Positions 1-64,000 of a stretch of 64,000 nt of DNA are shown here, piece by piece; positions within the stretch are counted from its first letter, which is position 1; each line of letters opens with the position of its first letter. A program made the position numbers and the translations under genes. This DNA comes from Thermosphaera aggregans DSM 11486. GTDB lineage: Archaea > Thermoproteota > Thermoprotei_A > Sulfolobales > Desulfurococcaceae. Location of the stretch: NCBI RefSeq assembly GCF_000092185.1, contig NC_014160.1, positions 186,001 through 250,000 on the forward strand, given 5' to 3'. The notes below the pieces were generated by a model. That model had not been told where the DNA came from, ran no database searches, and saw only the letters and a program-made list of their open reading frames with translations.

Positions 1-52
1 GATAATTATCATATACCACAACAGGATTAAATTCATAAGTGGTGCAGATACC

Positions 53-661
53 GTGTCTTTAAACAGTGAATGGTTGGAGATTATTTACGAAATACAAAAT
101 TGTAAAAAATGCAGGCTACATGAAAACAGGATTAACACTGTCCCCGGCGAAGGTCCTTTAACTGCAAAAGTTGTATTAATCGGAGAAGCCCCCGGGAGGA
201 AAGAAGACGAAGTGGGTAGCCCCTTTGTTGGCCCTGCTGGAAGGCTTTTAAATACCTTACTTGAGAACTCCGGGCTAAAAAGAGAGGAGGTTTTCATTAC
301 AAATATAGTGAAATGTAGACCTCCCGGTAATAGGAAGCCTAGAAGAGATGAAATATCTCAGTGTCTGGGGTACTTGGGCCGTCAATTAAGATTGATAAAA
401 CCTAGGGTTTTAATCCTCCTGGGAAATACTGCTGCGGAAACGATTTATGGTTTATCAGGGGTTGAATGGCATGGAATGATGAGGGATCATGGGAAAATTT
501 TCGAGATCAATGTTTACGGGGTTAAAACCATATCGATTCCAACGTTTCACCCAGCGGCCGCTCTCTATAATCCCAGGCTCAGGACTATTCTTCTGGAAGA
601 CTTCACAAAGGTTGTGAAACCTGTCATAGAGGAGCTGGATAAAACCTTTACTCAGCCTTAA
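53..661 (+). CDS. udg: Type-4 uracil-DNA glycosylase
   Basis: Removes uracil from DNA, the first step of base-excision repair after cytosine deamination, which is heavy at high temperature. The 202-residue protein shows the family 4 signature: GEAPG at 44-48, the C-terminal HPAAA motif at 166-170, and four cysteines (17, 20, 88, 104) spaced as the [4Fe-4S] ligands. Length is normal for the family. The start is GTG at 53, just after the window edge, so the promoter is only partly visible. The stop overlaps the convergent S16-family gene by 4 bases. Confidence 0.93.
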   Translation: MSLNSEWLEIIYEIQNCKKCRLHENRINTVPGEGPLTAKVVLIGEAPGRKEDEVGSPFVGPAGRLLNTLLENSGLKREEVFITNIVKCRPPGNRKPRRDEISQCLGYLGRQLRLIKPRVLILLGNTAAETIYGLSGVEWHGMMRDHGKIFEINVYGVKTISIPTFHPAAALYNPRLRTILLEDFTKVVKPVIEELDKTFTQP

Positions 662-2382
662 TCTTCCCTATTTAAACTTAGAATTACGAGGGAAAACCCC
701 GCCGTGCATAAGATTACGAGGAATGGTATTAGGGAGTTTGGAACCATGGTGGGATCGAATAAATAGGTCGGGCCGTATTCAACCGGCTCGCTCAGGGTAA
801 ATACTAGAAAACTATATATGTAGGCGTGCAGGGTCATAATCTGGATGATGAGAGACTCCGTTATATAATCCATGGAGGAAGCATCGGTCAAGAATTCGGT
901 CATGGTTATTGATGAAGGTATGACGAGACCAAGCTTATTCATCACGTAGATGCTGAGCGATTTCAAGGAGTTGAGGAGAAATTCTTTAATGCTTGGGCTC
1001 CCCAGCACTGGGAAGATTTCATTTTTGATTAAAGCCGGATTAGCGTATAATTGTTCAGCCATTTTCTCCAAGGCTTTCAAAGTGTAGATAAGGTCAAGGA
1101 AGGTGTTTCCCGTGGAAGGTATGGGTTCAAAACCGGATAGGTAAGACATTGCAGTATAGTACGAGATGCTTGTCGATAGAAGCTCCTGCATCCTAGTCAA
1201 GTAGGTATTAAGTAATGAAACCGCTATGCAATTACGCCTCTCGTAGACATTACTAGCGTTAACCCATGCTAGGCTTGTTTCGGCCCGGGCTATCGAGTAC
1301 GAGTAGTTCCCTATTTTATAAATCAGCTCTATGCTTTCATCAGCGGCTTTGACAGCTTCCTCGGATTCTTCTATTCTCTTCAAAGCATTCACATACAGGT
1401 CAATGATCAAAGGGTTGTAGCACGTTTCGAGCCGGCTCTGCTGCTCGATAAATAGCCTTGCTTCTCTCACCTTATTCCTAATGGCTGAGATATTGTTCTC
1501 AAACTCGGGAAGAGATGTATGGTAGGAGTAATTCAAAAGGCTGGAATATCCATAGTAATAAGCCTGAAAGGCGATTGACGAGGCGGTATAGTAATGCTTT
1601 ACCTCAGCATAATTCGTGGAGAGGTTTAATAGGTTCAGCGACTTTTCGAGGAAGGAATCCGTCCACATTGAATTATTCAACGATGCGATGATTTGATTAG
1701 TTTTGTTATAGAAATTCATCCAAACTTCTTTAAAGTATGAGCTTAGAGAAGGAGCATACAGGTATTCATAGTTCAGCTCAGGGAACAAACTTTTTTGAGA
1801 AAACTTCTCATAAGCTTGAAATACTGTCAGGACAGGTTGATAAATCTCGTCTGAAATGTTTGATGAAAATGGACCCGTAACAAGTTTTAGCCCATAGGAT
1901 TTAGCGGCTTCCACCTTCTGGGCAACACCACCCACCCTACCTACGATTCCGCCGGGACCGATTATTCCCGTAGCCGATTTTAACGAATCGAAAGATTCAT
2001 TCCTCAGTAACGATATAGCGAAAATTGTGAAGAGTAGGGTCGCGCTCGTGCCTTCAACCTGGGCTAATCCTTGTACTGAAATAGTGTAGTCCAGCCGCCT
2101 ATAGTCTTCACCGGTTAGGAGAGAAGCGTATAGTAGGGCTAGTTTAAAAGATAAGAGGGTGTCCTGTGAGAACGCGTTTGAAGGGATTACTGTTATAACT
2201 CCTCTTCCAGGCGTTGAAACCGTGATGTAAACGTCAACTATTCGTCCCCTTCCCTCATTGTCGACGGCCAGTAAACTTAGCTTATAAGTAAAAGACTCCT
2301 TTGAAACATGTTCTCCTACACCCGTTAGAGTCGATGCTAAACACATAAGTAGTGCGATCATATGAATGGGTTTCAAGAACAC
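658..2382 (-). CDS. Secreted S16 (Lon-like) serine protease, COG1750 type
   Basis: A 574-residue exported protein. Residues 1-22 form a signal peptide or anchor, and a hydrophobic C-terminal segment (about 545-568) looks like a membrane anchor, so the body lies outside the cell. Residues 30-175 resemble the Lon-type proteolytic domain without an ATPase: GTSA with Ser113 as the likely nucleophile, and the GGVAQKVEAA stretch with Lys156 as the likely partner. The middle region is helical and tyrosine-rich with no domain I recognise. Family membership comes from the Ser-Lys motif layout; substrate is unknown. Confidence 0.75.
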   Translation of the reverse strand: MFLKPIHMIALLMCLASTLTGVGEHVSKESFTYKLSLLAVDNEGRGRIVDVYITVSTPGRGVITVIPSNAFSQDTLLSFKLALLYASLLTGEDYRRLDYTISVQGLAQVEGTSATLLFTIFAISLLRNESFDSLKSATGIIGPGGIVGRVGGVAQKVEAAKSYGLKLVTGPFSSNISDEIYQPVLTVFQAYEKFSQKSLFPELNYEYLYAPSLSSYFKEVWMNFYNKTNQIIASLNNSMWTDSFLEKSLNLLNLSTNYAEVKHYYTASSIAFQAYYYGYSSLLNYSYHTSLPEFENNISAIRNKVREARLFIEQQSRLETCYNPLIIDLYVNALKRIEESEEAVKAADESIELIYKIGNYSYSIARAETSLAWVNASNVYERRNCIAVSLLNTYLTRMQELLSTSISYYTAMSYLSGFEPIPSTGNTFLDLIYTLKALEKMAEQLYANPALIKNEIFPVLGSPSIKEFLLNSLKSLSIYVMNKLGLVIPSSITMTEFLTDASSMDYITESLIIQIMTLHAYIYSFLVFTLSEPVEYGPTYLFDPTMVPNSLIPFLVILCTAGFSLVILSLNRED

Positions 2383-2746
2383 CTCCCTCTTGAGCTTTCA
2401 GCGTAACACTGATCAATCACAGCTTACCAGCTCATAATTGCCGGGTTATCATCACCGCAGTACAATTAAGTTAAAACAGGGTTTAATATTTAACCCGCTA
2501 CTCGTTAACACCTACCCTTTTAAACCTGTTACCCACCGTTGAGGACGCGTAGGGTATTCTAAGAGGTTCCATGACGACTTATTTCTCAAGGCAGTGAGTG
2601 GTTGCCAATCTAAAGAGCAAGGATTTTACATTAAAGTCTAGCCTTCAGTATTATGATTCATGAGACAAAATTACCTTAACATATTTGATCACTATCACCA
2701 AGTATAAAACTGTCATTTAAGTAATAATAATTGTGGCGTAGACGTC
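2383..2746. other. Intergenic region with divergent promoters
   Basis: This 364-base gap separates the S16-family gene (leftward) from the DNA ligase (rightward). It is AT-rich near 2460-2510 and 2690-2730, as expected for TATA elements of both genes. The left part holds a weak C/D-box RNA candidate, listed separately. I see no other open reading frame of note and no repeat. Confidence 0.5.
2398..2455 (-). ncRNA. Candidate C/D-box guide RNA (weak)
   Basis: On the minus strand a perfect C box GTGATGA (2449-2455) is followed 58 bases on by a D box CTGA (2398-2401). Between them lie a degenerate D' (CTGG) and a degenerate C' (GTGATTG), the latter about 12 bases before D, which is normal archaeal spacing. 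The C-to-D' gap of 18 bases is longer than usual. It may be chance, or part of the leader of the S16-family gene. Confidence 0.28.
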
Positions 2747-4582
2747 ATGTCCCAAGTTCAACGAGACTTGCCTTTTAGGGTTATTGTTGATTTCTTCAAG
2801 AAGCTGGAGACAACGACGGCAAGAACACAGTTAACGGCAATCCTGGTGAACTTGTTTAAGCAGACTCCTCCAGATGTTATAGATAAAGTCGTCTACTTGA
2901 TACAAGCTAGGCTGTGGCCTGACTGGAAAGGATTACCCGAGCTCGGGATTGCTGAGAAATTATTGATAAAAGCAATATCCTTATCAACTAATTCCTCTGA
3001 GAAGGTTGTAGAGGAGATTTTAAAATCCAAAGGAGATGCGGGCTTAGCGGTTGAAGCATTGAAGACTCGTTCATTAGAGAAAAGCAAGGGAGTGACGCTC
3101 TTCACTTTTGCTGAGAAAAAGCAGGAGCTTACGGTAAACAAGGTTTACGAGGTTCTAACCAGGATTGCGCTGGCACAGGGTGAGGGCAGTAAAGACTTGA
3201 AGATAAGGCTTTTAGCCGGACTGTTATCCGATGCTAACCCGGAGGAAGCCAAGTATATTGTGAGGTTTGTAGAGGGGAAGCTGAGGCTGGGCATAGGAGA
3301 CGCTACGATAATGGACGCGCTCAGCATAGTCTACGCTGGAGGCGCACACTTACGCCCCCTCATCGAGAGAGCTTACAATCTAAGAGCGGATCTAGGGGAG
3401 GTAGCGAAAATACTTGCCTCTCAGGGTGTAGAGGCTATTAAACAGATAACTCCCATGGTTGGGATTCCGATAAGGCCAATGCTTGCGGAGAGGCTGAGCG
3501 ATCCCAAGGAAATATTGGAAAAGGTCGAGGGGGAAGCGTTTGTAGAGTTCAAGTATGATGGAGAGAGGGCTCAGATTCACAAAGATGGAAACAAAATCGT
3601 TATTTATTCTCGAAGACTGGAAAACATAACTCACCAGTATCCTGATGTTGTCGAGATGGCTTTGAAAAACATAAAGGCTGAGAAGGCAATACTGGAGGGA
3701 GAGATAGTCGCATATGATCCCAGCACTGGCGAGTTGAAGCCTTTCCAAGAGCTGATGCATAGGAAGAGGAAATACGACATACATGTCGCAGTGAAGGAAA
3801 ACCCGGTTAAAGTCTTCTTGTTCGATCTTCTCTACGAGGAAGGCGTGGACTATACTGTAAAAAGGCTTATTGAAAGAAGGAAGAGGCTTGAGGAAATAAT
3901 CGTTCAAACCGAGGAATTCAGGGTTGCCGAATACATTAGGACCTCCGATCCCGGCGAGCTAGAAAAATTCTTCCTTCAAGCAATAAGCGAGGGTGCTGAA
4001 GGAGTCATGGTTAAGGCTCTGCATGAAGGATCGGTTTACCAGGCTGGTACAAGGGGTTGGTTGTGGATTAAGTTTAAGCGAGACTATAGGAGTGAAATGG
4101 TAGACACTGTGGATTTGGTAGTGGTTGGCGCGTTTTACGGCAGAGGGAGAAGGGGAGGCAAGTTCGGCACTTTACTCATGGCTTCATACAATCCCAGTAA
4201 TGATACTTTTGAAACAGTATGTAAGGTTGGCTCCGGATTCACCGACGAGGACTTGGATAAGATTCCCGAATTGCTAAAGCCCTTCATCAGGGATAGAAAG
4301 CCTTTAAGAGTTGTAGCGGAGATGGAGCCGGATGTTTGGGTTGAGCCAGCCTTGGTTGCGGAAATAATAGGTGCTGAACTAACCCTCTCGCCGATACACA
4401 CCTGCGCCTATGGTAAGATCAAGCCTGAGGCAGGCATCTCGATAAGATTTCCGAGATTCATCCGGTGGAGGGATGATAAAAAGCCCGAGGATGCTACTAC
4501 GAGTGATGAGCTTGTGGAAATGTACAAGCTCCAGCTTAAAAGAATTGGTGAAAAGGTTGCCCAACCTGGTGAGGAAACCTGA
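2747..4582 (+). CDS. lig: ATP-dependent DNA ligase
   Basis: Seals nicks in DNA during replication and repair, using ATP to adenylate an active-site lysine. The 611-residue protein has the three archaeal ligase parts: a helical DNA-binding domain (about 1-235), the nucleotidyltransferase domain with the motif I lysine (KYDGER, Lys269), and a C-terminal OB fold ending in the IRFPRF stretch near 575. Length matches archaeal and eukaryotic ligase I. It starts at ATG 2747 and stands alone, with a long upstream gap. Confidence 0.96.
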   Translation: MSQVQRDLPFRVIVDFFKKLETTTARTQLTAILVNLFKQTPPDVIDKVVYLIQARLWPDWKGLPELGIAEKLLIKAISLSTNSSEKVVEEILKSKGDAGLAVEALKTRSLEKSKGVTLFTFAEKKQELTVNKVYEVLTRIALAQGEGSKDLKIRLLAGLLSDANPEEAKYIVRFVEGKLRLGIGDATIMDALSIVYAGGAHLRPLIERAYNLRADLGEVAKILASQGVEAIKQITPMVGIPIRPMLAERLSDPKEILEKVEGEAFVEFKYDGERAQIHKDGNKIVIYSRRLENITHQYPDVVEMALKNIKAEKAILEGEIVAYDPSTGELKPFQELMHRKRKYDIHVAVKENPVKVFLFDLLYEEGVDYTVKRLIERRKRLEEIIVQTEEFRVAEYIRTSDPGELEKFFLQAISEGAEGVMVKALHEGSVYQAGTRGWLWIKFKRDYRSEMVDTVDLVVVGAFYGRGRRGGKFGTLLMASYNPSNDTFETVCKVGSGFTDEDLDKIPELLKPFIRDRKPLRVVAEMEPDVWVEPALVAEIIGAELTLSPIHTCAYGKIKPEAGISIRFPRFIRWRDDKKPEDATTSDELVEMYKLQLKRIGEKVAQPGEET

Positions 4583-4738
4583 ATTAGAAGAATAGCGAGC
4601 CCCCGCTTCATCCTGGCCCTCCTCGGGGATGTCTGCGGAGTGTCGCGGGGACCTACCAATCATAATTTTTGAGCAAGCATTTTATTAACATTTCCCCATA
4701 GTTCGAAACAAATTGTTGGACTGGGGATGGGGAAGTAA

Positions 4739-5506
4739 TTGGTATCGGTCACTGTTTTCGCGGGAATGGCTGGTAGTGGGAAGACCAGTATCGTAGCGGG
4801 GTACTCTAAGTGGCTTAAAACCAGCTTGTTTGCACGAGTAGCCACCGTGAACCTAGATCCCGGTGTCGAAACATTACCGTACACACCAGTGTTCGATATC
4901 AGGAAATACTTTACATTGCGTGATTTGATGAAAAAATACGGGGTGGGCCCGAACGCAGCCTTCCTTAAATCCGCTGAAATGATATCATATTTAGCGGATA
5001 AAATCATGAGTGAAGAACCTTTTTCAAACCTCGATAAATGGGACTATATTTTAATCGATACCCCGGGCCAGCTTGAAGCTTTCATCTTCCAGCCTGAGGC
5101 AAGAGAATTCTTGGCAAGGCTTTCCAGTAAAACCAATCTAGTAGTAGGCTATTTGATCGATTCTTCCATGATAAGTAGTATACCGGATGCTGTCACGTCG
5201 TGGTTTATGTATGTTTTAATACAGGTGAAAACGGGCTTGCTGACTGTGCCAATTATTAGCAAGGCAGACCTGGCTCGCAACCCCTCATTACTCAAAGATT
5301 TGATCGAAAACCCTAGTGCCTTGGTTTCAAAAGAGTACTCTGTGGAGGGATTACAAGCCGAGATTATCCCGGAACTGATTCAGATAGCGATGAAAACAAA
5401 AGGGGCTTTAAGAGTCGTTATGGCTTCGATTCATGATAATGAGAGTTTTAGGAGTCTTCACAACGTGCTTCAGGAAGCTTTCTGTGCCTGTGGCGATTTA
5501 ACGTGA
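4739..5506 (+). CDS. GPN-loop GTPase
   Basis: A 255-residue GTPase of the GPN/XAB1 family, in eukaryotes linked to RNA polymerase II assembly. Visible motifs are the P-loop GMAGSGKT (9-16), the diagnostic GPN tripeptide at 70-72 in the insert, Walker B/G3 DTPGQ (107-111), and SKAD as the guanine-specificity motif. The start is TTG at 4739; a purine-rich GGGGATGGGGAAG stretch just upstream can serve as ribosome binding site. No operon partner is close enough to suggest a client. Confidence 0.9.
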   Translation: MVSVTVFAGMAGSGKTSIVAGYSKWLKTSLFARVATVNLDPGVETLPYTPVFDIRKYFTLRDLMKKYGVGPNAAFLKSAEMISYLADKIMSEEPFSNLDKWDYILIDTPGQLEAFIFQPEAREFLARLSSKTNLVVGYLIDSSMISSIPDAVTSWFMYVLIQVKTGLLTVPIISKADLARNPSLLKDLIENPSALVSKEYSVEGLQAEIIPELIQIAMKTKGALRVVMASIHDNESFRSLHNVLQEAFCACGDLT

Positions 5507-5579
5507 TCAACCGATTCCTAATAAATAATAAAACCTCTTATTAACAATTAACATGAGGTAAATCATCGAGGAGGTCGAA

Positions 5580-6098
5580 ATGTTAAATATCATAGTTGAC
5601 CCTGTGGCAGCGTTTTTCCTTCTAGTATACGGCTTCGTACTGTTGTTCGGAGGTAAGGGTATTGTCAAGTTAATAGTGGGCATAGGGTTTGGAGGATTTC
5701 TCGGGGCAGCGGGCTTTGTTCTTGCAAGCATGGTTTCAGGAGTAGGTGGCGGACTAATAGTTTTTCTCTTTATGTTCATAATAGGAGTTCTGATTGGTTG
5801 GTGGATTTTTAAAGCGTCGCTGAGCTTTCTCTCAGGTTTGACTGCATGGTATCTTTTAACAGGGCTCCTGGGTATCCCGCGCGTTTCTTCTACTTCACTA
5901 CTACTTCTGTTGGTTTTAATAGTAATCTTCTACGTTCTAATAGAGTCAGCCATCACTGGTGTTACCATTCTACTAGGAGCATTTTTAATATACCTTGCTC
6001 TCGAAACCTGGGCTGGTAGCATTCTCTCCCTCATAATAGTAGCTTTTCTAGTCATGTTTAGGATCGCGTGGATTCTTGACTCGAAGGGTGTACTGTAG
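5580..6098 (+). CDS. Small glycine-rich multi-pass membrane protein
   Basis: A 172-residue protein made almost entirely of hydrophobic helices (about five), with glycine runs such as FGGFLGAAG near 36. A strong ribosome binding site, GAGGAGGTCG, precedes ATG 5580. The stop is directly followed by the start of the DUF2070 gene, so the two are one transcription unit and probably work in the same membrane complex. I do not recognise the family and assign no function. Confidence 0.72.
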   Translation: MLNIIVDPVAAFFLLVYGFVLLFGGKGIVKLIVGIGFGGFLGAAGFVLASMVSGVGGGLIVFLFMFIIGVLIGWWIFKASLSFLSGLTAWYLLTGLLGIPRVSSTSLLLLLVLIVIFYVLIESAITGVTILLGAFLIYLALETWAGSILSLIIVAFLVMFRIAWILDSKGVL

Positions 6099-7805
6099 AT
6101 GGGATTGTACCGTCCGAAAAATGCTGTGGGCAGATACTATTCTGTCTTATTCTCTCTCCCTCATTGGAAAGTTTTAGCATCAGCCATAATTGCTATACTA
6201 TTTCTAGCTGTTGCCTTTCTCCGATACGAGTCAGTTCCGTTCATTGTTAATACCGTAGTAACGATTACTATTTTGGAGATTTATAGGAGAGTTGTTAGAA
6301 ACACAGTCTTCCATAAGCTGAAGAGGAGGGTGGGGCTAGCCTTTACAACATTGGTATACTCTCTCATATACTACGTAATATTTGGAGACTGGAGGGTTTC
6401 AATCATTTCTACAGCGATAATGTTAACTATTGTTATTCAAGGTTTAGATGGAACAAGGTGGTGGCGCTACATCGTTGCCATTATTCCACCGCTACTCACT
6501 CTTCTCTTCATAGATGAGGTAGCCTTCGAATTTCCCAGCACTTATATACTTCTCCTCTCTCTTTGTTTTTTGCTAATCGTGCTCTTAGACCTGGCAATCT
6601 TCATCGTTATTGGGAGGCACAGGATAAATGGTTTTAAAGCCCCTGACCTCGGATCTCTGTTTCTACGGAATTGGCTTAATGCTGACAGAGAAATAGAAAG
6701 GGTTTTCGACGGTCTGGGTGTTTATCAAAACGTGACTTCATACGTTTTTAGAACAAACAATTTCGCACTAATCTACACTGATCTCCACTATGGGCCATTC
6801 TCTAACACGGGAAGTAGCCAATTACCCATGATTATTAGAAGCATATACAGCAAGCTGGGGTTAGACGTTTATCTTCTCCACGGGTTTGGATCGCACGATA
6901 GAAATATTGCCAGCTCAAAATATGTTAAAGATTATCTAACTCGTTTAGAGACTAACATTTTTGACGATTGTAGGGAACAATTAAAATACCATGGCTCGTT
7001 CAAAGTGAGTAGTAGGAGTTACTGGGAGATTACGGGGATAGTTTTCGACAAACTCTCTCTCCTGATAGTTTCACGCCCTGTTAAAGGAATAGATGATCTC
7101 CCATACGAGTTACAAGTTGAGTATGCGCTGAAAGCTAAAGAGCTAAGCATCGGGGAGCTAATATTAATTGATGCACATAATTGGGAGAAGCAGGATGAGA
7201 TGGATTTTGAGGAGTTGAGGAGGACTCTCGAGGAATCCCTCGTTTTGATTAAAAAATTGAGGAGCAGGACTCCCGAGAAACCATTAGTTAAGCATCACTG
7301 TTTTAAAACTAGTGCACCTGGACTCATAGAGGGTGAAGCATGCCTCCTCCAAATATGGAGCTCAAACTATGAGAAAGTGGTGTTGCTTTTATTACGTGGC
7401 AATAATATGGAGCCAGGACTGCGTGAAGACCTGGCTGGGTTGTTAAGGAAGAGTCTGGGGGAAGAAGTAATTGTTGAAGTTTTAACAAACGATGAGCACT
7501 CGGAAACAGGCATTAGGGCTAATATAACATATATTCCAGTCCACAACAGTGAGAGCTTTAAGAAAGATCTTGAGGCCCAACTAGAGCGTTTTAAAACTAT
7601 CGACCCTGTTGAAAAATTATGTGTAAGTAAGATGAATCTGAACGTGAAACTCCTCGGAGACTCGGCTTTTCAACTCGAACAACTTGTTAGAAAGTCGTAT
7701 GTTGAATCAGCCCTCCTTTTAATAGCTTACGCGTTTCTCACACCTATACTGCTTAAGTTTATATGGGACTTCATATGGGACGCCCAGGGTTTTAGACCTT
7801 TTTAA
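6099..7805 (+). CDS. DUF2070 family archaeal membrane protein
   Basis: A 568-residue protein: an N-terminal block of about six helices (residues 20-180), a large soluble domain, and a final helix near 540-560. The soluble part carries the histidine-rich motifs of DUF2070: DLHYGPFSN (about 227-235), a following GSSQLP, and [11 protein letters not shown]. These histidines and aspartates look like metal or catalytic residues. The family is archaeal and uncharacterised. The gene starts right after the preceding membrane protein and ends on a palindrome that reaches into the tbp promoter. Confidence 0.8.
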
Positions 7806-7823
7806 ACCCGAGGGTTTATAAAT
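7803..7823. promoter_or_regulatory. Palindrome overlapping the TATA box of tbp
   Basis: TAAACCC-GA-GGGTTTA (7803-7818) is a perfect inverted repeat with 7-base arms. It overlaps the stop codon of the upstream gene and runs into TTTATAAAT (7815-7823), the likely TATA box of tbp, about 20 bases before ATG 7844. It could be an operator, a terminator stem or both. Confidence 0.45.
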
Positions 7824-7843
7824 TAACTCATCAGGGGGTATTT

Positions 7844-8425
7844 ATGAGCAGTGGGGCTGTTTTAAAGCCGAGTTATAAAATAGAAAACATTGTTGCCACC
7901 GTCATATTAGAGCATGAGCTTGACCTTGAGCTCATCGAAACGCGTATTCCCGCGATCACATATAAGCCGGATCAGTTTCCCGGTTTAATTTTCAGACTCG
8001 ACAAGCCCAAGACCACGGCCCTTATTTTCAAATCCGGAAAAATGGTTGTCACAGGTGCTAAAAGCACCCAACAGTTAATCGAGGCCGTTAAGAGAATGAT
8101 AAAGGTTTTATTGAAATACGATATTAAGGTTACAGGTAAGCCCAGGATACAGATTCAAAACATAGTTGCGAGTGGAGATATCGGAGCTTACGTTCATTTA
8201 GAGAAGGCAGCATACCTTCTCGAAGACAGCATGTATGAGCCGGAACAGTTCCCCGGGCTTATCCACAGAATGAGGAGTCCGAGAGTCGTGCTCTTGATAT
8301 TCAGCAGTGGTAAAATGGTAATAACGGGTGCGAAAGAAGAGGTTGAAGTGGAGAAAGCAGTTGTGAATATTGGAAACCAGCTTCTCGAGCTAGGATGCAT
8401 CGCAGGGATCAGGGAGGAGTTATAA
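7844..8425 (+). CDS. tbp: TATA-box-binding protein
   Basis: General transcription factor that binds the TATA box and recruits TFB and RNA polymerase. The 193-residue protein is two copies of the TBP saddle repeat: [20 protein letters not shown] and [20 protein letters not shown] occur once in each half (first near 46 and 65, second near 137 and 156). Length is typical for Archaea. The start ATG 7844 follows a GGGGG ribosome binding site; a palindrome in its promoter may allow self-regulation. Confidence 0.97.
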
Positions 8426-8458
8426 GAGGAGTATCTAATATTATTTTTTAGTGATGAA

Positions 8459-8959
8459 GTGAGCAGCCACATGGACCCTGCTAGGGATGATGACCTTACA
8501 GCTCACTCTGAATATTCCTCCAAAATCACGCCTGGATTGATCGTCTTAATAGATTTAGACCGCTTCAAAGAGTACACTGTTATGAAAGGTTTAAACCCTT
8601 ACACCCCCAACGACGTGACAGGAGAGCTTACGAGACTTGTTGAGGACCTTGCTATCAAATATAGAGGGGTAGTTGTTTATGGGCTAGACTATGCTAGAGG
8701 AACGGAGGAAGCATTAGTAGAAATACCGTTTGGATGTGAAGACGTTGACTCAATCATCAAGGATTTGGAAAGGTTGAAAAACTTAATTAACAGTTACGGC
8801 GTTGGCGTCACAATAGTGGTTGTGCATGATTATGTTTCAGGGATGCCGGCTCCAAATAGGAGGGATGCTTATCACGCAACTCCTGGAAGGAAGAGAGCAG
8901 TGAAAATCCTGAATGGTTTGAAAAAAAGAGGCGGCAATATTCTTTACGTTGAATGTTGA
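8459..8959 (+). CDS. Conserved archaeal protein, possible palm/cyclase-like fold
   Basis: A 166-residue soluble protein starting at GTG 8459, 33 bases after tbp. The opening LIVLIDLDRFKEYT and the later strand pattern are reminiscent of the palm fold used by GGDEF proteins and archaeal GTP cyclohydrolase III, but no complete catalytic signature is visible. The C-terminal stretch with DAYHATPGRKRAVKIL looks conserved. Function is unknown; the fold remark is inference from a short motif. Confidence 0.6.
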   Translation: MSSHMDPARDDDLTAHSEYSSKITPGLIVLIDLDRFKEYTVMKGLNPYTPNDVTGELTRLVEDLAIKYRGVVVYGLDYARGTEEALVEIPFGCEDVDSIIKDLERLKNLINSYGVGVTIVVVHDYVSGMPAPNRRDAYHATPGRKRAVKILNGLKKRGGNILYVEC

Positions 8960-8961
8960 AG

Positions 8962-10158
8962 TTAAACGTATTCCTCTATCTTAACTGGTTTAAACCCAAC
9001 GTAGTCAAGGAATCTAAGCCTCTTTGGTATGGGTGGATGAGTGCTCATTATTTCCCTGATGCCTCCCTCTTCTTTCCTCTTCAACTCCTCTATAACCTGA
9101 TCAACATCCACATTGAAATCTCTCGGGGGTGGGGGCATGTAGTGGTAGAACGGGTTTGCGAAGGCCTCGGCTAAGGCATATATGAAGAGAGTCTTCAACT
9201 TGCTGTTGGATAATCTATCATATCCTATCTCGTAGTTCTCGTAGTAGATGTGTAGTTTTGCGAGAGCCCGTTGCATACTTCTCGGAGAAGATACTTTAGC
9301 TCCATGAGCGTCAGCATAATACTCTCTTAACCGGCTGAAGGCGAGCACTAAGATTTGAACAATGAAGCTTAACACGACGGCAGCAATGCCTATCAAGATG
9401 AAGAATACGCCCCCGCTTCCCCTTCGATCCCTGGAGGATAGTCTTAAAGCACTGCTGAGTATGCCTGCCCGTATCAAAGTGGTGCCGAGATAGTAAATGA
9501 GGCTGGGGAATATTCCCATGAACAACATTAATGCATTATCTCTGTGTTTATGGTGTCCTAGTTCGTGTCCGATCACCGCTTCTAACTCCTCCCTATTCGT
9601 TATCCTCAACATTTCTGTCGAAACAGCAACATACTTGCCAAATAGTAGATTACCGTATGCGAATGCGTTAGGCGGCCCTCTAACCACTACTGCTTTAGGA
9701 GGTTTCCTGAACCCTGCTCTTTCAGCTACACGATTTACAATTTCTTGCAATTCTGCATCAGGCTTGGCCCCATATGCAAGATTGATCATTAGTGGGGAGA
9801 AAAGATATGACAGCAGGTTGATTATTAAAATAAATACTGCGAATCCGGCAATAAACAATGTTGAAACAACAAACCCAGCAACCTCGGCCACGGCTGTGAA
9901 TATTAGCACGAGCCCGGCTATCCCTGCAAACACCGCTAATGCTCCTGCAAGGTACATGGATGTGTATAGAGAGAACCTGTTGGTAAGCTTCCTAGCAACC
10001 TTTGGCGCTATTAGGCCTGCCAGGATCATAAGGGCGATGAAACCGATAGCGTAAGCTATAATCATAGCCGCGAACCAGCCTATGTCGTAAAACAATAGCC
10101 ACATCATCAACACCATTATTGTTAAACCCTTCCAAATCCTAATAAATGTTGGAAACAT
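8962..10158 (-). CDS. htpX: M48 family membrane zinc protease (HtpX-like)
   Basis: Membrane protease for quality control of membrane proteins. The 398-residue protein has N-terminal helices (about 10-50, 65-125), the zinc motif HELGH at 198-202 facing the cytosol, two more helices (about 210-270), and the third zinc ligand region with EYYADAHGA near 285-293. This order is that of HtpX. It runs convergent to the preceding gene, leaving almost no gap. Confidence 0.93.
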   Translation of the reverse strand: MFPTFIRIWKGLTIMVLMMWLLFYDIGWFAAMIIAYAIGFIALMILAGLIAPKVARKLTNRFSLYTSMYLAGALAVFAGIAGLVLIFTAVAEVAGFVVSTLFIAGFAVFILIINLLSYLFSPLMINLAYGAKPDAELQEIVNRVAERAGFRKPPKAVVVRGPPNAFAYGNLLFGKYVAVSTEMLRITNREELEAVIGHELGHHKHRDNALMLFMGIFPSLIYYLGTTLIRAGILSSALRLSSRDRRGSGGVFFILIGIAAVVLSFIVQILVLAFSRLREYYADAHGAKVSSPRSMQRALAKLHIYYENYEIGYDRLSNSKLKTLFIYALAEAFANPFYHYMPPPPRDFNVDVDQVIEELKRKEEGGIREIMSTHPPIPKRLRFLDYVGFKPVKIEEYV

Positions 10159-10287
10159 TGCTTGCGACGGGGTCCTTGCCCGAGTTCTTGTTCAATTGGC
10201 ACATTTTTAATGCACACTGTGTTCTTACGGATGCTGAAGCGGGTTCCCAGGGGGATTGTTCTTTAAGCTTAATTAAAAATATATGAG

Positions 10288-10692
10288 GTGCTGGGGGAAA
10301 CGTTGATTAAGTATTTTTATGCTGAGGATGCTTTTGAAAGAGTTAAGGAAATTGTGAGAACTTTACAGCCCGAGCTCAGTCACATAGATTTGAAAAGAAT
10401 CTTGGTTGTCAGGTCGATAGGAAGTAAGTCCAGAGCTCTCGCTCGAATTCATGGTTTTCCACGCATTTACGCGTTCGCAACGGGAATTAAGCCCTTCTAC
10501 ATTATAGAGTTAATCTCCGAGAGATATGATAAACTTACGGAAGAGGAAAAGTATAAAGTATTGATTCATGAACTTCTCCACATCCCTAGAAACTTCACGG
10601 GGGGTCTAAGACCACACGGTAAATACGTAAACGGAAGGGTGGTTAACCAGCTATATGGGAAATTCCAAGAGCGCCGGATCTCGAAAACCTAA
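10288..10692 (+). CDS. Predicted small metallopeptidase with HELLH motif
   Basis: A 134-residue protein resembling the archaeal predicted metallopeptidases of COG4900. The zinc motif is HELLH (His94, Glu95, His98), followed by a conserved-looking GGLRPHG with a third candidate ligand at His110. GTG 10288 is the longest start, but the GAGGTG that contains it would serve better as the ribosome binding site for TTG 10303, which gives the more natural start MIKYFYAED. Substrate unknown. Confidence 0.75.
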   Translation: MLGETLIKYFYAEDAFERVKEIVRTLQPELSHIDLKRILVVRSIGSKSRALARIHGFPRIYAFATGIKPFYIIELISERYDKLTEEEKYKVLIHELLHIPRNFTGGLRPHGKYVNGRVVNQLYGKFQERRISKT

Positions 10693-10802
10693 GTAATTCG
10701 GTGAAAGCCATTCCCTTCTGCTTAATAATTCCTTGCTAATCTGCCTCGTTTCGGAACCATCCTATAGAGTCAATTATTTTAAGAGATAAATACAGTAATT
10801 CT

Positions 10803-10858
10803 CTTTGATGCTGAGGCCGACATAATCTGAATAATGATGATGGGTCGATTAGCTGAGT
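10803..10858 (+). ncRNA. C/D-box guide RNA
   Basis: The elements occur in the right order and spacing: C-like box TTGATGC (10805-10811, imperfect), D' box CTGA (10827-10830), a 3-base linker, perfect C' box ATGATGA (10834-10840), a 12-base guide, and D box CTGA (10853-10856). A TATA-like TTATTTTAAG lies about 25 bases upstream of the C box. The D' guide contains GGCCGACAU, which can pair with AUGUCGGCU of the universally conserved 23S peptidyl-transferase centre (nine pairs, one G-U). Such RNAs direct 2'-O-methylation with L7Ae, Nop5 and fibrillarin. Confidence 0.6.
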
Positions 10859-10886
10859 CTGGTAAGGAATCATTCTAGCTGGAAGG

Positions 10887-11786
10887 CTACTCGTAAGAGC
10901 ATAGTATCGAGGCTGTTTCTAAATCTGCGAACTCTATTAGTGCATACTCTTTCTCCCCGAACGTCACGCGGTCTATTCGGAGAAGAGGGGATTCAAGCAC
11001 AGAAGACACGTGTTCGACAAGCTCCTCACCCTGCTCTATTTCAATCCAAAAGAGGATTTTCGATTTGTGAAGATGTTCTGTTCTTTTAACATAAGGCGAT
11101 AGGTAGTCATTAGGGTTTGGTGAAACCAGTGTTCCAGGATGATACGGCCCCGCGGCAGGCATTATTACCAACCATTTGTCTTTGTTTAAAGGTGTTTTTT
11201 GGAAAACAGGGAATCTCCTTCCTCCGAAACATTTAATGCTGGGATGTTCATGCCCGATTACTACTATGTCGTATTCTTCCGCGGTAAAGTACTCGTGTCC
11301 GTGAGTGATAAACACTTGGATACCGTCTTCGGAAACGCTTAAGGCGTTAACAACGCTTCCCCCTTCCTGCCTGATTATGTTTCTCACGAAGTTATCATGA
11401 TTTCCTCTCACTAGCAAGAACTCGCTGATACCTCGTTGCCTTAAATACTGCAGGAAGCTCTTAACCTCCATTTTCTCCTGTCTAAGCAACCTGTCGAAAG
11501 CATGTTTCAAATCTCCGTTAACTACTACTCTCTCCACGCTGATGTGTTCTAGAACACGATTCAACATATCGACAATCCTTCGGAACTGGATCCTAGGTAG
11601 GAATATGCCCGAGTAACCGCTTCTTCCACGTAAGGAGTATTCTAATCCTCTTGCAGCAGCCTCCTCGAAGCCTAAGTGTAAATCAGCCATTAAAAGAGTC
11701 TTTCTATTTGCAAGATATAAAAAAGGTGTACCAGGTATAACATGTATTTCAAGGTTCTCCATGTCCGGGAACAGCTTCCGCAACAA
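10887..11786 (-). CDS. Calcineurin-like metallophosphoesterase (COG1407/ICC type)
   Basis: A 299-residue two-metal phosphoesterase. The motifs appear in order: ADLHLG (DxH, about 34-39), NGDLKH (about 95), RGNHDN (about 125), THGHEY (about 160) and VIGHEHP (about 175). This matches archaeal ICC-like phosphoesterases, whose substrate is not settled. The C-terminal 90 residues are a less conserved beta-rich extension. Start could be Met9 rather than Met1. A tRNA-Lys gene lies 29 bases upstream on the same strand. Confidence 0.85.
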   Translation of the reverse strand: MLRKLFPDMENLEIHVIPGTPFLYLANRKTLLMADLHLGFEEAAARGLEYSLRGRSGYSGIFLPRIQFRRIVDMLNRVLEHISVERVVVNGDLKHAFDRLLRQEKMEVKSFLQYLRQRGISEFLLVRGNHDNFVRNIIRQEGGSVVNALSVSEDGIQVFITHGHEYFTAEEYDIVVIGHEHPSIKCFGGRRFPVFQKTPLNKDKWLVIMPAAGPYHPGTLVSPNPNDYLSPYVKRTEHLHKSKILFWIEIEQGEELVEHVSSVLESPLLRIDRVTFGEKEYALIEFADLETASILCSYE

Positions 11787-11815
11787 GCATCCTTCACCGT
11801 GAAGAAAAGAGGTAG

Positions 11816-11889
11816 CGGGCCCGCCGGGATTTGAACCCGGGACCTACGGGTTAAGAGCCCGCCGCTCTACCAGGCTGAGCTACGGGCCC
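11816..11889 (-). tRNA. tRNA-Lys (anticodon CTT)
   Basis: Folds as a complete 74-base tRNA: acceptor GGGCCCG/CGGGCCC, D stem GCTC/GAGC, anticodon arm GCGGG-CTCTTAA-CCCGT giving anticodon CTT, and T arm CCGGG-TTCAAAT-CCCGG. There is no intron and the CCA end is not encoded. It lies just upstream of the phosphoesterase gene on the same strand. Confidence 0.97.
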
Positions 11890-11922
11890 CAAGCTTCTTT
11901 AATAATCCAAGAGCTTTTATAT

Positions 11923-12438
11923 TTATTTCTCCATTTTCAACGAAACCTTCACAGCAACATATTGGATGAGGAGGATGGTTCCAACAACTAATAGTATCAG
12001 AGCGAGAATAGAAAGGGTTGCATACGGGAAAGCAGTAATCTCGAGCTTGTAGTATACCCTTACCCGTGTCCCCACCGAGTCAAACACGATCACGTTTTCG
12101 AAAACGCTCAAATTTGAAAATTGGTAGGAATAAGTCTCCCCGCCAGGTAGGATTATTGAATGCATAACTGTTTCATTGGCTTTAAAAGTTATGTTGACCG
12201 GGTTCACCCCTTCATTAAGGAACGCAAAGTCAATTCTTCTAGCATTGAACACTCTAGGCTCCTGTGTAAGCATGCTCAGAGTGTAGAAAGATGTTCCATT
12301 TATTTCTATGTTTTTCGAACCCTCGACAATGTTTAAGGCTTCATAGCTTCCTATGAAAGACAGGATTATTGATGATAAGAGCAAACCTACTGCCAGTAAT
12401 AGTAAAGTCCTAGACGTTAAAAGCAACTTCCCCACCAT
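11923..12438 (-). CDS. Two-helix membrane protein with extracellular domain
   Basis: A 171-residue protein with a hydrophobic N-terminal helix (about 9-30), a beta-rich middle with several NxS/T sites (about 35-135), and a C-terminal helix (about 137-163). This puts the middle outside the cell. I do not recognise a family. It is transcribed away from the next gene, and the two share a short AT-rich promoter gap (12439-12480). Confidence 0.65.
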   Translation of the reverse strand: MVGKLLLTSRTLLLLAVGLLLSSIILSFIGSYEALNIVEGSKNIEINGTSFYTLSMLTQEPRVFNARRIDFAFLNEGVNPVNITFKANETVMHSIILPGGETYSYQFSNLSVFENVIVFDSVGTRVRVYYKLEITAFPYATLSILALILLVVGTILLIQYVAVKVSLKMEK

Positions 12439-12480
12439 TTTTTAAAATACCTTCTAGTTATTATTTAAGAATGTGAGAAA

Positions 12481-13113
12481 TTGTCGCTGAAAGATAGGCA
12501 GAGGAATAGGAAGCTCACAGAGTTTTTCAAGAAAAACGTTGAAAAGGCTTCCACGAATAAAGTTGAAGGAAGCATTAGTGAGCAACCCAAACAACCGGAA
12601 TCTAGTGTTGAAGAAGATGTTACGAAGCAAATCTTAGAACTGGTTGAATCCAGGACCAGCCAGTTAAAAGCGAAGAGCCAAGTTGGAGAAGAACCGGATA
12701 AAAAACCGCCGCAAGCAAAGCCGCCTCAATCATTAGGTGACGAATTATTGGAGCAGATTGTTGCGGAGGAGATAAAGCCTATTGAATGCGATAGTAAGGG
12801 TTTCTGTACAGATGGTATAAAAGTGGGGGATTTCTTTGTAGATAAATATGGAGTGAAGAGGCAGAGAGGCTTCGTAAATACAACGAGGTTGCCGGTATAC
12901 CTGGATGTAGTAGTAGAAGAAGCGAAGGTTGCCCCGCTTTTATCAAGGGCTTATTCTATCGAGACTAGTAGAAATGCTCTTGCGATAGTACCGGAAGACT
13001 TCATATGCGAGTTGCAGGAACGATATGGCGTAGTCTTGCAAGGGTTTGAAAAATGTTCGCAGGGGAGAGGAGTCTCAGCGTTTGATACTCATGGGAAAAG
13101 AAAGGTGAGGTAA
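12481..13113 (+). CDS. Conserved hypothetical protein, charged N-terminus
   Basis: A 210-residue protein starting at TTG 12481, apparently with almost no leader. Residues 1-95 are charged, low in hydrophobics and probably disordered. Residues 95-200 form a compact domain with three cysteines (about 99, 104 and 168) and a basic tail. No family is recognised. The pattern of an unstructured arm on a small domain would fit a DNA- or ribosome-associated protein, but that is a guess. Confidence 0.6.
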   Translation: MSLKDRQRNRKLTEFFKKNVEKASTNKVEGSISEQPKQPESSVEEDVTKQILELVESRTSQLKAKSQVGEEPDKKPPQAKPPQSLGDELLEQIVAEEIKPIECDSKGFCTDGIKVGDFFVDKYGVKRQRGFVNTTRLPVYLDVVVEEAKVAPLLSRAYSIETSRNALAIVPEDFICELQERYGVVLQGFEKCSQGRGVSAFDTHGKRKVR

Positions 13114-13118
13114 AAAAA

Positions 13119-13472
13119 TTAGTGGATGGGAGTCCTGTAGTATGTTTTGCCTTCCTCGATATCTGTCATTAAACGAGGAGTTCTCTTCCTCCTCCTCTTC
13201 TTACCCGCTCTAGGCTCCCATTCCATGCCCGGTGTGCCCAGGCTCCCATCTGGGTACTCTACTATCATTTTCAATGCTAAGAGATGATTAACCGCTCTCC
13301 TAACCCTGTCCTCTCCAGCGATACCGCTGAACTCTTTAACCAGTTCATCAAAGAATAACGGCCTACCTTTATTCTTAATAGCATTTAGCACCATCTCTGG
13401 GAGCTCGCTGTCACGTGGTGCTATTTCAACCACCAAGTCGACGTCTTCGTACACTATTTTCCCTTTAACCAT
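13119..13472 (-). CDS. Putative winged-helix DNA-binding protein
   Basis: A 117-residue protein. Residues 20-75 have the helix-helix-helix-wing pattern of a winged helix (ELPEMVLNAIKNKGRPLFFDELV... then RRAVNHLLALKMI and a wing). The tail has a basic patch, KKRRRKRTPR (about 90-99), that could contact DNA. It is divergent from iorA across a 118-base gap holding a spaced inverted repeat, which fits a local regulator that also controls itself. Function is inferred from fold and context. Confidence 0.62.
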   Translation of the reverse strand: MVKGKIVYEDVDLVVEIAPRDSELPEMVLNAIKNKGRPLFFDELVKEFSGIAGEDRVRRAVNHLLALKMIVEYPDGSLGTPGMEWEPRAGKKRRRKRTPRLMTDIEEGKTYYRTPIH

Positions 13473-13491
13473 ATTATCACCATTTATTAAT

Positions 13492-13538
13492 TAGTGGGAA
13501 TCTAAATATATAAACTTTATCACTCATTAATCCCACTA
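13492..13538. promoter_or_regulatory. Spaced inverted repeat between iorA and the winged-helix gene
   Basis: TAGTGGGA (13492-13499) and its exact complement TCCCACTA (13531-13538) flank an AT-rich core containing ATATATAA, a likely TATA box. The arms are 39 bases apart centre to centre. The site sits between two divergent genes, one of them a putative DNA-binding protein, so it is a good operator candidate. Confidence 0.5.
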
Positions 13539-13590
13539 CGTAAAGAAATATTCATTAACCCTGTTCTTTATTACCATTATTGCGTGATTA

Positions 13591-15504
13591 TTGATGCACC
13601 CAGTTCTCGCAAGAAAAGGCGAGACAGTCTTGTTAATGGGAAATGAGGCGGTTGCGAGGGGAGCGTTAGAGTCCGGAATCTGCTTGGCTGCGGCATATCC
13701 AGGAACACCATCCACCGAAATAGTTGAGACTCTTTCAGAAGTAGCCAAGGATTTGAAGATATGGGTTGAGTGGAGCGTCAATGAGAAGGTCGCGTTCGAA
13801 ACAGCTTATGCTGCAGCGATTTCAGGAGTTAAGAGCCTAACAGCAATGAAGCATGTTGGATTGAATGTCGCGGCCGATATTTTAATGAGCAGTGCTTATG
13901 CGGGCGTTAAGGCGGGATTCGTGATCGTTTCAGCTGATGATCCCGGACACCATAGTAGCCAGAACGAGCAGGATAATAGATGGTACGGGTTCATATCTCA
14001 TATACCCGTTGTAGAGCCGAGCAGTCCTAGGGAGGCATATTATTTTACTAAAGAGTCGTTTAAACTGAGTGAGAAGTACGGGCACCCAGTTATACTGAGG
14101 ACGACTACGAGGCTGAGTCACACTAGGCAACCCGTAACACTCGAGGAAGACCTACCGGCATCACCAGTGTGTAAAGGTGTTTTTGAAAAAGCAATTGATA
14201 GATGGGTTCTTGTTCCAGGCCATGCTAAGAAGCTTAAAATCAAGCTTCTAGAAATTTGGAAGAAGATTCAGTACGATACTAGTGAGCCCTTTGCGAAGAT
14301 TATAAACCCGGGTATGAAAGATGTGATAATCGCCAGCGGGATAGCATACTCGCATGTTGAAGAAGCTTTAAGAATTGCAGGTTTGGAATCAAAGGTTACT
14401 ATTTTAAAAGTCAACATGCCGGTGCCAGTTCCAAGAAAACCCGTTGAAGAAGTGTTGCGAAACGCGGAGAGAGTGTTAATCGTGGAGGAGCTTGACCCTG
14501 TGGTCGAGAAGCAAGTAAAAAGTATTTCAAAAGAACTAGGACTTGCCTGTGAAATATATGGTAAAGAATACATCCCGGAAAACGATGAACTCTCCCTGCA
14601 GGTTGTTTACAATGGAATATGCAGATTCTCCGGTAAGTGCGACCCTGTGATGTGGGAAAGTATTGGCGAATTAAAACTGGAGCCCCAAATACCTCCCCGA
14701 CCTCCAGTATTATGTCCCGGATGTCCTCACAGGAGTAGCTACTATATTGTAAAAACTGCTTTGAACAAGGCTGGAATAAGGAAAGTTATATTCACCGGTG
14801 ATATAGGGTGCTACACTCTAGGGTTCCAGAAACCGTTCGAGACCCAAATGACTAGTTTCGAAATGGGCGGTGCAATAGGCATAGCCCACGGGTTGAGCAA
14901 GGTGGTGGATGAGGCTATTGTGGCGGTTGTGGGAGATTCAACGTTCTATCATGCGGGGATCCCTGGAGTAATCAACCTTGTTTTCAATAAGGGAAGAGCT
15001 ATCCCGATGATCCTAGATAATTCAGTGACAGCTATGACAGGGCATCAGCCCCATCCTGGCACAGGCGTTACAGCTGTTGGAGAACCCACAGTTAGAATCC
15101 TGCCCGAGAATATTTTAAGGGCAATAGGGTTTGAAACCTTCGTAATCAATCCTTTAAAGGTTAAAGACTCTATCTCCGTACTCGCGAAAGCTCTTGAAGA
15201 ATTCAAGGATGGGAAAAACATTGCAATAATATCCAGGGCTCGTTGCGCTCTCGAGGTCTTAAGGGATGCTAGGAAAACTAAAACAGTACTCCCCGTGTAC
15301 AAGGTAGACCCAGAGAAGTGTACAGGGTGCTTGGCCTGTGTCAATTTATCCGCGTGCCCAGCACTCGTATTGGAGCCTGACAGTAGGAAACCAGTCATCA
15401 TTGAGGAATTGTGTGCAGGTTGTGGCCTGTGCGCAAGCATATGCCCGTTTAATGCTATCAGCGTTGCCAATACTCCAACACAGGACTGGGAGAAACTATG
15501 GTAG
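13591..15504 (+). CDS. iorA: Indolepyruvate ferredoxin oxidoreductase, alpha subunit
   Basis: Large subunit of the TPP enzyme that oxidatively decarboxylates aryl pyruvates to aryl-acetyl-CoA with ferredoxin as acceptor, in aromatic amino acid fermentation. The 637-residue protein has the pyrimidine-binding domain first (AAYPGTPSTEI near 31), a middle domain, the TPP/Mg domain (GDIGCYT near 404, GDSTFYHAG near 448), and a C-terminal two-cluster ferredoxin domain (CTGCLACVNLSACP and CAGCGLCASICP). TTG 13591 or ATG 13594 is the start. iorB follows at once. Confidence 0.96.
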   Translation: MMHPVLARKGETVLLMGNEAVARGALESGICLAAAYPGTPSTEIVETLSEVAKDLKIWVEWSVNEKVAFETAYAAAISGVKSLTAMKHVGLNVAADILMSSAYAGVKAGFVIVSADDPGHHSSQNEQDNRWYGFISHIPVVEPSSPREAYYFTKESFKLSEKYGHPVILRTTTRLSHTRQPVTLEEDLPASPVCKGVFEKAIDRWVLVPGHAKKLKIKLLEIWKKIQYDTSEPFAKIINPGMKDVIIASGIAYSHVEEALRIAGLESKVTILKVNMPVPVPRKPVEEVLRNAERVLIVEELDPVVEKQVKSISKELGLACEIYGKEYIPENDELSLQVVYNGICRFSGKCDPVMWESIGELKLEPQIPPRPPVLCPGCPHRSSYYIVKTALNKAGIRKVIFTGDIGCYTLGFQKPFETQMTSFEMGGAIGIAHGLSKVVDEAIVAVVGDSTFYHAGIPGVINLVFNKGRAIPMILDNSVTAMTGHQPHPGTGVTAVGEPTVRILPENILRAIGFETFVINPLKVKDSISVLAKALEEFKDGKNIAIISRARCALEVLRDARKTKTVLPVYKVDPEKCTGCLACVNLSACPALVLEPDSRKPVIIEELCAGCGLCASICPFNAISVANTPTQDWEKLW

Positions 15505-15513
15505 GTGGTCCTG

Positions 15514-16116
15514 ATGAAGAGTCGGTTTAATCTAATACTAGTAGGAGTCGGTGGACAAGGCTTAATCACTCTGGGAAGGTTGATAGGCGAAGCCTGCATT
15601 AGGGCAGGCTTGAACGTTACAGTTGCCGAAGTCCACGGAATGAGCCAGAGAGGCGGAAGCGTCGTCGTTCATGTTAGAATAGGCGAGGGGGACTCCCCTG
15701 TGATACCTCTTGGGGGAGCACACCACATCATAGCCATGGAGGTTTTGGAAGCAGGGAGATCGGCGAGATACGCTAATAGGGATACTGTGATGGTTGTAAA
15801 CGATCTGCTACTTCCACCGCCCCTGGCCAAACATCCTGGCAAGAAAGAAGTGATCGATGCTTTGAAAAGCAAATTAGAAAGAGTCTATATATACGATGCG
15901 GAAGGAGTTAGTAAGAAAATTATGGGAACGCCCATATCATCCAACATTGCACTTCTCGGATTCAGCCTAGGGGTTAACCCCGCGCTTGAAAGCCTAATAA
16001 GCCGGGTCGCGGTCGAAAAAGCCTTAGAGGCCATCTTCAAGGAGAAGGCTCTCGACTTAAATAAGAAAGTGTTTGAAGAAGCGTTCAGGGAGGGAAGATC
16101 GAATATTGGGGGATGA
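15514..16116 (+). CDS. iorB: Indolepyruvate ferredoxin oxidoreductase, beta subunit
   Basis: Gamma/beta-type subunit of the same enzyme. It opens with the glycine-rich LVGVGGQGLITLGRLIGEA and then has VHGMSQRGGSVVVHVR, both typical of pyruvate/ketoacid oxidoreductase gamma domains. I take ATG 15514 as the start because GGTGGT just upstream is a ribosome binding site; GTG 15505 is the longer alternative. It lies directly behind iorA in one operon. Confidence 0.95.
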   Translation: MKSRFNLILVGVGGQGLITLGRLIGEACIRAGLNVTVAEVHGMSQRGGSVVVHVRIGEGDSPVIPLGGAHHIIAMEVLEAGRSARYANRDTVMVVNDLLLPPPLAKHPGKKEVIDALKSKLERVYIYDAEGVSKKIMGTPISSNIALLGFSLGVNPALESLISRVAVEKALEAIFKEKALDLNKKVFEEAFREGRSNIGG

Positions 16117-16291
16117 AAAAAACTTAATTCGTGAAAGAATTGAAGAAGCAATAGACTTGATCGATAAATTGGAGAGAACCGTGTCAAGGCTTCAATCGGG
16201 AGACAAGGTAACCCCCGGAACACTGTTTCAAATTTATGAAACCTTAATTACTCTTCGCGAGAAAATCGTTGATATTAGAAATTTAACCTAA
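16106..16291 (+). CDS. Small helical protein downstream of iorB
   Basis: A predicted two- or three-helix protein of about 61 residues, rich in Leu, Glu and Lys with heptad-like spacing. It overlaps the end of iorB by 11 bases. I favour TTG 16106 because GGGAGG lies 12 bases upstream; TTG 16073 would give a longer N-terminus that lies wholly inside iorB. No family is recognised. Translation coupling to iorB is likely. Confidence 0.5.
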   Translation: MGDEKNLIRERIEEAIDLIDKLERTVSRLQSGDKVTPGTLFQIYETLITLREKIVDIRNLT

Positions 16292-16803
16292 CCCTCTTTT
16301 TCCTCTACACTACTCAAATCTTGGTATGGTCTATATGTGTAAACAGTGCCAACTTCCTGAGGGATAAGCTTTTCAATATATGCGTGGGGAGATGTGAAAA
16401 CGATCTTCGACGCTTTAGCAACAGTTTTTACGCTGGTCAGCCTTGATAACCATGCTTCCACGGTGTTTAAAACGTGAACGTGAGTTTTAAATAAGTAGGT
16501 TTTACGCGCGTTCAACTCGCTTATCCAGATGTGTCCTCTACTGCCAATCGAAACTAGGTTTACGCAGTGTGCGTTTTCAACGAGTAACGGGTTTTTCACG
16601 GGCATTAGAAAGCAGTTTTCCCCTGCCAAGAGAGTTATTTTACCTCCTCCTAGAATAATGACATCACGACCTATGATCAGCTCCGCGTCTACGAATCCCT
16701 TTATCACTATTTCCCCGCAACTCACTACATGGTCTCGGAACCCATTTAGGTAGTAGCTAGCTTCGCAAACACTGGCATCCCTGTCCATCATCCCCATCAT
16801 CAC
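16288..16803 (-). CDS. Hypothetical protein with beta-rich core
   Basis: A 171-residue protein with alternating short hydrophobic strands (IVIKGFVDAELIIGRDVIIL..., about 32-60), which could be a small beta-helix or jelly roll. No signal peptide and no catalytic motif are evident. It runs convergent to the small gene after iorB, overlapping it by 4 bases. Function unknown. Confidence 0.55.
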   Translation of the reverse strand: MMMGMMDRDASVCEASYYLNGFRDHVVSCGEIVIKGFVDAELIIGRDVIILGGGKITLLAGENCFLMPVKNPLLVENAHCVNLVSIGSRGHIWISELNARKTYLFKTHVHVLNTVEAWLSRLTSVKTVAKASKIVFTSPHAYIEKLIPQEVGTVYTYRPYQDLSSVEEKEG

Positions 16804-16873
16804 TTTTTATGAGATAGTATTGAAAGGAATATAATAAAATGACTGTGTGAATGGTAAATGAGGTAAGCGATCC

Positions 16874-17827
16874 ATGGAGCTAATAGGCATTGATACGCTG
16901 GTTATCGAAAGGATGTCGAGGACTATTCAGAGAAATAGGGAGAGGATGGAAAAAATAGATTTGTTTGACCCCAAATTTTATCCCTCCAAAGACGAGGGCG
17001 AGGAAGAAGTACTAAGATACTTCACTGTAATGGTCGCCATGGATCACCGCTTGAGTCGACCTGGAAGAGTGTATGAAGCATGCCTGGAGGATGGTTGCTA
17101 CAAGGGGGCTGATCTCCTCTACCGGCTTGGTAAGAAGAAATTCGACGAAAACCCTGATTTCTTCACCCCTGAACATTTATCAAAAATTAATAAAGAGGAC
17201 GTTGAAAAATGGCTGAGCGCTGGCAACGCTCGACCTGTAGACATCGAATTAAGAACCTATCTTCTGCGGGACCTAGGTGTGAAGTTAATCAAGTTGTACG
17301 ATGGGAAAATCTCGTCACTCTTAGAGGCAACTAGTAGTAGGCTCCACGGAGATGGAATAAACCCGGGCCTCGCAGACCTCCTAAGAGTTTTCAGGGCTTA
17401 CGAGGATCCAGTCGAGAAGAAATCAATGCTTCTCGCCAAGATTCTCTATTTCAGAGAATTGTTTAATCCCTTAGACAAGCCCTACATACCTGTCGACAAC
17501 CACTTGACACGAATCGCGTTGAGGACAGGAATGGTAGTTATCTCTGGTAGGTTGTGGAATAATATCGTAAATATGAGAGAAGTGACAGCGAGCGACGATA
17601 TTTTGATTCGTTTAACCGTGAGAGAAGCCTACGGGCTACTTTCGGAAAAGAGTGGTCTGAGCGTTTGGGAGCTTGACGACCACTTCTGGATACATGGAAG
17701 AACAATATGTACTAGAAGTGAACAACCCTTGTGTGAAAAATGCATGTTTAAGGGCTTCTGCAGGGCTCGCAAGAACAATGCATTTATGGTGTACGAACAC
17801 ATATATTATAATACATGGTATTACTGA
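16874..17827 (+). CDS. Qng1-like N-glycosylase with C-terminal 4Fe-4S loop
   Basis: A 317-residue helical protein. The stretch 75-170 (GCYKGADLLY, then HLSKINKEDVEKWL, then a residue run ending LLRDLGVKLIKLYDGKISSLL) follows the order of conserved segments in Qng1/DUF2419, the queuosine-nucleotide N-glycosylase, whose fold is related to HhH-GPD DNA glycosylases. VDNHLTRIALRTG near 205 matches its later aspartate motif region. The C-terminus adds C-x7-C-x2-C-x5-C, like the endonuclease III Fe-S loop. The Qng1 link is my recall of the family pattern; a DNA glycosylase role is the alternative. Confidence 0.6.
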   Translation: MELIGIDTLVIERMSRTIQRNRERMEKIDLFDPKFYPSKDEGEEEVLRYFTVMVAMDHRLSRPGRVYEACLEDGCYKGADLLYRLGKKKFDENPDFFTPEHLSKINKEDVEKWLSAGNARPVDIELRTYLLRDLGVKLIKLYDGKISSLLEATSSRLHGDGINPGLADLLRVFRAYEDPVEKKSMLLAKILYFRELFNPLDKPYIPVDNHLTRIALRTGMVVISGRLWNNIVNMREVTASDDILIRLTVREAYGLLSEKSGLSVWELDDHFWIHGRTICTRSEQPLCEKCMFKGFCRARKNNAFMVYEHIYYNTWYY

Positions 17828-17837
17828 GGGGTGAAGA

Positions 17838-18191
17838 ATTATCTCAGAAAGAGACATACGAGAATTACTATCCTTGAACAGTGTTGAGAAAACAATCATG
17901 GAGTACTTCCTTAAAAACATAAGCGTTGGGGAAATCGTAGCGGTAATTGATCTAAGAGAGGAAGTAAAGAAAAAAATAAGGAGTGGAGAACTGACGTACG
18001 GGGAAATCGACGATGCCGTTATTGAGCGAGATTTGCTAACAATTATCACCAGCCTCATTAAGCGAGGATTCCTCGAATACAATATGGGGGTTTTCAACCT
18101 TGCTGGTTGGATAAGAGACTACTTGAAAAAGAAGTACAAGTCCCTAGACCCCGGCGTCTCCAAGAGCCTAGAAAAAATAGTTAATGATTAG
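17838..18191 (+). CDS. Small helical/winged-helix-like protein, apparent ATT start
   Basis: About 117 residues, mostly helices, ending in a basic segment (RDYLKKKYK). The first ATG/GTG/TTG in frame is TTG 17874, but it has no ribosome binding site. The frame stays open to 17838 with natural-looking sequence (SERDIRELLSLN), and GAGGGGTGA at 17826-17834 sits directly before an ATT at 17838. I therefore propose ATT as the start. Residues 20-100 could form a winged helix. Function unknown; it follows the Qng1-like gene by 10 bases. Confidence 0.55.
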   Translation: MISERDIRELLSLNSVEKTIMEYFLKNISVGEIVAVIDLREEVKKKIRSGELTYGEIDDAVIERDLLTIITSLIKRGFLEYNMGVFNLAGWIRDYLKKKYKSLDPGVSKSLEKIVND

Positions 18192-19051
18192 AGAAGCTTC
18201 CAAGCAATAAACCCTTGGGACTCTCTATCGAAATAAACTCTCGAAAATCCGGCTTTCTCCAACCGGTTCTTGATTCCTTTTAAAATGCTGTAATTGCTTT
18301 TGAAACCGGGCAAGCCGGTGTAGTGATATAATATACCGCCTGGCTTCAAAACCCTGAAGAGTTCTCTGTAAAATTCTAACCCGTATAGATCGCCTGTGGA
18401 AGCGCTGAACCTGGGCGGGTCGTGAATTATTCTATCGAAGAATGAATCCTCGAGGTATTTAACAAGATTTAATACATCATCGTTTATGATGGTGATTCTT
18501 TCATCCCTAAGCCCCCTGCTCCACGGGTTCCTCTCAGCAATCCATAGAACAGTGGGATCAATTTCCGTGGAAACAATCTTCGATGCCCCTCTTTCAATGG
18601 ATGTTATCGCTGTGTATCCTAGTCCTGTACAAGTGTCCAGGACAATACTCCCTTGTCTAATCCTCGCCCTGCTAGCTTTTAGTGTAGCGTCCTCCCAAGG
18701 ATTCAAACCTACAATTCTATGCATGTGTATTCCGTTGATTTCCAATGTAGGAGGCGACTCCATTCCAGTGGCTTTTAACTTGTAATAGCCTTTCAATGTT
18801 GAAACGGCTATTTCATATACCCTATCACTTTCTAAAAGAACAATTCTATCTTCTTCGCTGGGAGTGATGGAGTCGATGTCTAACTCGATATCTTTAATCA
18901 GGATTCTATTATTGTTGACACAGACTCTTTCTCGAGTAAGACCTAAATCCAATGAAACGTTTAAGCATGTGTTTCTATTTTTCAGGTCCTTAACCAGCCA
19001 GCTGGTGAACCAGTATCCCTTTACTGGCGTGAAAGAATAAGCATTATTCAT
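18188..19051 (-). CDS. SAM-dependent methyltransferase (COG2521 type)
   Basis: A 287-residue protein. The C-terminal half is a class I methyltransferase: motif I VLDTCTGLGYTAI (about 136-148), an acidic ribose-binding strand (STEIDPTVLWIAERNPWS), and IIHDPPRFSAS at the catalytic position, ending in LKPGGILYHYTG. This is the predicted archaeal methyltransferase group COG2521, with unknown substrate. It is the last gene of the metal-transport operon and overlaps the regulator gene by 8 bases, though a link to metal transport is not obvious. Confidence 0.82.
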   Translation of the reverse strand: MNNAYSFTPVKGYWFTSWLVKDLKNRNTCLNVSLDLGLTRERVCVNNNRILIKDIELDIDSITPSEEDRIVLLESDRVYEIAVSTLKGYYKLKATGMESPPTLEINGIHMHRIVGLNPWEDATLKASRARIRQGSIVLDTCTGLGYTAITSIERGASKIVSTEIDPTVLWIAERNPWSRGLRDERITIINDDVLNLVKYLEDSFFDRIIHDPPRFSASTGDLYGLEFYRELFRVLKPGGILYHYTGLPGFKSNYSILKGIKNRLEKAGFSRVYFDRESQGFIAWKLL

Positions 19052-19451
19052 GGTTCCTAACCATTGATTCCAGAGGGATTAGCCGTATGCTTCTTGTTAT
19101 TTTTCCCAATTCTTTTCTAAGGTTTAAAACCTCTTCAGAGATTCCTTCAATAATTAAAATGGTGATATGAGAACCTCTAGTGTTGTAATACATCGATGCT
19201 TTCACTACTTCCATATATTTTCCCAATATAGTTGAGGGAAGGGGTTTCGATGACACTGCAATCAAGATTGAGATACAAGAATGCTTCCCATCCACCTCGA
19301 TATGAAGATTTTCATGCAAATATTCGTTCAATGCATGCTCTACAATACGGGATCTCTCGCAAGAGTTTAAACGAGCCAAGTCATCTATTAAATTAGCCAT
19401 TTTAACCGGGATACTTATTCCGAAACGCTTTTTCTCGCTCACTGCACCCAC
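19044..19451 (-). CDS. Ribbon-helix-helix metal regulator (NikR-like)
   Basis: A 135-residue transcription factor. Residues 8-50 are a ribbon-helix-helix DNA-binding domain (RFGISIPVKMANLIDDLARLN then RSRIVEHALNEYL). Residues 55-130 look like the ACT-type ligand domain of NikR, including CISILIAVSS and HITILIIEG strands. The NikR histidine/cysteine set is only partly visible, so the metal is uncertain. The gene overlaps the permease gene by 13 bases inside a metal-uptake operon, and likely controls the twin palindromes at 21311-21353. Confidence 0.78.
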   Translation of the reverse strand: MGAVSEKKRFGISIPVKMANLIDDLARLNSCERSRIVEHALNEYLHENLHIEVDGKHSCISILIAVSSKPLPSTILGKYMEVVKASMYYNTRGSHITILIIEGISEEVLNLRKELGKITRSIRLIPLESMVRNHE

Positions 19452-20314
19452 CTTCTAAAGACCCCGTTGATCATGAAAACAACGAGAACAACTCCTGTGA
19501 GACCTGTAGGGCTTAGGTTGAAGTAAAGGGATAGTAGGAATCCCACGCTACATGAAAACAGGGAGAGCGTTATCGAGTAGAGGATTAATTCCCTACCACT
19601 GTTGGAGTAGAAGGATGCAGTTATTGCTGGTAGGAGTATTAAAACGTGTTGAAGAATATAACCGCTAAATCTTAACAATCCTATGCTTGTTAATCCGATA
19701 ATGGTGTAGGTGAGGGCATCGTAGACACCGGTTTTCAAACCCAGCAGTTTCACAGATACTTCGTCAATACCTATTGAAAGTATTTCCTGTATTGAGAATA
19801 TGAAAATAGTTGAAACCGTCAATGTAATGAGTGACACGAGTACCACGTCCCTGCTGGATAATAGGAGAGGGTCTCCGAGGAAGAGAGAGTTCAAATTATA
19901 GTTTACTGGGAAAAATGTTATCAGCAAGTATCCACCTATCACGCTGAAAGCCGAGGTTGAGGCTACTATTATAGCTGAAGTACTATTAGGGTCCAACCCC
20001 CTCCTGATCAATACCCCCGCCATGTAGATGATGAGCAGTCCAATCAGCAAGGACCATATTGAATACTGCACACCTGTGAGAGATTCCAGCATTAAACCAG
20101 TGATCACTGCTAGGAGGCTTGTATGAGTAGCGCTTGAGGCGAGAAACTCCATTTTCCTATAGTAAACGATAATGCTGGTTAGCGAAAAAGTAAGGCCCAT
20201 CATTAAATATGTAGCTATTTTTCTCGGGTCAAAGGTTAGAGCAGAAGCTGTAGAAGCTATCGTGGCTATCATCGCTAGAAATGCCAATGCCAGATGCCCT
20301 TCCCTAGGCTTCAC
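19439..20314 (-). CDS. ABC-3 family metal permease (ZnuB/MntB-like)
   Basis: Membrane subunit of a zinc- or manganese-type ABC importer, with about eight hydrophobic helices. The start is most likely GTG 20314, which overlaps the stop of the solute-binding protein gene as GTGA; the longer open frame back to 20413 lies inside that gene and does not look hydrophobic. The stretch EILSIGIDEVSVKLLGL (about 205-221) is the cytoplasmic coupling segment typical of this family. Confidence 0.88.
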   Translation of the reverse strand: MKPREGHLALAFLAMIATIASTASALTFDPRKIATYLMMGLTFSLTSIIVYYRKMEFLASSATHTSLLAVITGLMLESLTGVQYSIWSLLIGLLIIYMAGVLIRRGLDPNSTSAIIVASTSAFSVIGGYLLITFFPVNYNLNSLFLGDPLLLSSRDVVLVSLITLTVSTIFIFSIQEILSIGIDEVSVKLLGLKTGVYDALTYTIIGLTSIGLLRFSGYILQHVLILLPAITASFYSNSGRELILYSITLSLFSCSVGFLLSLYFNLSPTGLTGVVLVVFMINGVFRRWVQ

Positions 20315-21306
20315 TTTCCTTTCACCCTGACACGACCCCGTATTGAAAACCCGATCACTAATCCCGATACACCAGCGAGTGCTGATAACGCGGTCACTGT
20401 AATACTGTTCCATCCATTTTTAACTTCACACGTCCTCGTCGTTTCTAACGGCGTGATGTTTTGAGATAGGAGCATTGACAGTCGAGAGGGAAAAGAATTG
20501 TTAGTCAACGGCGATTCTATTCTCAAAACTGGAATCCCGTATAGTGAGGCTTGCTCCTCCAGGTACTCTGACGTTTTCGTTGGCGGATAAGTTACAATCG
20601 CCAATCCAACCGCGCGCTCCCTCATTAGATTTTCGACTTCAAGGAGATCCGTTGATGAGGCCTCCAGATCATGTTCTGCTTCAACAAGCCTGACTATTTT
20701 GATTCCTAACCATTCAACAGCATACTGGGATAGTGGAGTATCCGCAACAGCCGTTGTTTCGTATTTGCCTCTGTGAACCAGTATAGTGTTTAAAACTATT
20801 TCATACAGGGCTAGATACTTGCTTATATAGCACTCCCGCATAGAGGGGTTGAGCTCTGAGAGCAGCATTGTGAGATTGTATGTGAAGGATAAGTAGTTTA
20901 AAGGGTCGTAGAGTACGGAGTGATAGTTTGGTTGTCCAGTATTAGGATTCTTCAACAACCTGATTCCATTAATACTTAAGACTTCGACAAGGTGGCCATT
21001 AAGCTCTCCCGAGTTCACAAGCTCCCTGATTTGTAACTCAGCATGCGTGTGAGCGGTTGAAACAATTACGTCGGCCATCCTCAAATAACTCACGTCATCA
21101 GGGGTTAGCATGTACTCGTGAGGATCAATTCCAGCTGGAATCAAGCCCTTGACAAAATCGCCTGGACACGTAATTAAAGAAATGTCTGGGACGAGGCTTG
21201 AAAACGTTGTTACAATGATTAACCCTTGTGTTTCACTGTGATACGGGGGTGTCCAAATCAATCCTAGAATGAGGAATAATAGCAGGGCTTTTCTCAACTT
21301 TTTCAC
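20311..21306 (-). CDS. Metal ABC transporter solute-binding protein (ZnuA/TroA family)
   Basis: A 331-residue exported protein that captures the metal outside the cell. It has a signal peptide (1-22), the family hallmark GIDPHEYMLTPDDV (about 57-70) with a His ligand, a second ligand segment STAHTHAE (about 82), the long backbone helix, and a C-terminal membrane anchor (about 300-322) instead of a lipid anchor, as is common in Crenarchaeota. It heads an operon with permease, regulator and methyltransferase. Confidence 0.9.
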   Translation of the reverse strand: MKKLRKALLLFLILGLIWTPPYHSETQGLIIVTTFSSLVPDISLITCPGDFVKGLIPAGIDPHEYMLTPDDVSYLRMADVIVSTAHTHAELQIRELVNSGELNGHLVEVLSINGIRLLKNPNTGQPNYHSVLYDPLNYLSFTYNLTMLLSELNPSMRECYISKYLALYEIVLNTILVHRGKYETTAVADTPLSQYAVEWLGIKIVRLVEAEHDLEASSTDLLEVENLMRERAVGLAIVTYPPTKTSEYLEEQASLYGIPVLRIESPLTNNSFPSRLSMLLSQNITPLETTRTCEVKNGWNSITVTALSALAGVSGLVIGFSIRGRVRVKGK

Positions 21307-21310
21307 CCAT

Positions 21311-21353
21311 TGTGCACAAATAAATTTAAAACCCTTTAAATAAATTGTGCACA
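21311..21353. promoter_or_regulatory. Twin TGTGCACA operator in divergent metal-uptake promoter
   Basis: The perfect 8-base palindrome TGTGCACA occurs at 21311-21318 and again at 21346-21353, 35 bases apart. The first extends to TTGTGCACAA. Between them lie two TTTAAA elements, plausible TATA boxes for the divergent binding-protein and ATPase genes. Both sites therefore flank and overlap both promoters, as expected for co-repression by a dimeric metal sensor. Confidence 0.65.
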
Positions 21354-21362
21354 GGGGACGGA

Positions 21363-22124
21363 ATGAAGATTTTGCTTGAAAACTTAACCATTATACGTGG
21401 AGAGAAAAAAATTGTAGAGAATTTCACAGCTGAATTTAACGGTCCCGGCTTGATCCAGGTTATTGGACCAAATGGCGCCGGCAAGACAACACTTTTCCTT
21501 ACAATTCTCGGATTGTTGAAACCCGCTGGAGGCAGGATTCTAATAGATAATAAGGATGTGACTGGTTCAACCCAGAAATTGAAAGGAATGGTTGCATATC
21601 TTCCTCAAAGGTTTGAAATACCTAGAAATCTTCCTCTCACAGTCTTCGAGTTCATGGAGTGTTGTATTAGGCTGAATAGCAAATGGCCTCGGATATTACG
21701 GAGAAAACTCAGCTATGACAATATAGTGAATGCTTTAAAGCTCGTTGGGCTGGAAGAGCAGTTATGGAGTTCTAAGATTTCGAAGCTCTCTGGAGGCCAG
21801 TTTCAGCGATTAATGATAGCTCGTACGCTAATACTTGAAACTTCCATAGTAATTCTCGACGAGCCTCTTTCTAACATAGATCCGGAGGGAAGGAAAATGA
21901 TGGCAGACCTTTTCGGTAAAATCTCCAGAGAGAAACTGTTAATTCTAAGCTCCCACGACCCTATGCTTCTCATGCCGTATACTTCGAAGATCTTAGCACT
22001 TGGCGGGGGACAAGCCTACTATGGAGCACCGCAAGATGTTGTTACGAAAGGAGTGTTGAATAAGATATACGGAGAATGCTTAATAGAGGTTAAAGACCAC
22101 ATACATATTGCTGACTGGCACTGA
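21363..22124 (+). CDS. Metal ABC transporter ATPase (ZnuC-like)
   Basis: ATP-hydrolysing subunit for the divergent binding protein and permease. It has Walker A GPNGAGKTT (about 34-42), signature LSGGQFQRL (about 142-150), and Walker B IVILDEPLS (about 163-171) followed by the switch histidine in LSSHDP. ATG 21363 is preferred because GGGGACGG precedes it; the longer TTG 21345 start would lie in the operator. The end overlaps or abuts a nucleotidyltransferase-like gene. Confidence 0.93.
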   Translation: MKILLENLTIIRGEKKIVENFTAEFNGPGLIQVIGPNGAGKTTLFLTILGLLKPAGGRILIDNKDVTGSTQKLKGMVAYLPQRFEIPRNLPLTVFEFMECCIRLNSKWPRILRRKLSYDNIVNALKLVGLEEQLWSSKISKLSGGQFQRLMIARTLILETSIVILDEPLSNIDPEGRKMMADLFGKISREKLLILSSHDPMLLMPYTSKILALGGGQAYYGAPQDVVTKGVLNKIYGECLIEVKDHIHIADWH

Positions 22125-22995
22125 AATAAATGATTGGAGCGTGCCTATAGTATTGCTCCGGTTGTTAGAGGGCGAGGTTTTATTTTACAAGGGCTTGGGA
22201 TGGATTGTAAAAGGTTATCAACATCCGGGAGACGCTATTGTAGCGTATCCAAGGTACGACCTATTCACCGGTGGAAAACTGGGGCATCATGAATTGAAAT
22301 GGCTTACAGAGTTTATGAAGAATTGGGATTGTATTAAGAGAAACGTCCCATTAGTTCCCTTAGCTGAAGCTGTTAAGCCGATTATAAGGATGGATGAACG
22401 AGTAGCGTACCTGTTATCCACTCTTTCAAAATTAATTAAAAGTAAAGGGGAGGAAATTGAAATTAGTGGATCTTCAATCCTGGCCTCGAGCAATCCCAGG
22501 GATGTCGACGTTATAGTGTATAATAGCACGTTTGAAACCGTATCGTTGCTAGAGGAGCTCTTGAATAAAGGCGTAATAGGCAGAGCGAGCGAGCAACTTG
22601 TAATTACCGAGTATTTGGAGAAGCATTCCTCTAAAATGTCGCTAGAAAATTATTTTAAATTAAAACGTGATACGATTCTGCACTTCACTCTCGCGAGGGC
22701 TCATGTTAATGTTAAACTAGTCGCGCGGTCAAGAGGTTACAATTACTGTGTAGATAAGGTTGAAGGATACGTTTCCTATAATGGTTTTTTCAAGATATTG
22801 GAAAGGATAACCGCCCCCCTCATACCCGCGAGATATCTTGTCAAGGTCGGCGGCGAGATAATGGAGATGGAGTCGTTAAGAGAGGTTTACTCGGAGCTCA
22901 AGCCCGGTGAATACTACATGATGGGAGGCATTATTGAGGAAAGAAGAAGTGGCAGGGTTCTCGTGCCAGACCATGGAGTAGTAATTCCAAAATAA
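22108..22995 (+). CDS. Predicted nucleotidyltransferase (COG2413-like)
   Basis: A protein of up to 295 residues. Residues 105-145 carry a minimal nucleotidyltransferase motif: ISGSSILASSNPRDVDVIVYN, where GSS and DVDV stand for the hG[GS]...DxD active site. The N-terminal part with YKGLGWIVKGYQHPGDAIVAYPRY is well preserved and probably a substrate domain. Start is TTG 22108 (overlapping the ATPase gene) or GTG 22141; neither has a good ribosome binding site. Substrate unknown. Confidence 0.72.
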   Translation: MLTGTEINDWSVPIVLLRLLEGEVLFYKGLGWIVKGYQHPGDAIVAYPRYDLFTGGKLGHHELKWLTEFMKNWDCIKRNVPLVPLAEAVKPIIRMDERVAYLLSTLSKLIKSKGEEIEISGSSILASSNPRDVDVIVYNSTFETVSLLEELLNKGVIGRASEQLVITEYLEKHSSKMSLENYFKLKRDTILHFTLARAHVNVKLVARSRGYNYCVDKVEGYVSYNGFFKILERITAPLIPARYLVKVGGEIMEMESLREVYSELKPGEYYMMGGIIEERRSGRVLVPDHGVVIPK

Positions 22996-23075
22996 ATCCA
23001 AGCATAGATGGTTGAGAATGAGAATACGTATTTATAGGATTTAGAGGAAGGAGAGAAAGAAAATTAAAAAACTAT

Positions 23076-25478
23076 CTAACGGGACAAGCCCGCCTTCTTT
23101 ACCGCTTCCCTTACAAAGTCAGGTGTTGCCGGAATCCTGTTCAACAATCTATTAGCCTGCTTGCTTCCAAGCGCATGTCCAATAGCGTTTACTATTGATG
23201 GAGCTTTTGCAACTATGGATGGTTCCCCCAATCCCTTAGCCCCAAAGGGCCCTCTTATAAAGCCTGCTTCGACGAAGTCCACGTGTATCCTCTCTGGGAT
23301 GTCGAGACCTGTGGGGATATGGTATGTTGAGAACGAGGTGGTGTAAACGTGGCCGTTTTCAGAGTGAACAGTGTCTTCCATGAGCGCGTAGCCCATTCCT
23401 TGAATATAACCTCCAACTCCGTGATGCTCGGCGCCAGTCCTGTTTACGACACGACCGATGTCGTAGACAACGGTTGCCTCGACCACCTTGGTCAACCCTG
23501 TCTCAACATCTACTTCTACATCGCTTACTACAGCTCCGAAAGTATATGTGAAGTAGGGTTGCCCTGTTCCGGTTTCCTCGTGCCATTCAGCAGGTGGGGC
23601 TCTGTAATACCCGAACTCTTGAATAGGTATTCCCTTCCAGAAGGTCTGCTCTACGAGCTCCTTCCAGGTTATATAGTGATCTGGTTCTCCCTTACAATAC
23701 ACTTTTGGCGCTTCGATCACGACATCCTCGGGGCTCGCACACCCCAGCATTTCAGCGGCAAGTTTGTTTAATCTTTGCCTAATCTTGTAGGCGGCTACTA
23801 GAGTAGCGTTTCCACCCATCGCGGTCGATCTAGAAGCCACTGTTGGACCAGCATCAGGGGTTGAAGCAGTATCTGCGAGCTCTATTTTGAAGTAGCTTGG
23901 CGGGACTCCAAGTATCTCTGCAGCAATATTGACCAATCCCTGTAAGGAGCCCTGGCCCATATCGGTTAAACCGGTCCTAAATATTATGCTCCCATCTCTC
24001 TGTATTATGAGAGAGACTGTGGAGAAGTCGGCCCCCTCTGCTCCAATGCTGTTTCCATGATACATTAAGGCTATTCCAATACCTCTCCTCACAGGGCCTT
24101 TAATCGCACTGTATAGTTTTCTCTTCTCATGCCAGCCACTTATCTCTAAAGCCCTCTTAATAGCCTCCTCTAAGCCTACTCCATGATCTAATAATTGACC
24201 GTGAACTGTTCTATCACCGTTTCTTAGAATGTTCTTAAGCCTGAACTCAACCGGGTCCATTCCTAGCTCCTCGGCGAGCAAATCCATCTGTCTTTCAACA
24301 GCGAAAGTGACTTGCGGGTTGCCGAAGCCTCTGAAAGCCCCGGCCGGGATTCTGTTAGTGTATACCACGGCTAGGTCGACTCGTGCGTTTTTAACCTTAT
24401 AGGGCCCCGTGCTGTGAACCGTGGCTCTCCATCCCACGAATGGCCCTAGACTCGCGTATGCTCCGGTATCGAGCACAATGTCAGCGTCGACAGCTAAGAT
24501 GGTTCCGTCTCTACTGGCGGCATGTCTGTATTTAGCCACCATTGGATGACGCTTTGTATGACCTATTATCGACTCCTCTCTAGTGTGGAGGACTACTGCG
24601 GTTCTCTTCAATGCTAGAGCTGCTAATGCGGCTTTAGCGGCGATTTCGTTTCCAACATCTTCCGCTCCTCCGAAACCTCCTCCTAGTGCTGGAGCTATTA
24701 CCCTGACCATGTTGAACGGGAGCCCTAGCACGTTTGAAACAGCCCTTCTCGTATCGAATGGGCACTGTGTTTTAGCGTAGATTGTTACGCCCCCGTCTGG
24801 TTCCGGAATAGCGATGGCCGCTTCCGGCTCAAGATAAGCGTGCTCCTGCATGGGTGTTCTATACTCGTTTTCAACAATCACGGATGCTTCCTTGAATGCT
24901 TTCTCAACATCACCAACCCTTATCTTATACCGAGAGAGGACATCGCTACCTCTTTCATCATGGATTAGCACGTGTTCTTTCTCCTTTAACCCGTTTAAAT
25001 CAATTACCTGTAGCACATCCGTGTAGACAGGAAGAGGCTCGTAGTCAACGTTAACCAGTTCCCCAGCCTCCCTAGCGTTTTCGAGAGACTCCGCAACGAC
25101 CAATGCTACAGTGTCCCCGATATATCTTACCTTCCTGTCCGCTAGCAAAGGCTGGTCTGGTAGAACGTACCCCACGTCGTTAATCCCCGGCACGTCTTCA
25201 GCCGTTATCACCTTCAAAACTCCAGGATACTTTAAGGCCTCGCTATAATCTATTTTCTTTATCTTGGCATGAGCGTACTTAGCGCGGACACTGTAGACGT
25301 ACACGGCGTTCTTGAACAAGTTTATCATGTCGGCGGTGAATAATGGTCTACCGGTTACTTTTGATATCGCATCCCATCTAACAATGTGTTTGCCCAGGTA
25401 CTTGAACTCTTGGGTCGGCTTATTCCTAGTTTTATTGAATACTTCCTCTACGATTTCAATGTAGTCCGGCTTACTCAT
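23076..25478 (-). CDS. Molybdo-hydroxylase large subunit (xanthine/aldehyde dehydrogenase family)
   Basis: Molybdenum-cofactor subunit, about 800 residues. The sequence shows VRWDAISKVTGRPLFTADM at the start, GGGFGGAEDVGNEIAAKAAL, AGAFRGFGNPQ, and the C-terminal GAKGLGEPSIV with the catalytic glutamate. The AYxCSFR loop of true CO dehydrogenase is absent; the FRGFG form points to an aldehyde or heterocycle hydroxylase. ATG 25478 follows GAGGTGAGGTG; GTG 25487 overlaps the small-subunit stop. It is the third gene of a three-subunit operon. Confidence 0.9.
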   Translation of the reverse strand: MSKPDYIEIVEEVFNKTRNKPTQEFKYLGKHIVRWDAISKVTGRPLFTADMINLFKNAVYVYSVRAKYAHAKIKKIDYSEALKYPGVLKVITAEDVPGINDVGYVLPDQPLLADRKVRYIGDTVALVVAESLENAREAGELVNVDYEPLPVYTDVLQVIDLNGLKEKEHVLIHDERGSDVLSRYKIRVGDVEKAFKEASVIVENEYRTPMQEHAYLEPEAAIAIPEPDGGVTIYAKTQCPFDTRRAVSNVLGLPFNMVRVIAPALGGGFGGAEDVGNEIAAKAALAALALKRTAVVLHTREESIIGHTKRHPMVAKYRHAASRDGTILAVDADIVLDTGAYASLGPFVGWRATVHSTGPYKVKNARVDLAVVYTNRIPAGAFRGFGNPQVTFAVERQMDLLAEELGMDPVEFRLKNILRNGDRTVHGQLLDHGVGLEEAIKRALEISGWHEKRKLYSAIKGPVRRGIGIALMYHGNSIGAEGADFSTVSLIIQRDGSIIFRTGLTDMGQGSLQGLVNIAAEILGVPPSYFKIELADTASTPDAGPTVASRSTAMGGNATLVAAYKIRQRLNKLAAEMLGCASPEDVVIEAPKVYCKGEPDHYITWKELVEQTFWKGIPIQEFGYYRAPPAEWHEETGTGQPYFTYTFGAVVSDVEVDVETGLTKVVEATVVYDIGRVVNRTGAEHHGVGGYIQGMGYALMEDTVHSENGHVYTTSFSTYHIPTGLDIPERIHVDFVEAGFIRGPFGAKGLGEPSIVAKAPSIVNAIGHALGSKQANRLLNRIPATPDFVREAVKKAGLSR

Positions 25479-25483
25479 ACACC

Positions 25484-26023
25484 TCACCTCCCCACCACTT
25501 TCAAATGGTATTTCTCGCGGACTTGTTTCTCATCAAAGTATATTTTCCCCTCCTTGATGTATTTCGCCGCTAACTTTGCAGCCGCGAAATAGTAGTGGTA
25601 GCTGCCACATCTGCATAGTACACTGCTCAACCACTCCTTAACTTGTTCTTGCTTAGGCTCTGGATGAGTATCTAGGAGGGCTTTCGTCATCATTATGAAT
25701 CCTGGGGTGCAGAACCCGCATTGAACCCCTCTTGTTTCTATGAATGCTAGTTGAATAGCGTGTAGTTTCCCTTCAGGGGCCAATCCTTCCAAGGTAGTTA
25801 CCTCGGCCCCATCAAGCGTGGCTGTCAGGGTTAGACATGAGTGCCGGGGTAGCCCATTAACCAGAACAATGCATGTGCCGCATTCTCCTCTTCCACAGCC
25901 CTCCTTAACGCTGGTGAATCCCAGCCTGTACCTGAGAGTGTCAATTAGTCTCTCATGAGCTGGAACTTCAATACTGTATTCCTTACCGTTTATCTTCAGG
26001 TTAACTTTAAAGCTCATGCTCAA
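25484..26023 (-). CDS. Molybdo-hydroxylase [2Fe-2S] small subunit
   Basis: A 179-residue electron-transfer subunit. The N-terminal plant-type ferredoxin domain has Cys43, 48, 51 and 63 (CGRGECGTC...C), and the C-terminal helical domain has Cys102, 105, 137 and 139 (CGFC...CRC), the standard two-cluster set of this family. It lies between the FAD subunit and the Mo subunit with 1-base and overlapping spacing, so all three are made together. Confidence 0.95.
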   Translation of the reverse strand: MSMSFKVNLKINGKEYSIEVPAHERLIDTLRYRLGFTSVKEGCGRGECGTCIVLVNGLPRHSCLTLTATLDGAEVTTLEGLAPEGKLHAIQLAFIETRGVQCGFCTPGFIMMTKALLDTHPEPKQEQVKEWLSSVLCRCGSYHYYFAAAKLAAKYIKEGKIYFDEKQVREKYHLKVVGR

Positions 26024-26024
26024 C

Positions 26025-26909
26025 TCACACCACCCCCTTTTCTATGCGGGTTTTACACTTCAGGAGCCCTCTCTTCAAAGCGATCTTAGACATGTCCAGC
26101 CTGTACTCCGCTGTTGTCCACCAGTCAGTGATCCTCTCCATTGACGCTGGCAGTATTTCATCCGCCGCCTGATTAACTAATTCCTCTGAAAACATCTTGC
26201 CAAGCAGGAAATTCTCCACTTCACGAGCCCTTGCAGGGACCCTCTTATCCTTAACCATGTCAAAGGCTACTTTCACATCTTGGATTTTACCCTGGTCTAG
26301 GCGGAGGAAGAACGCGCCCGTCACTATTCCAGCTATTAAGAGCTCCCTTCGATCGAACTTGATGAAACTACTACTGGAGGATTCCGGGGGAGCGTCGAAC
26401 TCTACTTCTTTTATCAGCTCGTCGGGCCTCAAGCTTGTGACCCTCTTGTCAAGCACGAGTTTTTCCACCGGGATTGTTCTTTCCCCATTAGCGCTAATTG
26501 CTTTAACTCTCGCGTCGTAGGCTAGTAGGAGTGTTATGTAGTCGCTGTACTGGGTTGCCGCGGCCAGGTTTCCCCCTATCGTCGCAGAGAATCTTATCGC
26601 AAAGGTTCCGAACTTTTTCCACACGTCGACGAATCCCGCGAATCTCACGTCACTGTGTAGGAAGGTTCTGCTTAACTCGTAGAGAGTGGTTGTACTTCCT
26701 ATTTTCACCTTACCTTCTTCGATTTTCACATAGGATAATTGCTTCTTCAAGGGCGTAAGATCTAACAGGTATTTCGGCGTTGGTATTTTCTTATCCCTTA
26801 TCAAGACTAAGAGCTCTGTGCCGCCTGCTAACGGCTTGACATCTGGGGCGTTTTTGGAGAGGAATTCTAAGGCGTCTTCAATGCTTCTCGGCCTGTATAG
26901 TCTGAATAT
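26025..26909 (-). CDS. Molybdo-hydroxylase FAD subunit, apparent ATA start
   Basis: FAD-binding medium subunit, about 294 residues if it begins at 26909. The first standard start in frame is TTG 26804, but this would remove the conserved N-terminus. The frame continues upstream through FRLYRPRSIEDALEFL and the FAD motif AGGTELL to a TGA at 26916-26918. GAGGTGA (26916-26922) lies six bases before an ATA at 26907-26909, the best start candidate. The second FAD motif, ATIGGNLAAA, is intact. A one-base indel near 26910 is the alternative. Confidence 0.85.
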   Translation of the reverse strand: MFRLYRPRSIEDALEFLSKNAPDVKPLAGGTELLVLIRDKKIPTPKYLLDLTPLKKQLSYVKIEEGKVKIGSTTTLYELSRTFLHSDVRFAGFVDVWKKFGTFAIRFSATIGGNLAAATQYSDYITLLLAYDARVKAISANGERTIPVEKLVLDKRVTSLRPDELIKEVEFDAPPESSSSSFIKFDRRELLIAGIVTGAFFLRLDQGKIQDVKVAFDMVKDKRVPARAREVENFLLGKMFSEELVNQAADEILPASMERITDWWTTAEYRLDMSKIALKRGLLKCKTRIEKGVV

Positions 26910-27057
26910 TAGAACTCACCTCTCGTTGAGAAAAAGTTATACTCGGGTGGGTTAAAAAATCTTAAACATATTGATCGCTTAGATCTCTTATTCACGTATT
27001 TTCACTAGAAATCCTTTTATATGGTACTCACAATAATTCTCCACGGAGGATATAGTC

Positions 27058-28065
27058 ATGAAAGTATGTAAAGACGTGGTGGAATGTATCGGCGCAACAC
27101 CTATTATAAGGCTATCTAAAATAGTGCCCGAAAGCTTCGAGCCAGAGATATGGGCTAAGATGGAGTTCACGAATCCCACCGGGAGCGTTAAGGATAGAAT
27201 GGCATACTACATGATAAAGAAAGCAATGGAGAAGGGTGAGCTGAAACCTGGAATGACCCTTGTAGTTCCAACAACTGGGAATACGGGCATAGCGTTCTCA
27301 GCACTCGGAAGCGTTCTAGGTTTCAAAGTACTAATAGTGATCCCTGAAGAAATGAGTGCCGAGAGATTCATGCTCATGAGGCTGTTCGGTGCCGACTTCT
27401 ACTTCACACCCGGAGGCGAGAGCGATGCTGATAAAGCATTGGAGATAGCCAAGAAACTTTCCGCGGAAAACCCGGATAAATACTATTTCTTCGACCAATG
27501 GGGTGATGAAGCGAATGTTGAAGCACACTATGAGACTACGGGTAAGGAAATACTGGACCAAATAGGTTGCCCCAAGGCATTCGTGGCGGAGATTGGCACA
27601 GGCGGTACTTTAATGGGTATTGCTAAGAGGCTTAAGGAGGAGTGCAGAGACGTGATAGTTGCCGGTGCAGAACCCGCTGAATGCCCTGTTGCAGCCGGGT
27701 GGTTTAAGACGGGCAAGCCAGGTCCATGGGGTAGGCATGAAATCGAAGGCGTAGGTGACGGATTCATCCCGGACATTGTGATGAGGTACAAGCATTTGCT
27801 AGACGACTTCGTAACCGTGACAAGCGATGAAGCAATAAACATGGCCAGGCTTATAGCCAGGAAAGAGGGCCTCCCCGTAGGGATTAGTAGTGGAGCAAAC
27901 GTGGTGGCAGCCATTAAGCTGGCTCAGGAGCACAGGCTCAAGAAGGGAGACAAAGTGGTAACCATACTGCCAGATTACGCTGCTAGATACTTTAGTACTA
28001 GGCTTTTCAAGAAGCAGAGAGAGATAGCTAGTAGAAAGCAGATCTTGGAAGAACTAGATATTTAA
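27058..28065 (+). CDS. cysK: PLP-dependent cysteine synthase family protein
   Basis: A 335-residue fold type II PLP enzyme that would make cysteine from an activated serine (O-acetylserine or O-phosphoserine) and sulfide. Lys45 in NPTGSVKDR is the Schiff-base lysine; TTGNTG (about 81-86) binds substrate; GTGGTLMG (about 181-188) binds the PLP phosphate. Length fits CysK/CysM or the catalytic core of CBS. GGAGGAT precedes ATG 27058. A pyrimidine-rich terminator follows. Confidence 0.92.
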   Translation: MKVCKDVVECIGATPIIRLSKIVPESFEPEIWAKMEFTNPTGSVKDRMAYYMIKKAMEKGELKPGMTLVVPTTGNTGIAFSALGSVLGFKVLIVIPEEMSAERFMLMRLFGADFYFTPGGESDADKALEIAKKLSAENPDKYYFFDQWGDEANVEAHYETTGKEILDQIGCPKAFVAEIGTGGTLMGIAKRLKEECRDVIVAGAEPAECPVAAGWFKTGKPGPWGRHEIEGVGDGFIPDIVMRYKHLLDDFVTVTSDEAINMARLIARKEGLPVGISSGANVVAAIKLAQEHRLKKGDKVVTILPDYAARYFSTRLFKKQREIASRKQILEELDI

Positions 28066-28084
28066 ACCCCGTCCTCATCAAGGT

Positions 28085-28130
28085 TTTTTCTTCTTTCTCT
28101 TTATTTCTTTATAATTTTCTCTTTTAGTTT
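28085..28130 (+). terminator. Pyrimidine-rich terminator after cysK
   Basis: Begins TTTTTTCTTCTTTCTC and continues as repeated T-runs over about 45 bases just after the cysK stop. Such T-tracts are the usual archaeal intrinsic terminators; no hairpin is needed. Confidence 0.6.
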
Positions 28131-28180
28131 ATATTACGGTTTAAAAATATATATCTAGGATAGAATAAGGAGTAAGAAAA

Positions 28181-28201
28181 ATGTTTAGTGATGCTGTATG
28201 A
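28181..28201 (+). promoter_or_regulatory. Six-codon leader ORF coupled to the MFS gene
   Basis: AAGGAGTAAG precedes ATG 28181, which opens a six-codon frame (MFSDAV) whose TGA stop overlaps the ATG of the MFS gene at 28198 (ATGA). The MFS start itself has no separate ribosome binding site, so ribosomes probably reach it from this leader. Confidence 0.4.
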
Positions 28202-29457
28202 GAGCGAGTAACGGTGCAGACATTGATGCAAATAAGAAGATATATCTCGTAGAGACTGCTACATATAATTTCGCAGTAAACATTTCGTTAGGGATGAGCA
28301 ATGCTTTACTGATAAGGCTCCTCTCATACGGTGTTTCCGAACTCGGTTTACTTACATTTGTTAGGATACTTGCATACGGGGTCAGCCAGGTCCCCGCGGC
28401 CCTCCTCGTTGAACGTTACCGGCACAGGAGAAAAATGTTGTGGAATTTGTTCGGAGCTTTAAACAGGCTGGGGCCAAGCCTACTGGTTTTATCACTAATC
28501 ATCCCGAGAGAGTATTCCCTACCCTTTGCCGTAGTGGTCTCTTTCTTATCTCAGTTCGCGGGAGGGATTGCCGGGGTCGCGGCTACAGACGTTCTAGCCG
28601 ACATCATATCTGTTGAAGAATCCCCGCATTTCTTCTCCAAGGTCAACCAGTTAAATTATGTTTCAATAAGTCTTGCTTTCATAACCTCATTCGCAACTTT
28701 TGCATTAATATCTGACTACCTGGTCTCATACCAACTCCTTTACATTACGTCTTTCATTATAGGACTGGTCTCCACGGTCTTCTTGATCAGAATAAGGGAT
28801 CCGAAGGGGTTTATACATTATGAGAAACCATCGGTTAGGTTTTACGATGATCTGGAGGTCGTGAAATTAATTCTTCATGACGGGAGGCTCAGGAGATACC
28901 TTCTAGTTATATCATTGTTCAACTTCGCAGTCAACATCCCCGCCCCGTTCTGGGATTACATTGTTATGGTTGTAATAGGGGGTAACGAGTTGATAGTTGT
29001 ACTGAAGAATGTTGTAAGCTTAGTGGTCAAAGCCGTGGGCATGTTCTTCTGGAGGAGGGAAATTGTTAAATTTGGTTTGAGAAAGGTAACGGTGCTCGGG
29101 ATGGCTTCAACATCTGTGGTTCCAATACTTTACAAGGATTTCGCCACTTCCACGAGCCTCCTGGGAATCGAAGCCGTTAGCGGCTACATATGGGCTCCCC
29201 TGGACCTCTCCATCTTCCTCTACAATGCTTACCTACCTCCGAAGGAGGTTAGACCAGCCTACCTCTCCATCCTGGGTTTAACTATAAACTCAGTTTCCAG
29301 TTTAGCATCAATGATGGGTACATTAATAGCTGTTTCAACCGGGGATGTGGGCAGTGTTCTCTTAGCTTCAAGTGTTTTGAGAGGCGTTACTGCTACGATA
29401 GCCTACGCCGCACTCCCCGAAATAGAGGAGAAGTATATTTCAGAACACAAGTATTAG
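28198..29457 (+). CDS. Major facilitator superfamily transporter
   Basis: A 419-residue membrane protein with about twelve hydrophobic helices. The loop between helices 2 and 3 reads LLVERYRHRRKMLW (about 63-76), the basic MFS motif A region, and the middle loop around residue 200-215 (RIRDPKGFIHYEKPSVRF) separates the two halves. No substrate can be read from sequence. Translation probably depends on a six-codon leader ORF that overlaps its start. Confidence 0.85.
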   Translation: MRASNGADIDANKKIYLVETATYNFAVNISLGMSNALLIRLLSYGVSELGLLTFVRILAYGVSQVPAALLVERYRHRRKMLWNLFGALNRLGPSLLVLSLIIPREYSLPFAVVVSFLSQFAGGIAGVAATDVLADIISVEESPHFFSKVNQLNYVSISLAFITSFATFALISDYLVSYQLLYITSFIIGLVSTVFLIRIRDPKGFIHYEKPSVRFYDDLEVVKLILHDGRLRRYLLVISLFNFAVNIPAPFWDYIVMVVIGGNELIVVLKNVVSLVVKAVGMFFWRREIVKFGLRKVTVLGMASTSVVPILYKDFATSTSLLGIEAVSGYIWAPLDLSIFLYNAYLPPKEVRPAYLSILGLTINSVSSLASMMGTLIAVSTGDVGSVLLASSVLRGVTATIAYAALPEIEEKYISEHKY

Positions 29458-29493
29458 GGTTATAAGAATTATTTTAATATTGAGTAACATGGA

Positions 29494-30744
29494 GTGATAG
29501 AAGGAAATATGAGATTGGACCCTAATTTGTGCATATTGTGTAGAGGGAGAGGATTCTGCGGTCTTTCATACTGCCCAGTTCTGTCCAGGACGAGAGCCCA
29601 GATCAAGTTGAAAAAAGTCGAAAGCTCGAAAGTGATTGAGGGCTCATCACCTCCCGCGGTTTTCGTGGGCCGATATGGGTATCCATATGTTAGGATTGGG
29701 GCATCCACGCCGCCTTTGATGGGTGACACTTCTCTCTACGATTATCCTGAGAAATGGCTGAATCTCAAGATAGATGATGTGTTGGATTTCAGGTGGAGCT
29801 TGATTACAGGGTTCACTGTTAACCAGGTTAAAGCGGTGGATAATCCATTAGTGGAAAATATGAGATTAATGGTTATGAGTGTGAAGCCTGTTGACGTTTA
29901 CATCGAGGTCTCAAAGCCCCCAAGGCCCGTGATCACTTTCGATGAACATCTACCACCCATGGGCCCCAGGTCTCCTTTGGAAAAAGTAAAAATAATCGGG
30001 AACCCCAGCATACCCAAGCCTATAGACACCGTGGTTTCAGACCATGATCTCGAGGCTGAGAAAGCAGTGTTGAAGCTGTACTTTGATGGCATTCCTGTCT
30101 CTCATATTCAGAAAATATTTAGCATAGGGGCCCTCGGGGTTAGAGGGCAGAGAAGGCTCGTCCCCACTAGGTGGAGCATTACAGCCGTGGATTACATTAT
30201 CTCTAGGAATCTCTTGAAGAATGTTAAAAAATATGAAGTATTAGGTGAGATTCAAGTATTTGAACACAGGATTCATGGGAACCTGTTTCTTGCAATACTC
30301 TACCCTGAAAAATGGAGTTACGAATGGATGGAGGCTTGGTGGCCAGGGTCAACCTGGAACCCGTTATCATCCAGCGTCGTTGTGGAGGGAGACTACGAGG
30401 ACTACAAAGGCAGGGATACATATCCCGGGATAGGTGGTTGTTACTATGCCAGCATGCTTGCAACTCTCGAGTATTTAAACCGGGTTAAGAAGCAGGCTAC
30501 TGCGATCCTGCTCCGGGAGATTTATCCGAGTTTCAACATACCAATAGGTGTTTGGTTTGTAAGAGAATCTGTGAGGGCAATGTTTTCAAAACCACCTGTT
30601 TTAAAAACTACGAGCCTTAAAGAGGTTAGGAGCTATCTTGACACAACCACTAAACTCGGAGCGTTGAAATGGTTTTCATCGTCTAGGCTTATTCAAAGGA
30701 TTATCACTGGGAGGAAAATCACAGATTTCTTTGAAAAGGGGTAG
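29494..30744 (+). CDS. nreA: DNA repair protein NreA
   Basis: Archaeal Nre-family protein, linked in haloarchaea to repair of mitomycin-type damage with PCNA. The N-terminus has the zinc-like set CILCRGRGFCGLSYCPV, followed by the two conserved Nre blocks (VGRYGYPYVRIG, then HLPPMGPRSPLEKVKI). The last residues, RKITDFFEKG, look like a PCNA-interacting motif without the initial Gln. GTG 29494 is the longest start; ATG 29509 after GAAGGAA is more likely. A radical SAM gene follows after 3 bases. Confidence 0.88.
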   Translation: MIEGNMRLDPNLCILCRGRGFCGLSYCPVLSRTRAQIKLKKVESSKVIEGSSPPAVFVGRYGYPYVRIGASTPPLMGDTSLYDYPEKWLNLKIDDVLDFRWSLITGFTVNQVKAVDNPLVENMRLMVMSVKPVDVYIEVSKPPRPVITFDEHLPPMGPRSPLEKVKIIGNPSIPKPIDTVVSDHDLEAEKAVLKLYFDGIPVSHIQKIFSIGALGVRGQRRLVPTRWSITAVDYIISRNLLKNVKKYEVLGEIQVFEHRIHGNLFLAILYPEKWSYEWMEAWWPGSTWNPLSSSVVVEGDYEDYKGRDTYPGIGGCYYASMLATLEYLNRVKKQATAILLREIYPSFNIPIGVWFVRESVRAMFSKPPVLKTTSLKEVRSYLDTTTKLGALKWFSSSRLIQRIITGRKITDFFEKG

Positions 30745-30747
30745 TTA

Positions 30748-31548
30748 ATGTTCAAGACCTGTCAGATAATCAAGCGGAGAACGATGACAGCTTTGTCGAG
30801 GAGTGGATTGCCAGGGCTTGACTATGCTTTAAACCCTTATACGGGTTGTGCTCACGCCTGTATCTACTGCTACGCCAGGCTTTACACCCACGATAGGAGA
30901 GTCTCTGAGAATTGGGGGAGGATTGTAGTAGTTAAGGAGAATCTTCTCGAGGTTTTAAACAGCGAGGTTAAAAGGTTGAGAAAGGGCGTGGTCGGTGTGG
31001 GAACGGTAACGGATGCTTACCAGCCTATTGAAGCCGTGTACAAACTCACTCGGGAGGCTGTGAGAATCCTGTTGAGCAACGGGTTCAAGGTATCTATTCA
31101 AACTAAAAACCCATTAATATTGAGGGATATTGATGTTCTATCAAGAGGTAAAGAACTTGTTGACGTCGGTTTTACCATTACCTCGGTTAAATGTAGCAAG
31201 TCAAGATTGATGGAGCCCAACGCGCCATGTCCTGAAGCAAGAATAGAGGCTTTGAGAAAACTTAGTGGGTTAGGTTTTAAGACATGGATCTTCTACGGTC
31301 CTATTATACCAGGCTTCAATGATGATGAAGACACGATAACATCGCTTGTTGACATTGCGTTGGAAACTAATAGTGTCCTTTACTATGATCCTCTACACTT
31401 TAAGCCGTTCATGAAGGATCCTAAACATCCATTATTCCCTCTCTATGCTTCAAACTCCTTATCTGAAATAATCGGCAAAGCAATATCGCGCTTGCGTCAA
31501 AAATGTCTGGAGCGAGACATTCAGTGTAGAGGAGGGTTTGAATATTGA
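30748..31548 (+). CDS. SPL-like radical SAM protein (COG1533)
   Basis: A 266-residue radical SAM enzyme with the cluster cysteines C34-x3-C38-x2-C41 (GCAHACIYCYA). The sequence GVGTVTDAYQPIE and the later IFYGPIIPGFNDDED fit the spore photoproduct lyase-like group of archaea, whose true substrates are unknown. It follows nreA with a 3-base gap, so a shared role in DNA damage handling is plausible. A paralogue is at 60526-61443. Confidence 0.85.
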   Translation: MFKTCQIIKRRTMTALSRSGLPGLDYALNPYTGCAHACIYCYARLYTHDRRVSENWGRIVVVKENLLEVLNSEVKRLRKGVVGVGTVTDAYQPIEAVYKLTREAVRILLSNGFKVSIQTKNPLILRDIDVLSRGKELVDVGFTITSVKCSKSRLMEPNAPCPEARIEALRKLSGLGFKTWIFYGPIIPGFNDDEDTITSLVDIALETNSVLYYDPLHFKPFMKDPKHPLFPLYASNSLSEIIGKAISRLRQKCLERDIQCRGGFEY

Positions 31549-31549
31549 G

Positions 31550-31759
31550 TCATTTACATGGTTTTCCGGAGAACCTTACTTTAGAATACGGAGATTCTAA
31601 GAAGAAGCCTTCGCCGCACCTAGGACATATTACTAAGATAGGCCTCTCTCTTTCCTCGGAAAGGGTTTGCTTCTCAACAACATAGATTGTTGTCTCGTAC
31701 ATGAAGCTAAATTCTCCTATTCCTCCTTCAAAGCCGCAGTTAGGGCATTTCAACTTCAT
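31550..31759 (-). CDS. Small zinc-ribbon protein
   Basis: A 69-residue protein with two CxxC knuckles, CPNCGFEG (4-11) and CPRCGEGF (about 46-53), separated by a beta-hairpin-like middle. This is a classical zinc ribbon of the kind found in archaeal RNA- or DNA-associated proteins. It is convergent with the radical SAM gene. No specific partner is visible. Confidence 0.72.
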   Translation of the reverse strand: MKLKCPNCGFEGGIGEFSFMYETTIYVVEKQTLSEERERPILVICPRCGEGFFLESPYSKVRFSGKPCK

Positions 31760-31840
31760 GCCTAATCGATAATAACTTGTTTAAATCCCTTTAATAATGA
31801 TGGGGGCACATCACAAACTAATACAATACCATATTTAAGC

Positions 31841-32320
31841 ATGAGGAAAGGTGAAGACTTGTTGAATGGGTTAGAATGTTTAGCGATCAGGCTTTTCAAA
31901 ATTAATGATTTAAGCCAAGTTTTGATGGTTGAAAAAGAATCGTTTCATCCGGGTCAGCAGTATGACGAGTCTGTATTTATGCGCTATCTAGACATGAAGC
32001 ATGTTTTTCTAGTAGCGGATTTATGTGGAAAAATAATTGGTTATGTACTGGGTTTTGTAGAAGATTCTTCCATCGCTCACCTGGCCTCCATAGCAGTTAG
32101 TCCTTCTTACAGGGGCTTGGGGATAGGGAGGCAGCTTCTCGAAGAATTTGAGAAGAAAGCAACAGCGTTAGGGGCGAAGAGAATAGTCTTAGAAGTCAGC
32201 ACGTCTAACACTGTTGCTCTAAACATGTATGTGAAAAAAGGCTACAGGATTGTGAGGCGTATACCCAAATATTACGGAGATGAGGACGCATACCTGATGA
32301 TAAAAGATTTTAAATCGTAA
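31841..32320 (+). CDS. rimI: GNAT N-acetyltransferase (RimI/Ard1-like)
   Basis: A 159-residue acetyltransferase. The acetyl-CoA site is SPSYRGLGIGRQLL (about 85-98, the R/Q-x-x-G-x-G/A motif), followed by VLEVSTSNTVALNMYVKKGY, typical of N-alpha-acetyltransferases, and a C-terminal YYGDEDAYLM. Archaeal homologues acetylate protein N-termini. Met1 or a later start is possible; the domain begins at about residue 14. Confidence 0.87.
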   Translation: MRKGEDLLNGLECLAIRLFKINDLSQVLMVEKESFHPGQQYDESVFMRYLDMKHVFLVADLCGKIIGYVLGFVEDSSIAHLASIAVSPSYRGLGIGRQLLEEFEKKATALGAKRIVLEVSTSNTVALNMYVKKGYRIVRRIPKYYGDEDAYLMIKDFKS

Positions 32321-32437
32321 TTAAGGAAGCCGTTTCACGGTTGAAATAGCTGTGAGTTAGTTAAACCCTTTGCACTAATAGTCAACCGTGCCGAAAGATT
32401 TTCTAGGCTAGTGGGTATAGAGTTCTGGAGGGACTAT

Positions 32438-32512
32438 ATGTCATCGCTTTCAAGGAGAATCTTGGAGATCGTTGAGCACGATAAGGAGGTTTTCCACGCG
32501 GTATTTTCATGA
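32438..32512 (+). other. Possible 24-codon ORF or gene remnant
   Basis: In the gap after the acetyltransferase gene, GGAGGGA precedes ATG 32438, which opens 24 codons (begins MSSLSRRILEIVEHDKEVF) before TGA. The helix-like start resembles the N-terminus of a larger protein cut short. It may be a remnant or a small peptide. Nothing else is visible in 32321-32537. Confidence 0.3.
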
Positions 32513-32537
32513 TGGGATAAATGATTATTGAAAACTG

Positions 32538-33551
32538 TTAGACTAATATGTGAACTTTAACTTGATCTCGTTGAAAACTTTTTTCGAAGGCTTCAACTCC
32601 TTTATCAAGAGGGTATTCGCTAGTTACTAGGTCATCGACTTTGACGAGCCCCTTTCTCAATATTTCGATCGCTCTTTCAAAGGGTCCACATCTGCTTCCC
32701 ACAAGCTTGGCTTCCTTCACTACGAATTTGGTAACATCAAAATCGATTGTCATCCCATGGGTGGATTTAACCGAAATAAGGCCTCTAGGTTTTACAATTT
32801 CAACTGCTAATTTCAAACCCTCGGGGGTTCCGGTGGCTTCTACTACGTAATCAAAGCCTTGCCCCTCTCTAGTATGTTTTCTAACGTATTCGATTACCTC
32901 GTCTTCACTGACTATTTCATCCACATTCGAATTCTTGACAAAAACTTGCTTGGGAGAGTCTTTCCTTACTACAGCGACTAGTTTGATGGGTCTGGCCACG
33001 GCTGATATGGTTCTTAACGCGAGCAATCCTATAGTTCCCACACCTATTACGGCAACGTTGTGAAAGGTTTTAACAGGCGCCAACTCCAGCATTTCAACTA
33101 TGGAGGCCAGGGGCTCTACGAAAGCGGATTGAACGTTGGAAAGCCCCTCTACGCTATGGATGAGGTCAAACCTTGAAACTACGAATTCCGCCATGCCACC
33201 GTCTCTGGTTATTCCAAGGGTTTCCCTGTAAGGGCAATGAGTTTTCAATCCTTCACTACAAAACGAACATTTTCCGCAGTGAAAGTTTATCTCGCTTGTC
33301 ACTTCAGTGCCGATTAAAGATGGATCTACGTTTTTGCCGACATCTACTATTTTTCCCACTAATTCGTGACCGGGGATTAAGGGCAACTTGCCTGGTTTGT
33401 AACTCCCCTTGTAAAAGGCTTTATCAGTTCCGCAGATTCCCACTCTTCTAACCTTTATGAGTACTTCATTATTGGCAATGCTGGGATCTTCAACCTCTTC
33501 TAGGTGTAGCTTTTTCGGAGCATGAAGAACTAGAGCCTTCATCATATCCAC
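32538..33551 (-). CDS. Zinc-dependent medium-chain dehydrogenase
   Basis: A 337-residue NAD(P)-dependent alcohol/polyol dehydrogenase. GICGTDKAFYKGS (about 38) and PGHELVGKI (about 62) hold the catalytic zinc ligands, CGKCSFCSEGLKTHC (about 93-107) is the structural zinc lobe, and VIGVGTIGLLAL (about 168) is the nucleotide fold. It begins one base after the last permease gene of the BMP-type ABC operon, so the substrate may be a sugar or polyol brought in or released from nucleosides. Confidence 0.9.
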   Translation of the reverse strand: MDMMKALVLHAPKKLHLEEVEDPSIANNEVLIKVRRVGICGTDKAFYKGSYKPGKLPLIPGHELVGKIVDVGKNVDPSLIGTEVTSEINFHCGKCSFCSEGLKTHCPYRETLGITRDGGMAEFVVSRFDLIHSVEGLSNVQSAFVEPLASIVEMLELAPVKTFHNVAVIGVGTIGLLALRTISAVARPIKLVAVVRKDSPKQVFVKNSNVDEIVSEDEVIEYVRKHTREGQGFDYVVEATGTPEGLKLAVEIVKPRGLISVKSTHGMTIDFDVTKFVVKEAKLVGSRCGPFERAIEILRKGLVKVDDLVTSEYPLDKGVEAFEKSFQRDQVKVHILV

Positions 33552-34493
33552 CTACTCTTTTATGTAGGGCTTACCCAGAGCTCTTGGCATTTTAACCTTC
33601 TTCATGATCACCACGACGGTTACGAGTGTAGCCAAGTAGGGAAAGGCTTTAAACAAGCTCTGCCCGCTTGTCCTCAAGAATGTCAAGTACTCTGGGAGGA
33701 TGACTTGCTGGACTTTCAGCGACACCCATGTTGCGAAAGCTTCGAAAAATCCGAAGAGGAATGCTCCCAGAATGGCTGTCAACGGGTGCCAGTTGCTGAA
33801 GGATACATTAGCGAGTGCGACAAAGCCTCTTCCCGAAGTCATTTCTCTGCTGAAAAACCCTACCCAGTTGACGACTAGGAACGAACCTGCTATTCCTGTA
33901 TAAGCCCCACCAATACCGGTTAAGAGAAGCCTGGTTCTATACACGTTCACCCCCATGGCTTCGGCGGAGTGCGGGTTTTCGCCGCAAGCCCTTATTCTAA
34001 GCCCCCAAGTGGTTTTCTCGAGCAAGAACCATGAAGCTATTGCGAGCCCTATTGCTACAACACTTATTGGTTTCAAAGTAAGAATAGCATTACCTATGGG
34101 TAGCTGAAGATCTGCCAGTTTCCCCACGCTTGGAGACCCGCCATACTCTCCCCAAAGTCTATAAAGCGTTAGCGTGGCTATCCCGAGTGCTAGCATATTG
34201 ATCCCAGTGCCCACCACTATCTGGTTGCTGTGAAGATAGGAACTGAGATATCCCATTAGCATCCCGATCGCGAGACCAACAGCCGAGGAGACCAACAATG
34301 CCAGATATGGGTTGCCAGTATAGTTAGTGACTATGGCACTCGTTAAAGCTGTAAGTATCATTATGCCTTCAAGACCTATGTTAACTACGCCGGATTTCTC
34401 AGTAAGTATCTCACCCGTGGAGGCAAGTAGAAGCGGTGTCATAGATGTCAGAGATAGGGATAATAAGGTTATTACGTCCTCAATAGGTGTCAC
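33552..34493 (-). CDS. BMP/nucleoside-type ABC transporter permease 2
   Basis: A 313-residue permease of the branched-chain/ribose type, with about nine helices. The opening ASTGEILTEKSGVVNIGLEGIM is the hallmark of nucleoside ABC permeases (YufQ/PnrE class). The start overlaps the first permease by 4 bases, and the stop abuts the dehydrogenase start. It forms the channel with the next permease. Confidence 0.92.
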   Translation of the reverse strand: MTPIEDVITLLSLSLTSMTPLLLASTGEILTEKSGVVNIGLEGIMILTALTSAIVTNYTGNPYLALLVSSAVGLAIGMLMGYLSSYLHSNQIVVGTGINMLALGIATLTLYRLWGEYGGSPSVGKLADLQLPIGNAILTLKPISVVAIGLAIASWFLLEKTTWGLRIRACGENPHSAEAMGVNVYRTRLLLTGIGGAYTGIAGSFLVVNWVGFFSREMTSGRGFVALANVSFSNWHPLTAILGAFLFGFFEAFATWVSLKVQQVILPEYLTFLRTSGQSLFKAFPYLATLVTVVVIMKKVKMPRALGKPYIKE

Positions 34494-35548
34494 TTCCGCC
34501 TCACCCTGAAAAAGGTCTTCATGTAGTGGTAAGCGAAGGGTATTGCGAGAGAGATGACAATGATGCCTATTATCAGGTCAGCTACTTGATGGGGAAGACC
34601 AAGCCTGGTCTCTATCCACTGTCCTCCTATTAGAAGTCCTGACAGAAAAATACTTGAAACCACCACTCCAACCGGGTTGTTTCTTCCTAAGAGGCTCGCG
34701 CCTATTCCTAGAAATCCATACCCGTATAGACTCATCATCATCGTGTCAAGCCTGTGCACAATACCCAGGACTAGAATAGAGCCGCCGAGACCTGCCATAC
34801 CGCCTCCCAACGCGAAGGATGTTAGCATTAGTTTTTTGTTTTCGAAACCAGCAATCAATGAGGCAATTGGATTGAGACCCGATACCCTCATGGCAAAGCC
34901 TAGCTTCGTCCTGTAGAATAGATATGCCCCGCCAATAGCTGATGCAAGGGCCACGAGGAATGACGTATTAAGCCTAATTATTCCTAAATCCACCACCGGT
35001 AGTTTCGCACTATCCGGAACCTGCTTTGTCAAATGCGGTATAGACGGATCTGTCAAATAAGTAGCTATAACAAACATTGAGATGTTGAAAAGAGCCCAGT
35101 TAATCATTATTGCCGCTACAACCTCGTTAACATTCCTGTAAACCCTTAGCAACGCTAGCACCATGCCTAAAGCCGCACCAGCCAGTCCCCCGGCTATTAA
35201 GGCTAGCAGCGAGCTACCAGTGTACAAGGCTGTCACTAACGAGGCTATAGCCCCAACGTACAACTGCCCTTCTCCACCAATGTTGAACATCCCGGTAAGG
35301 GCTGGGTACAGGAATGCTAAAGCGGTGAGAATCAGTGGAGAAGCTCTTGAGAAGAGGTAGCTTGCATTGTCGAATCCCTTAGTGAAGATAACAGTATATG
35401 CTGCTAGAGACAGTTCTGACGGATATCCCATAATAATCATTATACCTGCTGTTATAGTCAGTGATAAAAGAATCGATAACGAAATTTCCAATAACGCTAG
35501 TCCGTACTCTCTCTTCCTACTAGTGATGTTTTCAAGCAATTTTCTCAT
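34490..35548 (-). CDS. BMP/nucleoside-type ABC transporter permease 1
   Basis: A permease of about 352 residues. It has TALAFLYPALTGMFNIGGEGQLYVGA, the paired nucleoside permease (YufP/PnrD class) signature, and about nine helices. I place the start at ATG 35548 (MRKLLENI); the longer frame to 35587 would overlap the end of the ATPase gene and adds a non-conserved leader. Confidence 0.92.
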   Translation of the reverse strand: MRKLLENITSRKREYGLALLEISLSILLSLTITAGIMIIMGYPSELSLAAYTVIFTKGFDNASYLFSRASPLILTALAFLYPALTGMFNIGGEGQLYVGAIASLVTALYTGSSLLALIAGGLAGAALGMVLALLRVYRNVNEVVAAIMINWALFNISMFVIATYLTDPSIPHLTKQVPDSAKLPVVDLGIIRLNTSFLVALASAIGGAYLFYRTKLGFAMRVSGLNPIASLIAGFENKKLMLTSFALGGGMAGLGGSILVLGIVHRLDTMMMSLYGYGFLGIGASLLGRNNPVGVVVSSIFLSGLLIGGQWIETRLGLPHQVADLIIGIIVISLAIPFAYHYMKTFFRVRRK

Positions 35549-35565
35549 TACATGGACTTTCCCGT

Positions 35566-37080
35566 TCAACAAGAACCCCCCATGCACAACCCTATCTTCT
35601 CCACAGTGAACTCGTTAGGCGTTCCTTCAGCGGTGATTCTGCCGTTAAACATTACAACTAATCTGTCGCTTAATAATAATAGTTCTTCAAGATCCGCAGA
35701 AATCAGTAATACGGCACCCCCTTTGTTTCTATGATCTAGTAGAAGCTGTCTTATCTGCTGTGTGGATTTAACGTCAAGCCCCTGGGTGGGCTCCATGGCT
35801 ATTAACAACTTTGGGTTTTTAACAAGCTCCCGCCCTGTCATTATTTTTTGCTGATTACCCCCGCTAAGGTGTTTAACGAGAACCCTTGGGCTTACGGCCA
35901 AAACTTCATAGTCTTTCATCACTTTAACGGATAGGTTCTCCAATTCTCTTGTCATTATGATGCCGAACCTGTTCGTCAAAAATACGTGATTTGTAAGCAA
36001 GACATTTGCAGATACATCCATTTCGCCAACAAGCCCTATTTTCCTCGACTCTGGTATAAACGATATTCCTCTCTTCAACCTTTCTTCAACAGATAGGCCC
36101 GTAATATCCTCGTCTTCAAACAAGATTCTACCTTTAATTGGCTTCCTCAACCCGATAATTGCCTCTGCCAACTCTTTCTGACCATTGCCTTGTATGCCTA
36201 CAACCCCTACTACTTCCCCGCAGTGTATTTTTAACGAGATCCCCTTCAGAGTGCTTTGCTCCTTGTCGCCTTTCACCTGAATATTTTCTAGAACGAGGAT
36301 TTCTTTGGAGCGATTGTTCAACGATGTTTTACCCGCTTGGTTCAACATGTGTAACTCCTCTCCAATCATCATCTTTGCCAGAGTTGATTCATCGATGTTT
36401 GCTGTTTCAGCCTCTCCTACTATTCTCCCCTTCCTTAACACGACTACTCTATTCGTTAACTCCTTTATCTCTCTCAACTTGTGTGAGATGAAAATGATAG
36501 ATACGTGTTTTTCACGCAAAGTTCTTATTAGCCTGAACAATTCCTCTATTTCAATAGGGTTTAGAACGCTGGTGGGCTCGTCAAGTATTAAGATCTCGGC
36601 CCCGGTTACGAGCGATTTAACTATTTCAACTTTTTGTTGAACACCTATGGGTAATCGACCCACGGGCTCGTCCAAAGGGATTTGAAACCCCAGGGTCTTA
36701 AGAAGTTCCTCTGCCTTTTTGCGTGTTTCATCAATTGTTACTTTTCTATTGATAGTGCTCATGAATAGATGCATGTTTTCAATTACGGTGAATTCATCTA
36801 TTAACGAGAAGTGTTGATATATCATCCTTATCCCGTGCTTCAAAGCATCCCATGGGCCGTGAAGGACTACCTCCCGGTTCCTTATATAGATTTTACCCGA
36901 GGAGGGCTTAATCTCACCGTACAAAATTCTCATCAAAGTAGTTTTGCCTGCACCGTTCTCGCCTAGAAGGCCGAGTATTTCGCCTGGATATACTTCGAGG
37001 GATACGTTATCCAAAGCTTTAACTCCGTCAGGATAAATTTTGCTTATGTTTTCAAGCCTGACAAGGGGCTCTTTTACCAT
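35566..37080 (-). CDS. BMP/nucleoside-type ABC transporter double ATPase
   Basis: A 504-residue ATPase with two ABC domains, as usual for sugar and nucleoside importers. The first has Walker A GENGAGKTT (about 39-47), signature LPIGVQQKVEI and Walker B ILILDEPTSVL. The second has GIQGNGQKELA in place of a Walker A, LSGGNQQKIM as signature, and LLIAMEPTQGLD. A degenerate second site is normal in this class. Confidence 0.94.
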   Translation of the reverse strand: MVKEPLVRLENISKIYPDGVKALDNVSLEVYPGEILGLLGENGAGKTTLMRILYGEIKPSSGKIYIRNREVVLHGPWDALKHGIRMIYQHFSLIDEFTVIENMHLFMSTINRKVTIDETRKKAEELLKTLGFQIPLDEPVGRLPIGVQQKVEIVKSLVTGAEILILDEPTSVLNPIEIEELFRLIRTLREKHVSIIFISHKLREIKELTNRVVVLRKGRIVGEAETANIDESTLAKMMIGEELHMLNQAGKTSLNNRSKEILVLENIQVKGDKEQSTLKGISLKIHCGEVVGVVGIQGNGQKELAEAIIGLRKPIKGRILFEDEDITGLSVEERLKRGISFIPESRKIGLVGEMDVSANVLLTNHVFLTNRFGIIMTRELENLSVKVMKDYEVLAVSPRVLVKHLSGGNQQKIMTGRELVKNPKLLIAMEPTQGLDVKSTQQIRQLLLDHRNKGGAVLLISADLEELLLLSDRLVVMFNGRITAEGTPNEFTVEKIGLCMGGSC

Positions 37081-37144
37081 CGATCATGACCCGTAAGCAT
37101 TCTTATGAAGGATATGTGGTTTGTAGAATAAAAAATTAGATAGG

Positions 37145-38383
37145 TTAGATGGAACCTTTGGAGAGCGCGGCGTTTAAGTCGCCATTGATCAACGCATCTA
37201 TTATGCTGTTGTATTCTTCGATACTGACAGGGTCTTTAAAGGCTATCTCGCCGCTCGCAATCTTCTGGTAGAGCTCGTTATAGACGGCCCACGTTGCTGA
37301 ATCAATATATTGTGTTCTAGTCTGGTTCACTATCGAGACAACCTCTTCCACTGTGTAATCTTTTAATTTACCAACCTCACTAGCCCACTCTGCGAATGTT
37401 CTCACACCTTCTAAGTCCCATATTCCCACACCCGATTCTGCAAGTCCTAGCACTTTAATACCGGGCTCCCACTTCTTCTCGACAACCATCTTAATAGCGG
37501 TGTATACTGCGACATCCACTCTTTTAGCACCACTAAGTGGAATGTACTCAGGGGCATACCACTCCTGGCTTGCATCCTGTCCTATGGCGAACGCCTTCCC
37601 CATTTGATTCTTATTCCAGTCTACGACAGCATCCATCATGCCCACGTGTGTGTATCCAGCTAACCCGTATAATACCACAGCTCCTTGTTGGAGCATCTGC
37701 AATGCAGTATTATAGCCAACCTGGGGATCCGTGAAGGTATTAGTGTACTGCCATAAAAGGCTGACGTTGTAGCCCGTCTTCAACTCAAAATACTTTATGC
37801 CGAAGAGGTAGCCGATGTGGAATCTCCAGAGAGGCGGTATGCTCATACCTGCTACAGCGCCAACTTTGCTAGCATTAAGGTTTTTCGCCATACCCGATGC
37901 AAGAACTCCTATCAGTGAGCCAACCTCCTGCTCCTTGAACAGGATATCAACTTCATTATTCCTGTTCACGAATGTTGAGGCATCAATTAATGCGTATTTC
38001 TGGTTGGGGTAATTGTCGGCGGTCTTGTTAAGGGGATCAGTCCATAAGAATCCAACGAGAACTATTAAGTCGTACTCGCCGGACTCGGAGTAGGATCGTA
38101 AGACATTCTCCATGTCGGCGACAGACCTAGGGGTTGCATAGTCAACTTTGATATTAAACTCCTTCTTAGCCCTCTCGGCTCCTAGCCACGCCATGTCGTT
38201 GAAGCTTAGGTCTCCCCTACCACCCACATCGAAGAGGACTAGAACCTTCGTTTCCTCAGTAGGCTGTCCCCCACCTGGATAGAATCCCCCCAACAGGACT
38301 ATTGCGATACCGGCAATAATTACTATTGCAACAAGTAGAAGAATTAGAGTTGTTCTGGCAATAGATCTCATCCCGTACACCAC
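37145..38383 (-). CDS. BMP family ABC solute-binding protein (PnrA/BmpA)
   Basis: A 412-residue exported protein anchored by an N-terminal helix (about 11-33) followed by a flexible GGGQPTEE linker. The binding domain has VLFDVGGRGDLSFNDMAWLGA (about 49-69), the BMP-family ligand site (GxxDxSFN), seen in purine nucleoside receptors. It heads the operon with ATPase, two permeases and a dehydrogenase. The start may be Met5. It is divergent from a symporter locus. Confidence 0.9.
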   Translation of the reverse strand: MVYGMRSIARTTLILLLVAIVIIAGIAIVLLGGFYPGGGQPTEETKVLVLFDVGGRGDLSFNDMAWLGAERAKKEFNIKVDYATPRSVADMENVLRSYSESGEYDLIVLVGFLWTDPLNKTADNYPNQKYALIDASTFVNRNNEVDILFKEQEVGSLIGVLASGMAKNLNASKVGAVAGMSIPPLWRFHIGYLFGIKYFELKTGYNVSLLWQYTNTFTDPQVGYNTALQMLQQGAVVLYGLAGYTHVGMMDAVVDWNKNQMGKAFAIGQDASQEWYAPEYIPLSGAKRVDVAVYTAIKMVVEKKWEPGIKVLGLAESGVGIWDLEGVRTFAEWASEVGKLKDYTVEEVVSIVNQTRTQYIDSATWAVYNELYQKIASGEIAFKDPVSIEEYNSIIDALINGDLNAALSKGSI

Positions 38384-38412
38384 GTTAGACTATAATAGAA
38401 GTAAGAAATATT

Positions 38413-38450
38413 TAATCATTCCGATATTTTTTAAATCAAATCTATGATTA
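38413..38450. promoter_or_regulatory. Spaced inverted repeat in divergent transporter promoter
   Basis: TAATCAT (38413-38419) and its complement ATGATTA (38444-38450) flank a TATTTTTTAAAT core that can be a TATA box, between the BMP operon and the symporter pair. The arms are AT-rich, so chance is a real alternative. Confidence 0.3.
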
Positions 38451-38481
38451 CTTTGAATACGTATAGAGGTGTATAAAGGAT

Positions 38482-38682
38482 ATGCCACGTGGCGAGGGGG
38501 TCAATACGGTCTCCCGCCACTACATTGGTGCCGGCATTTTTTTGATCTTATTGATGTATGTTATTCCTTATGCCATACTTCAAAAGGTTAAAGACGCTAG
38601 TCTCTTCACCTACTGGACAATTCTCAGTCTCATCTGGATAATTGTTTCAATAATTTATCTTTACAAGTGGGTGAGAGAATGA
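38482..38682 (+). CDS. Small two-helix symporter partner (YhdT-like)
   Basis: A 66-residue membrane protein with two helices (about 13-31 and 41-60). Its position just before a solute:sodium symporter, overlapping it by 4 bases (ATGA), matches the YhdT-PanF arrangement in bacteria. A diverged second copy of the same pair is in the foreign segment at 45657-47292. It is probably an accessory subunit of the symporter. Confidence 0.8.
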   Translation: MPRGEGVNTVSRHYIGAGIFLILLMYVIPYAILQKVKDASLFTYWTILSLIWIIVSIIYLYKWVRE

Positions 38683-40118
38683 ACTCCATTCATCTCATCG
38701 CCCTCCTAATATACTTCACCGTGGGAACAATCATAGCTTACACATCTAGGAGGATGGGTGTTAAATCAGCGTCCGATTACTACGTCGCGGGCGGAAGGAT
38801 GGGGGCGTTATTGGCGGCAGGAACCTACGCGGCAACAACTTATAGCGCGTTCATGATGGTGGGGCTGGTAGGATTAACTTATCAAACCGGAGTAGGAGCT
38901 CTTGGTTTCGAGCTCATATATCTGGTTTCAACGGTAACCGTACTGTCCACACTAGGGTTTAGGATATGGAAGCTAGCGAAGACTAGGAAGTGGATTTCCC
39001 CATCACAAATGATAGGGGACTTATACGGTTCTAAGACGCTTGCGGTTGCAGTAGCCTTCTTGTATTTATTCGCGATGATACCCTACACTGTTGCACAGAT
39101 TCAAGGCCTGGGCGTCGTATTTCAGGTAAGCGGTCTAGAGTATGTTCACGGCGTAATACTTGGAACACTAATAATTTTATTATGGATTGTTCTGGCAGGA
39201 ATCTGGAGCGTTGCAACAACAGACCTCTATCAGGGAATATTAATGCTCGCGGGTGGAATAATTTTCTTATCCTGGACGATCTCCACGCTTGTGCAAGAGG
39301 CAGATATTTCTAAGGTTTTAGAAACTCTTGGGGCTCAAGGATTCCTAGGGCTATCTAGCTTCTGGAGCCCACAGGTCTTCCTGGCATACACTATTCCATG
39401 GGTGTTTTTCGCGGTAACCAATCCCCAGGTAGTGTCTAGGCTTTATGTTCACAAAGACGCCAATTCCTATAAAAGAAGCGTAGCATTATTCTCTGCCTAC
39501 GGCTTCCTATACACCCTTATCGCAATATCAGTTGGAATAATTGCGAGAATGCTTGCCATCGGCGGTTTCATACCCGGCGACCTACCCAGGGATTCCGTGA
39601 CACTGAGTCTTCTAAAACTAATGACCCCTGGTTTATCAGCTGTTGTAAGCGTCTCAATCATGGCGGCCGCTATCTCAACCGCTAACAGTATAGTTCTCGC
39701 AGTCTCGAGCTCGGTTTTCAAAGACATTCTAAACCGGGAGGAGAAATCGCTCAGAGCGGCATTCGCTATCAACCTCGTTCTAACTCTCATCGCTTCAGGG
39801 CTGGCTCTTTTAAAGCTTGGATACATTGTTGATTTGTCAGTCCTTACCTCCGTATTCTTGTTACCTTTAGCGCCTGTTACCGTACTGGGGGTGTGGAGAC
39901 ATGGAAAACTCTCCACGGCATCAAGGATTGCTGCCATCCTAGCGATTATCACAGGGGGAGGAATAGGGTTCTACGGGTTCGTAACCTATGGTGCAGCCAA
40001 GACGTTCACAATGTCGTATCTCTACCTTCCTATTTCGGCATGGATTCTCATAACATCTACAACAATACTTGCCCTAGGAATTCTTGTCGACGGATTAAGG
40101 TTAAAGAATAAAAAATGA
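38679..40118 (+). CDS. Sodium:solute symporter (SSS family)
   Basis: About 479 residues and thirteen helices. Conserved SSS sequence is visible as YYVAGGRMGALLAAGTYAATTYSAFMMVG near the start, GIWSVATTDLYQGILML in the middle, and AAAISTANSIVLAVSS at the sodium-binding helix. The SAFMM stretch and small partner suggest a pantothenate- or carboxylate-like transporter, but the substrate is not determined. ATG 38679 overlaps the partner gene stop. It has a frameshifted relative at 45657-47116. Confidence 0.9.
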   Translation: MNSIHLIALLIYFTVGTIIAYTSRRMGVKSASDYYVAGGRMGALLAAGTYAATTYSAFMMVGLVGLTYQTGVGALGFELIYLVSTVTVLSTLGFRIWKLAKTRKWISPSQMIGDLYGSKTLAVAVAFLYLFAMIPYTVAQIQGLGVVFQVSGLEYVHGVILGTLIILLWIVLAGIWSVATTDLYQGILMLAGGIIFLSWTISTLVQEADISKVLETLGAQGFLGLSSFWSPQVFLAYTIPWVFFAVTNPQVVSRLYVHKDANSYKRSVALFSAYGFLYTLIAISVGIIARMLAIGGFIPGDLPRDSVTLSLLKLMTPGLSAVVSVSIMAAAISTANSIVLAVSSSVFKDILNREEKSLRAAFAINLVLTLIASGLALLKLGYIVDLSVLTSVFLLPLAPVTVLGVWRHGKLSTASRIAAILAIITGGGIGFYGFVTYGAAKTFTMSYLYLPISAWILITSTTILALGILVDGLRLKNKK

Positions 40119-40121
40119 GGG

Positions 40122-41435
40122 CTAGGTGTCTTGGAGCCCACCGTTTAAATACTCGCTGTATCCGGCTAAGTCGAGTAATCCGTGACCGCTAAGGTTGAAT
40201 AGGATAACATGGTTCTCGTTTTTTCCGACATATTTCCTCGCAATCTCTATTACTGCTTTAACAGCGTGGGCGCTTTCCGGGGCGGGGACTATGCCCTGTG
40301 TTCTAGCGAAAAACACTCCTGCCTCAAACACCTCTCTCTGCGAATAGGCGACAGGCTTTACCACTCCATTTTTCACTAAAACGCTGAGAGAGGGCGCGAC
40401 GCCGTGGTATCTCAACCCCCCTGCGTGAATAGGTGGAGGGATGTAGTCGTGTCCGAGCGTGTGCATTTTAAGCATTGGTGTTAATCCCGCGGAATCTCCG
40501 TAATCATACCTATAATCGCCCATCGTCATGGAGGGAACGGCCTTTGGTTCCACAGCTATGAAAACAGTGTTTGCTTTACCCGATAACTTGTAAGGAATGA
40601 AAGGATATGAGAGACCGGCGAAATTGCTGCCCCCGCCAACACACCCTACTACGTAGGAGACTTCTTCAGGGCCTATCCCAATGCTCTCCAACTGTTTCAG
40701 CGCTTCCATACCTATGACGGTTTGGTGGAGTAGAACATGATTTAGAACGCTTCCGAGACTATATTTTGCTAAGCCATTGCTTGATAAAACATCTTCGATC
40801 GCCTCTGAGATGGCTATTCCCAAGCTACCGGGGTGATTAGGGTTTTCTTCAAGGTATTTTCTCCCTACCCGTGTCTGCGAACTAGGGCTCGGATAGACCT
40901 CTGCTCCATAGGTTTCCATTAAGATTCTTCGAAGCGGCTTTTGGAGATAGCTCGCTCTCACCATGTAAACCCTTATCTTAATCCCGAAAAGACTCCCCGC
41001 CAGGGATAGTGCACTTCCCCATTGACCCGCTCCAGTCTCAGTACATAATCTCTCCACTCCTTCTTTCATGTTGTAATAGGCTTGTGCAACTGCAGTATTG
41101 AACTTGTGGGAGCCAGTCGGCAGAACGCCTTCATACTTGAAAAATATTCTTGCACTTGTCTTCAAAGCCTTCTCAAGATTCTTCGCCCTTATCAGGGGCG
41201 TGGGCCTGCCTGCTTGCAAATAGTGTTGAAGTACTTCATCAGGTATTTTAATATACCGCTCGTTGGAGATTTCCTGCTTCACCAATTCCTTAGGGAATAT
41301 TTTTTCGAGAACCTCGGGTCCCGCTACTTGTCCACTAGGTAGAAGTGGCGGCGGGAGCTCTTCGGGGAGATCAGGGATTATATTGTACCAGTAATTAGGG
41401 AGTATGGATGAATCCTGAGCGGCTTTCAATACCAT
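40122..41435 (-). CDS. trpB2: Tryptophan synthase beta-like protein TrpB2
   Basis: A 437-residue PLP enzyme that joins indole and serine (or O-phosphoserine) to make tryptophan. [16 protein letters not shown] (about 77-92), GSHKFN with Lys111 as Schiff base, [12 protein letters not shown] and [10 protein letters not shown] (PLP phosphate) are all present. The extended N-terminus and length define TrpB2 rather than TrpB1. There is no trp operon around it, which is usual for TrpB2 and fits a salvage role for indole. Confidence 0.93.
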
Positions 41436-41560
41436 TCCAGCATGGTCCCACCTTTGGATGTCTAAAACAAGTTTTCTAGTATAAAAGCATTACGTTACCT
41501 GATATTTCAAGCTCGAGATTTCATTGAGGTTTAAAAGAGATTTTGTCCGGTTTAAACATA

Positions 41561-42451
41561 CTAGTGGATCGTTAAAGCACCGATAATTGGTAATGCTAGA
41601 ACTGTAGGAATAGTAAGGATGAATGTAATGTATGCAACAAGATCAGGTCTCCACCCGTATTTCGATGCCATTAGGGTATTTAAAACAGCCGGCGGCATCC
41701 CAGATACTACAGCTAATTGGACGGATTCGCTCTGTGTGAACCCTACTGACAGCGAGAAGCAAACTGCTACGAGAGGGGCGATGATAAAACGGTAAAAAAT
41801 AGTTACCAGTAATGGTTTTTTAACCACGCCGTATGCGATCCCACCCAGCTGGAGCTTTAATCCAAGGACAAAGGTTGCCAGGTAACTGAGAGTTTTAGGC
41901 GACCACCATAGTATTCCTGAAACAATTGCTCCTGGGCCTCCTAGCTGGTTGAGAAGCACCCCTATAAGGAACCCTATTAACGCAGGGAGTTTCAAGATTT
42001 TGAGTAAGGAGATTTTTTTCAAAGCAATGAAATCGGGTACTAATACGTTTAGAGTCAGGGTTGCCAGTCCCAGAATAGATGCTATTTTTACATCGCCGAA
42101 TAAGGCGAGGCTTACTGGAAATCCTAGGAAAACCGCGTTAGGGAAGAGAGCGGTAAGGAGAACAGCATTTCTCACATCATCCCTCCATCCCCTAGATACA
42201 TATTTGAAGGATAAGCCCGCGACAGTTATGTACGCTACAAATGATGCTACTATTAAAATGTCGGTTTTCGCAAGGCTTCTGGTTGAAAAAGTATATATGA
42301 ATGCCAACGGGACGAGAAAGTAGTATATGACATTAGTTAACGTAGTGGTGAAAACGTCAAATAGTTCATGCCGAGGGAAAAGCCTCTGGGAAACCATTTT
42401 TATTAGTAATCCAAATAAAATTATTGCAACAAGGATGAATGAATCGTTCAT
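41561..42451 (-). CDS. AEC family permease (auxin efflux carrier-like)
   Basis: A 296-residue membrane protein with about ten helices. VIYYFLVPLAFIYTF near 40 and NAVFLGFPVSLALFG near 105, plus the final SGMPPAVLNTLMASKYG, follow the AEC family pattern of two five-helix repeats. Substrate unknown; bacterial relatives move malonate or malate. It lies 13 bases downstream of the PA14 gene on the same strand. Confidence 0.82.
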   Translation of the reverse strand: MNDSFILVAIILFGLLIKMVSQRLFPRHELFDVFTTTLTNVIYYFLVPLAFIYTFSTRSLAKTDILIVASFVAYITVAGLSFKYVSRGWRDDVRNAVLLTALFPNAVFLGFPVSLALFGDVKIASILGLATLTLNVLVPDFIALKKISLLKILKLPALIGFLIGVLLNQLGGPGAIVSGILWWSPKTLSYLATFVLGLKLQLGGIAYGVVKKPLLVTIFYRFIIAPLVAVCFSLSVGFTQSESVQLAVVSGMPPAVLNTLMASKYGWRPDLVAYITFILTIPTVLALPIIGALTIH

Positions 42452-42463
42452 AATCTTTCACCG

Positions 42464-43201
42464 TTACCCCTCTTTGACTAGGTATTCATCTCCTCCCCAA
42501 ATCTCTAATGGCGTGGTCGTGGAGTAGATTAAGGTATTTTCAGGATTGTAGATGCTTATATTTACTGGGATGGGCATGTTTTCTTCGAGATCACTAATCA
42601 TGCAAACCCCTTGTGTAAACAAGCACTGGTAAGCCCTTTCTGATCCAGCAGGATTTGCGATGATTCTATACTTATCAGGGAGTCCGGTGAAAAAAACTTT
42701 GTTACTCACAGCGAAGTAAAAGTAGTTAGATGGAATAGTCTCGCTATTACCTTCAGGTGTAACCCAGCCGAGGCTTACTTCCCCAAACTTGAAGCGGTTA
42801 TAGTACAAGAGTTTTATTTGGTAGAAACCTTTGAGAAGCTTGATCTCCCGGCTCAGGTGTAAACGGCTCGGCTGATCATACCATTCATTTATTATAAGCT
42901 CACGGTTAACCCATAGCTTGCAACCATCGGAAGATATGACGTAAAACATGTACTTCCCAGGTTTCTCCACTTTAAGGAAACCCTTCCACTCAATCATGAA
43001 GTATTCTGGGGGGACGTTAGGATGCGGCTTATCAGTGTAAACAAAACTTACATACGGAGAGACCGACTCCGCAATATGGGTTAATCCAGCGGTGTCCTCG
43101 GGGGGTTTATCGCCTTTCCAAGTGTAAAATCTCGTTAAAAGACCGTTAACCAGCCCGCTTTTTGTTTTCACTAAAACGTATTTTGGCAAACAAAACCCCA
43201 T
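42464..43201 (-). CDS. PA14-domain protein without signal peptide
   Basis: A 245-residue protein. Residues 18-165 read as a PA14 beta-barrel: GLLTRFY, FMIEWKGFLKVEKPGKYMF, SSDGCKLWVN, then WYDQP and the strand KGFYQIKLLYYNRFKFGEVSLGW. PA14 domains bind carbohydrate and are usually outside the cell, yet no signal peptide or membrane helix is visible here. The last 75 residues are a second beta-rich domain with two cysteines. Role unknown. Confidence 0.72.
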   Translation of the reverse strand: MGFCLPKYVLVKTKSGLVNGLLTRFYTWKGDKPPEDTAGLTHIAESVSPYVSFVYTDKPHPNVPPEYFMIEWKGFLKVEKPGKYMFYVISSDGCKLWVNRELIINEWYDQPSRLHLSREIKLLKGFYQIKLLYYNRFKFGEVSLGWVTPEGNSETIPSNYFYFAVSNKVFFTGLPDKYRIIANPAGSERAYQCLFTQGVCMISDLEENMPIPVNISIYNPENTLIYSTTTPLEIWGGDEYLVKEG

Positions 43202-43250
43202 AATATCTTAATATGCTGTGATTAAATATAATTATTCCAGGTTGTCTTAA

Positions 43251-44033
43251 ATGGTTACCGTAGGTCCGGGATTACTATCGGAGTTGATAAATACTTTTCC
43301 TTCTTTGAGAAAAGCCTATGAAGCGGTAGTTTCCGACCCTGAAGTCCCTATTTTATGGGAGCTCTCGAACATAATGGCGGTCAAGAGGTTGAAATATAAT
43401 GATCACGGGCCCGTGCATGCTCACATAGCGGCAGGAGCGGCACTCAGTATTTTCCATCTACTGGTTAAGAAAGGGGTTACCCCGAGCCTAATTAAAGATG
43501 GGGTGTTAAACAAAGTTGAGCACGCTATGCTTGTACCTCTTCTAGCGGGTCTTCTCCACGATATAGGTAATAGTGTTCATAGAGACATGCATGAGAGGAT
43601 TGGAGCAGTGTTGGCGATCCCGATCGTTGACAGGGTTTTAAGGAATATTATTAAAGATGAGCGCGAAGTATTAAGGCTCAGGCAGGAAATCTCTCACGCC
43701 ATATACTGCACTAGCTACGATGTCGAGTGCTTAACAATTGAAGCAGGGAGCGTTAAAGTTGGCGACGGATTGGACATGGCCGAGGGAAGGGCTAGAGTCC
43801 CCTACAGGCTAGGAGGCGTTTCGATCCACAGCGTTTCAGCGCTGAGTATCAAGAAGGTTGAAATAGAGGAGGGTGTGCAGAATCCCACAAGAATAAATGT
43901 TTACATGACCGAGATGGCTGGGATATTCCAAGTAGACGAGGTACTCATTCCTAAGATTAAAACAACGCCTCTTAGAAATCTTATCGAGGTTCACGCGATC
44001 ATAGGTAGCGAGGAAGTAAAGTCTTACCCGTGA
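43251..44033 (+). CDS. HD-domain phosphohydrolase
   Basis: A 260-residue protein. The HD metal site is visible as HGPVHAHIAAG (about 52-62), LLHDIGN with His103-Asp104, and RDMHERIGA (about 111). HISxAI-like and a later D in KVGDGLDMAEG complete the set. Archaeal homologues are nucleotidases or phosphodiesterases of unknown substrate. It is the last intact host-like gene before the mosaic segment; its original downstream neighbour is probably the AsnRS-like gene now at 53 kb. Confidence 0.85.
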   Translation: MVTVGPGLLSELINTFPSLRKAYEAVVSDPEVPILWELSNIMAVKRLKYNDHGPVHAHIAAGAALSIFHLLVKKGVTPSLIKDGVLNKVEHAMLVPLLAGLLHDIGNSVHRDMHERIGAVLAIPIVDRVLRNIIKDEREVLRLRQEISHAIYCTSYDVECLTIEAGSVKVGDGLDMAEGRARVPYRLGGVSIHSVSALSIKKVEIEEGVQNPTRINVYMTEMAGIFQVDEVLIPKIKTTPLRNLIEVHAIIGSEEVKSYP

Positions 44034-44193
44034 AGTCTTCTCTAGAAATAGTTGAGCATTGGTGAATGACACCATAATTCTCAAATAGTTGCACCTCGGT
44101 TCTTCTTAGTATTGCTGGGTATGGGTTTTCAACGTCGCTAAAGGAGAATAAAATTCTGCTAGCTAAGAGTATGCTTGTCGCTATGAGGAGTAC

Positions 44194-44595
44194 TTAAACG
44201 ATGAAACCTGTTGATGGAGGTATACCCGTGAAGTTTAGTAGTGCCATGTACGCGGATAACGAGTCCTCTCTTGACATGCAGCATAAGTAGCCTAGTTGGT
44301 ATACGTCATACGCGTTCGCGACCTGGTATATCAGCCCAGTGTTTATGAACGCGAGTGCTTTTGTTAAAGTGTGGAACACTAAGACTGCTATTATTATCGC
44401 GTTCAACGCTTGATCTCCCAGTCTCATTGATGAAGCGTATAAAGCTGTTATTACGCCACCGTATCCAACTGAGCTGTGTGCTTGGACCCACTTTATGTTG
44501 GTTTGCAGTATTGCTCCAAATGAGCCATGTATTGTTAATACTAATCCCTGTGCAAGTAGAATATGGAACACTGGCAGGTTAAATGTGGATTACTG
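44194..44595 (-). pseudogene. Fragment of Mrp/NuoL-type antiporter subunit
   Basis: About 130 codons that match the central part of the proton-conducting membrane subunits of Mrp, hydrogenase and complex I: WVQAHSSVGYGGVITAL, then FHTLTKALAFINTGLIYQ, then LNFTGIPPSTGF. The full family member has around 500 residues with this part in the middle, so both ends are missing. A TAA closes the 5' side and a stop directly follows GFIV. No other subunit gene is near. Confidence 0.7.
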
Positions 44596-44888
44596 TGAAG
44601 CTAGGAGAAACGCGCATGCCCTATTTTGATTACTATTCCACTCTTCTCTGCGAATACCAATATCCAAGTACACGTCATGCACCACTATCGATTATTAAGT
44701 TCGGCATAATAGGCATATTATTCACTTTTCAAGTCGATATCATAGAGGCACATCATGTGATTTAGACTTGAACCTAGTCTGCGCTCTGAGGCTCTATATA
44801 TCTATATAGTTTTCTTTATGAATATATAGATTATTTAGATGATCTATATATATTCCTGATCTAAAATGACTCATGCTGGGGCGTGGTA

Positions 44889-45165
44889 ATGAATAGGCAA
44901 TTAACACTGATAACAATTGCCCTAGTAGCTGTAGTTGTAGTAGGTGTCTTAATATCTCAAATCATACCTAGAAACGCTTCATCATCAACTACAACTGAAA
45001 CCCCTGCAACTAGCGAACTAAGGGGCCTCATACTACATGGTGCTGGTGCCACTTTTCCATATCCACAGATCTCTGAATGGGCTAGAAGATTCCAGGAGAA
45101 ATATGGTATTCAAGTGGTTTACCAATCCGTAGGTAGTGGTGCTGGACAATCCATGTTTCTCCAGA
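44889..45165 (+). pseudogene. pstS: 5' fragment of phosphate-binding protein gene pstS
   Basis: Starts normally with a signal helix (residues 6-28), a Thr/Ser-rich linker, then LHGAGATFPYP and YQSVGSGAGQSMF, the N-terminal phosphate-binding segments of PstS. After about 92 codons the homology stops and the frame runs into the antisense strand of a malic enzyme fragment, staying open until 45392. An AT-rich promoter stretch (44790-44865) lies upstream. It is a truncated gene, not a short PstS. Confidence 0.75.
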
Positions 45166-45547
45166 GCCTTGACTATGTATACGAACTTGTCCGGATCAGT
45201 CTCGCTCACTACTATTGGAACAGCGTCGACACCGCCGAGGAACTTGAAGAGGAGCGCTTTACCCTCCATTACTGGCAGGCCGGCGGCCGCGCCAATATTC
45301 CCCAGCCCCAGGACGCGCGTTCCATCATTAATCACGACGGTAGCGTTCCACCTCCACGTGTACTCGAAGGAGAGATCCTCGCCCCTCTCTAATTCTCTTA
45401 CACGGCTCAGCTACGCCTGGCGTGTACCAAATGTTGAAGTCGTCGAAGCTGGTAATCGAGCACTTAGGTGCCACCTCGATTTTACCCTGGTAGTACTTGT
45501 GGAGCTTTTCGGCTAGGGCAAACCAGTCTTTTTTTAACTTGACTCAC
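45158..45547 (-). pseudogene. 5' fragment of malic enzyme, frameshifted
   Basis: On the minus strand GTG 45547 starts a malic enzyme: WFALAEKLHKYYQGKIE, IWYTPGVAEPCK, then after a frame change INDGTRVLGLGNIG and PVMEGKALLFKFLGG. Reading it needs removal of one A in a 7-A run (45529-45535) and a second shift near 45380-45390. It ends at DPDKFVYIVKALE, where it meets the pstS fragment head to tail in opposite orientation. A TTTAATTAATTAA promoter element is still present upstream. Confidence 0.75.
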
Positions 45548-45656
45548 GGTATAACACCAAGACAGGGATAAACGGGCTCTTAATTAATTAAACTTTCCTG
45601 TATAGAGACTATATATGTGTACATGCAAATACGTAGTTTACACAGAGCGCTGTCCT
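45393..45656. other. Junction region with remnant promoter
   Basis: Beyond the malic enzyme start, 45548-45656 holds AT-rich sequence (TTAATTAATTAAAC near 45580) and no gene. The GC-rich segment begins at the end of the symporter gene at 45657. Confidence 0.4.
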
Positions 45657-47116
45657 CTAGCCGGGAGGCTGGGCTCGAAGGGCTCCCCGCGAACCCGTTA
45701 GTTTCGACTCGACTAATTGGCCAGCTACCAGTATCAGTGTCGAGACCAGTAGTACCCACGCCGAGAGCGGTAAGCCGGCCACTACTTCTCTAAAAGCCCT
45801 TCTAGGACCCAGCACAGTAGCGTAGTACGTGGCGAGCCCGACGCCCACTACTAGTGACGCGAGGGCGGATCTCCTCATCACCGTGCTAGTTCTGGGTTGC
45901 CTGTACACTCCGAGCACTGTAATGGGGGCTAGTGGTAGCAGTATTACCGAGGTCAAGACGGAGAGCTCAACTATAAATCCAGTGCCCAGCAGGGCTACTA
46001 GCGTAGCGGCTACTACTAGCGCGGCGTCGACGGCCCGGGCTACTGCCAGGCTCTTCTTCTCGCTCAGCGACACTAGACTACTAGACACTGCGAGGACTAT
46101 GCTATTAGCCGTGGAGACGGCGGCCGCAATTACACTAACAGCTATTAGAGACCCTAGAGGCGGGTGCATGAGTCCGAGTAAGTAGGGCGTGACGGAGTCC
46201 CAGCCTAGACCCCTGGGCAGGGCTCCAGTAGCGGCTAGACCAGCCGCTACGAGGCCGACTAGCACGACTACTAGAGTGTAGAGGAACCCGTAGATGTAGA
46301 ACGCGACTACGCCCTTCTTGTACGCCTCCTCGTCGCGGGGGACGTAGAGCCTAATAACTACCTGCGGGTTTGTAATGGCGAAGAAAGCCCAGGGTAGCGT
46401 GTAGGCTATAAACGTGGAGAGAGACCAGAACCCTGTCAGCCCCAAGTGCCCTGTCTTCGAGAGCTCCGTGAACACGTCGCTGAGAGTAAGCCCCCTCGCT
46501 GGCACTAGGTAGAAGAGCGCCCAGATCAAGTAGGCTAGCCCCCCGCTCAGCATTAAGAGCCCCTGGTAGGTGTCTGTGAGAGCTACGCTCCACATGCCGG
46601 CGATAAATATCCATGAGTAGACTAGAGCGGCGGATATGAGAATAGCCTCCAGTGACCCCAGGCCCCCGTAACTAAACATCGCCTCGAGGCCCCTTATCTG
46701 AGCGGCGAGGTAGGGCACCATTGCGAACAAGTAGACGAGCGCGGTGGCCACTGCGAGAACTCTGCTGTTGTAGAGGTCTCCCAGCATTTGCGAGGGAGCG
46801 AGCCACTGATATCTCCTGGCCAGTCTCCAGATCTCGTAGCCAATAGTGGAGAGAATGACTACTGTCGCGGCCAAGTAGAGGAGTTCGAAGCCGAGAGCGC
46901 CAATACCAGTAGCGTAGGTCATTCCGACGAGCCCCCCATCATAAACGCGCTGTAAGTAGTTGCCGCGTAGGTTCCAGCTGAGAGCAGAACTCCGAGTCTA
47001 CTACTAGCAGTGTAGTAGTCGCGCAGACTCCTAGTAAAATACCTCCTCGAGAGCAGTGCTAGAGTAGTCCCTACAGCTATGTGCGCTACTAGGAGGACTA
47101 GGAGTTCTACTCTCAA
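45657..47116 (-). pseudogene. Second SSS symporter, split by a one-base deletion
   Basis: Closely parallels the symporter at 38679-40118: DYYTASSRLGVLLSAGTYAATTYSAFMM, then in the next frame LVGMTYATGIGALGFELLYL, AGMWSVALTDTYQGLLML, and AAAVSTANSIVLAVSS. The frame breaks at a run of six G (46932-46937 on the other strand). Restoring one T, giving ATGATGGTGGGGCT as in the native copy, repairs it exactly. Start is TTG 47116 after GGAGGAGGTGAG. Otherwise the gene is complete, so the lesion is recent or a sequencing error. Confidence 0.82.
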
Positions 47117-47121
47117 CTAGC

Positions 47122-47292
47122 TCACCTCCTCCTCCACAGCTCAATTATCGAGACGACACCAGCTAGGAGCGCCAGAGCGGTCCACGCAGTAAAGAGCTCT
47201 AGTCCACGCGCTCCGGGCAGGGCGGAGTAGGGTACTACGTAGAAGCAGAGTAGTAGAGCTACTTGGAGCAGTCTGAGTGCTAGCCTGTTCAT
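47122..47292 (-). CDS. Second YhdT-like symporter partner, 56 residues
   Basis: An unlisted short gene from ATG 47292 to TGA 47122. Its protein has two helices and lines up with the native partner: LLLCFYVVPYSAL with LILLMYVIPYAIL, and a C-terminal ELWRRR with YKWVRE. It ends 5 bases before the symporter start, as one operon. A palindromic operator candidate lies right before its start codon. It confirms that the whole two-gene transport unit was transferred. Confidence 0.75.
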   Translation of the reverse strand: MNRLALRLLQVALLLCFYVVPYSALPGARGLELFTAWTALALLAGVVSIIELWRRR

Positions 47293-47302
47293 GGGTGAAC
47301 AC

Positions 47303-47316
47303 CGAACACTTGTTCG
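47303..47316. promoter_or_regulatory. Palindromic operator candidate, symporter/regulator promoter
   Basis: CGAACA-CT-TGTTCG is a perfect inverted repeat 10 bases upstream of the small symporter partner and between divergent promoters. A TATA-like TTTAAAATA (about 47345-47353) serves the regulator gene on the other side. The neighbouring gene encodes an HTH regulator with a ligand domain, the obvious candidate to bind here. Confidence 0.5.
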
Positions 47317-47370
47317 CCTCTGAGAGGAGTTTATTAAGAGCCTAGTTTAAAATACATCTGTGTGCGCTCT

Positions 47371-48381
47371 ATGAGCTCTGTTAAGAGGCGCCTACTAGAG
47401 TTCTTAAAGAGCTATCAGGGCTCTTACATTCCGCAGTCGCACATTCACAGGGCGCTGGGGGTCTCTAAGAGCAGGGTCTCAGAGATCCTCCGCGAGCTGG
47501 AGTTAGAGGGGCTTATAGCGAGGACTAGTATTGGGAGGAGTAAAGTAGTCTACGTCAAGCCCGGGCTCTCTGAGAGGCACGCGGAGCCGGACCACAAGTC
47601 GCTCAGAGTGGGGATTGTCTACTCCAGCGAGTACTTGTTTCTCGGCGGCTTTGTTAAAAGACTCGCGAAGCGGGGCTTCAGGGTCGAGATGCTCGTCTAC
47701 AGAGACGGCTTAAAAGCCACTAGAGCACTGGCCGAGGGCGAAGTACACGCCGCGCTCTCACCTCTAGTCGGGCAACTCTACTTATACCCCACTTACAGGA
47801 CCTACAGAGTAGTCCTCGGGGGTCTCAGTGGGGGGTTCAGGGTGCTCTACAGAGAGGGCTCTAGCAGAGTCTACTCTACTGTGATTAGCACAATGGACTA
47901 CGCGAGGTGGCGCGCTCTGAGTAGAGGGCTCACTGAGGCCTCTCACACAGTCTACTACTCAGACCCCTCTACTCTGGCACTCCTCGCTAGTAGTGGCGGC
48001 TACGTGGTCACGTGGCACCCCGTATACCTGGAGCTCGAGAAGCACGGCTTCAGAGCCCTCTACACGCCCGGCGACTTGGAGGTGGAGTTCTGCTGCGTTC
48101 TCGGAGTCTCGAACACGCTAAGCCGGAGGGAGCTAGGAGTTGTGGTGAAGGCGTACTACGAGTCTCTCGAGGAGTACTCGCGGAGCCCAGACAAGTACTT
48201 AGACTACTACTCGGCTACTACGGGAATAGACGTCTCAGTGCTGAGGAGCGCTGTGAGGGAGTACAGAGTGCAGAGAGAGCTGGGGGTCAGAGTAGTGGAC
48301 AGAGTGCTCCAGGGCTACGCGCCGAGCGTGCCCAGTAGAGAGGTGTACTACGAGGCGACCATGCAGGGAGAACAGGGCTGA
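47371..48381 (+). CDS. One-component regulator: winged HTH fused to solute-binding fold
   Basis: About 336 residues. Residues 5-65 form a winged HTH (IPQSHIHRALGVSKSRVSEILRELELEG). From about 78 on, RVGIVYSSEYLFLGGFVKRLAKRG, GEVHAALSPLVGQ, YSDPSTLALLASSGGYVVTWHPVYLE and a helical tail with EEYSRSPDKYLDYYSATTGID follow the NMT1/nitrate-taurine binding-protein fold, with no signal peptide. So a ligand-binding domain is used inside the cell as sensor. It faces the symporter operon and probably senses the transported solute. ATG 47371 or GTG 47362 is the start. Confidence 0.78.
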   Translation: MSSVKRRLLEFLKSYQGSYIPQSHIHRALGVSKSRVSEILRELELEGLIARTSIGRSKVVYVKPGLSERHAEPDHKSLRVGIVYSSEYLFLGGFVKRLAKRGFRVEMLVYRDGLKATRALAEGEVHAALSPLVGQLYLYPTYRTYRVVLGGLSGGFRVLYREGSSRVYSTVISTMDYARWRALSRGLTEASHTVYYSDPSTLALLASSGGYVVTWHPVYLELEKHGFRALYTPGDLEVEFCCVLGVSNTLSRRELGVVVKAYYESLEEYSRSPDKYLDYYSATTGIDVSVLRSAVREYRVQRELGVRVVDRVLQGYAPSVPSREVYYEATMQGEQG

Positions 48382-48663
48382 GTGGCTAGACCGTTCACCC
48401 GAGAGCGATTGTTCCTGGTGTTTTAGGGTCGTTTAATGCCACCCTCGGGCTCCTCACGGCGTGGTGCCGAGCCGCACACCGCGGTTCAGCCGCGGGTCTT
48501 GGGACTCGGCACTCCTAGAAGTGAAAGTGTGTAAAATAGTAATTAGGGTGACGTTGAGGTCTTAAGTGCTCTGTAGTAGACAGGATCAAGTGTACTCTCT
48601 GGAACCAGGTTGCTCTCGTGTTATTAGTCTAGCTTTAATTTTTAATCATTGCACTGTCTGTTC
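48382..48663. other. Intergenic region with structured element
   Basis: 282 bases between the regulator and the small membrane protein gene. The first half is GC-rich and folds into the hairpin listed separately, plus a looser pair CCCGAG (48399-48404) / CTCGGG (48444-48449). The second half (48540-48660) is AT-rich and shows no gene. Confidence 0.4.
48464..48512. other. Strong two-part hairpin, possible RNA
   Basis: GTGCCGAG (48464-48471) pairs perfectly with CTCGGCAC (48505-48512). Inside, ACCGCGG and CCGCGGGT form a second stem with one bulged G around the loop TTCAG. An internal loop (CCGCAC / CTTGGGA) separates the stems. The shape resembles an H/ACA unit but neither strand has an ACA box or a kink-turn at the right place. 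It could be an RNA gene or a DNA cruciform site. Confidence 0.4.
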
Positions 48664-49131
48664 TTATTCAGAGAAGTCTTCTAGTTGTTTTGCTCTAGTA
48701 TAGCCCTTGTAGCCAATTACAGTAAAGAGTATTATTGCGAGCACGGTCATAGCGAGAGCGAGCTCTACAGGGGCACTAGACAGCTCAAACAAGAAATACG
48801 CCACCAGCCAGATCAGGGCTGTCGCGACCGCCGAGTAGAGAAGCATGCCGACTAGGAGAGCGAGCACGCGTTTTGGGAGGTAAGGTGCACGCTCTAATAG
48901 CAATACTGTGGCTAGAATTAGGAGGAACACACCGATAAATAAGTTCGCTCTGTTACCAGTGAGAGTCCACGTAAAAATATTTATGATAGAGGCAATCAGC
49001 CCGCAGGCGAAAAATGCAATGAAGTACTTAACTCCTAAAGAGCCTTTACGCAGAGTCTGCAAAACGTGCTCACCTGTAAGGGTTTTTGGGTAATCTCGCT
49101 CACCATAACCCGATGCACCTGCCAGCTTCAT
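48664..49131 (-). CDS. Four-helix membrane protein next to the halocin C8-like gene
   Basis: A protein of up to 155 residues with hydrophobic helices at about 34-53, 62-82, 88-115 and 122-143. Its start overlaps the end of the cysteine-rich protein gene by 32 bases on the same strand, so the two are co-transcribed and possibly co-translated. By position it could be an immunity or export factor for that protein, which is inference. No family is recognised. The true start may lie some codons downstream of ATG 49131. Confidence 0.6.
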   Translation of the reverse strand: MKLAGASGYGERDYPKTLTGEHVLQTLRKGSLGVKYFIAFFACGLIASIINIFTWTLTGNRANLFIGVFLLILATVLLLERAPYLPKRVLALLVGMLLYSAVATALIWLVAYFLFELSSAPVELALAMTVLAIILFTVIGYKGYTRAKQLEDFSE

Positions 49132-50245
49132 AGCAGGTCACTGGAAGGAAAATTAACACCGCACATGCAAGACAGCCAGCGAGACCCATTGCAATACACC
49201 CGAGACACCACCATATCGTAAATATGTGGAAACAAGGTGGTAGACAAGTTACTACTTGAACGCAGAGAGGGCACGCCGCCATCACCGATGAAATGGATGC
49301 AAGCGTGGCCAGGCAACTCACTATTGTTGACAAGCAATTAAGAAAACTGTAAATAGTATTTCCGCTATCTGTTATAACGTCGAAGCTTGTGAGGATGGTC
49401 TTGTCATATTCTGCCAACTTGCTCTCCACTATTTCTGTTAGCTCCGCTAGTGCTTTCTCTACGACTCGATATCCCTCAAAGAGGGTGAACTCGCCACTCT
49501 CCTGGTACACGTTAGAGAGCTCCTGCACTACCACGCCTAGAACGCTGTAAAGCCGAGATAGCGTGACGGAGGAGTTGACCCCTACAAGCTCTAGTGACAG
49601 TCGACCGCCCTCTTCACTCGGCACGTAGTCGATTAGCGTAATGGAGTAGTTGTAAGCCTCCTCACTTAGCGGTACGAGCAGAGTGCTTATGGACAAGTTG
49701 AAGTCTGCGTGTTTAATAGTGTATCCAAGTACGTAGTACTCCACTACTTCGCCTCCCACAGCCTTTACATGAATGAACACACCCCTTTTCTCGACTCCTT
49801 TCAACACCTCCGTGTAATTCCATATTGTTGCGACGTTCACTACTTGCAACTCCGCGTGCGTGTTGTTCTGAATAGCCATGAACTCTGAACCATGTGCCTG
49901 GATAGGACAGTAACTGCAGGTATAATTGACACAACCGCCCGTTGCATTGTAAAGCTCTGGAAGCTCCGGCGGTGCGAGCGAGTCTATTTTAATCACGTAC
50001 TCGTATCCGCTGATCGTGACTGTTACATTGTGATATGTTGTCTCATATGACGAGGGGCTTATAGTAATCTGCTTTGCGAGCGTAGGTGTTTTAGGGGATT
50101 CTTGTGTAAGAGGTTTGAAGAAGCCTGGTCGGAGGACTACGTCTGCGGGTATTAGCCTAAATACCACCATGAGTACTAGTACTATGGCTATTACGGACGC
50201 GGGAATTACGTACCTAGACGCGGACTTAGATATGGGTACCCCAAT
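49100..50245 (-). CDS. Membrane-anchored precursor with halocin C8-like cysteine-rich C-terminus
   Basis: About 381 residues if started at ATT 50245, which follows GAGGTGAT directly; the first standard codon, ATG 50170, would cut the N-terminal helix (RYVIPASVIAIVLVLMVVF) in half. Residues 50-290 are a beta-rich extracellular domain with a CxxxxCxxC group and many NxS/T sites. The last 80 residues hold twelve cysteines in hydrophobic sequence (CPLCVQVVTCLPPC..., ending TCYEAGRCIGLW), a layout much like halocin C8 (CxxC-x7-C-x3-C..., ending in ACNRAGLC). I infer a bacteriocin-like precursor with a leader/immunity-type N-terminal domain. Confidence 0.55.
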   Translation of the reverse strand: MGVPISKSASRYVIPASVIAIVLVLMVVFRLIPADVVLRPGFFKPLTQESPKTPTLAKQITISPSSYETTYHNVTVTISGYEYVIKIDSLAPPELPELYNATGGCVNYTCSYCPIQAHGSEFMAIQNNTHAELQVVNVATIWNYTEVLKGVEKRGVFIHVKAVGGEVVEYYVLGYTIKHADFNLSISTLLVPLSEEAYNYSITLIDYVPSEEGGRLSLELVGVNSSVTLSRLYSVLGVVVQELSNVYQESGEFTLFEGYRVVEKALAELTEIVESKLAEYDKTILTSFDVITDSGNTIYSFLNCLSTIVSCLATLASISSVMAACPLCVQVVTCLPPCFHIFTIWWCLGCIAMGLAGCLACAVLIFLPVTCYEAGRCIGLW

Positions 50246-50279
50246 ATCACCTCTGTTAAAAGTTCATAATAAATATTTT

Positions 50280-50509
50280 TGAACATGAGTAAGTAAAGAG
50301 GCCTTGTCTAGCACTATCGACAAGTGTACTAATATCGCAGTAAGCTTCTCTTCGAGTGACTAACTATAGACTAGACAGGCACACAACATCAGCTTACCTC
50401 GTAGCCCTAAAAGGGCTCAAACAACCCCCAACTAGCCTTATTTACGGAAACGCCCCCCAACTTTTAAGCCCCAGTACTCATTTAGAGAGTGACTTGCGGG
50501 CTGAACTAC
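50280..50509. other. Intergenic region upstream of nurA
   Basis: 230 bases between divergent genes. It holds an inverted repeat CTTGTC-N10-GACAAG near 50305-50326, and a TATA-like CTTTTAAG at about 50461-50468 suited to nurA. The 76-codon open frame here has no coding character. Confidence 0.4.
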
Positions 50510-51564
50510 ATGCCTGTTCACGACAAGTTACTCCAGGCTCTCGCCTCTCTCGCAGCATAGATCTCCAGCGTCTACAGGCGTATTAGTGAACTAGAGTGCC
50601 AGGTCAGGGACATTAACACTTACCAGTTGAAGCCGGCGCCCAGAGGCGCTGTGGGAATAGTTGCTAGTGACTCGAGTAGAGTGTACAGAGAGATGAGAGC
50701 GGCTCTCCTCTTCGCCGTCCAGGCAGTGGCTGTCAGGTTCAAGTCCGGGGCCGAGGCCGTGCTCACAGACGCTGAGGCCGGCTACTGCGTCGTGCCAGCT
50801 GAGAGCGGTAAGACGCCTGTAGAGGAGGTTGTGAGGAGAGTGGCTCAGTTCGCTTCTAGAGAACTAGAACTCACAGTTGCGAGTAGGCTCGTGAGTGGAG
50901 GTGAGGTAGTCCCCCACGACGGCTCGCTCTTCTCGTTTCTCTGGTACGGTAAGTTCCCCGCAGTACCGGAGGAGTTCAAGTTCGCTAGGAGGCAGAGGCC
51001 CAGGACTCTGAGAGACCTCTGGCGGTCAGTAGCGAGCAGCCTACTCGAGGCTAGGCGCAGAGCACTATTACTATTCGTGGCCAAGACTATTAGGAGAAAC
51101 TACTACGTCGAGAAGCTAGTGCCGAGAGAGCTCGCGCCTACTAGCGCCCTGAACGACCTAGTCCTACTAGAGCTGCTGAGGAGACGGGGCTCTCTACCGC
51201 GAGAACCGCACTTCATCGAGCCGCTCTACATCGAGAAGCCCAGCGACCTGCCGAGGCCCCTGAAGAGCCTAGACCCCGAGGACATGGAGTACGTTAAGCC
51301 ACTACTCCCCATCACAGTCACCTACGTGGTGTTTAGCCGGGACGCCCCCCCCACCAGCTGACTCTCTCCGGTAAGCTGAGCCCCGAGGAGCTGAGCGACA
51401 TCCTCGAAGCGCTACTCCCCTACTCGACTACCGGCTACCCGGACCCCCTCAGAGTAGCGCACAACTTGTGCAGAGTCTCAGTGCAGGAGTTTAGAGTCGT
51501 GGCGGCTAAATTTGGTTCAACGCGAATACCCACTGGGAGAGAGCTTCTGGGTGAATTCACGTGA
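50510..51564 (+). pseudogene. nurA: Decayed nurA nuclease gene
   Basis: NurA is the 5'-3' nuclease that works with HerA in DNA-end resection. From ATG 50510 the frame meets TAG at 50558-50560 after 16 codons, then continues open with GIVASDSSRVYRE (the catalytic-aspartate motif I). It shifts frame at an eight-C run (51345-51352), after which GYPDPLRVAHNLC, typical of the NurA C-terminus, is read to TGA 51562. Both lesions would stop the full protein. It is the first gene of a nurA-herA-mre11 operon and overlaps herA as GTGA. Confidence 0.8.
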
Positions 51565-53151
51565 CCACTAGACCTATAGGCTTCGTGGGGGAGACCTCGA
51601 CTCCCGTGGAGATCACTGTTAAGGCCACGCACCCAGTCCCCGCTGGCACTTACGTGTACTTGAAGTTCAGAGTGAGAGACCCCATTACCGGAGAGGAGCT
51701 GGACAGAGAGGTCGTGGGCGTTATTGGCTCTGTGAGCTTTAAGTCCTACGTCCCGGTCATAGCGAGCACTGTGAGCGAGATCCCCGAGAGCTACGTGAGC
51801 GAGTTAGAGCGCGAGAGCTACATGAACGCCGTTATAGTCGCTGACATTACCGGCGGGAGGGCTGAGCCCCCCGCTACCCGCCGCCACCGGAGACACCGGT
51901 GTACCCGGCTTGAGCAGAGCACTTGAGAGTAGTGTACTCTACTAGTAGGCCTGAGCGCGGTGTTAAAATAGGCTCTCTCCTCGGCTTTGGAGAGCTCGAC
52001 GTGGTAGTAGACGTGAATGCGCTCGCGAAGCACCTCCTCGTAGTGGGGACAACGGGGTCTGGTAAGAGCAACTTCGTGGCTATTCTAGCAGACAGGGTGG
52101 CTCAGCTAGGGGGCTCAGTAGTAGTATTCGACGTGCACAGAGAGTACAGGGGCTTGAAGAGCGAGTCGGGGAGAGTTCACGTAGTAGACTACGAGGCCGC
52201 GATAAACCTCGTCAAGACGCCTATTGAAATGCTCGTGAAGTTCATCATCCCCGAGAGCGCGGCGACCAAGCAGAGAAGACTGCTGAGAAGCGCTCTGCGG
52301 AGACTAAACGAGGAGGTAGTGAAGGTGGCTACTGAGAACAGGTTCCCCTACTCAGAGGCCGTTAAGAGAATATACGCTGAGGAGAGGAAGCGGAAGGGCC
52401 TGGGGCAGGCTGAGACCCCGGAGGAGATGTACAGCGAGCTCTTAAAGAAGTACGTGGAGGAGGCCGGCAGGAGTAGTGGTGAGAGGAGCGTTGCCGACGT
52501 CCTAGACAAAGTAGACGATTTCTTCGAGTGGCACTTAGTGGGCCTGGACACGCCTAATGTGAGCGAGGTTGTGGGCTGCGGCAGAATAGTAGTAGACGTC
52601 TCGGTGCTCGTAGACTCCGAGAAGGACTACATGCTGAAAGTCGTGGCCGAGGATTTCCTCTAGTCGCTCAAACAGCGGAGAATACCCCCCACAATGCTAG
52701 TCGTGGAGGAGGCCCACCTCTTCATAGGCTCCAAGACCCAGACGTGGAGTAAAGAGTCTCTCCAGAGGTTTATCAGAGAGGGGAGGAAGTTTGGGGGAAT
52801 GCTAGTAGTCGTGAGCCAGAGGCCAAGGGCGCTAGACCCCGCGTGGTGTCTCAAGTACAGAACTTCGTCTTGCTCAAGCTCGTGCAGAAGAGTGACCGTG
52901 TGTTTATTACAGAGGTCTCCGACATTCTCAGCGAGGAGTACGTGAACGTGTTGCCGGCTCTGAGCCCCGGGCAGACCGTTGTGCTGGGAGAGTGGATTGG
53001 CAAATACCCCGCTCTCGTTAAAATAGACCTTCACAGGGGTAAGAGAGTGAGCGCGACCCTGGATATCGTGAGCTCCTGGAGGAGAGCACTCGAAGAGGTC
53101 TCTCTGAGGGCTAGTGAGGGGTCTCCTAGTAGCGAGTGGGAGGCTGTGTAG
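51561..53151 (+). pseudogene. herA: Decayed herA helicase gene
   Basis: HerA is a hexameric DNA translocase. The N-terminal HAS barrel (GFVGETSTPVEITVKA) starts at GTG 51561. The frame shifts near a C run at 51867-51872; the next frame has Walker A VGTTGSGKSN (about 52045). TAG at 52661-52663 breaks it again, Walker B MLVVEEAHLF follows, and a third lesion, loss of one base near 52838-52844, precedes VSQVQNFVLLKL. The C-terminus is otherwise complete. Three lesions in one gene indicate a pseudogene. Confidence 0.85.
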
Positions 53152-53153
53152 CC

Positions 53154-54506
53154 GTGCTACTCCTCCACGTCTCAGACACACACCTCGGCGCCACTAGGCC
53201 CGGTAACCTGAGAGAGAGGGAAATGGGCTTCTACGAGGCCTTCAACGAGGTAGTAGACATAGCTAAGATCTCCTCATCCAAGCCTTGTCAGGTAAAAATT
53301 CTTGCCACCATAGCATGGAAAAGCGGCGATTCGATTATTCTGCGAGATGTTTCAGGACTTAGGGAATTCAAGATAAAAGGCAGTGTAGGCCGGGAAATCC
53401 TACGTCTACCCTGCGAGACCTCAATATATGTTGAAGGATTAGTGGAGGGAGACTACCTCGAAGTTAATAAGTACGAGGTGATTTATCCATCCAAGCTTGA
53501 GTGTTGTGAAACAGACGCTGAAGACGTTCGCGAATATGCATTTAATTATCACATGTATGTGGGCAGACCAAGGTGTTTCAAAGTTATTAGAACAATATCT
53601 ATCTTGTCCTACTTGATAAGAAACGCGTTAATATTTGAGGGGTTCACGGAACTACAACCACCAATTCTCGGCTGGAAGAGTGATCCCGGTTTGAGAGGGG
53701 CTAGTAAGGTTAAAGTAAGCCTGTATGGGAGTGAATACGAGTTGCATTCAAGCCTAATAATGTATAAGCAGATATATGCGAGCATTTTCGAGAAAATATT
53801 CTACTTCGCAAGGAACATAAGGGTTGAGCCGGCCGAAAACTTCTACACAGGGAGGCACTTGGTCGAGTTCACACAAGTCGATGTGGAAGAAGCATTCACC
53901 AGTATGCAGGAATCAATCAGCCTTGCCGAGTCCATCTTGAAGAAAGTTGTGAAAGAGTTTCTGAACAATCACGCAGATCTCCTCGACTCTTCAAGAATTG
54001 AATGGTTAGATAGAACCTTTCTAACCGAGAAATACCCGGTTATCACATATGAGGAGGCAGTGGACTTGTTGACCCAGCACGGTTTTGAACTGAGAAGAGG
54101 CTGCGAGCTACCGCACAATGCTGAGGCATTTCTAGGAGAATATTATGGTACACCAGTATGGCTGACCGGTTTTCCCTCAACTGCTAGAGGATTCTACTAT
54201 ATTGAAAACGCTGAGAAACCGGGCTATAACGTGGACTGGAATCTCATAGTTCCAGAAGGGCATGGTGAAGTGCTTGATGGAGGATGCAGAGAGTATAGGG
54301 TCGAGGAACTGGAAAAAAGAATCAAGTCCACAGGCGAAAACCCTTCAGAATATCAATGGTTCCTTGACATTGTTTCAAAGGGATATGTAAAACCCACCTG
54401 TGGATGGGGTTTGGGGCTTGAAAGATTGGTTAAAACTTTTCACGGACTAGCTCATGTTGGGTTTGCAACACCCCATCCACGTCTACCAGGAGTAATCGGT
54501 CCTTAA
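53154..54506 (+). CDS. AsnRS-like protein with Mre11 N-terminus (chimera)
   Basis: About 450 residues. Codons 1-39 from GTG 53154 are the start of Mre11 (LLLHVSDTHLGATRPG, with phosphodiesterase motif I DTH). From about 53270 base use returns to host type and the protein becomes a class II synthetase: an OB-like domain (KILATIAW...), ELHSSLIMYKQ, NIRVEPAEN with the motif 2 arginine, FTQVDVE, and motif 3 GWGLGLERLVK. It is an AsnRS/asparagine synthetase-related paralogue. Its own start was apparently lost in the recombination and replaced in frame by that of mre11. Confidence 0.82.
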   Translation: MLLLHVSDTHLGATRPGNLREREMGFYEAFNEVVDIAKISSSKPCQVKILATIAWKSGDSIILRDVSGLREFKIKGSVGREILRLPCETSIYVEGLVEGDYLEVNKYEVIYPSKLECCETDAEDVREYAFNYHMYVGRPRCFKVIRTISILSYLIRNALIFEGFTELQPPILGWKSDPGLRGASKVKVSLYGSEYELHSSLIMYKQIYASIFEKIFYFARNIRVEPAENFYTGRHLVEFTQVDVEEAFTSMQESISLAESILKKVVKEFLNNHADLLDSSRIEWLDRTFLTEKYPVITYEEAVDLLTQHGFELRRGCELPHNAEAFLGEYYGTPVWLTGFPSTARGFYYIENAEKPGYNVDWNLIVPEGHGEVLDGGCREYRVEELEKRIKSTGENPSEYQWFLDIVSKGYVKPTCGWGLGLERLVKTFHGLAHVGFATPHPRLPGVIGP

Positions 54507-54547
54507 GAGTTTTTTACAAGAAATTACCATAATTAGAACGGGTGGTA

Positions 54548-55882
54548 ATGTTGTTTGACCCTGAAGAGGTTAGAAAGGATTTTCCCATCCTCTCTAGAAA
54601 GATAAACGGTAGACCCTTGGTTTACCTCGATAATGCTGCCTCCACGCAAAAGCCGATCCAGGTTATTAACACTATTGTAGAGTTTTATAGTAAACACTAC
54701 GCAAACATACATAGAGGTTTGCACACGTTAAGTCAGGAAGCAAGTGAAATGTATGAGAAAGCACATGAAACCTTGGCTAAGTTTATTAACGCTTATTCTT
54801 GGGAGGAAGTGGTTTTCTGTAACAATACTACTGATGCTATGAACCTGGTCGCATACGCATGGGGCCTGAAGAATCTCGGGGAGGGAGACGAGGTCGTTGC
54901 AACTATTATGGATCATCACAGCACCATTCTTCCCTGGAGGAAAATCGCGAAAATGAAAGGGGCCGTTGTAAAATACATCAATGTAACCCCACAAGGTTAT
55001 CTCGACTACGATTCGCTCAACACAATTATTACTCATAGAACCAAGGTTCTAGTCTTCCCTATTGCAAGCAATGTCTTGGGAACTATAAATAAGGTTGAAG
55101 AACTTGTGAAAAGGGCGAGGGAAGTAGGCGCTATTGTCGTCGCAGATGGTGCTCAAAGCGTTCCTCACATACCAACCGATGTGAGAAAACTAGGCGTTGA
55201 CTTCCTGGGTTTCAGCGGTCATAAAATGCTGGGGCCTACAGGGAGCGGAGTGTTATGGGGGAAAAGGGATGTTCTAGAAGAAATGGACTTGTTCAAAGTA
55301 GGTGGAGACACAATAAGGGATGTTACAGTTGATGATGTTGTATGGTTAGACCTGCCGTGGAGGTTTGAAGCCGGCACACCTAACATAGAGGCAGGAATAG
55401 CTCTGGGAACGGCAGCGGAATATTTAATGAAACTTGGCATGGATAACGTGCGTGAGCATGAGAAGCAACTTGTAACGTATACTTTGAAAAGGCTGAGTGA
55501 GGAATTCTCAGATGACATAAGGGTTTACGGACCCGTGGACCCCAGTGATAAAACAGGCGTCGTATCGTTCAACGTCATAGGTCTGAACCACCATACTGTA
55601 GCGAAAGCGTTAGACCTCTTCGGAATCGCCGTTAGATCCGGGATGCACTGTGCACACCCGCTTCACTACTCGTTGAAGATAACGTATTTGGAGACGCCTC
55701 CCGCGGATCCCCCAAAAGAACCGGGGGAGAGGTTGACTGTATACGGCAGTGTCAGAGCTAGCTACTACATCTACAATACCTTTGAGGAAGTAGACTATCT
55801 CATTGAAAGCTTAGGCAAAATAGTTAATCTTAAAGAGGCATTGAAGAGAGAAAAACCAGAAGCGGTTTGCTCAGGGAGCTGA
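54548..55882 (+). CDS. sufS: Cysteine desulfurase, SufS type
   Basis: Takes sulfur from cysteine for Fe-S clusters and other sulfur compounds. About 444 residues from ATG 54548 (GTG 54542 is possible). YLDNAASTQKP (about 26), DHHST, the Schiff-base lysine in FSGHKMLGPTGSG (226 from ATG) and the sulfur-accepting cysteine in RSGMHCAHP (about 368) are all present. The C-terminus is slightly longer than usual. No sufBC genes are near. Confidence 0.95.
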   Translation: MLFDPEEVRKDFPILSRKINGRPLVYLDNAASTQKPIQVINTIVEFYSKHYANIHRGLHTLSQEASEMYEKAHETLAKFINAYSWEEVVFCNNTTDAMNLVAYAWGLKNLGEGDEVVATIMDHHSTILPWRKIAKMKGAVVKYINVTPQGYLDYDSLNTIITHRTKVLVFPIASNVLGTINKVEELVKRAREVGAIVVADGAQSVPHIPTDVRKLGVDFLGFSGHKMLGPTGSGVLWGKRDVLEEMDLFKVGGDTIRDVTVDDVVWLDLPWRFEAGTPNIEAGIALGTAAEYLMKLGMDNVREHEKQLVTYTLKRLSEEFSDDIRVYGPVDPSDKTGVVSFNVIGLNHHTVAKALDLFGIAVRSGMHCAHPLHYSLKITYLETPPADPPKEPGERLTVYGSVRASYYIYNTFEEVDYLIESLGKIVNLKEALKREKPEAVCSGS

Positions 55883-55921
55883 TGAAGAGGTATTGGGAAA
55901 AAAGATATAGATTTAGGATCG

Positions 55922-56086
55922 TTATTTAGCAGGTCCAATTATCCTAGCGAACTTCTTGTTGGTGTAGGGGCTGACGGCGAATGCGATCTTTATCTTGCCC
56001 CTCTTAGTCTCCTTCACTACGACCTCATACTTGTCTGTCTCGAAGTACTTTTTCGCCTTCAGGTCGAAGAACTTCAGTTTCTCCAT
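55922..56086 (-). CDS. CC1-like crenarchaeal chromatin protein
   Basis: A short gene, ATG 56086 to TAA 55922, 54 residues. The sequence starts MEKLKFFDLKAKKYFETDKY and continues with VKETKRGKIKIAFAVSPYT, very like the small basic DNA-binding protein CC1 of Thermoproteales (LKFYDIKAKQAFETDQYEVI, AVAKSPYTG). CC1 binds single- and double-stranded DNA. AAAGGGGATAAG serves as ribosome binding site and an AT-rich promoter (TTTAAATAAA near 56135) is upstream. Identification rests on recalled family sequence. Confidence 0.8.
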   Translation of the reverse strand: MEKLKFFDLKAKKYFETDKYEVVVKETKRGKIKIAFAVSPYTNKKFARIIGPAK

Positions 56087-56358
56087 ACTTATCCCCTTTA
56101 GATTGTTCTCAAGTTTATTATCTTGTATAGGATTTATTTAAACTTTGCGTTTTGCAATAATTTCATTAAATTATACCAAATTATGTATGATTTTACATTA
56201 ATAATTACTTTAAATTTTATTAGAAATAAGTTCCTAATACCATGATCTATAAATTTCAAAGTATACGTTAAAAATTCATACAATGTTTAAATTTTAGAAT
56301 ACTGTTCAGTTTACTGCAATTTCAAAAAATTGATTGGAGGAGGCAGAAATTTTTTGTA
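56087..56358. other. AT-rich intergenic region
   Basis: 272 bases of very AT-rich sequence between the CC1-like gene and the MTA/SAH deaminase-like gene, both on the minus strand. It has the CC1 promoter at its left edge. No gene or clear repeat is visible. Confidence 0.5.
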
Positions 56359-57768
56359 TCAAAGTATAGGCCAAACAGTGTCAGGTTCTTTACAAATACC
56401 CGCTCTATTGTAAACCTCCCACGCGGCTTTTTCAGCTTCTTCAATTATTTTTTCCTCGTCAATCGTGAGAAGCTTTCTATCATACACTACTAGTTTACCA
56501 TCTATTATTGAGTGTTTAACATCGTTGCCCGATGCCGCATAAGCTAGGTGTGAGATAGGATTCACAAGTGGATGGATGTGAGGAACCCAGTAGTCCAGGA
56601 TTATTATATCAGCTCTCTTTCCTTTTTCAATACTACCAACTAAGTGGTCTATCATCAATGCTCTAGCTCCGTTTATCGTCGCCATTTCAACAACCTGCTC
56701 AGCTCGTATAGCCTCTGCGTTCAGGGTTCTCACAGGCTGGAGTAGAGCAGCATGCTTCATCTCTCTCATAAGGTCGTATGTGTTATTACTTGGCCCTCCA
56801 TCTGTGCCTAACGCAACATTGACTCCTGCTTTCAACATGTCAGAGATTCTTGCAGCCCCACTCGCCAGCTTCATATTGCTCGAGGGATTGTGGCTTACCG
56901 TGGTCCCGGTTTTACTTAACAACATTATTTCTTCATCATCAACCCAAACCACATGCACCAGGACCACGTTCCTGCCTGTGAGACCAAGCCAGTGTGCGAA
57001 CTCTACTGGTTTTTTGCCGAAGCTTTTCATGGTATATTCGACATCTTCTCTTACTTCGGCCAAGTGCATTGTGATCCCTGTGTTTAGCTCGCGAGCTGTC
57101 TCTGAGATTTTCCTGTACAATTCAAGGCTAACCGCTCCTGGTGTTCGAGGACCAAACCATATCCATATCCTATTGCTCAATCCGTTATACTTGTGGTAGA
57201 GCCTTAAAGTGTCCTTAAAACTAGTGTCTCCAGGCTCTACGAGACCCTCGTGGAGAACGTTCTCTTCTAAGGCGTAGCCTTTAAGATCCATAACATGTCT
57301 AGCGACAGCAGCTCTTATGCCACTCTCGTGTAGAAACTCTATTATGTTATCGGGTCCGTAGCGTCCAACGAGCCCTGTCTCCAGGAAGGCTGTTGTACCG
57401 GTTTTCAACATCTCCGCAACTACGAGCTTTGCAGATGCAAGGGCTTCCTCAGGCTTATAGTTTCCTTGGAGAGGCCACACCCTGTTTTTCAACCATTTTA
57501 TCAAGGGTAGGTAGTCAGCGCAATGTCTTATCAACCCCTGAGCTAGGTGGACGTGAGTGTTCACGAGACCCGGCATTACAATATCTCGTTCAGCCTCTAT
57601 TACAATGTCGCTGAAGCTTTTATAACTTGGGTCCAGTTCCTCCCTCTTACCAACGTCTATAATGAGTCCATCGCTAATCGCGACAGCACCCTTTTTAATT
57701 ATTCTTCGATTAGAATCAAGTGTTAGAACCCATCCTCCCCTGATGTAAATATCTGCCATTTTCACCAT
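56359..57768 (-). CDS. mtaD: Amidohydrolase, MTA/SAH deaminase-like
   Basis: A 469-residue metal-dependent aminohydrolase of the TrzA/MtaD group. GLVNTHVHLAQG (about 69-80) gives the HxH metal site, GITMHLAEVRED the third histidine, and ALGTDGGPSNNTYD the metal aspartate. Homologues deaminate methylthioadenosine, S-adenosylhomocysteine or related purines. It faces the adenine deaminase gene, so both promoters share 57769-57842; a joint role in purine salvage is plausible. Confidence 0.85.
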   Translation of the reverse strand: MVKMADIYIRGGWVLTLDSNRRIIKKGAVAISDGLIIDVGKREELDPSYKSFSDIVIEAERDIVMPGLVNTHVHLAQGLIRHCADYLPLIKWLKNRVWPLQGNYKPEEALASAKLVVAEMLKTGTTAFLETGLVGRYGPDNIIEFLHESGIRAAVARHVMDLKGYALEENVLHEGLVEPGDTSFKDTLRLYHKYNGLSNRIWIWFGPRTPGAVSLELYRKISETARELNTGITMHLAEVREDVEYTMKSFGKKPVEFAHWLGLTGRNVVLVHVVWVDDEEIMLLSKTGTTVSHNPSSNMKLASGAARISDMLKAGVNVALGTDGGPSNNTYDLMREMKHAALLQPVRTLNAEAIRAEQVVEMATINGARALMIDHLVGSIEKGKRADIIILDYWVPHIHPLVNPISHLAYAASGNDVKHSIIDGKLVVYDRKLLTIDEEKIIEEAEKAAWEVYNRAGICKEPDTVWPIL

Positions 57769-57842
57769 CTATGCTTTATTAATTGTGGGAAAAATTTATA
57801 AAACAACAAGGTTTAAATGTATAAGTAAAACAAGGTGGTTTA

Positions 57843-59666
57843 TTGGGAGTCTTCTTCACACGCTACAATATCGAAGAGAGGAGTAGATTAATAGAGGTAG
57901 CTTCGGGTAAGCTACCAGCTGACATTGTTATAACCAACGTCCACATAATTCTTCCACATACTGAAGAGATTCTCGAAAAACACAGCATCGTAGTGAAAGA
58001 CAGGAGAATAGCAGGTATTGTTGAAGACGAGCTGGTTTCAAAACATATTTCTGAGGAAACACTGATAATTGATGGTTCAAACGACTATGTGCTTCCCGGA
58101 TTTATAGACCTCCATGTCCATATAGAGTCGTCACTTCTAGATCTTATTGGATTCTCTAAGATAGCTCTTAAGCATGGAACAACCACAGTTGTGGCAGACC
58201 CACATGAGATCGCCAATGTGCTAGGGGTTTCAGGCGTTGAATTGTTTGTAAAGGCTTCCTTAAATCTTCCATTGAAAATACTCATAGATATCCCAAGTTG
58301 TGTGCCGGCGACTGACCCGGCTTTAAGGCTTGAAACAACACCCCATGTGATATCAGACAAGGAGATCGAACAGTTGGCGTGCTTAGACAACATCATAGGA
58401 CTAGGGGAGGTCATGGATTTTCTCAGCGTTATCAATTCTTCCGATAAAGTTCTAAGAAAGTTGAAAATAGCCAGCGAGAAGAGATTGATAGTTAACGGTC
58501 ACGCTCCCTTGTTAACCGGGAGAATGCTTGATGCTTATGTTTCTGCTGGCATACTGAGCGATCATGAGTCAACCTCTTATCATGAAGCCCTGGAAAAGCT
58601 GAGGAAGGGCATGTGGCTATACATCAGGGAGGGGAGTGCGTGGAGAGATCTTGCAGAGCTGTCCAAAATCTTGCTGGAAAAATCAAACTGCGAACTATGC
58701 GCTTTCGTAAGTGACGATGTCAACGTTTACGACTTATTCACTCAGGGCCATGTAGACAGAATAGTTAACCTTGCTATCGAATACGGTCTTGACCCCATTA
58801 AAGCGATAAAATATGCGACGTTTAACCCGGCTATTCGTTTACACATGGAGGATCACATAGGATTGCTCGCTCCCGGAAGAATAGCTGACATAGTGTTCTC
58901 TAAGAACATAAAGGAGATCAAACCCCACACCGTCATCAGCAATGGGGATGTAATTTATTACAAGGGAGAGTTGAAGAAGAGTTTTCCGCGCTACTATTAC
59001 CCTGAGGAAGCCCTTAACACAGTCAAGCTTGGGCCTCTCTTGGAAAACTTCAGCTTTACACCTCGTATAGGTGAAATAAACGGTACTGCCCTCGTTAATA
59101 TTATTAATGTACAACCAGGGTCTGCCTTGACGAAGAGAACTGTAGAGGAATTAGTCGTGGAGGATGGTGAGATTAGGTGTGACCCTTCAAGAGATATCAT
59201 GTACGTTGCCGTAGCGGACAGGCACAGCGGGACAGGTAGTTTTTCAACAGGCTTCATTAAGGGTTTGGGGTTTAAGGCCGGGGCCATAGCACAGACGATA
59301 GCACACGATACTCATAATTTGATCGTATCAGGATGGAATCAACAGGACATGCAGGTGGCCGTTAAGGAAATCGCGAGGATACAGGGAGGAATCGTTGTTG
59401 TAGCCGAGAGGCAAGTGATAGCTGAGATACCCTTGAGACTAGCCGGCTTGATGAGTATTGAGGAGCCGGAGGAGGTTTTCAAGAAGTATGTCAACATGGT
59501 GGAAGTGCTCCATGAGAAATACGGGTTGAACTTCGAGTCTTACTTCATGACGCTTGCGCTTATCTCACTTCCAGTGATACCTGAGGTTAGAATTACGGAT
59601 AAGGGATTAGTGGATGTTTCAAAGGGGAGGCTAATATCACTTGTTGAAGACGTTTTCAAAGCCTAG
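57843..59666 (+). CDS. ade: Adenine deaminase
   Basis: A 607-residue enzyme that converts adenine to hypoxanthine. VLPGFIDLHVHIESSLL (about 83-99) holds the metal histidines, TTVVADPHEIANVLG and GLGEVMDF follow, SDDVNVYDL is the metal aspartate region, and the C-terminal domain with HDTHNLIVSGWN is specific for Ade. The start is TTG 57843 after AGGTGG. Length matches bacterial Ade. Confidence 0.94.
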   Translation: MGVFFTRYNIEERSRLIEVASGKLPADIVITNVHIILPHTEEILEKHSIVVKDRRIAGIVEDELVSKHISEETLIIDGSNDYVLPGFIDLHVHIESSLLDLIGFSKIALKHGTTTVVADPHEIANVLGVSGVELFVKASLNLPLKILIDIPSCVPATDPALRLETTPHVISDKEIEQLACLDNIIGLGEVMDFLSVINSSDKVLRKLKIASEKRLIVNGHAPLLTGRMLDAYVSAGILSDHESTSYHEALEKLRKGMWLYIREGSAWRDLAELSKILLEKSNCELCAFVSDDVNVYDLFTQGHVDRIVNLAIEYGLDPIKAIKYATFNPAIRLHMEDHIGLLAPGRIADIVFSKNIKEIKPHTVISNGDVIYYKGELKKSFPRYYYPEEALNTVKLGPLLENFSFTPRIGEINGTALVNIINVQPGSALTKRTVEELVVEDGEIRCDPSRDIMYVAVADRHSGTGSFSTGFIKGLGFKAGAIAQTIAHDTHNLIVSGWNQQDMQVAVKEIARIQGGIVVVAERQVIAEIPLRLAGLMSIEEPEEVFKKYVNMVEVLHEKYGLNFESYFMTLALISLPVIPEVRITDKGLVDVSKGRLISLVEDVFKA

Positions 59667-59800
59667 TTTTCAATCATCCATGCCAGGTGTTAATCCTGAC
59701 CTACTGCCCACGCATTCGTGGTTAAACAGTCTTGTTCACAGTGCTAAGGCTCAACAATCTTTTGAATGATAGGTAAATTAATGGAAGAATTAGTAAGCCC

Positions 59801-59962
59801 ATGGGAGCATTCGCACCCCTATTGAGAGGAGGCATGAAAGGCTCTGTTTCCAGCTATGTTTGGAGCATGCTTCTCACATATTTTAAGCTGACAACAACAT
59901 TCTATTCAGCCTTAGTAGTTTTTCACCACTATTCTAACCCTGTTCTTATCCTTTACGACTGA
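59801..59962 (+). other. Possible small membrane ORF in a 315-base gap
   Basis: Between the adenine deaminase and ZPR1 genes (59667-59981) a frame of 53 codons runs from ATG 59801 to TGA 59960. A second ATG at 59834 (42 codons) has GAGAGGAGG right before it. The peptide is hydrophobic in its second half. No family is recognised and the rest of the gap shows nothing. Confidence 0.3.
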
Positions 59963-59981
59963 AAGCCTCGTCCCATGGGGA

Positions 59982-60533
59982 TTAGTCGCCGGGACTACTG
60001 CCCTCTTCTTCCTCGATTTTTACGTATCTTGTCTTATTACTTATGATATCGCTTTTTCCAGGATAATCCTCTATTATAATAGTATACTCCACTAGACCGT
60101 CTTTAGCCTTGTTGAGCAGTTCCAACACTCTGCCGCACTCACTTTCATTCGCCTCCCCTGTCTCGCAGAGGAAGGAAGTTTTTTCAATTAAATCCATGAT
60201 TAAACCCTCGATAGTAGTGATGAAACCTTGGGAGAAAGGTCCCGGAGAAATCTCTATGTTGAATTCTGGTATTAAAACCTTGGAACCCCCGGCCCTGATC
60301 AATAGAGCTCTTTCATCGCCTGGTTTTTCAACTTTGTAAATTATTTTTCTTGGATCGCCAATCGATAATGTCCCGACATCGCGTTTTTTGAAGCCGCATT
60401 TATTACAGGTTAAGACCGAGATCAATATGTCGCCATAATAGGGTATATTATGGATGTAGTCTTCAACCAAGGCTTTCTGACCGCAGACCGGGCATGCAAC
60501 CTCGTGCTCCGCTACTTTCACCGGCTCACTCAT
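59982..60533 (-). CDS. ZPR1-type zinc-finger protein
   Basis: A 183-residue archaeal ZPR1 protein. The zinc finger CPVCGQKAL (about 14-22) pairs with CNKCGFKKRDV (about 43-53), followed by the family-typical YKVEKPGDERALLIRAGGSKVLIPEFNIEISPGPFSQGFITTIEG split over about 65-110. Eukaryotic ZPR1 is a chaperone for eEF1A; the archaeal role is unproved. It overlaps the upstream radical SAM gene by 8 bases. Confidence 0.88.
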   Translation of the reverse strand: MSEPVKVAEHEVACPVCGQKALVEDYIHNIPYYGDILISVLTCNKCGFKKRDVGTLSIGDPRKIIYKVEKPGDERALLIRAGGSKVLIPEFNIEISPGPFSQGFITTIEGLIMDLIEKTSFLCETGEANESECGRVLELLNKAKDGLVEYTIIIEDYPGKSDIISNKTRYVKIEEEEGSSPGD

Positions 60534-61443
60534 TAAGGCTTTCCCTCCTTCTTTTTGAAGGAATCATATGTGAACCATCACATGAAGGCGCTCTAAAAAA
60601 TGCGCTCCCTAAGCCCTCTCTGCATGTGGCCACGGTGACCCCTCTTTCAACACCACGACTTATAATCGGTTGTAACAGGCGGGCTCTCTCGGCTCTGGGT
60701 AAATATATTGAACCATGAAGCACTTCTCCATTCTTCTTATACAATGCTACGAGTGAATCGTCCCTGAAGACTTGTGAAAGTCTTTTAAGACTATCCCACT
60801 TAGCCTTATAGGTGGACGTTACAATATGTTGGGCTCCAGCATCAACAACAGCGTCAACCAGTTCTTTAAGCTCCAACGGATCATCATTCACTCCGGGTAT
60901 AACAGGGTCTATTCTAACACCAACAGGAACTCCATGATCTTTCAAATATTGAATAGTTCTCAACCTATCCTCGGGTGACGCGGCTCCGGGCTCTAGTCTC
61001 CTCGAGACTTCTCTGTCTAGCGTGGTTATCGTTATCATCACTGCTGCATGCGATTTTGATAAGATATCTACATCTCTTTCAACGATGCGGGATTTTGTAG
61101 TGATAAGTATCTTCATGCCGTGATCCCGAAGTAGTAAAAGCGTATTCCTCGTTAGCCCAACCCATTCCTCAATAGGTGGATAGGGATCGCTACTAGTGCT
61201 CAACTCTATAATCGAACCCTTTTCCACTTTGGCTAAATCGGTTTTCAAAGATTCAAGGAAGTTGCTTTTAGGAGTGCTCGGTTTTCGTCCTATGTAAGAT
61301 GTTGCATAGCAGTAAAGGCAAAAGTGCGAGCAACCGGTGTAAGGATGCAGTGAATATTTAAATGGACAAGTACATAAAGGCGATTTCCATGGGTCGAAAA
61401 CTTTTAATACGCGCGTGCTAGTTCCATCAATCCCTGATCTCAA
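60526..61443 (-). CDS. SPL-like radical SAM protein (COG1533), second copy
   Basis: A 305-residue radical SAM enzyme with C38-x3-C42-x2-C45 (GCSHFCLYCYA), STSSDPYPPIE and IDPVIPGVNDDP. The N-terminus has two extra cysteines (24, 26) and the C-terminus a basic tail. It is a clear paralogue of 30748-31548, but diverged. Substrate unknown. It overlaps the ZPR1 gene start. Confidence 0.84.
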   Translation of the reverse strand: MRSGIDGTSTRVLKVFDPWKSPLCTCPFKYSLHPYTGCSHFCLYCYATSYIGRKPSTPKSNFLESLKTDLAKVEKGSIIELSTSSDPYPPIEEWVGLTRNTLLLLRDHGMKILITTKSRIVERDVDILSKSHAAVMITITTLDREVSRRLEPGAASPEDRLRTIQYLKDHGVPVGVRIDPVIPGVNDDPLELKELVDAVVDAGAQHIVTSTYKAKWDSLKRLSQVFRDDSLVALYKKNGEVLHGSIYLPRAERARLLQPIISRGVERGVTVATCREGLGSAFFRAPSCDGSHMIPSKRRRESLNE

Positions 61444-61472
61444 ACATAAACCCCTGGTTGCTTAAGCCTTGA

Positions 61473-61550
61473 TAATGTACCCCGCCCGACCGTCCTCCAT
61501 CATATCCATCCCCTCTTAAAGGGTCTCTTGGAGGCGTGGGAAGGCGGGGC
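61473..61550 (-). ncRNA. Candidate H/ACA guide RNA
   Basis: On the minus strand GCCCCGCC pairs with GGCGGGGU as a lower stem, directly followed by an ACA box (61476-61478). Above it an internal loop (UUCCCACG / ACGGUCG) could be the pseudouridylation pocket, then stem CCUCCA/UGGAGG. The upper part, UCCA-AGA-GA-CCC with GGG-GA-UGGA, fits a kink-turn. The upper stem lies 15 bases from ACA, the canonical distance. The AT-rich stretch just upstream could be its promoter. Confidence 0.42.
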
Positions 61551-61606
61551 AATAAAATATTATAATAGACTCTCTATTAACTGTTTCCCAGCCTGAGTTT
61601 GAGCCC

Positions 61607-61729
61607 ATGCTGGCTGTGGTCGAGCCGGCATCGCAACTTCACTTTGATCGTGAATCGCTTCACGAGAAGGCTATGGGCTTTTTCATGAAGCGTGTGGGAC
61701 GGCATACGGAACCGGGTCTACCCCTCTAA
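61607..61729 (+). other. Unassigned 40-codon ORF in a 354-base gap
   Basis: In the gap 61444-61797, besides the RNA candidate, an open frame from ATG 61607 to TAA 61727 encodes a mixed-charge 40-residue peptide ending GRHTEPGLPL. It is locally GC-richer than its surroundings and has no ribosome binding site. It may be a remnant of a larger gene or chance. Confidence 0.25.
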
Positions 61730-61797
61730 GCTTGTAAATATCCATGATTTTCCTAACGCTTTTAAGTTTACTTGGAGATAGTTTTAAGAGGGATTGA

Positions 61798-62403
61798 ATG
61801 GTTTCAGGCATCACAAAAGATGCAATGTACGAGATTATCAACTTCATTGTTAAATCCATTGATTTGATAGAAGACTACAGTAAGGAAAACATGATCAACC
61901 TACTTATTACAGCCAGAAAAGAGAATAAGAGAGTTTTCGTGATAGGCGCAGGAAGAAGCGGGTTAATAGCCAGGGCCTTTGCTATGAGGCTGTTGCACCT
62001 AGGTTTTAACGTGTATGTGATTGGTGAAACAATTCTTCCAAGAGCCTCCCCGGGCGATATCTTGTTAGCAATATCTGGTTCCGGTAGGACGAAACTTGTT
62101 GTAGCAGCGGCTGAGGCCGCTAAAGGAGCTTTGATGAAAGTGGTAGCGATTACGACATACCCAGACTCTCCTCTCGGCAGAATGGCCGACATAGTTGTGA
62201 GGATACCCGGGAGAACGAAGATGGCTGTCGAGGAAGACTACATTAGCAGGCAGATCCTGGGTATTCACGAACCTCTCGCACCCCTAGGAACACTATTTGA
62301 GGATACTACGCTAATCTTTCTTGATGGAATAATTGTAGAGTTGATGAACAGGTTAGGGGTAACTGAAGAGGAGTTAATGAACCGTCATGCAAACATTGAA
62401 TGA
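61798..62403 (+). CDS. hxlB: 6-phospho-3-hexuloisomerase
   Basis: A 201-residue SIS-domain isomerase that interconverts hexulose-6-phosphate and fructose-6-phosphate. In Archaea this belongs to the reversed ribulose monophosphate route that supplies ribulose-5-phosphate. VIGAGRSGLIARAFAMRL (about 50-67), AISGSGRT (about 94-101) and the C-terminal LGTLFEDTTLIFLD are typical. The synthase partner (hxlA) is not in the window. ATG 61798 follows AGGGATTGA. Confidence 0.92.
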   Translation: MVSGITKDAMYEIINFIVKSIDLIEDYSKENMINLLITARKENKRVFVIGAGRSGLIARAFAMRLLHLGFNVYVIGETILPRASPGDILLAISGSGRTKLVVAAAEAAKGALMKVVAITTYPDSPLGRMADIVVRIPGRTKMAVEEDYISRQILGIHEPLAPLGTLFEDTTLIFLDGIIVELMNRLGVTEEELMNRHANIE

Positions 62404-62465
62404 ACAGTAAATTGCCCACCTGAGTATTGCTAAGATAGTTAAACCTGTTCAAACATAAATATTCA

Positions 62466-62855
62466 ATGGCGGTGGAAATGGAAGAAGGGGGAGGAGCAGG
62501 GGAAAAGCCCTTCAAAGAGATAAAAGTGGAAACAGGAAAAACAGATGCAGAAGAATTACGAGAAGTACTAGACGCAGTGACACCGTTTCTCGAGAAGCTG
62601 AAGGACTGGGTAAAGGAGATCATTGGCTTGTTCACCAGCGGACTTGACGGTAAAAAACTAGGTGAAGACATCGGTAGATTCTACCAGGAGTTAAAGGCCC
62701 AGGGCCTCCCAGAGGATTTAATCATTGAAATGGTAAAGGATTACTATAAGAAGAGAATGGAAGTAGTTCCATCAATTGAAAAACTCATTGGGAGTTTCGC
62801 CAAGTTCGGAGAGTTTTGGAGAGGAGAAGAAGAGCACGAGGAAGATACGAAGTAA
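62466..62855 (+). CDS. Hypothetical acidic helical protein
   Basis: A 129-residue protein, charged, with long helices and many Glu/Lys (starts MAVEMEEGGG). A hydrophobic face around DWVKEIIGLFTSGL (about 47-60) suggests packing against a partner. Similar small proteins occur in Desulfurococcales without assigned role, as far as I can tell. It precedes a winged-helix gene by 30 bases and may form an operon with it. Confidence 0.6.
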   Translation: MAVEMEEGGGAGEKPFKEIKVETGKTDAEELREVLDAVTPFLEKLKDWVKEIIGLFTSGLDGKKLGEDIGRFYQELKAQGLPEDLIIEMVKDYYKKRMEVVPSIEKLIGSFAKFGEFWRGEEEHEEDTK

Positions 62856-62885
62856 TTCTTAACTGCTGATTCAATGAGGGATTGA

Positions 62886-63332
62886 ATGACCCTTGACGAG
62901 AAGATAGAAGTAGTCATCGAGTTGTTGACGAGAGTGTTGATGAAGCTTGAAAAACTTGAGACTGAATTAGACAGAGCAGGTGGAGACCCATATGTATATC
63001 AAATATCTTTAGAATTAGCTACTTTTTTATCGAAGCCTATTGTTGAAACACTTGAGGCCGCCAGAAGAGTTTACTCTGTCATAGCAGGGTTTTCCGAGAT
63101 CGACTCTATAAGTAAGGCAATAATCTATGTTTTATCTGCGTGCGAGCCTTACAGTATTTCGGAAATCACTAGGAAGGTTAGAGAATTGAGGGGTTCTTCT
63201 TCAAGGAGGATAATAAGCGATAGGCTAAGAGGGCTTGAGGCTAGGGGAGTAGTGGTCAACGTTGGATCGCCCCAACGTCCCCGATTCACTCTTAAAGCTT
63301 GTGGAGATGGCAAATATGGGAGGGAGGCTTAG
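62886..63332 (+). CDS. Helical protein with C-terminal winged helix
   Basis: A 148-residue protein. Residues 1-70 are helical with coiled-coil spacing, and 78-142 look like a winged helix (AIIYVLSACEPYSISEITRKVRELRG, then RIISDRLRGLEARGVVVNV). GAGGGATTGA precedes ATG 62886. It is probably a transcription regulator of unknown target. The next gene overlaps its end by 26 bases. Confidence 0.65.
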   Translation: MTLDEKIEVVIELLTRVLMKLEKLETELDRAGGDPYVYQISLELATFLSKPIVETLEAARRVYSVIAGFSEIDSISKAIIYVLSACEPYSISEITRKVRELRGSSSRRIISDRLRGLEARGVVVNVGSPQRPRFTLKACGDGKYGREA

Positions 63333-63591
63333 GTGGTTTTCAAAAACTGGAATGATCCTAGGGCTCGTAGCCGACGCTTTAGGAGTATTGATGTACCTAG
63401 CAATCTTGGTTTTCTACGTCTATATTCTTCTGTTTGGTAAATACCTTGTAAACAGATTATTGTTGACGATAAGTTTGTATAAATATAAGGTTCCGCGAGA
63501 TATTAGAGGAGATATCTTGAGAGTTTTTGATGAGAAATGGTTTAAGAACTTAGGCTTTGGTTCCATAATTTATAAGCTTGTCAGGGATTGA
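63307..63591 (+). CDS. Small membrane protein
   Basis: About 94 residues from ATG 63307 (or 63316), with one long hydrophobic segment or hairpin (about 14-45) and a basic cytoplasmic tail. It overlaps the end of the winged-helix gene and precedes the QueT-like gene by 19 bases, so the three are likely one operon. No family recognised. Confidence 0.6.
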   Translation: MANMGGRLRWFSKTGMILGLVADALGVLMYLAILVFYVYILLFGKYLVNRLLLTISLYKYKVPRDIRGDILRVFDEKWFKNLGFGSIIYKLVRD

Positions 63592-63610
63592 CTATTATTT
63601 TGGTATCTTC

Positions 63611-64000
63611 ATGAAGAGCCAGATATTAGTTGTCAAATCTATGGTAATAGCAGCTATTTACACAGGGTTGACAATAATCCTGGGAGCCCTATCTTACGGG
63701 GAGCTCCAATTCAGAATAAGTGATGCTATGCTACTACTGCCACTTCTCTCGGGATTCGGCATAGAGACCGTGCTCGGGTTAACGCTAGGAGGTTTTCTCG
63801 GAAACATTACCAGCCCATTTCAGCCATGGGATTTAATCTTTGGACCATTAACAAATGCAATCGCATCAGCGCTCGTGTTCGCAATAAGTAGAAAGATTAA
63901 GGCAAGGACAATATTTAAACACTTACTGAGCACTCTAGCGGCCTCCCTTACAATAGCCTTGCTAGTAGGCTACGTGGAACTTCACTTGATCTACGAACTC
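63611..64000 (+). CDS. QueT-family transporter, cut by window end
   Basis: The first 130 codons of a membrane protein. IAAIYTGLTIILGALSYGELQFRISDA, LPLLSGFGIETVLGLTLGGFLGN and PWDLIFGPLTNAIAS follow the QueT pattern (SYGxxQFRISEALxxLP... DxxFGSLAT). QueT proteins are substrate-binding subunits of ECF-type importers, thought to take up queuosine precursors. The 3' end and any energising subunits lie outside the window. Start ATG 63611. Confidence 0.82.
   Translation, partial: MKSQILVVKSMVIAAIYTGLTIILGALSYGELQFRISDAMLLLPLLSGFGIETVLGLTLGGFLGNITSPFQPWDLIFGPLTNAIASALVFAISRKIKARTIFKHLLSTLAASLTIALLVGYVELHLIYEL

Follow-up and report, generated by a model that had tools for sequence, protein, structure and literature searches.

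Archaeal polymorphic toxin systems, reportedly described by Makarova et al. in 2019, are said to pair a common means of delivery with toxin ends that can be exchanged, and to have immunity genes close by. The same authors reportedly expanded the halocin C8 family. Very little is known about the toxins that hyperthermophilic archaea make. A 2023 paper counts no archaeocins as described besides halocins and sulfolobicins (PMC10105419); for Sulfolobales, a 2021 paper states that no genes other than the two for sulfolobicins have been characterised (PMC8628083). Sulfolobicins (SulA/SulB) are heat-stable, proteinaceous toxins of crenarchaea directed against relatives (PMC5733018). The halocin C8 precursor, ProC8, carries its own immunity domain, and its cleavage yields the immunity protein and a peptide of 76 residues (PMC11509114; PMC8628083, on Sun et al. 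2005). B310/C108, a secreted toxin of the Sulfolobus virus SSV9, inhibits relatives, and a small transmembrane (TM) protein gene lies downstream of it (PMC8628083).

Here we analyse a locus within 64,000 nucleotides of the Thermosphaera aggregans DSM 11486 genome (NC_014160.1, positions 186,001 to 250,000; this whole stretch is called the window, and L and G numbers denote our loci and genomes). The locus probably encodes a modular archaeocin precursor, whose cysteine-rich tail would act as a disulfide-locked toxin and whose downstream membrane protein would likely provide immunity.

Results

The precursor gene lies at 49100..50245 on the minus strand and is present in a single copy in its genome. 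Its stop codon is at 49100-49102, and the frame stays open beyond 50245. The initial annotation had placed the ORF at 49100-50245; the location was correct, while its start at 50245 is an ATT, one of several candidates. The upstream in-frame candidates are this ATT or ATA codons. The product has 381 amino acids from the ATT or 356 from the ATG at 50170. The latter is the first ATG and falls inside the hydrophobic segment, so a start there would leave little of the signal or anchor. At 50265..50280 (minus strand), about 27 bp 5' of the ATT, an A+T-rich, TATA-like stretch is a putative promoter element. The flanking genes (45657-48381 and 50627-53181) have a G+C content of 0.55-0.60, against 0.43-0.49 elsewhere in the inspected stretch; that of the precursor and downstream gene pair is 0.47-0.48. 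Frameshifts apparently split two genes, one symporter-like (46919) and the other ATPase-like and probably encoding HerA (51561-53151).

The product begins with a predicted signal peptide or membrane anchor at about residues 14-34 (50144..50206, minus strand), where a low-confidence structure model placed a helix at residues 16-31. As had been claimed, it has no Tat motif. The next domain, of about 250 residues, contains eight N-glycosylation sequons, compared with 1.7 expected, and this excess suggests that it resembles an extracellular protein. On this count and on family alignments, the conserved secreted carrier domain was assigned to 49370..50068 (minus strand), with two helices at its end. 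The remaining 89 residues (49103..49369, minus strand) form a hydrophobic (GRAVY 1.38) predicted toxin, or cargo, whose type recurs in L004, L050 and L002.

Twelve cysteines fall within the last 78 residues, with spacings of 6-13-2-5-3-8-2-7-2-9-5, and the protein ends in TCYEAGRCIGLW. At the cysteine frequency of the window's proteins (0.99%), the probability of at least 12 in 89 residues is ~1e-10; this count per 89 residues is reached nowhere else among the window's ORFs. The product thus has a hydrophobic C-terminal peptide with an even set of cysteines after a larger exported domain, the order of parts that had been proposed. The previously given ending and spacing also agreed with the ORF, and two further cysteines upstream of CPLC (C-x6-C-x13-) have to be added to that spacing. 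A structure prediction, proposed earlier as a check on the disulfides, was run on the single sequence; its mean pLDDT of 42 was too low for them to be seen.

The features of halocin C8 given in the initial annotation were accurate: the halocin C8 sequence used here was identical (100%) to a Natrinema altunense record and matched TIGR04449, the NCBIfam model of the cargo domain, at E 1e-16. The window protein, its tail and its own genome (G000) gave no match to this model (cut-off 24 bits), and L023 and L019 reached 14.7 and 14.9 bits, under the cut-off. PF22862, the Pfam model of the halocin C8 N-terminal domain, matched three halocin precursors at E 1e-44 or better; it matched none of 28 family members, including the window protein, and nothing in 25 genomes exceeded its cut-off. 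With halocin profiles built here, the tail scored no better than shuffled controls. In profile-profile comparison with halocin precursors, 44 of 100 column shuffles scored as well for the cargo, and 10 of 100 for the N-terminal domain. Strict membership of the window protein in the halocin C8 family was rejected because neither model matched and the profile scores stayed at the shuffle level. Of the earlier proposal, a halocin C8-like archaeocin precursor, the predicted functional class finds good support in evidence from the whole family, whereas membership in the strict sense does not.

A true but highly diverged halocin C8 family member, homologous in both carrier and cargo, nevertheless deserves consideration; the mechanism could be the same, with the difference lying in ancestry. 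Whole-genome scans gave weak, full-model TIGR04449 matches on family cargos in G508 (E 0.003), G104 (0.09) and G169 (1.7), and three profile comparisons of the family with halocin precursors placed the same beta-strand stretch in register. A structure model of a halocin precursor gave a fairly confident five-strand N-terminal domain and did not show the peptide. An indirect link is L023, a fragment with the family carrier; its genome and that of L002 belong to one genus. The tail of L023 matched halocin C8-like domains of Sulfolobaceae, some of which pass the TIGR04449 cut-off, with 44.9 bits (E 1e-14), compared with at most 2.6 bits for shuffled and at most 23.7 bits for cysteine-fixed shuffled controls. 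L023 is cut by a contig end that leaves about 35 carrier residues visible, which is the weakest point of this link. A family carrier with a Sulfolobaceae-type tail suggests that the family can hold halocin C8-like cargo. Given the missing model matches and the shuffle results for the window protein itself, homology throughout its length appears unlikely.

Sulfolobaceae genomes do contain proteins above the TIGR04449 cut-off. Among the TIGR04449-type proteins L073-L076 and L113-L115, three exceed it, and a small TM protein is encoded after these proteins. The membrane part of this small protein varies in L074-L076 and L113-L115, and its C-terminal part is conserved. One such locus (G090) lies about 5 kb from a window-family member.

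No named family in NCBIfam, Pfam or PHROGs covers the window protein. Relatives were first found by a whole-genome protein search of the order. Profile matches, some of them weak, came from 17 of the order's 214 genomes (E 0.1 or better) and, in a sample of 398 genomes from the phylum, from 27 (E 0.01 or better). A survey of relatives had been suggested earlier, and the shared carrier architecture does recur across the phylum, with hypervariable tails. By protein and profile searches, the gene is missing from two other genomes of its genus, which indicates that it is accessory; the neighbours at 50627-51361 and 48664-49131 have no match in those genomes either. No relative was found in viral contigs or phage records, nor was there a PHROG match, and a viral origin was rejected. 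Solved structural relatives were likewise rejected, PDB matches being at chance level only. L118, which came from the cargo search, was dismissed because it is not a carrier.

The common plan of the members runs from a hydrophobic segment at the N-terminus through a sequon-rich carrier and two helices to a variable tail. The carrier consensus centres on YNVTIxT...PxADxVxxxNxTTLSxxYxxL, and the two helices end in ELxxLAxxVEKxLxxYNK...D. In L061, L072 and L103, an extra domain follows the cysteine-rich part, which is not terminal there. The G002 genome contains at least three family loci, one broken by many stops. A remnant (L006/L027, G042:C1:185257-185358) retains a window-type tail (WWCVGCIAAGIVGCLIC) without most of the carrier.

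A rhodanese domain lies between signal peptide and carrier in seven members (L052, L053, L054, L057, L059, L061 and L071), all of which come from other classes within the phylum, and sulfur chemistry is possible in these fusions. Together with the CxxC-like motifs frequent in carriers and a thioredoxin/CcdA-like ORF on the opposite strand of the L062 stretch, they are what would be expected of a cell-surface redox or sulfur/metal-handling protein. In a sulfur-using hyperthermophile, the tail and the carrier motifs would then bind metal or exchange thiols or persulfides. Such a role seems improbable, since the tails have no fixed ligand pattern, are hypervariable, swapped, very hydrophobic and sporadic in occurrence, and one of them (L023) is halocin C8-like.

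All but one of 23 compared tails have 8 to 20 cysteines. The number was even in 21 of the 23 (binomial P = 3e-5, or 7e-4 with one tail per cluster), as expected if all cysteines pair, and this parity supports predicted disulfide locking of the cargo. Within cargo types, most cysteines are kept while other residues vary, as in the window type (L004, L050). L024, L064 and L065 have cysteine-poor tails, yet neither the carrier nor the TM protein downstream is lost, and disulfides may be dispensable for the toxin mechanism.

Tails and carriers did not follow each other. The carriers of L053 and L054 are 73% identical over 190 amino acids and those of L050 and L063 are 70% identical, with unrelated tails in both pairs. 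Conversely, the tails of L019 and L052 are 59% identical over 81 amino acids on carriers only 24% identical. In L004 and L050, tails of the window type sit on carriers that differ greatly from that of the window protein (carrier identity 23-26%, tail identity 37-41%). Comparison of these sequences indicates that carrier and cargo are decoupled and that modules have been shuffled. The family thus has the conserved delivery part with exchangeable ends by which modular toxins are recognised, the ends being predicted toxins.

On the minus strand at 48664..49131, overlapping the end of the precursor gene by 32 nt, lies a gene for a 155-amino-acid, four-TM protein, a candidate immunity protein that matched no family over cut-off. 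At 24 of 25 loci, the next ORF on the same strand, within 130 bp and often overlapping the precursor, encodes a small TM protein, mostly with two to six predicted TM segments (one short protein scored one). The exception is L071, where the gene at 178 bp encodes a helix-turn-helix/TM protein. When a single rule was applied throughout, such a gene followed 15 of 17 precursors, compared with 1 of 109 other genes of the same loci (Fisher P = 2e-16). Small TM-protein genes also lie 3' of halocin C8-like genes at several haloarchaeal and Sulfolobaceae loci, and by analogy immunity is the natural and likely reading of the downstream membrane protein. An export or anchoring role is possible. Cargo-specific co-variation of the downstream protein was not observed, with a partial rank correlation of 0.04; in the rhodanese group, downstream proteins track carriers.

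This tracking would also suit a surface protein anchored in the membrane by its C-terminus, with the tail as a helical hairpin in which cysteines either stabilise or are incidental, and with an assembly partner encoded downstream. The tails are indeed hydrophobic enough to score as TM segments. However, such an anchor would account neither for the even parity nor for the conservation of most cysteines within cargo types amid varying residues, and it would need neither swapping nor a match to a secreted halocin domain. We therefore regard it as quite improbable.

Discussion

The shared carrier, the hypervariable even-cysteine tails, the module swapping and the small membrane protein downstream lend good support to the predicted functional class, an archaeocin precursor that is exported and ends in a cysteine-rich peptide. 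At the level of sequence, predicted export, modularity, cysteine richness and the two-gene layout are established. We counted cysteine density, parity, decoupling, the L023 link, the downstream gene and patchy occurrence in favour of an archaeocin, and the lack of cargo co-variation, the cysteine-poor members, the rhodanese fusions and the poor structure model against it.

If the product is an archaeocin precursor, the cargo would fold extracellularly, as a hydrophobic bundle of helices that about six disulfides lock in place. An extracellular protease would cut it from the carrier, as in halocin C8, and the released cargo would damage the membranes of competing archaea, by analogy with halocin C8 and the SSV9 toxin. 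The four-TM protein would, again by analogy, protect the producer, and the carrier itself might contribute, as HalI does for halocin C8.

Our judgement is evenly balanced as to whether Thermoproteota have a phylum-wide set of interchangeable archaeocins, in which a single family of secreted carriers, fused to rhodanese in some lineages, exports a range of disulfide-rich peptides that are unrelated to one another and include the halocin C8 class, and in which every peptide has a small membrane protein of its own as protector. If so, archaea would have a larger pool of toxins, with halocin C8 as one class of cargo. Such a carrier family, with its exchangeable peptides, would offer numerous heat-stable candidates, would help to find relatives among proteins at present annotated as hypothetical, and would provide a toxin-immunity pair that can be tested.

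Like the window protein, halocin C8 (HalC8/ProC8; TIGR04449, PF22862) is made as a precursor for export, in which a hydrophobic C-terminal peptide follows an N-terminal domain, and both have an even number of cysteines (10 in the halocin C8 peptide, 12 in the tail). In contrast, neither carrier nor cargo shows detectable homology, the cysteine spacing differs, and the window protein lacks the Tat motif of halocin C8. The Sulfolobaceae TIGR04449 proteins resemble the window family in being crenarchaeal and in having a cysteine-rich C-terminal domain and a downstream TM protein, which has two TM segments there. Their cargo type is shared with L023, that of the window protein being another, and their N-terminal half is different and has no evident signal peptide.

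At the SSV9 B310/C108 locus, as here, a gene for a secreted protein, a predicted toxin in our case, precedes a small TM-protein gene. That toxin is not cysteine-rich and has no sequence similarity to the window protein, and kinship was rejected because none was found. Sulfolobicins, like the predicted toxin, are crenarchaeal and proteinaceous. Kinship with SulA/SulB was examined by proxy and none was detected: in G042, probably a genome of S. acidocaldarius DSM 639, the profile of the window family found just the L006/L027 remnant. The window family may already be among the predictions of Makarova et al. As in the archaeal polymorphic toxin systems, it combines a common delivery part with exchangeable ends, and where those systems have an immunity gene, this locus has a candidate for one.
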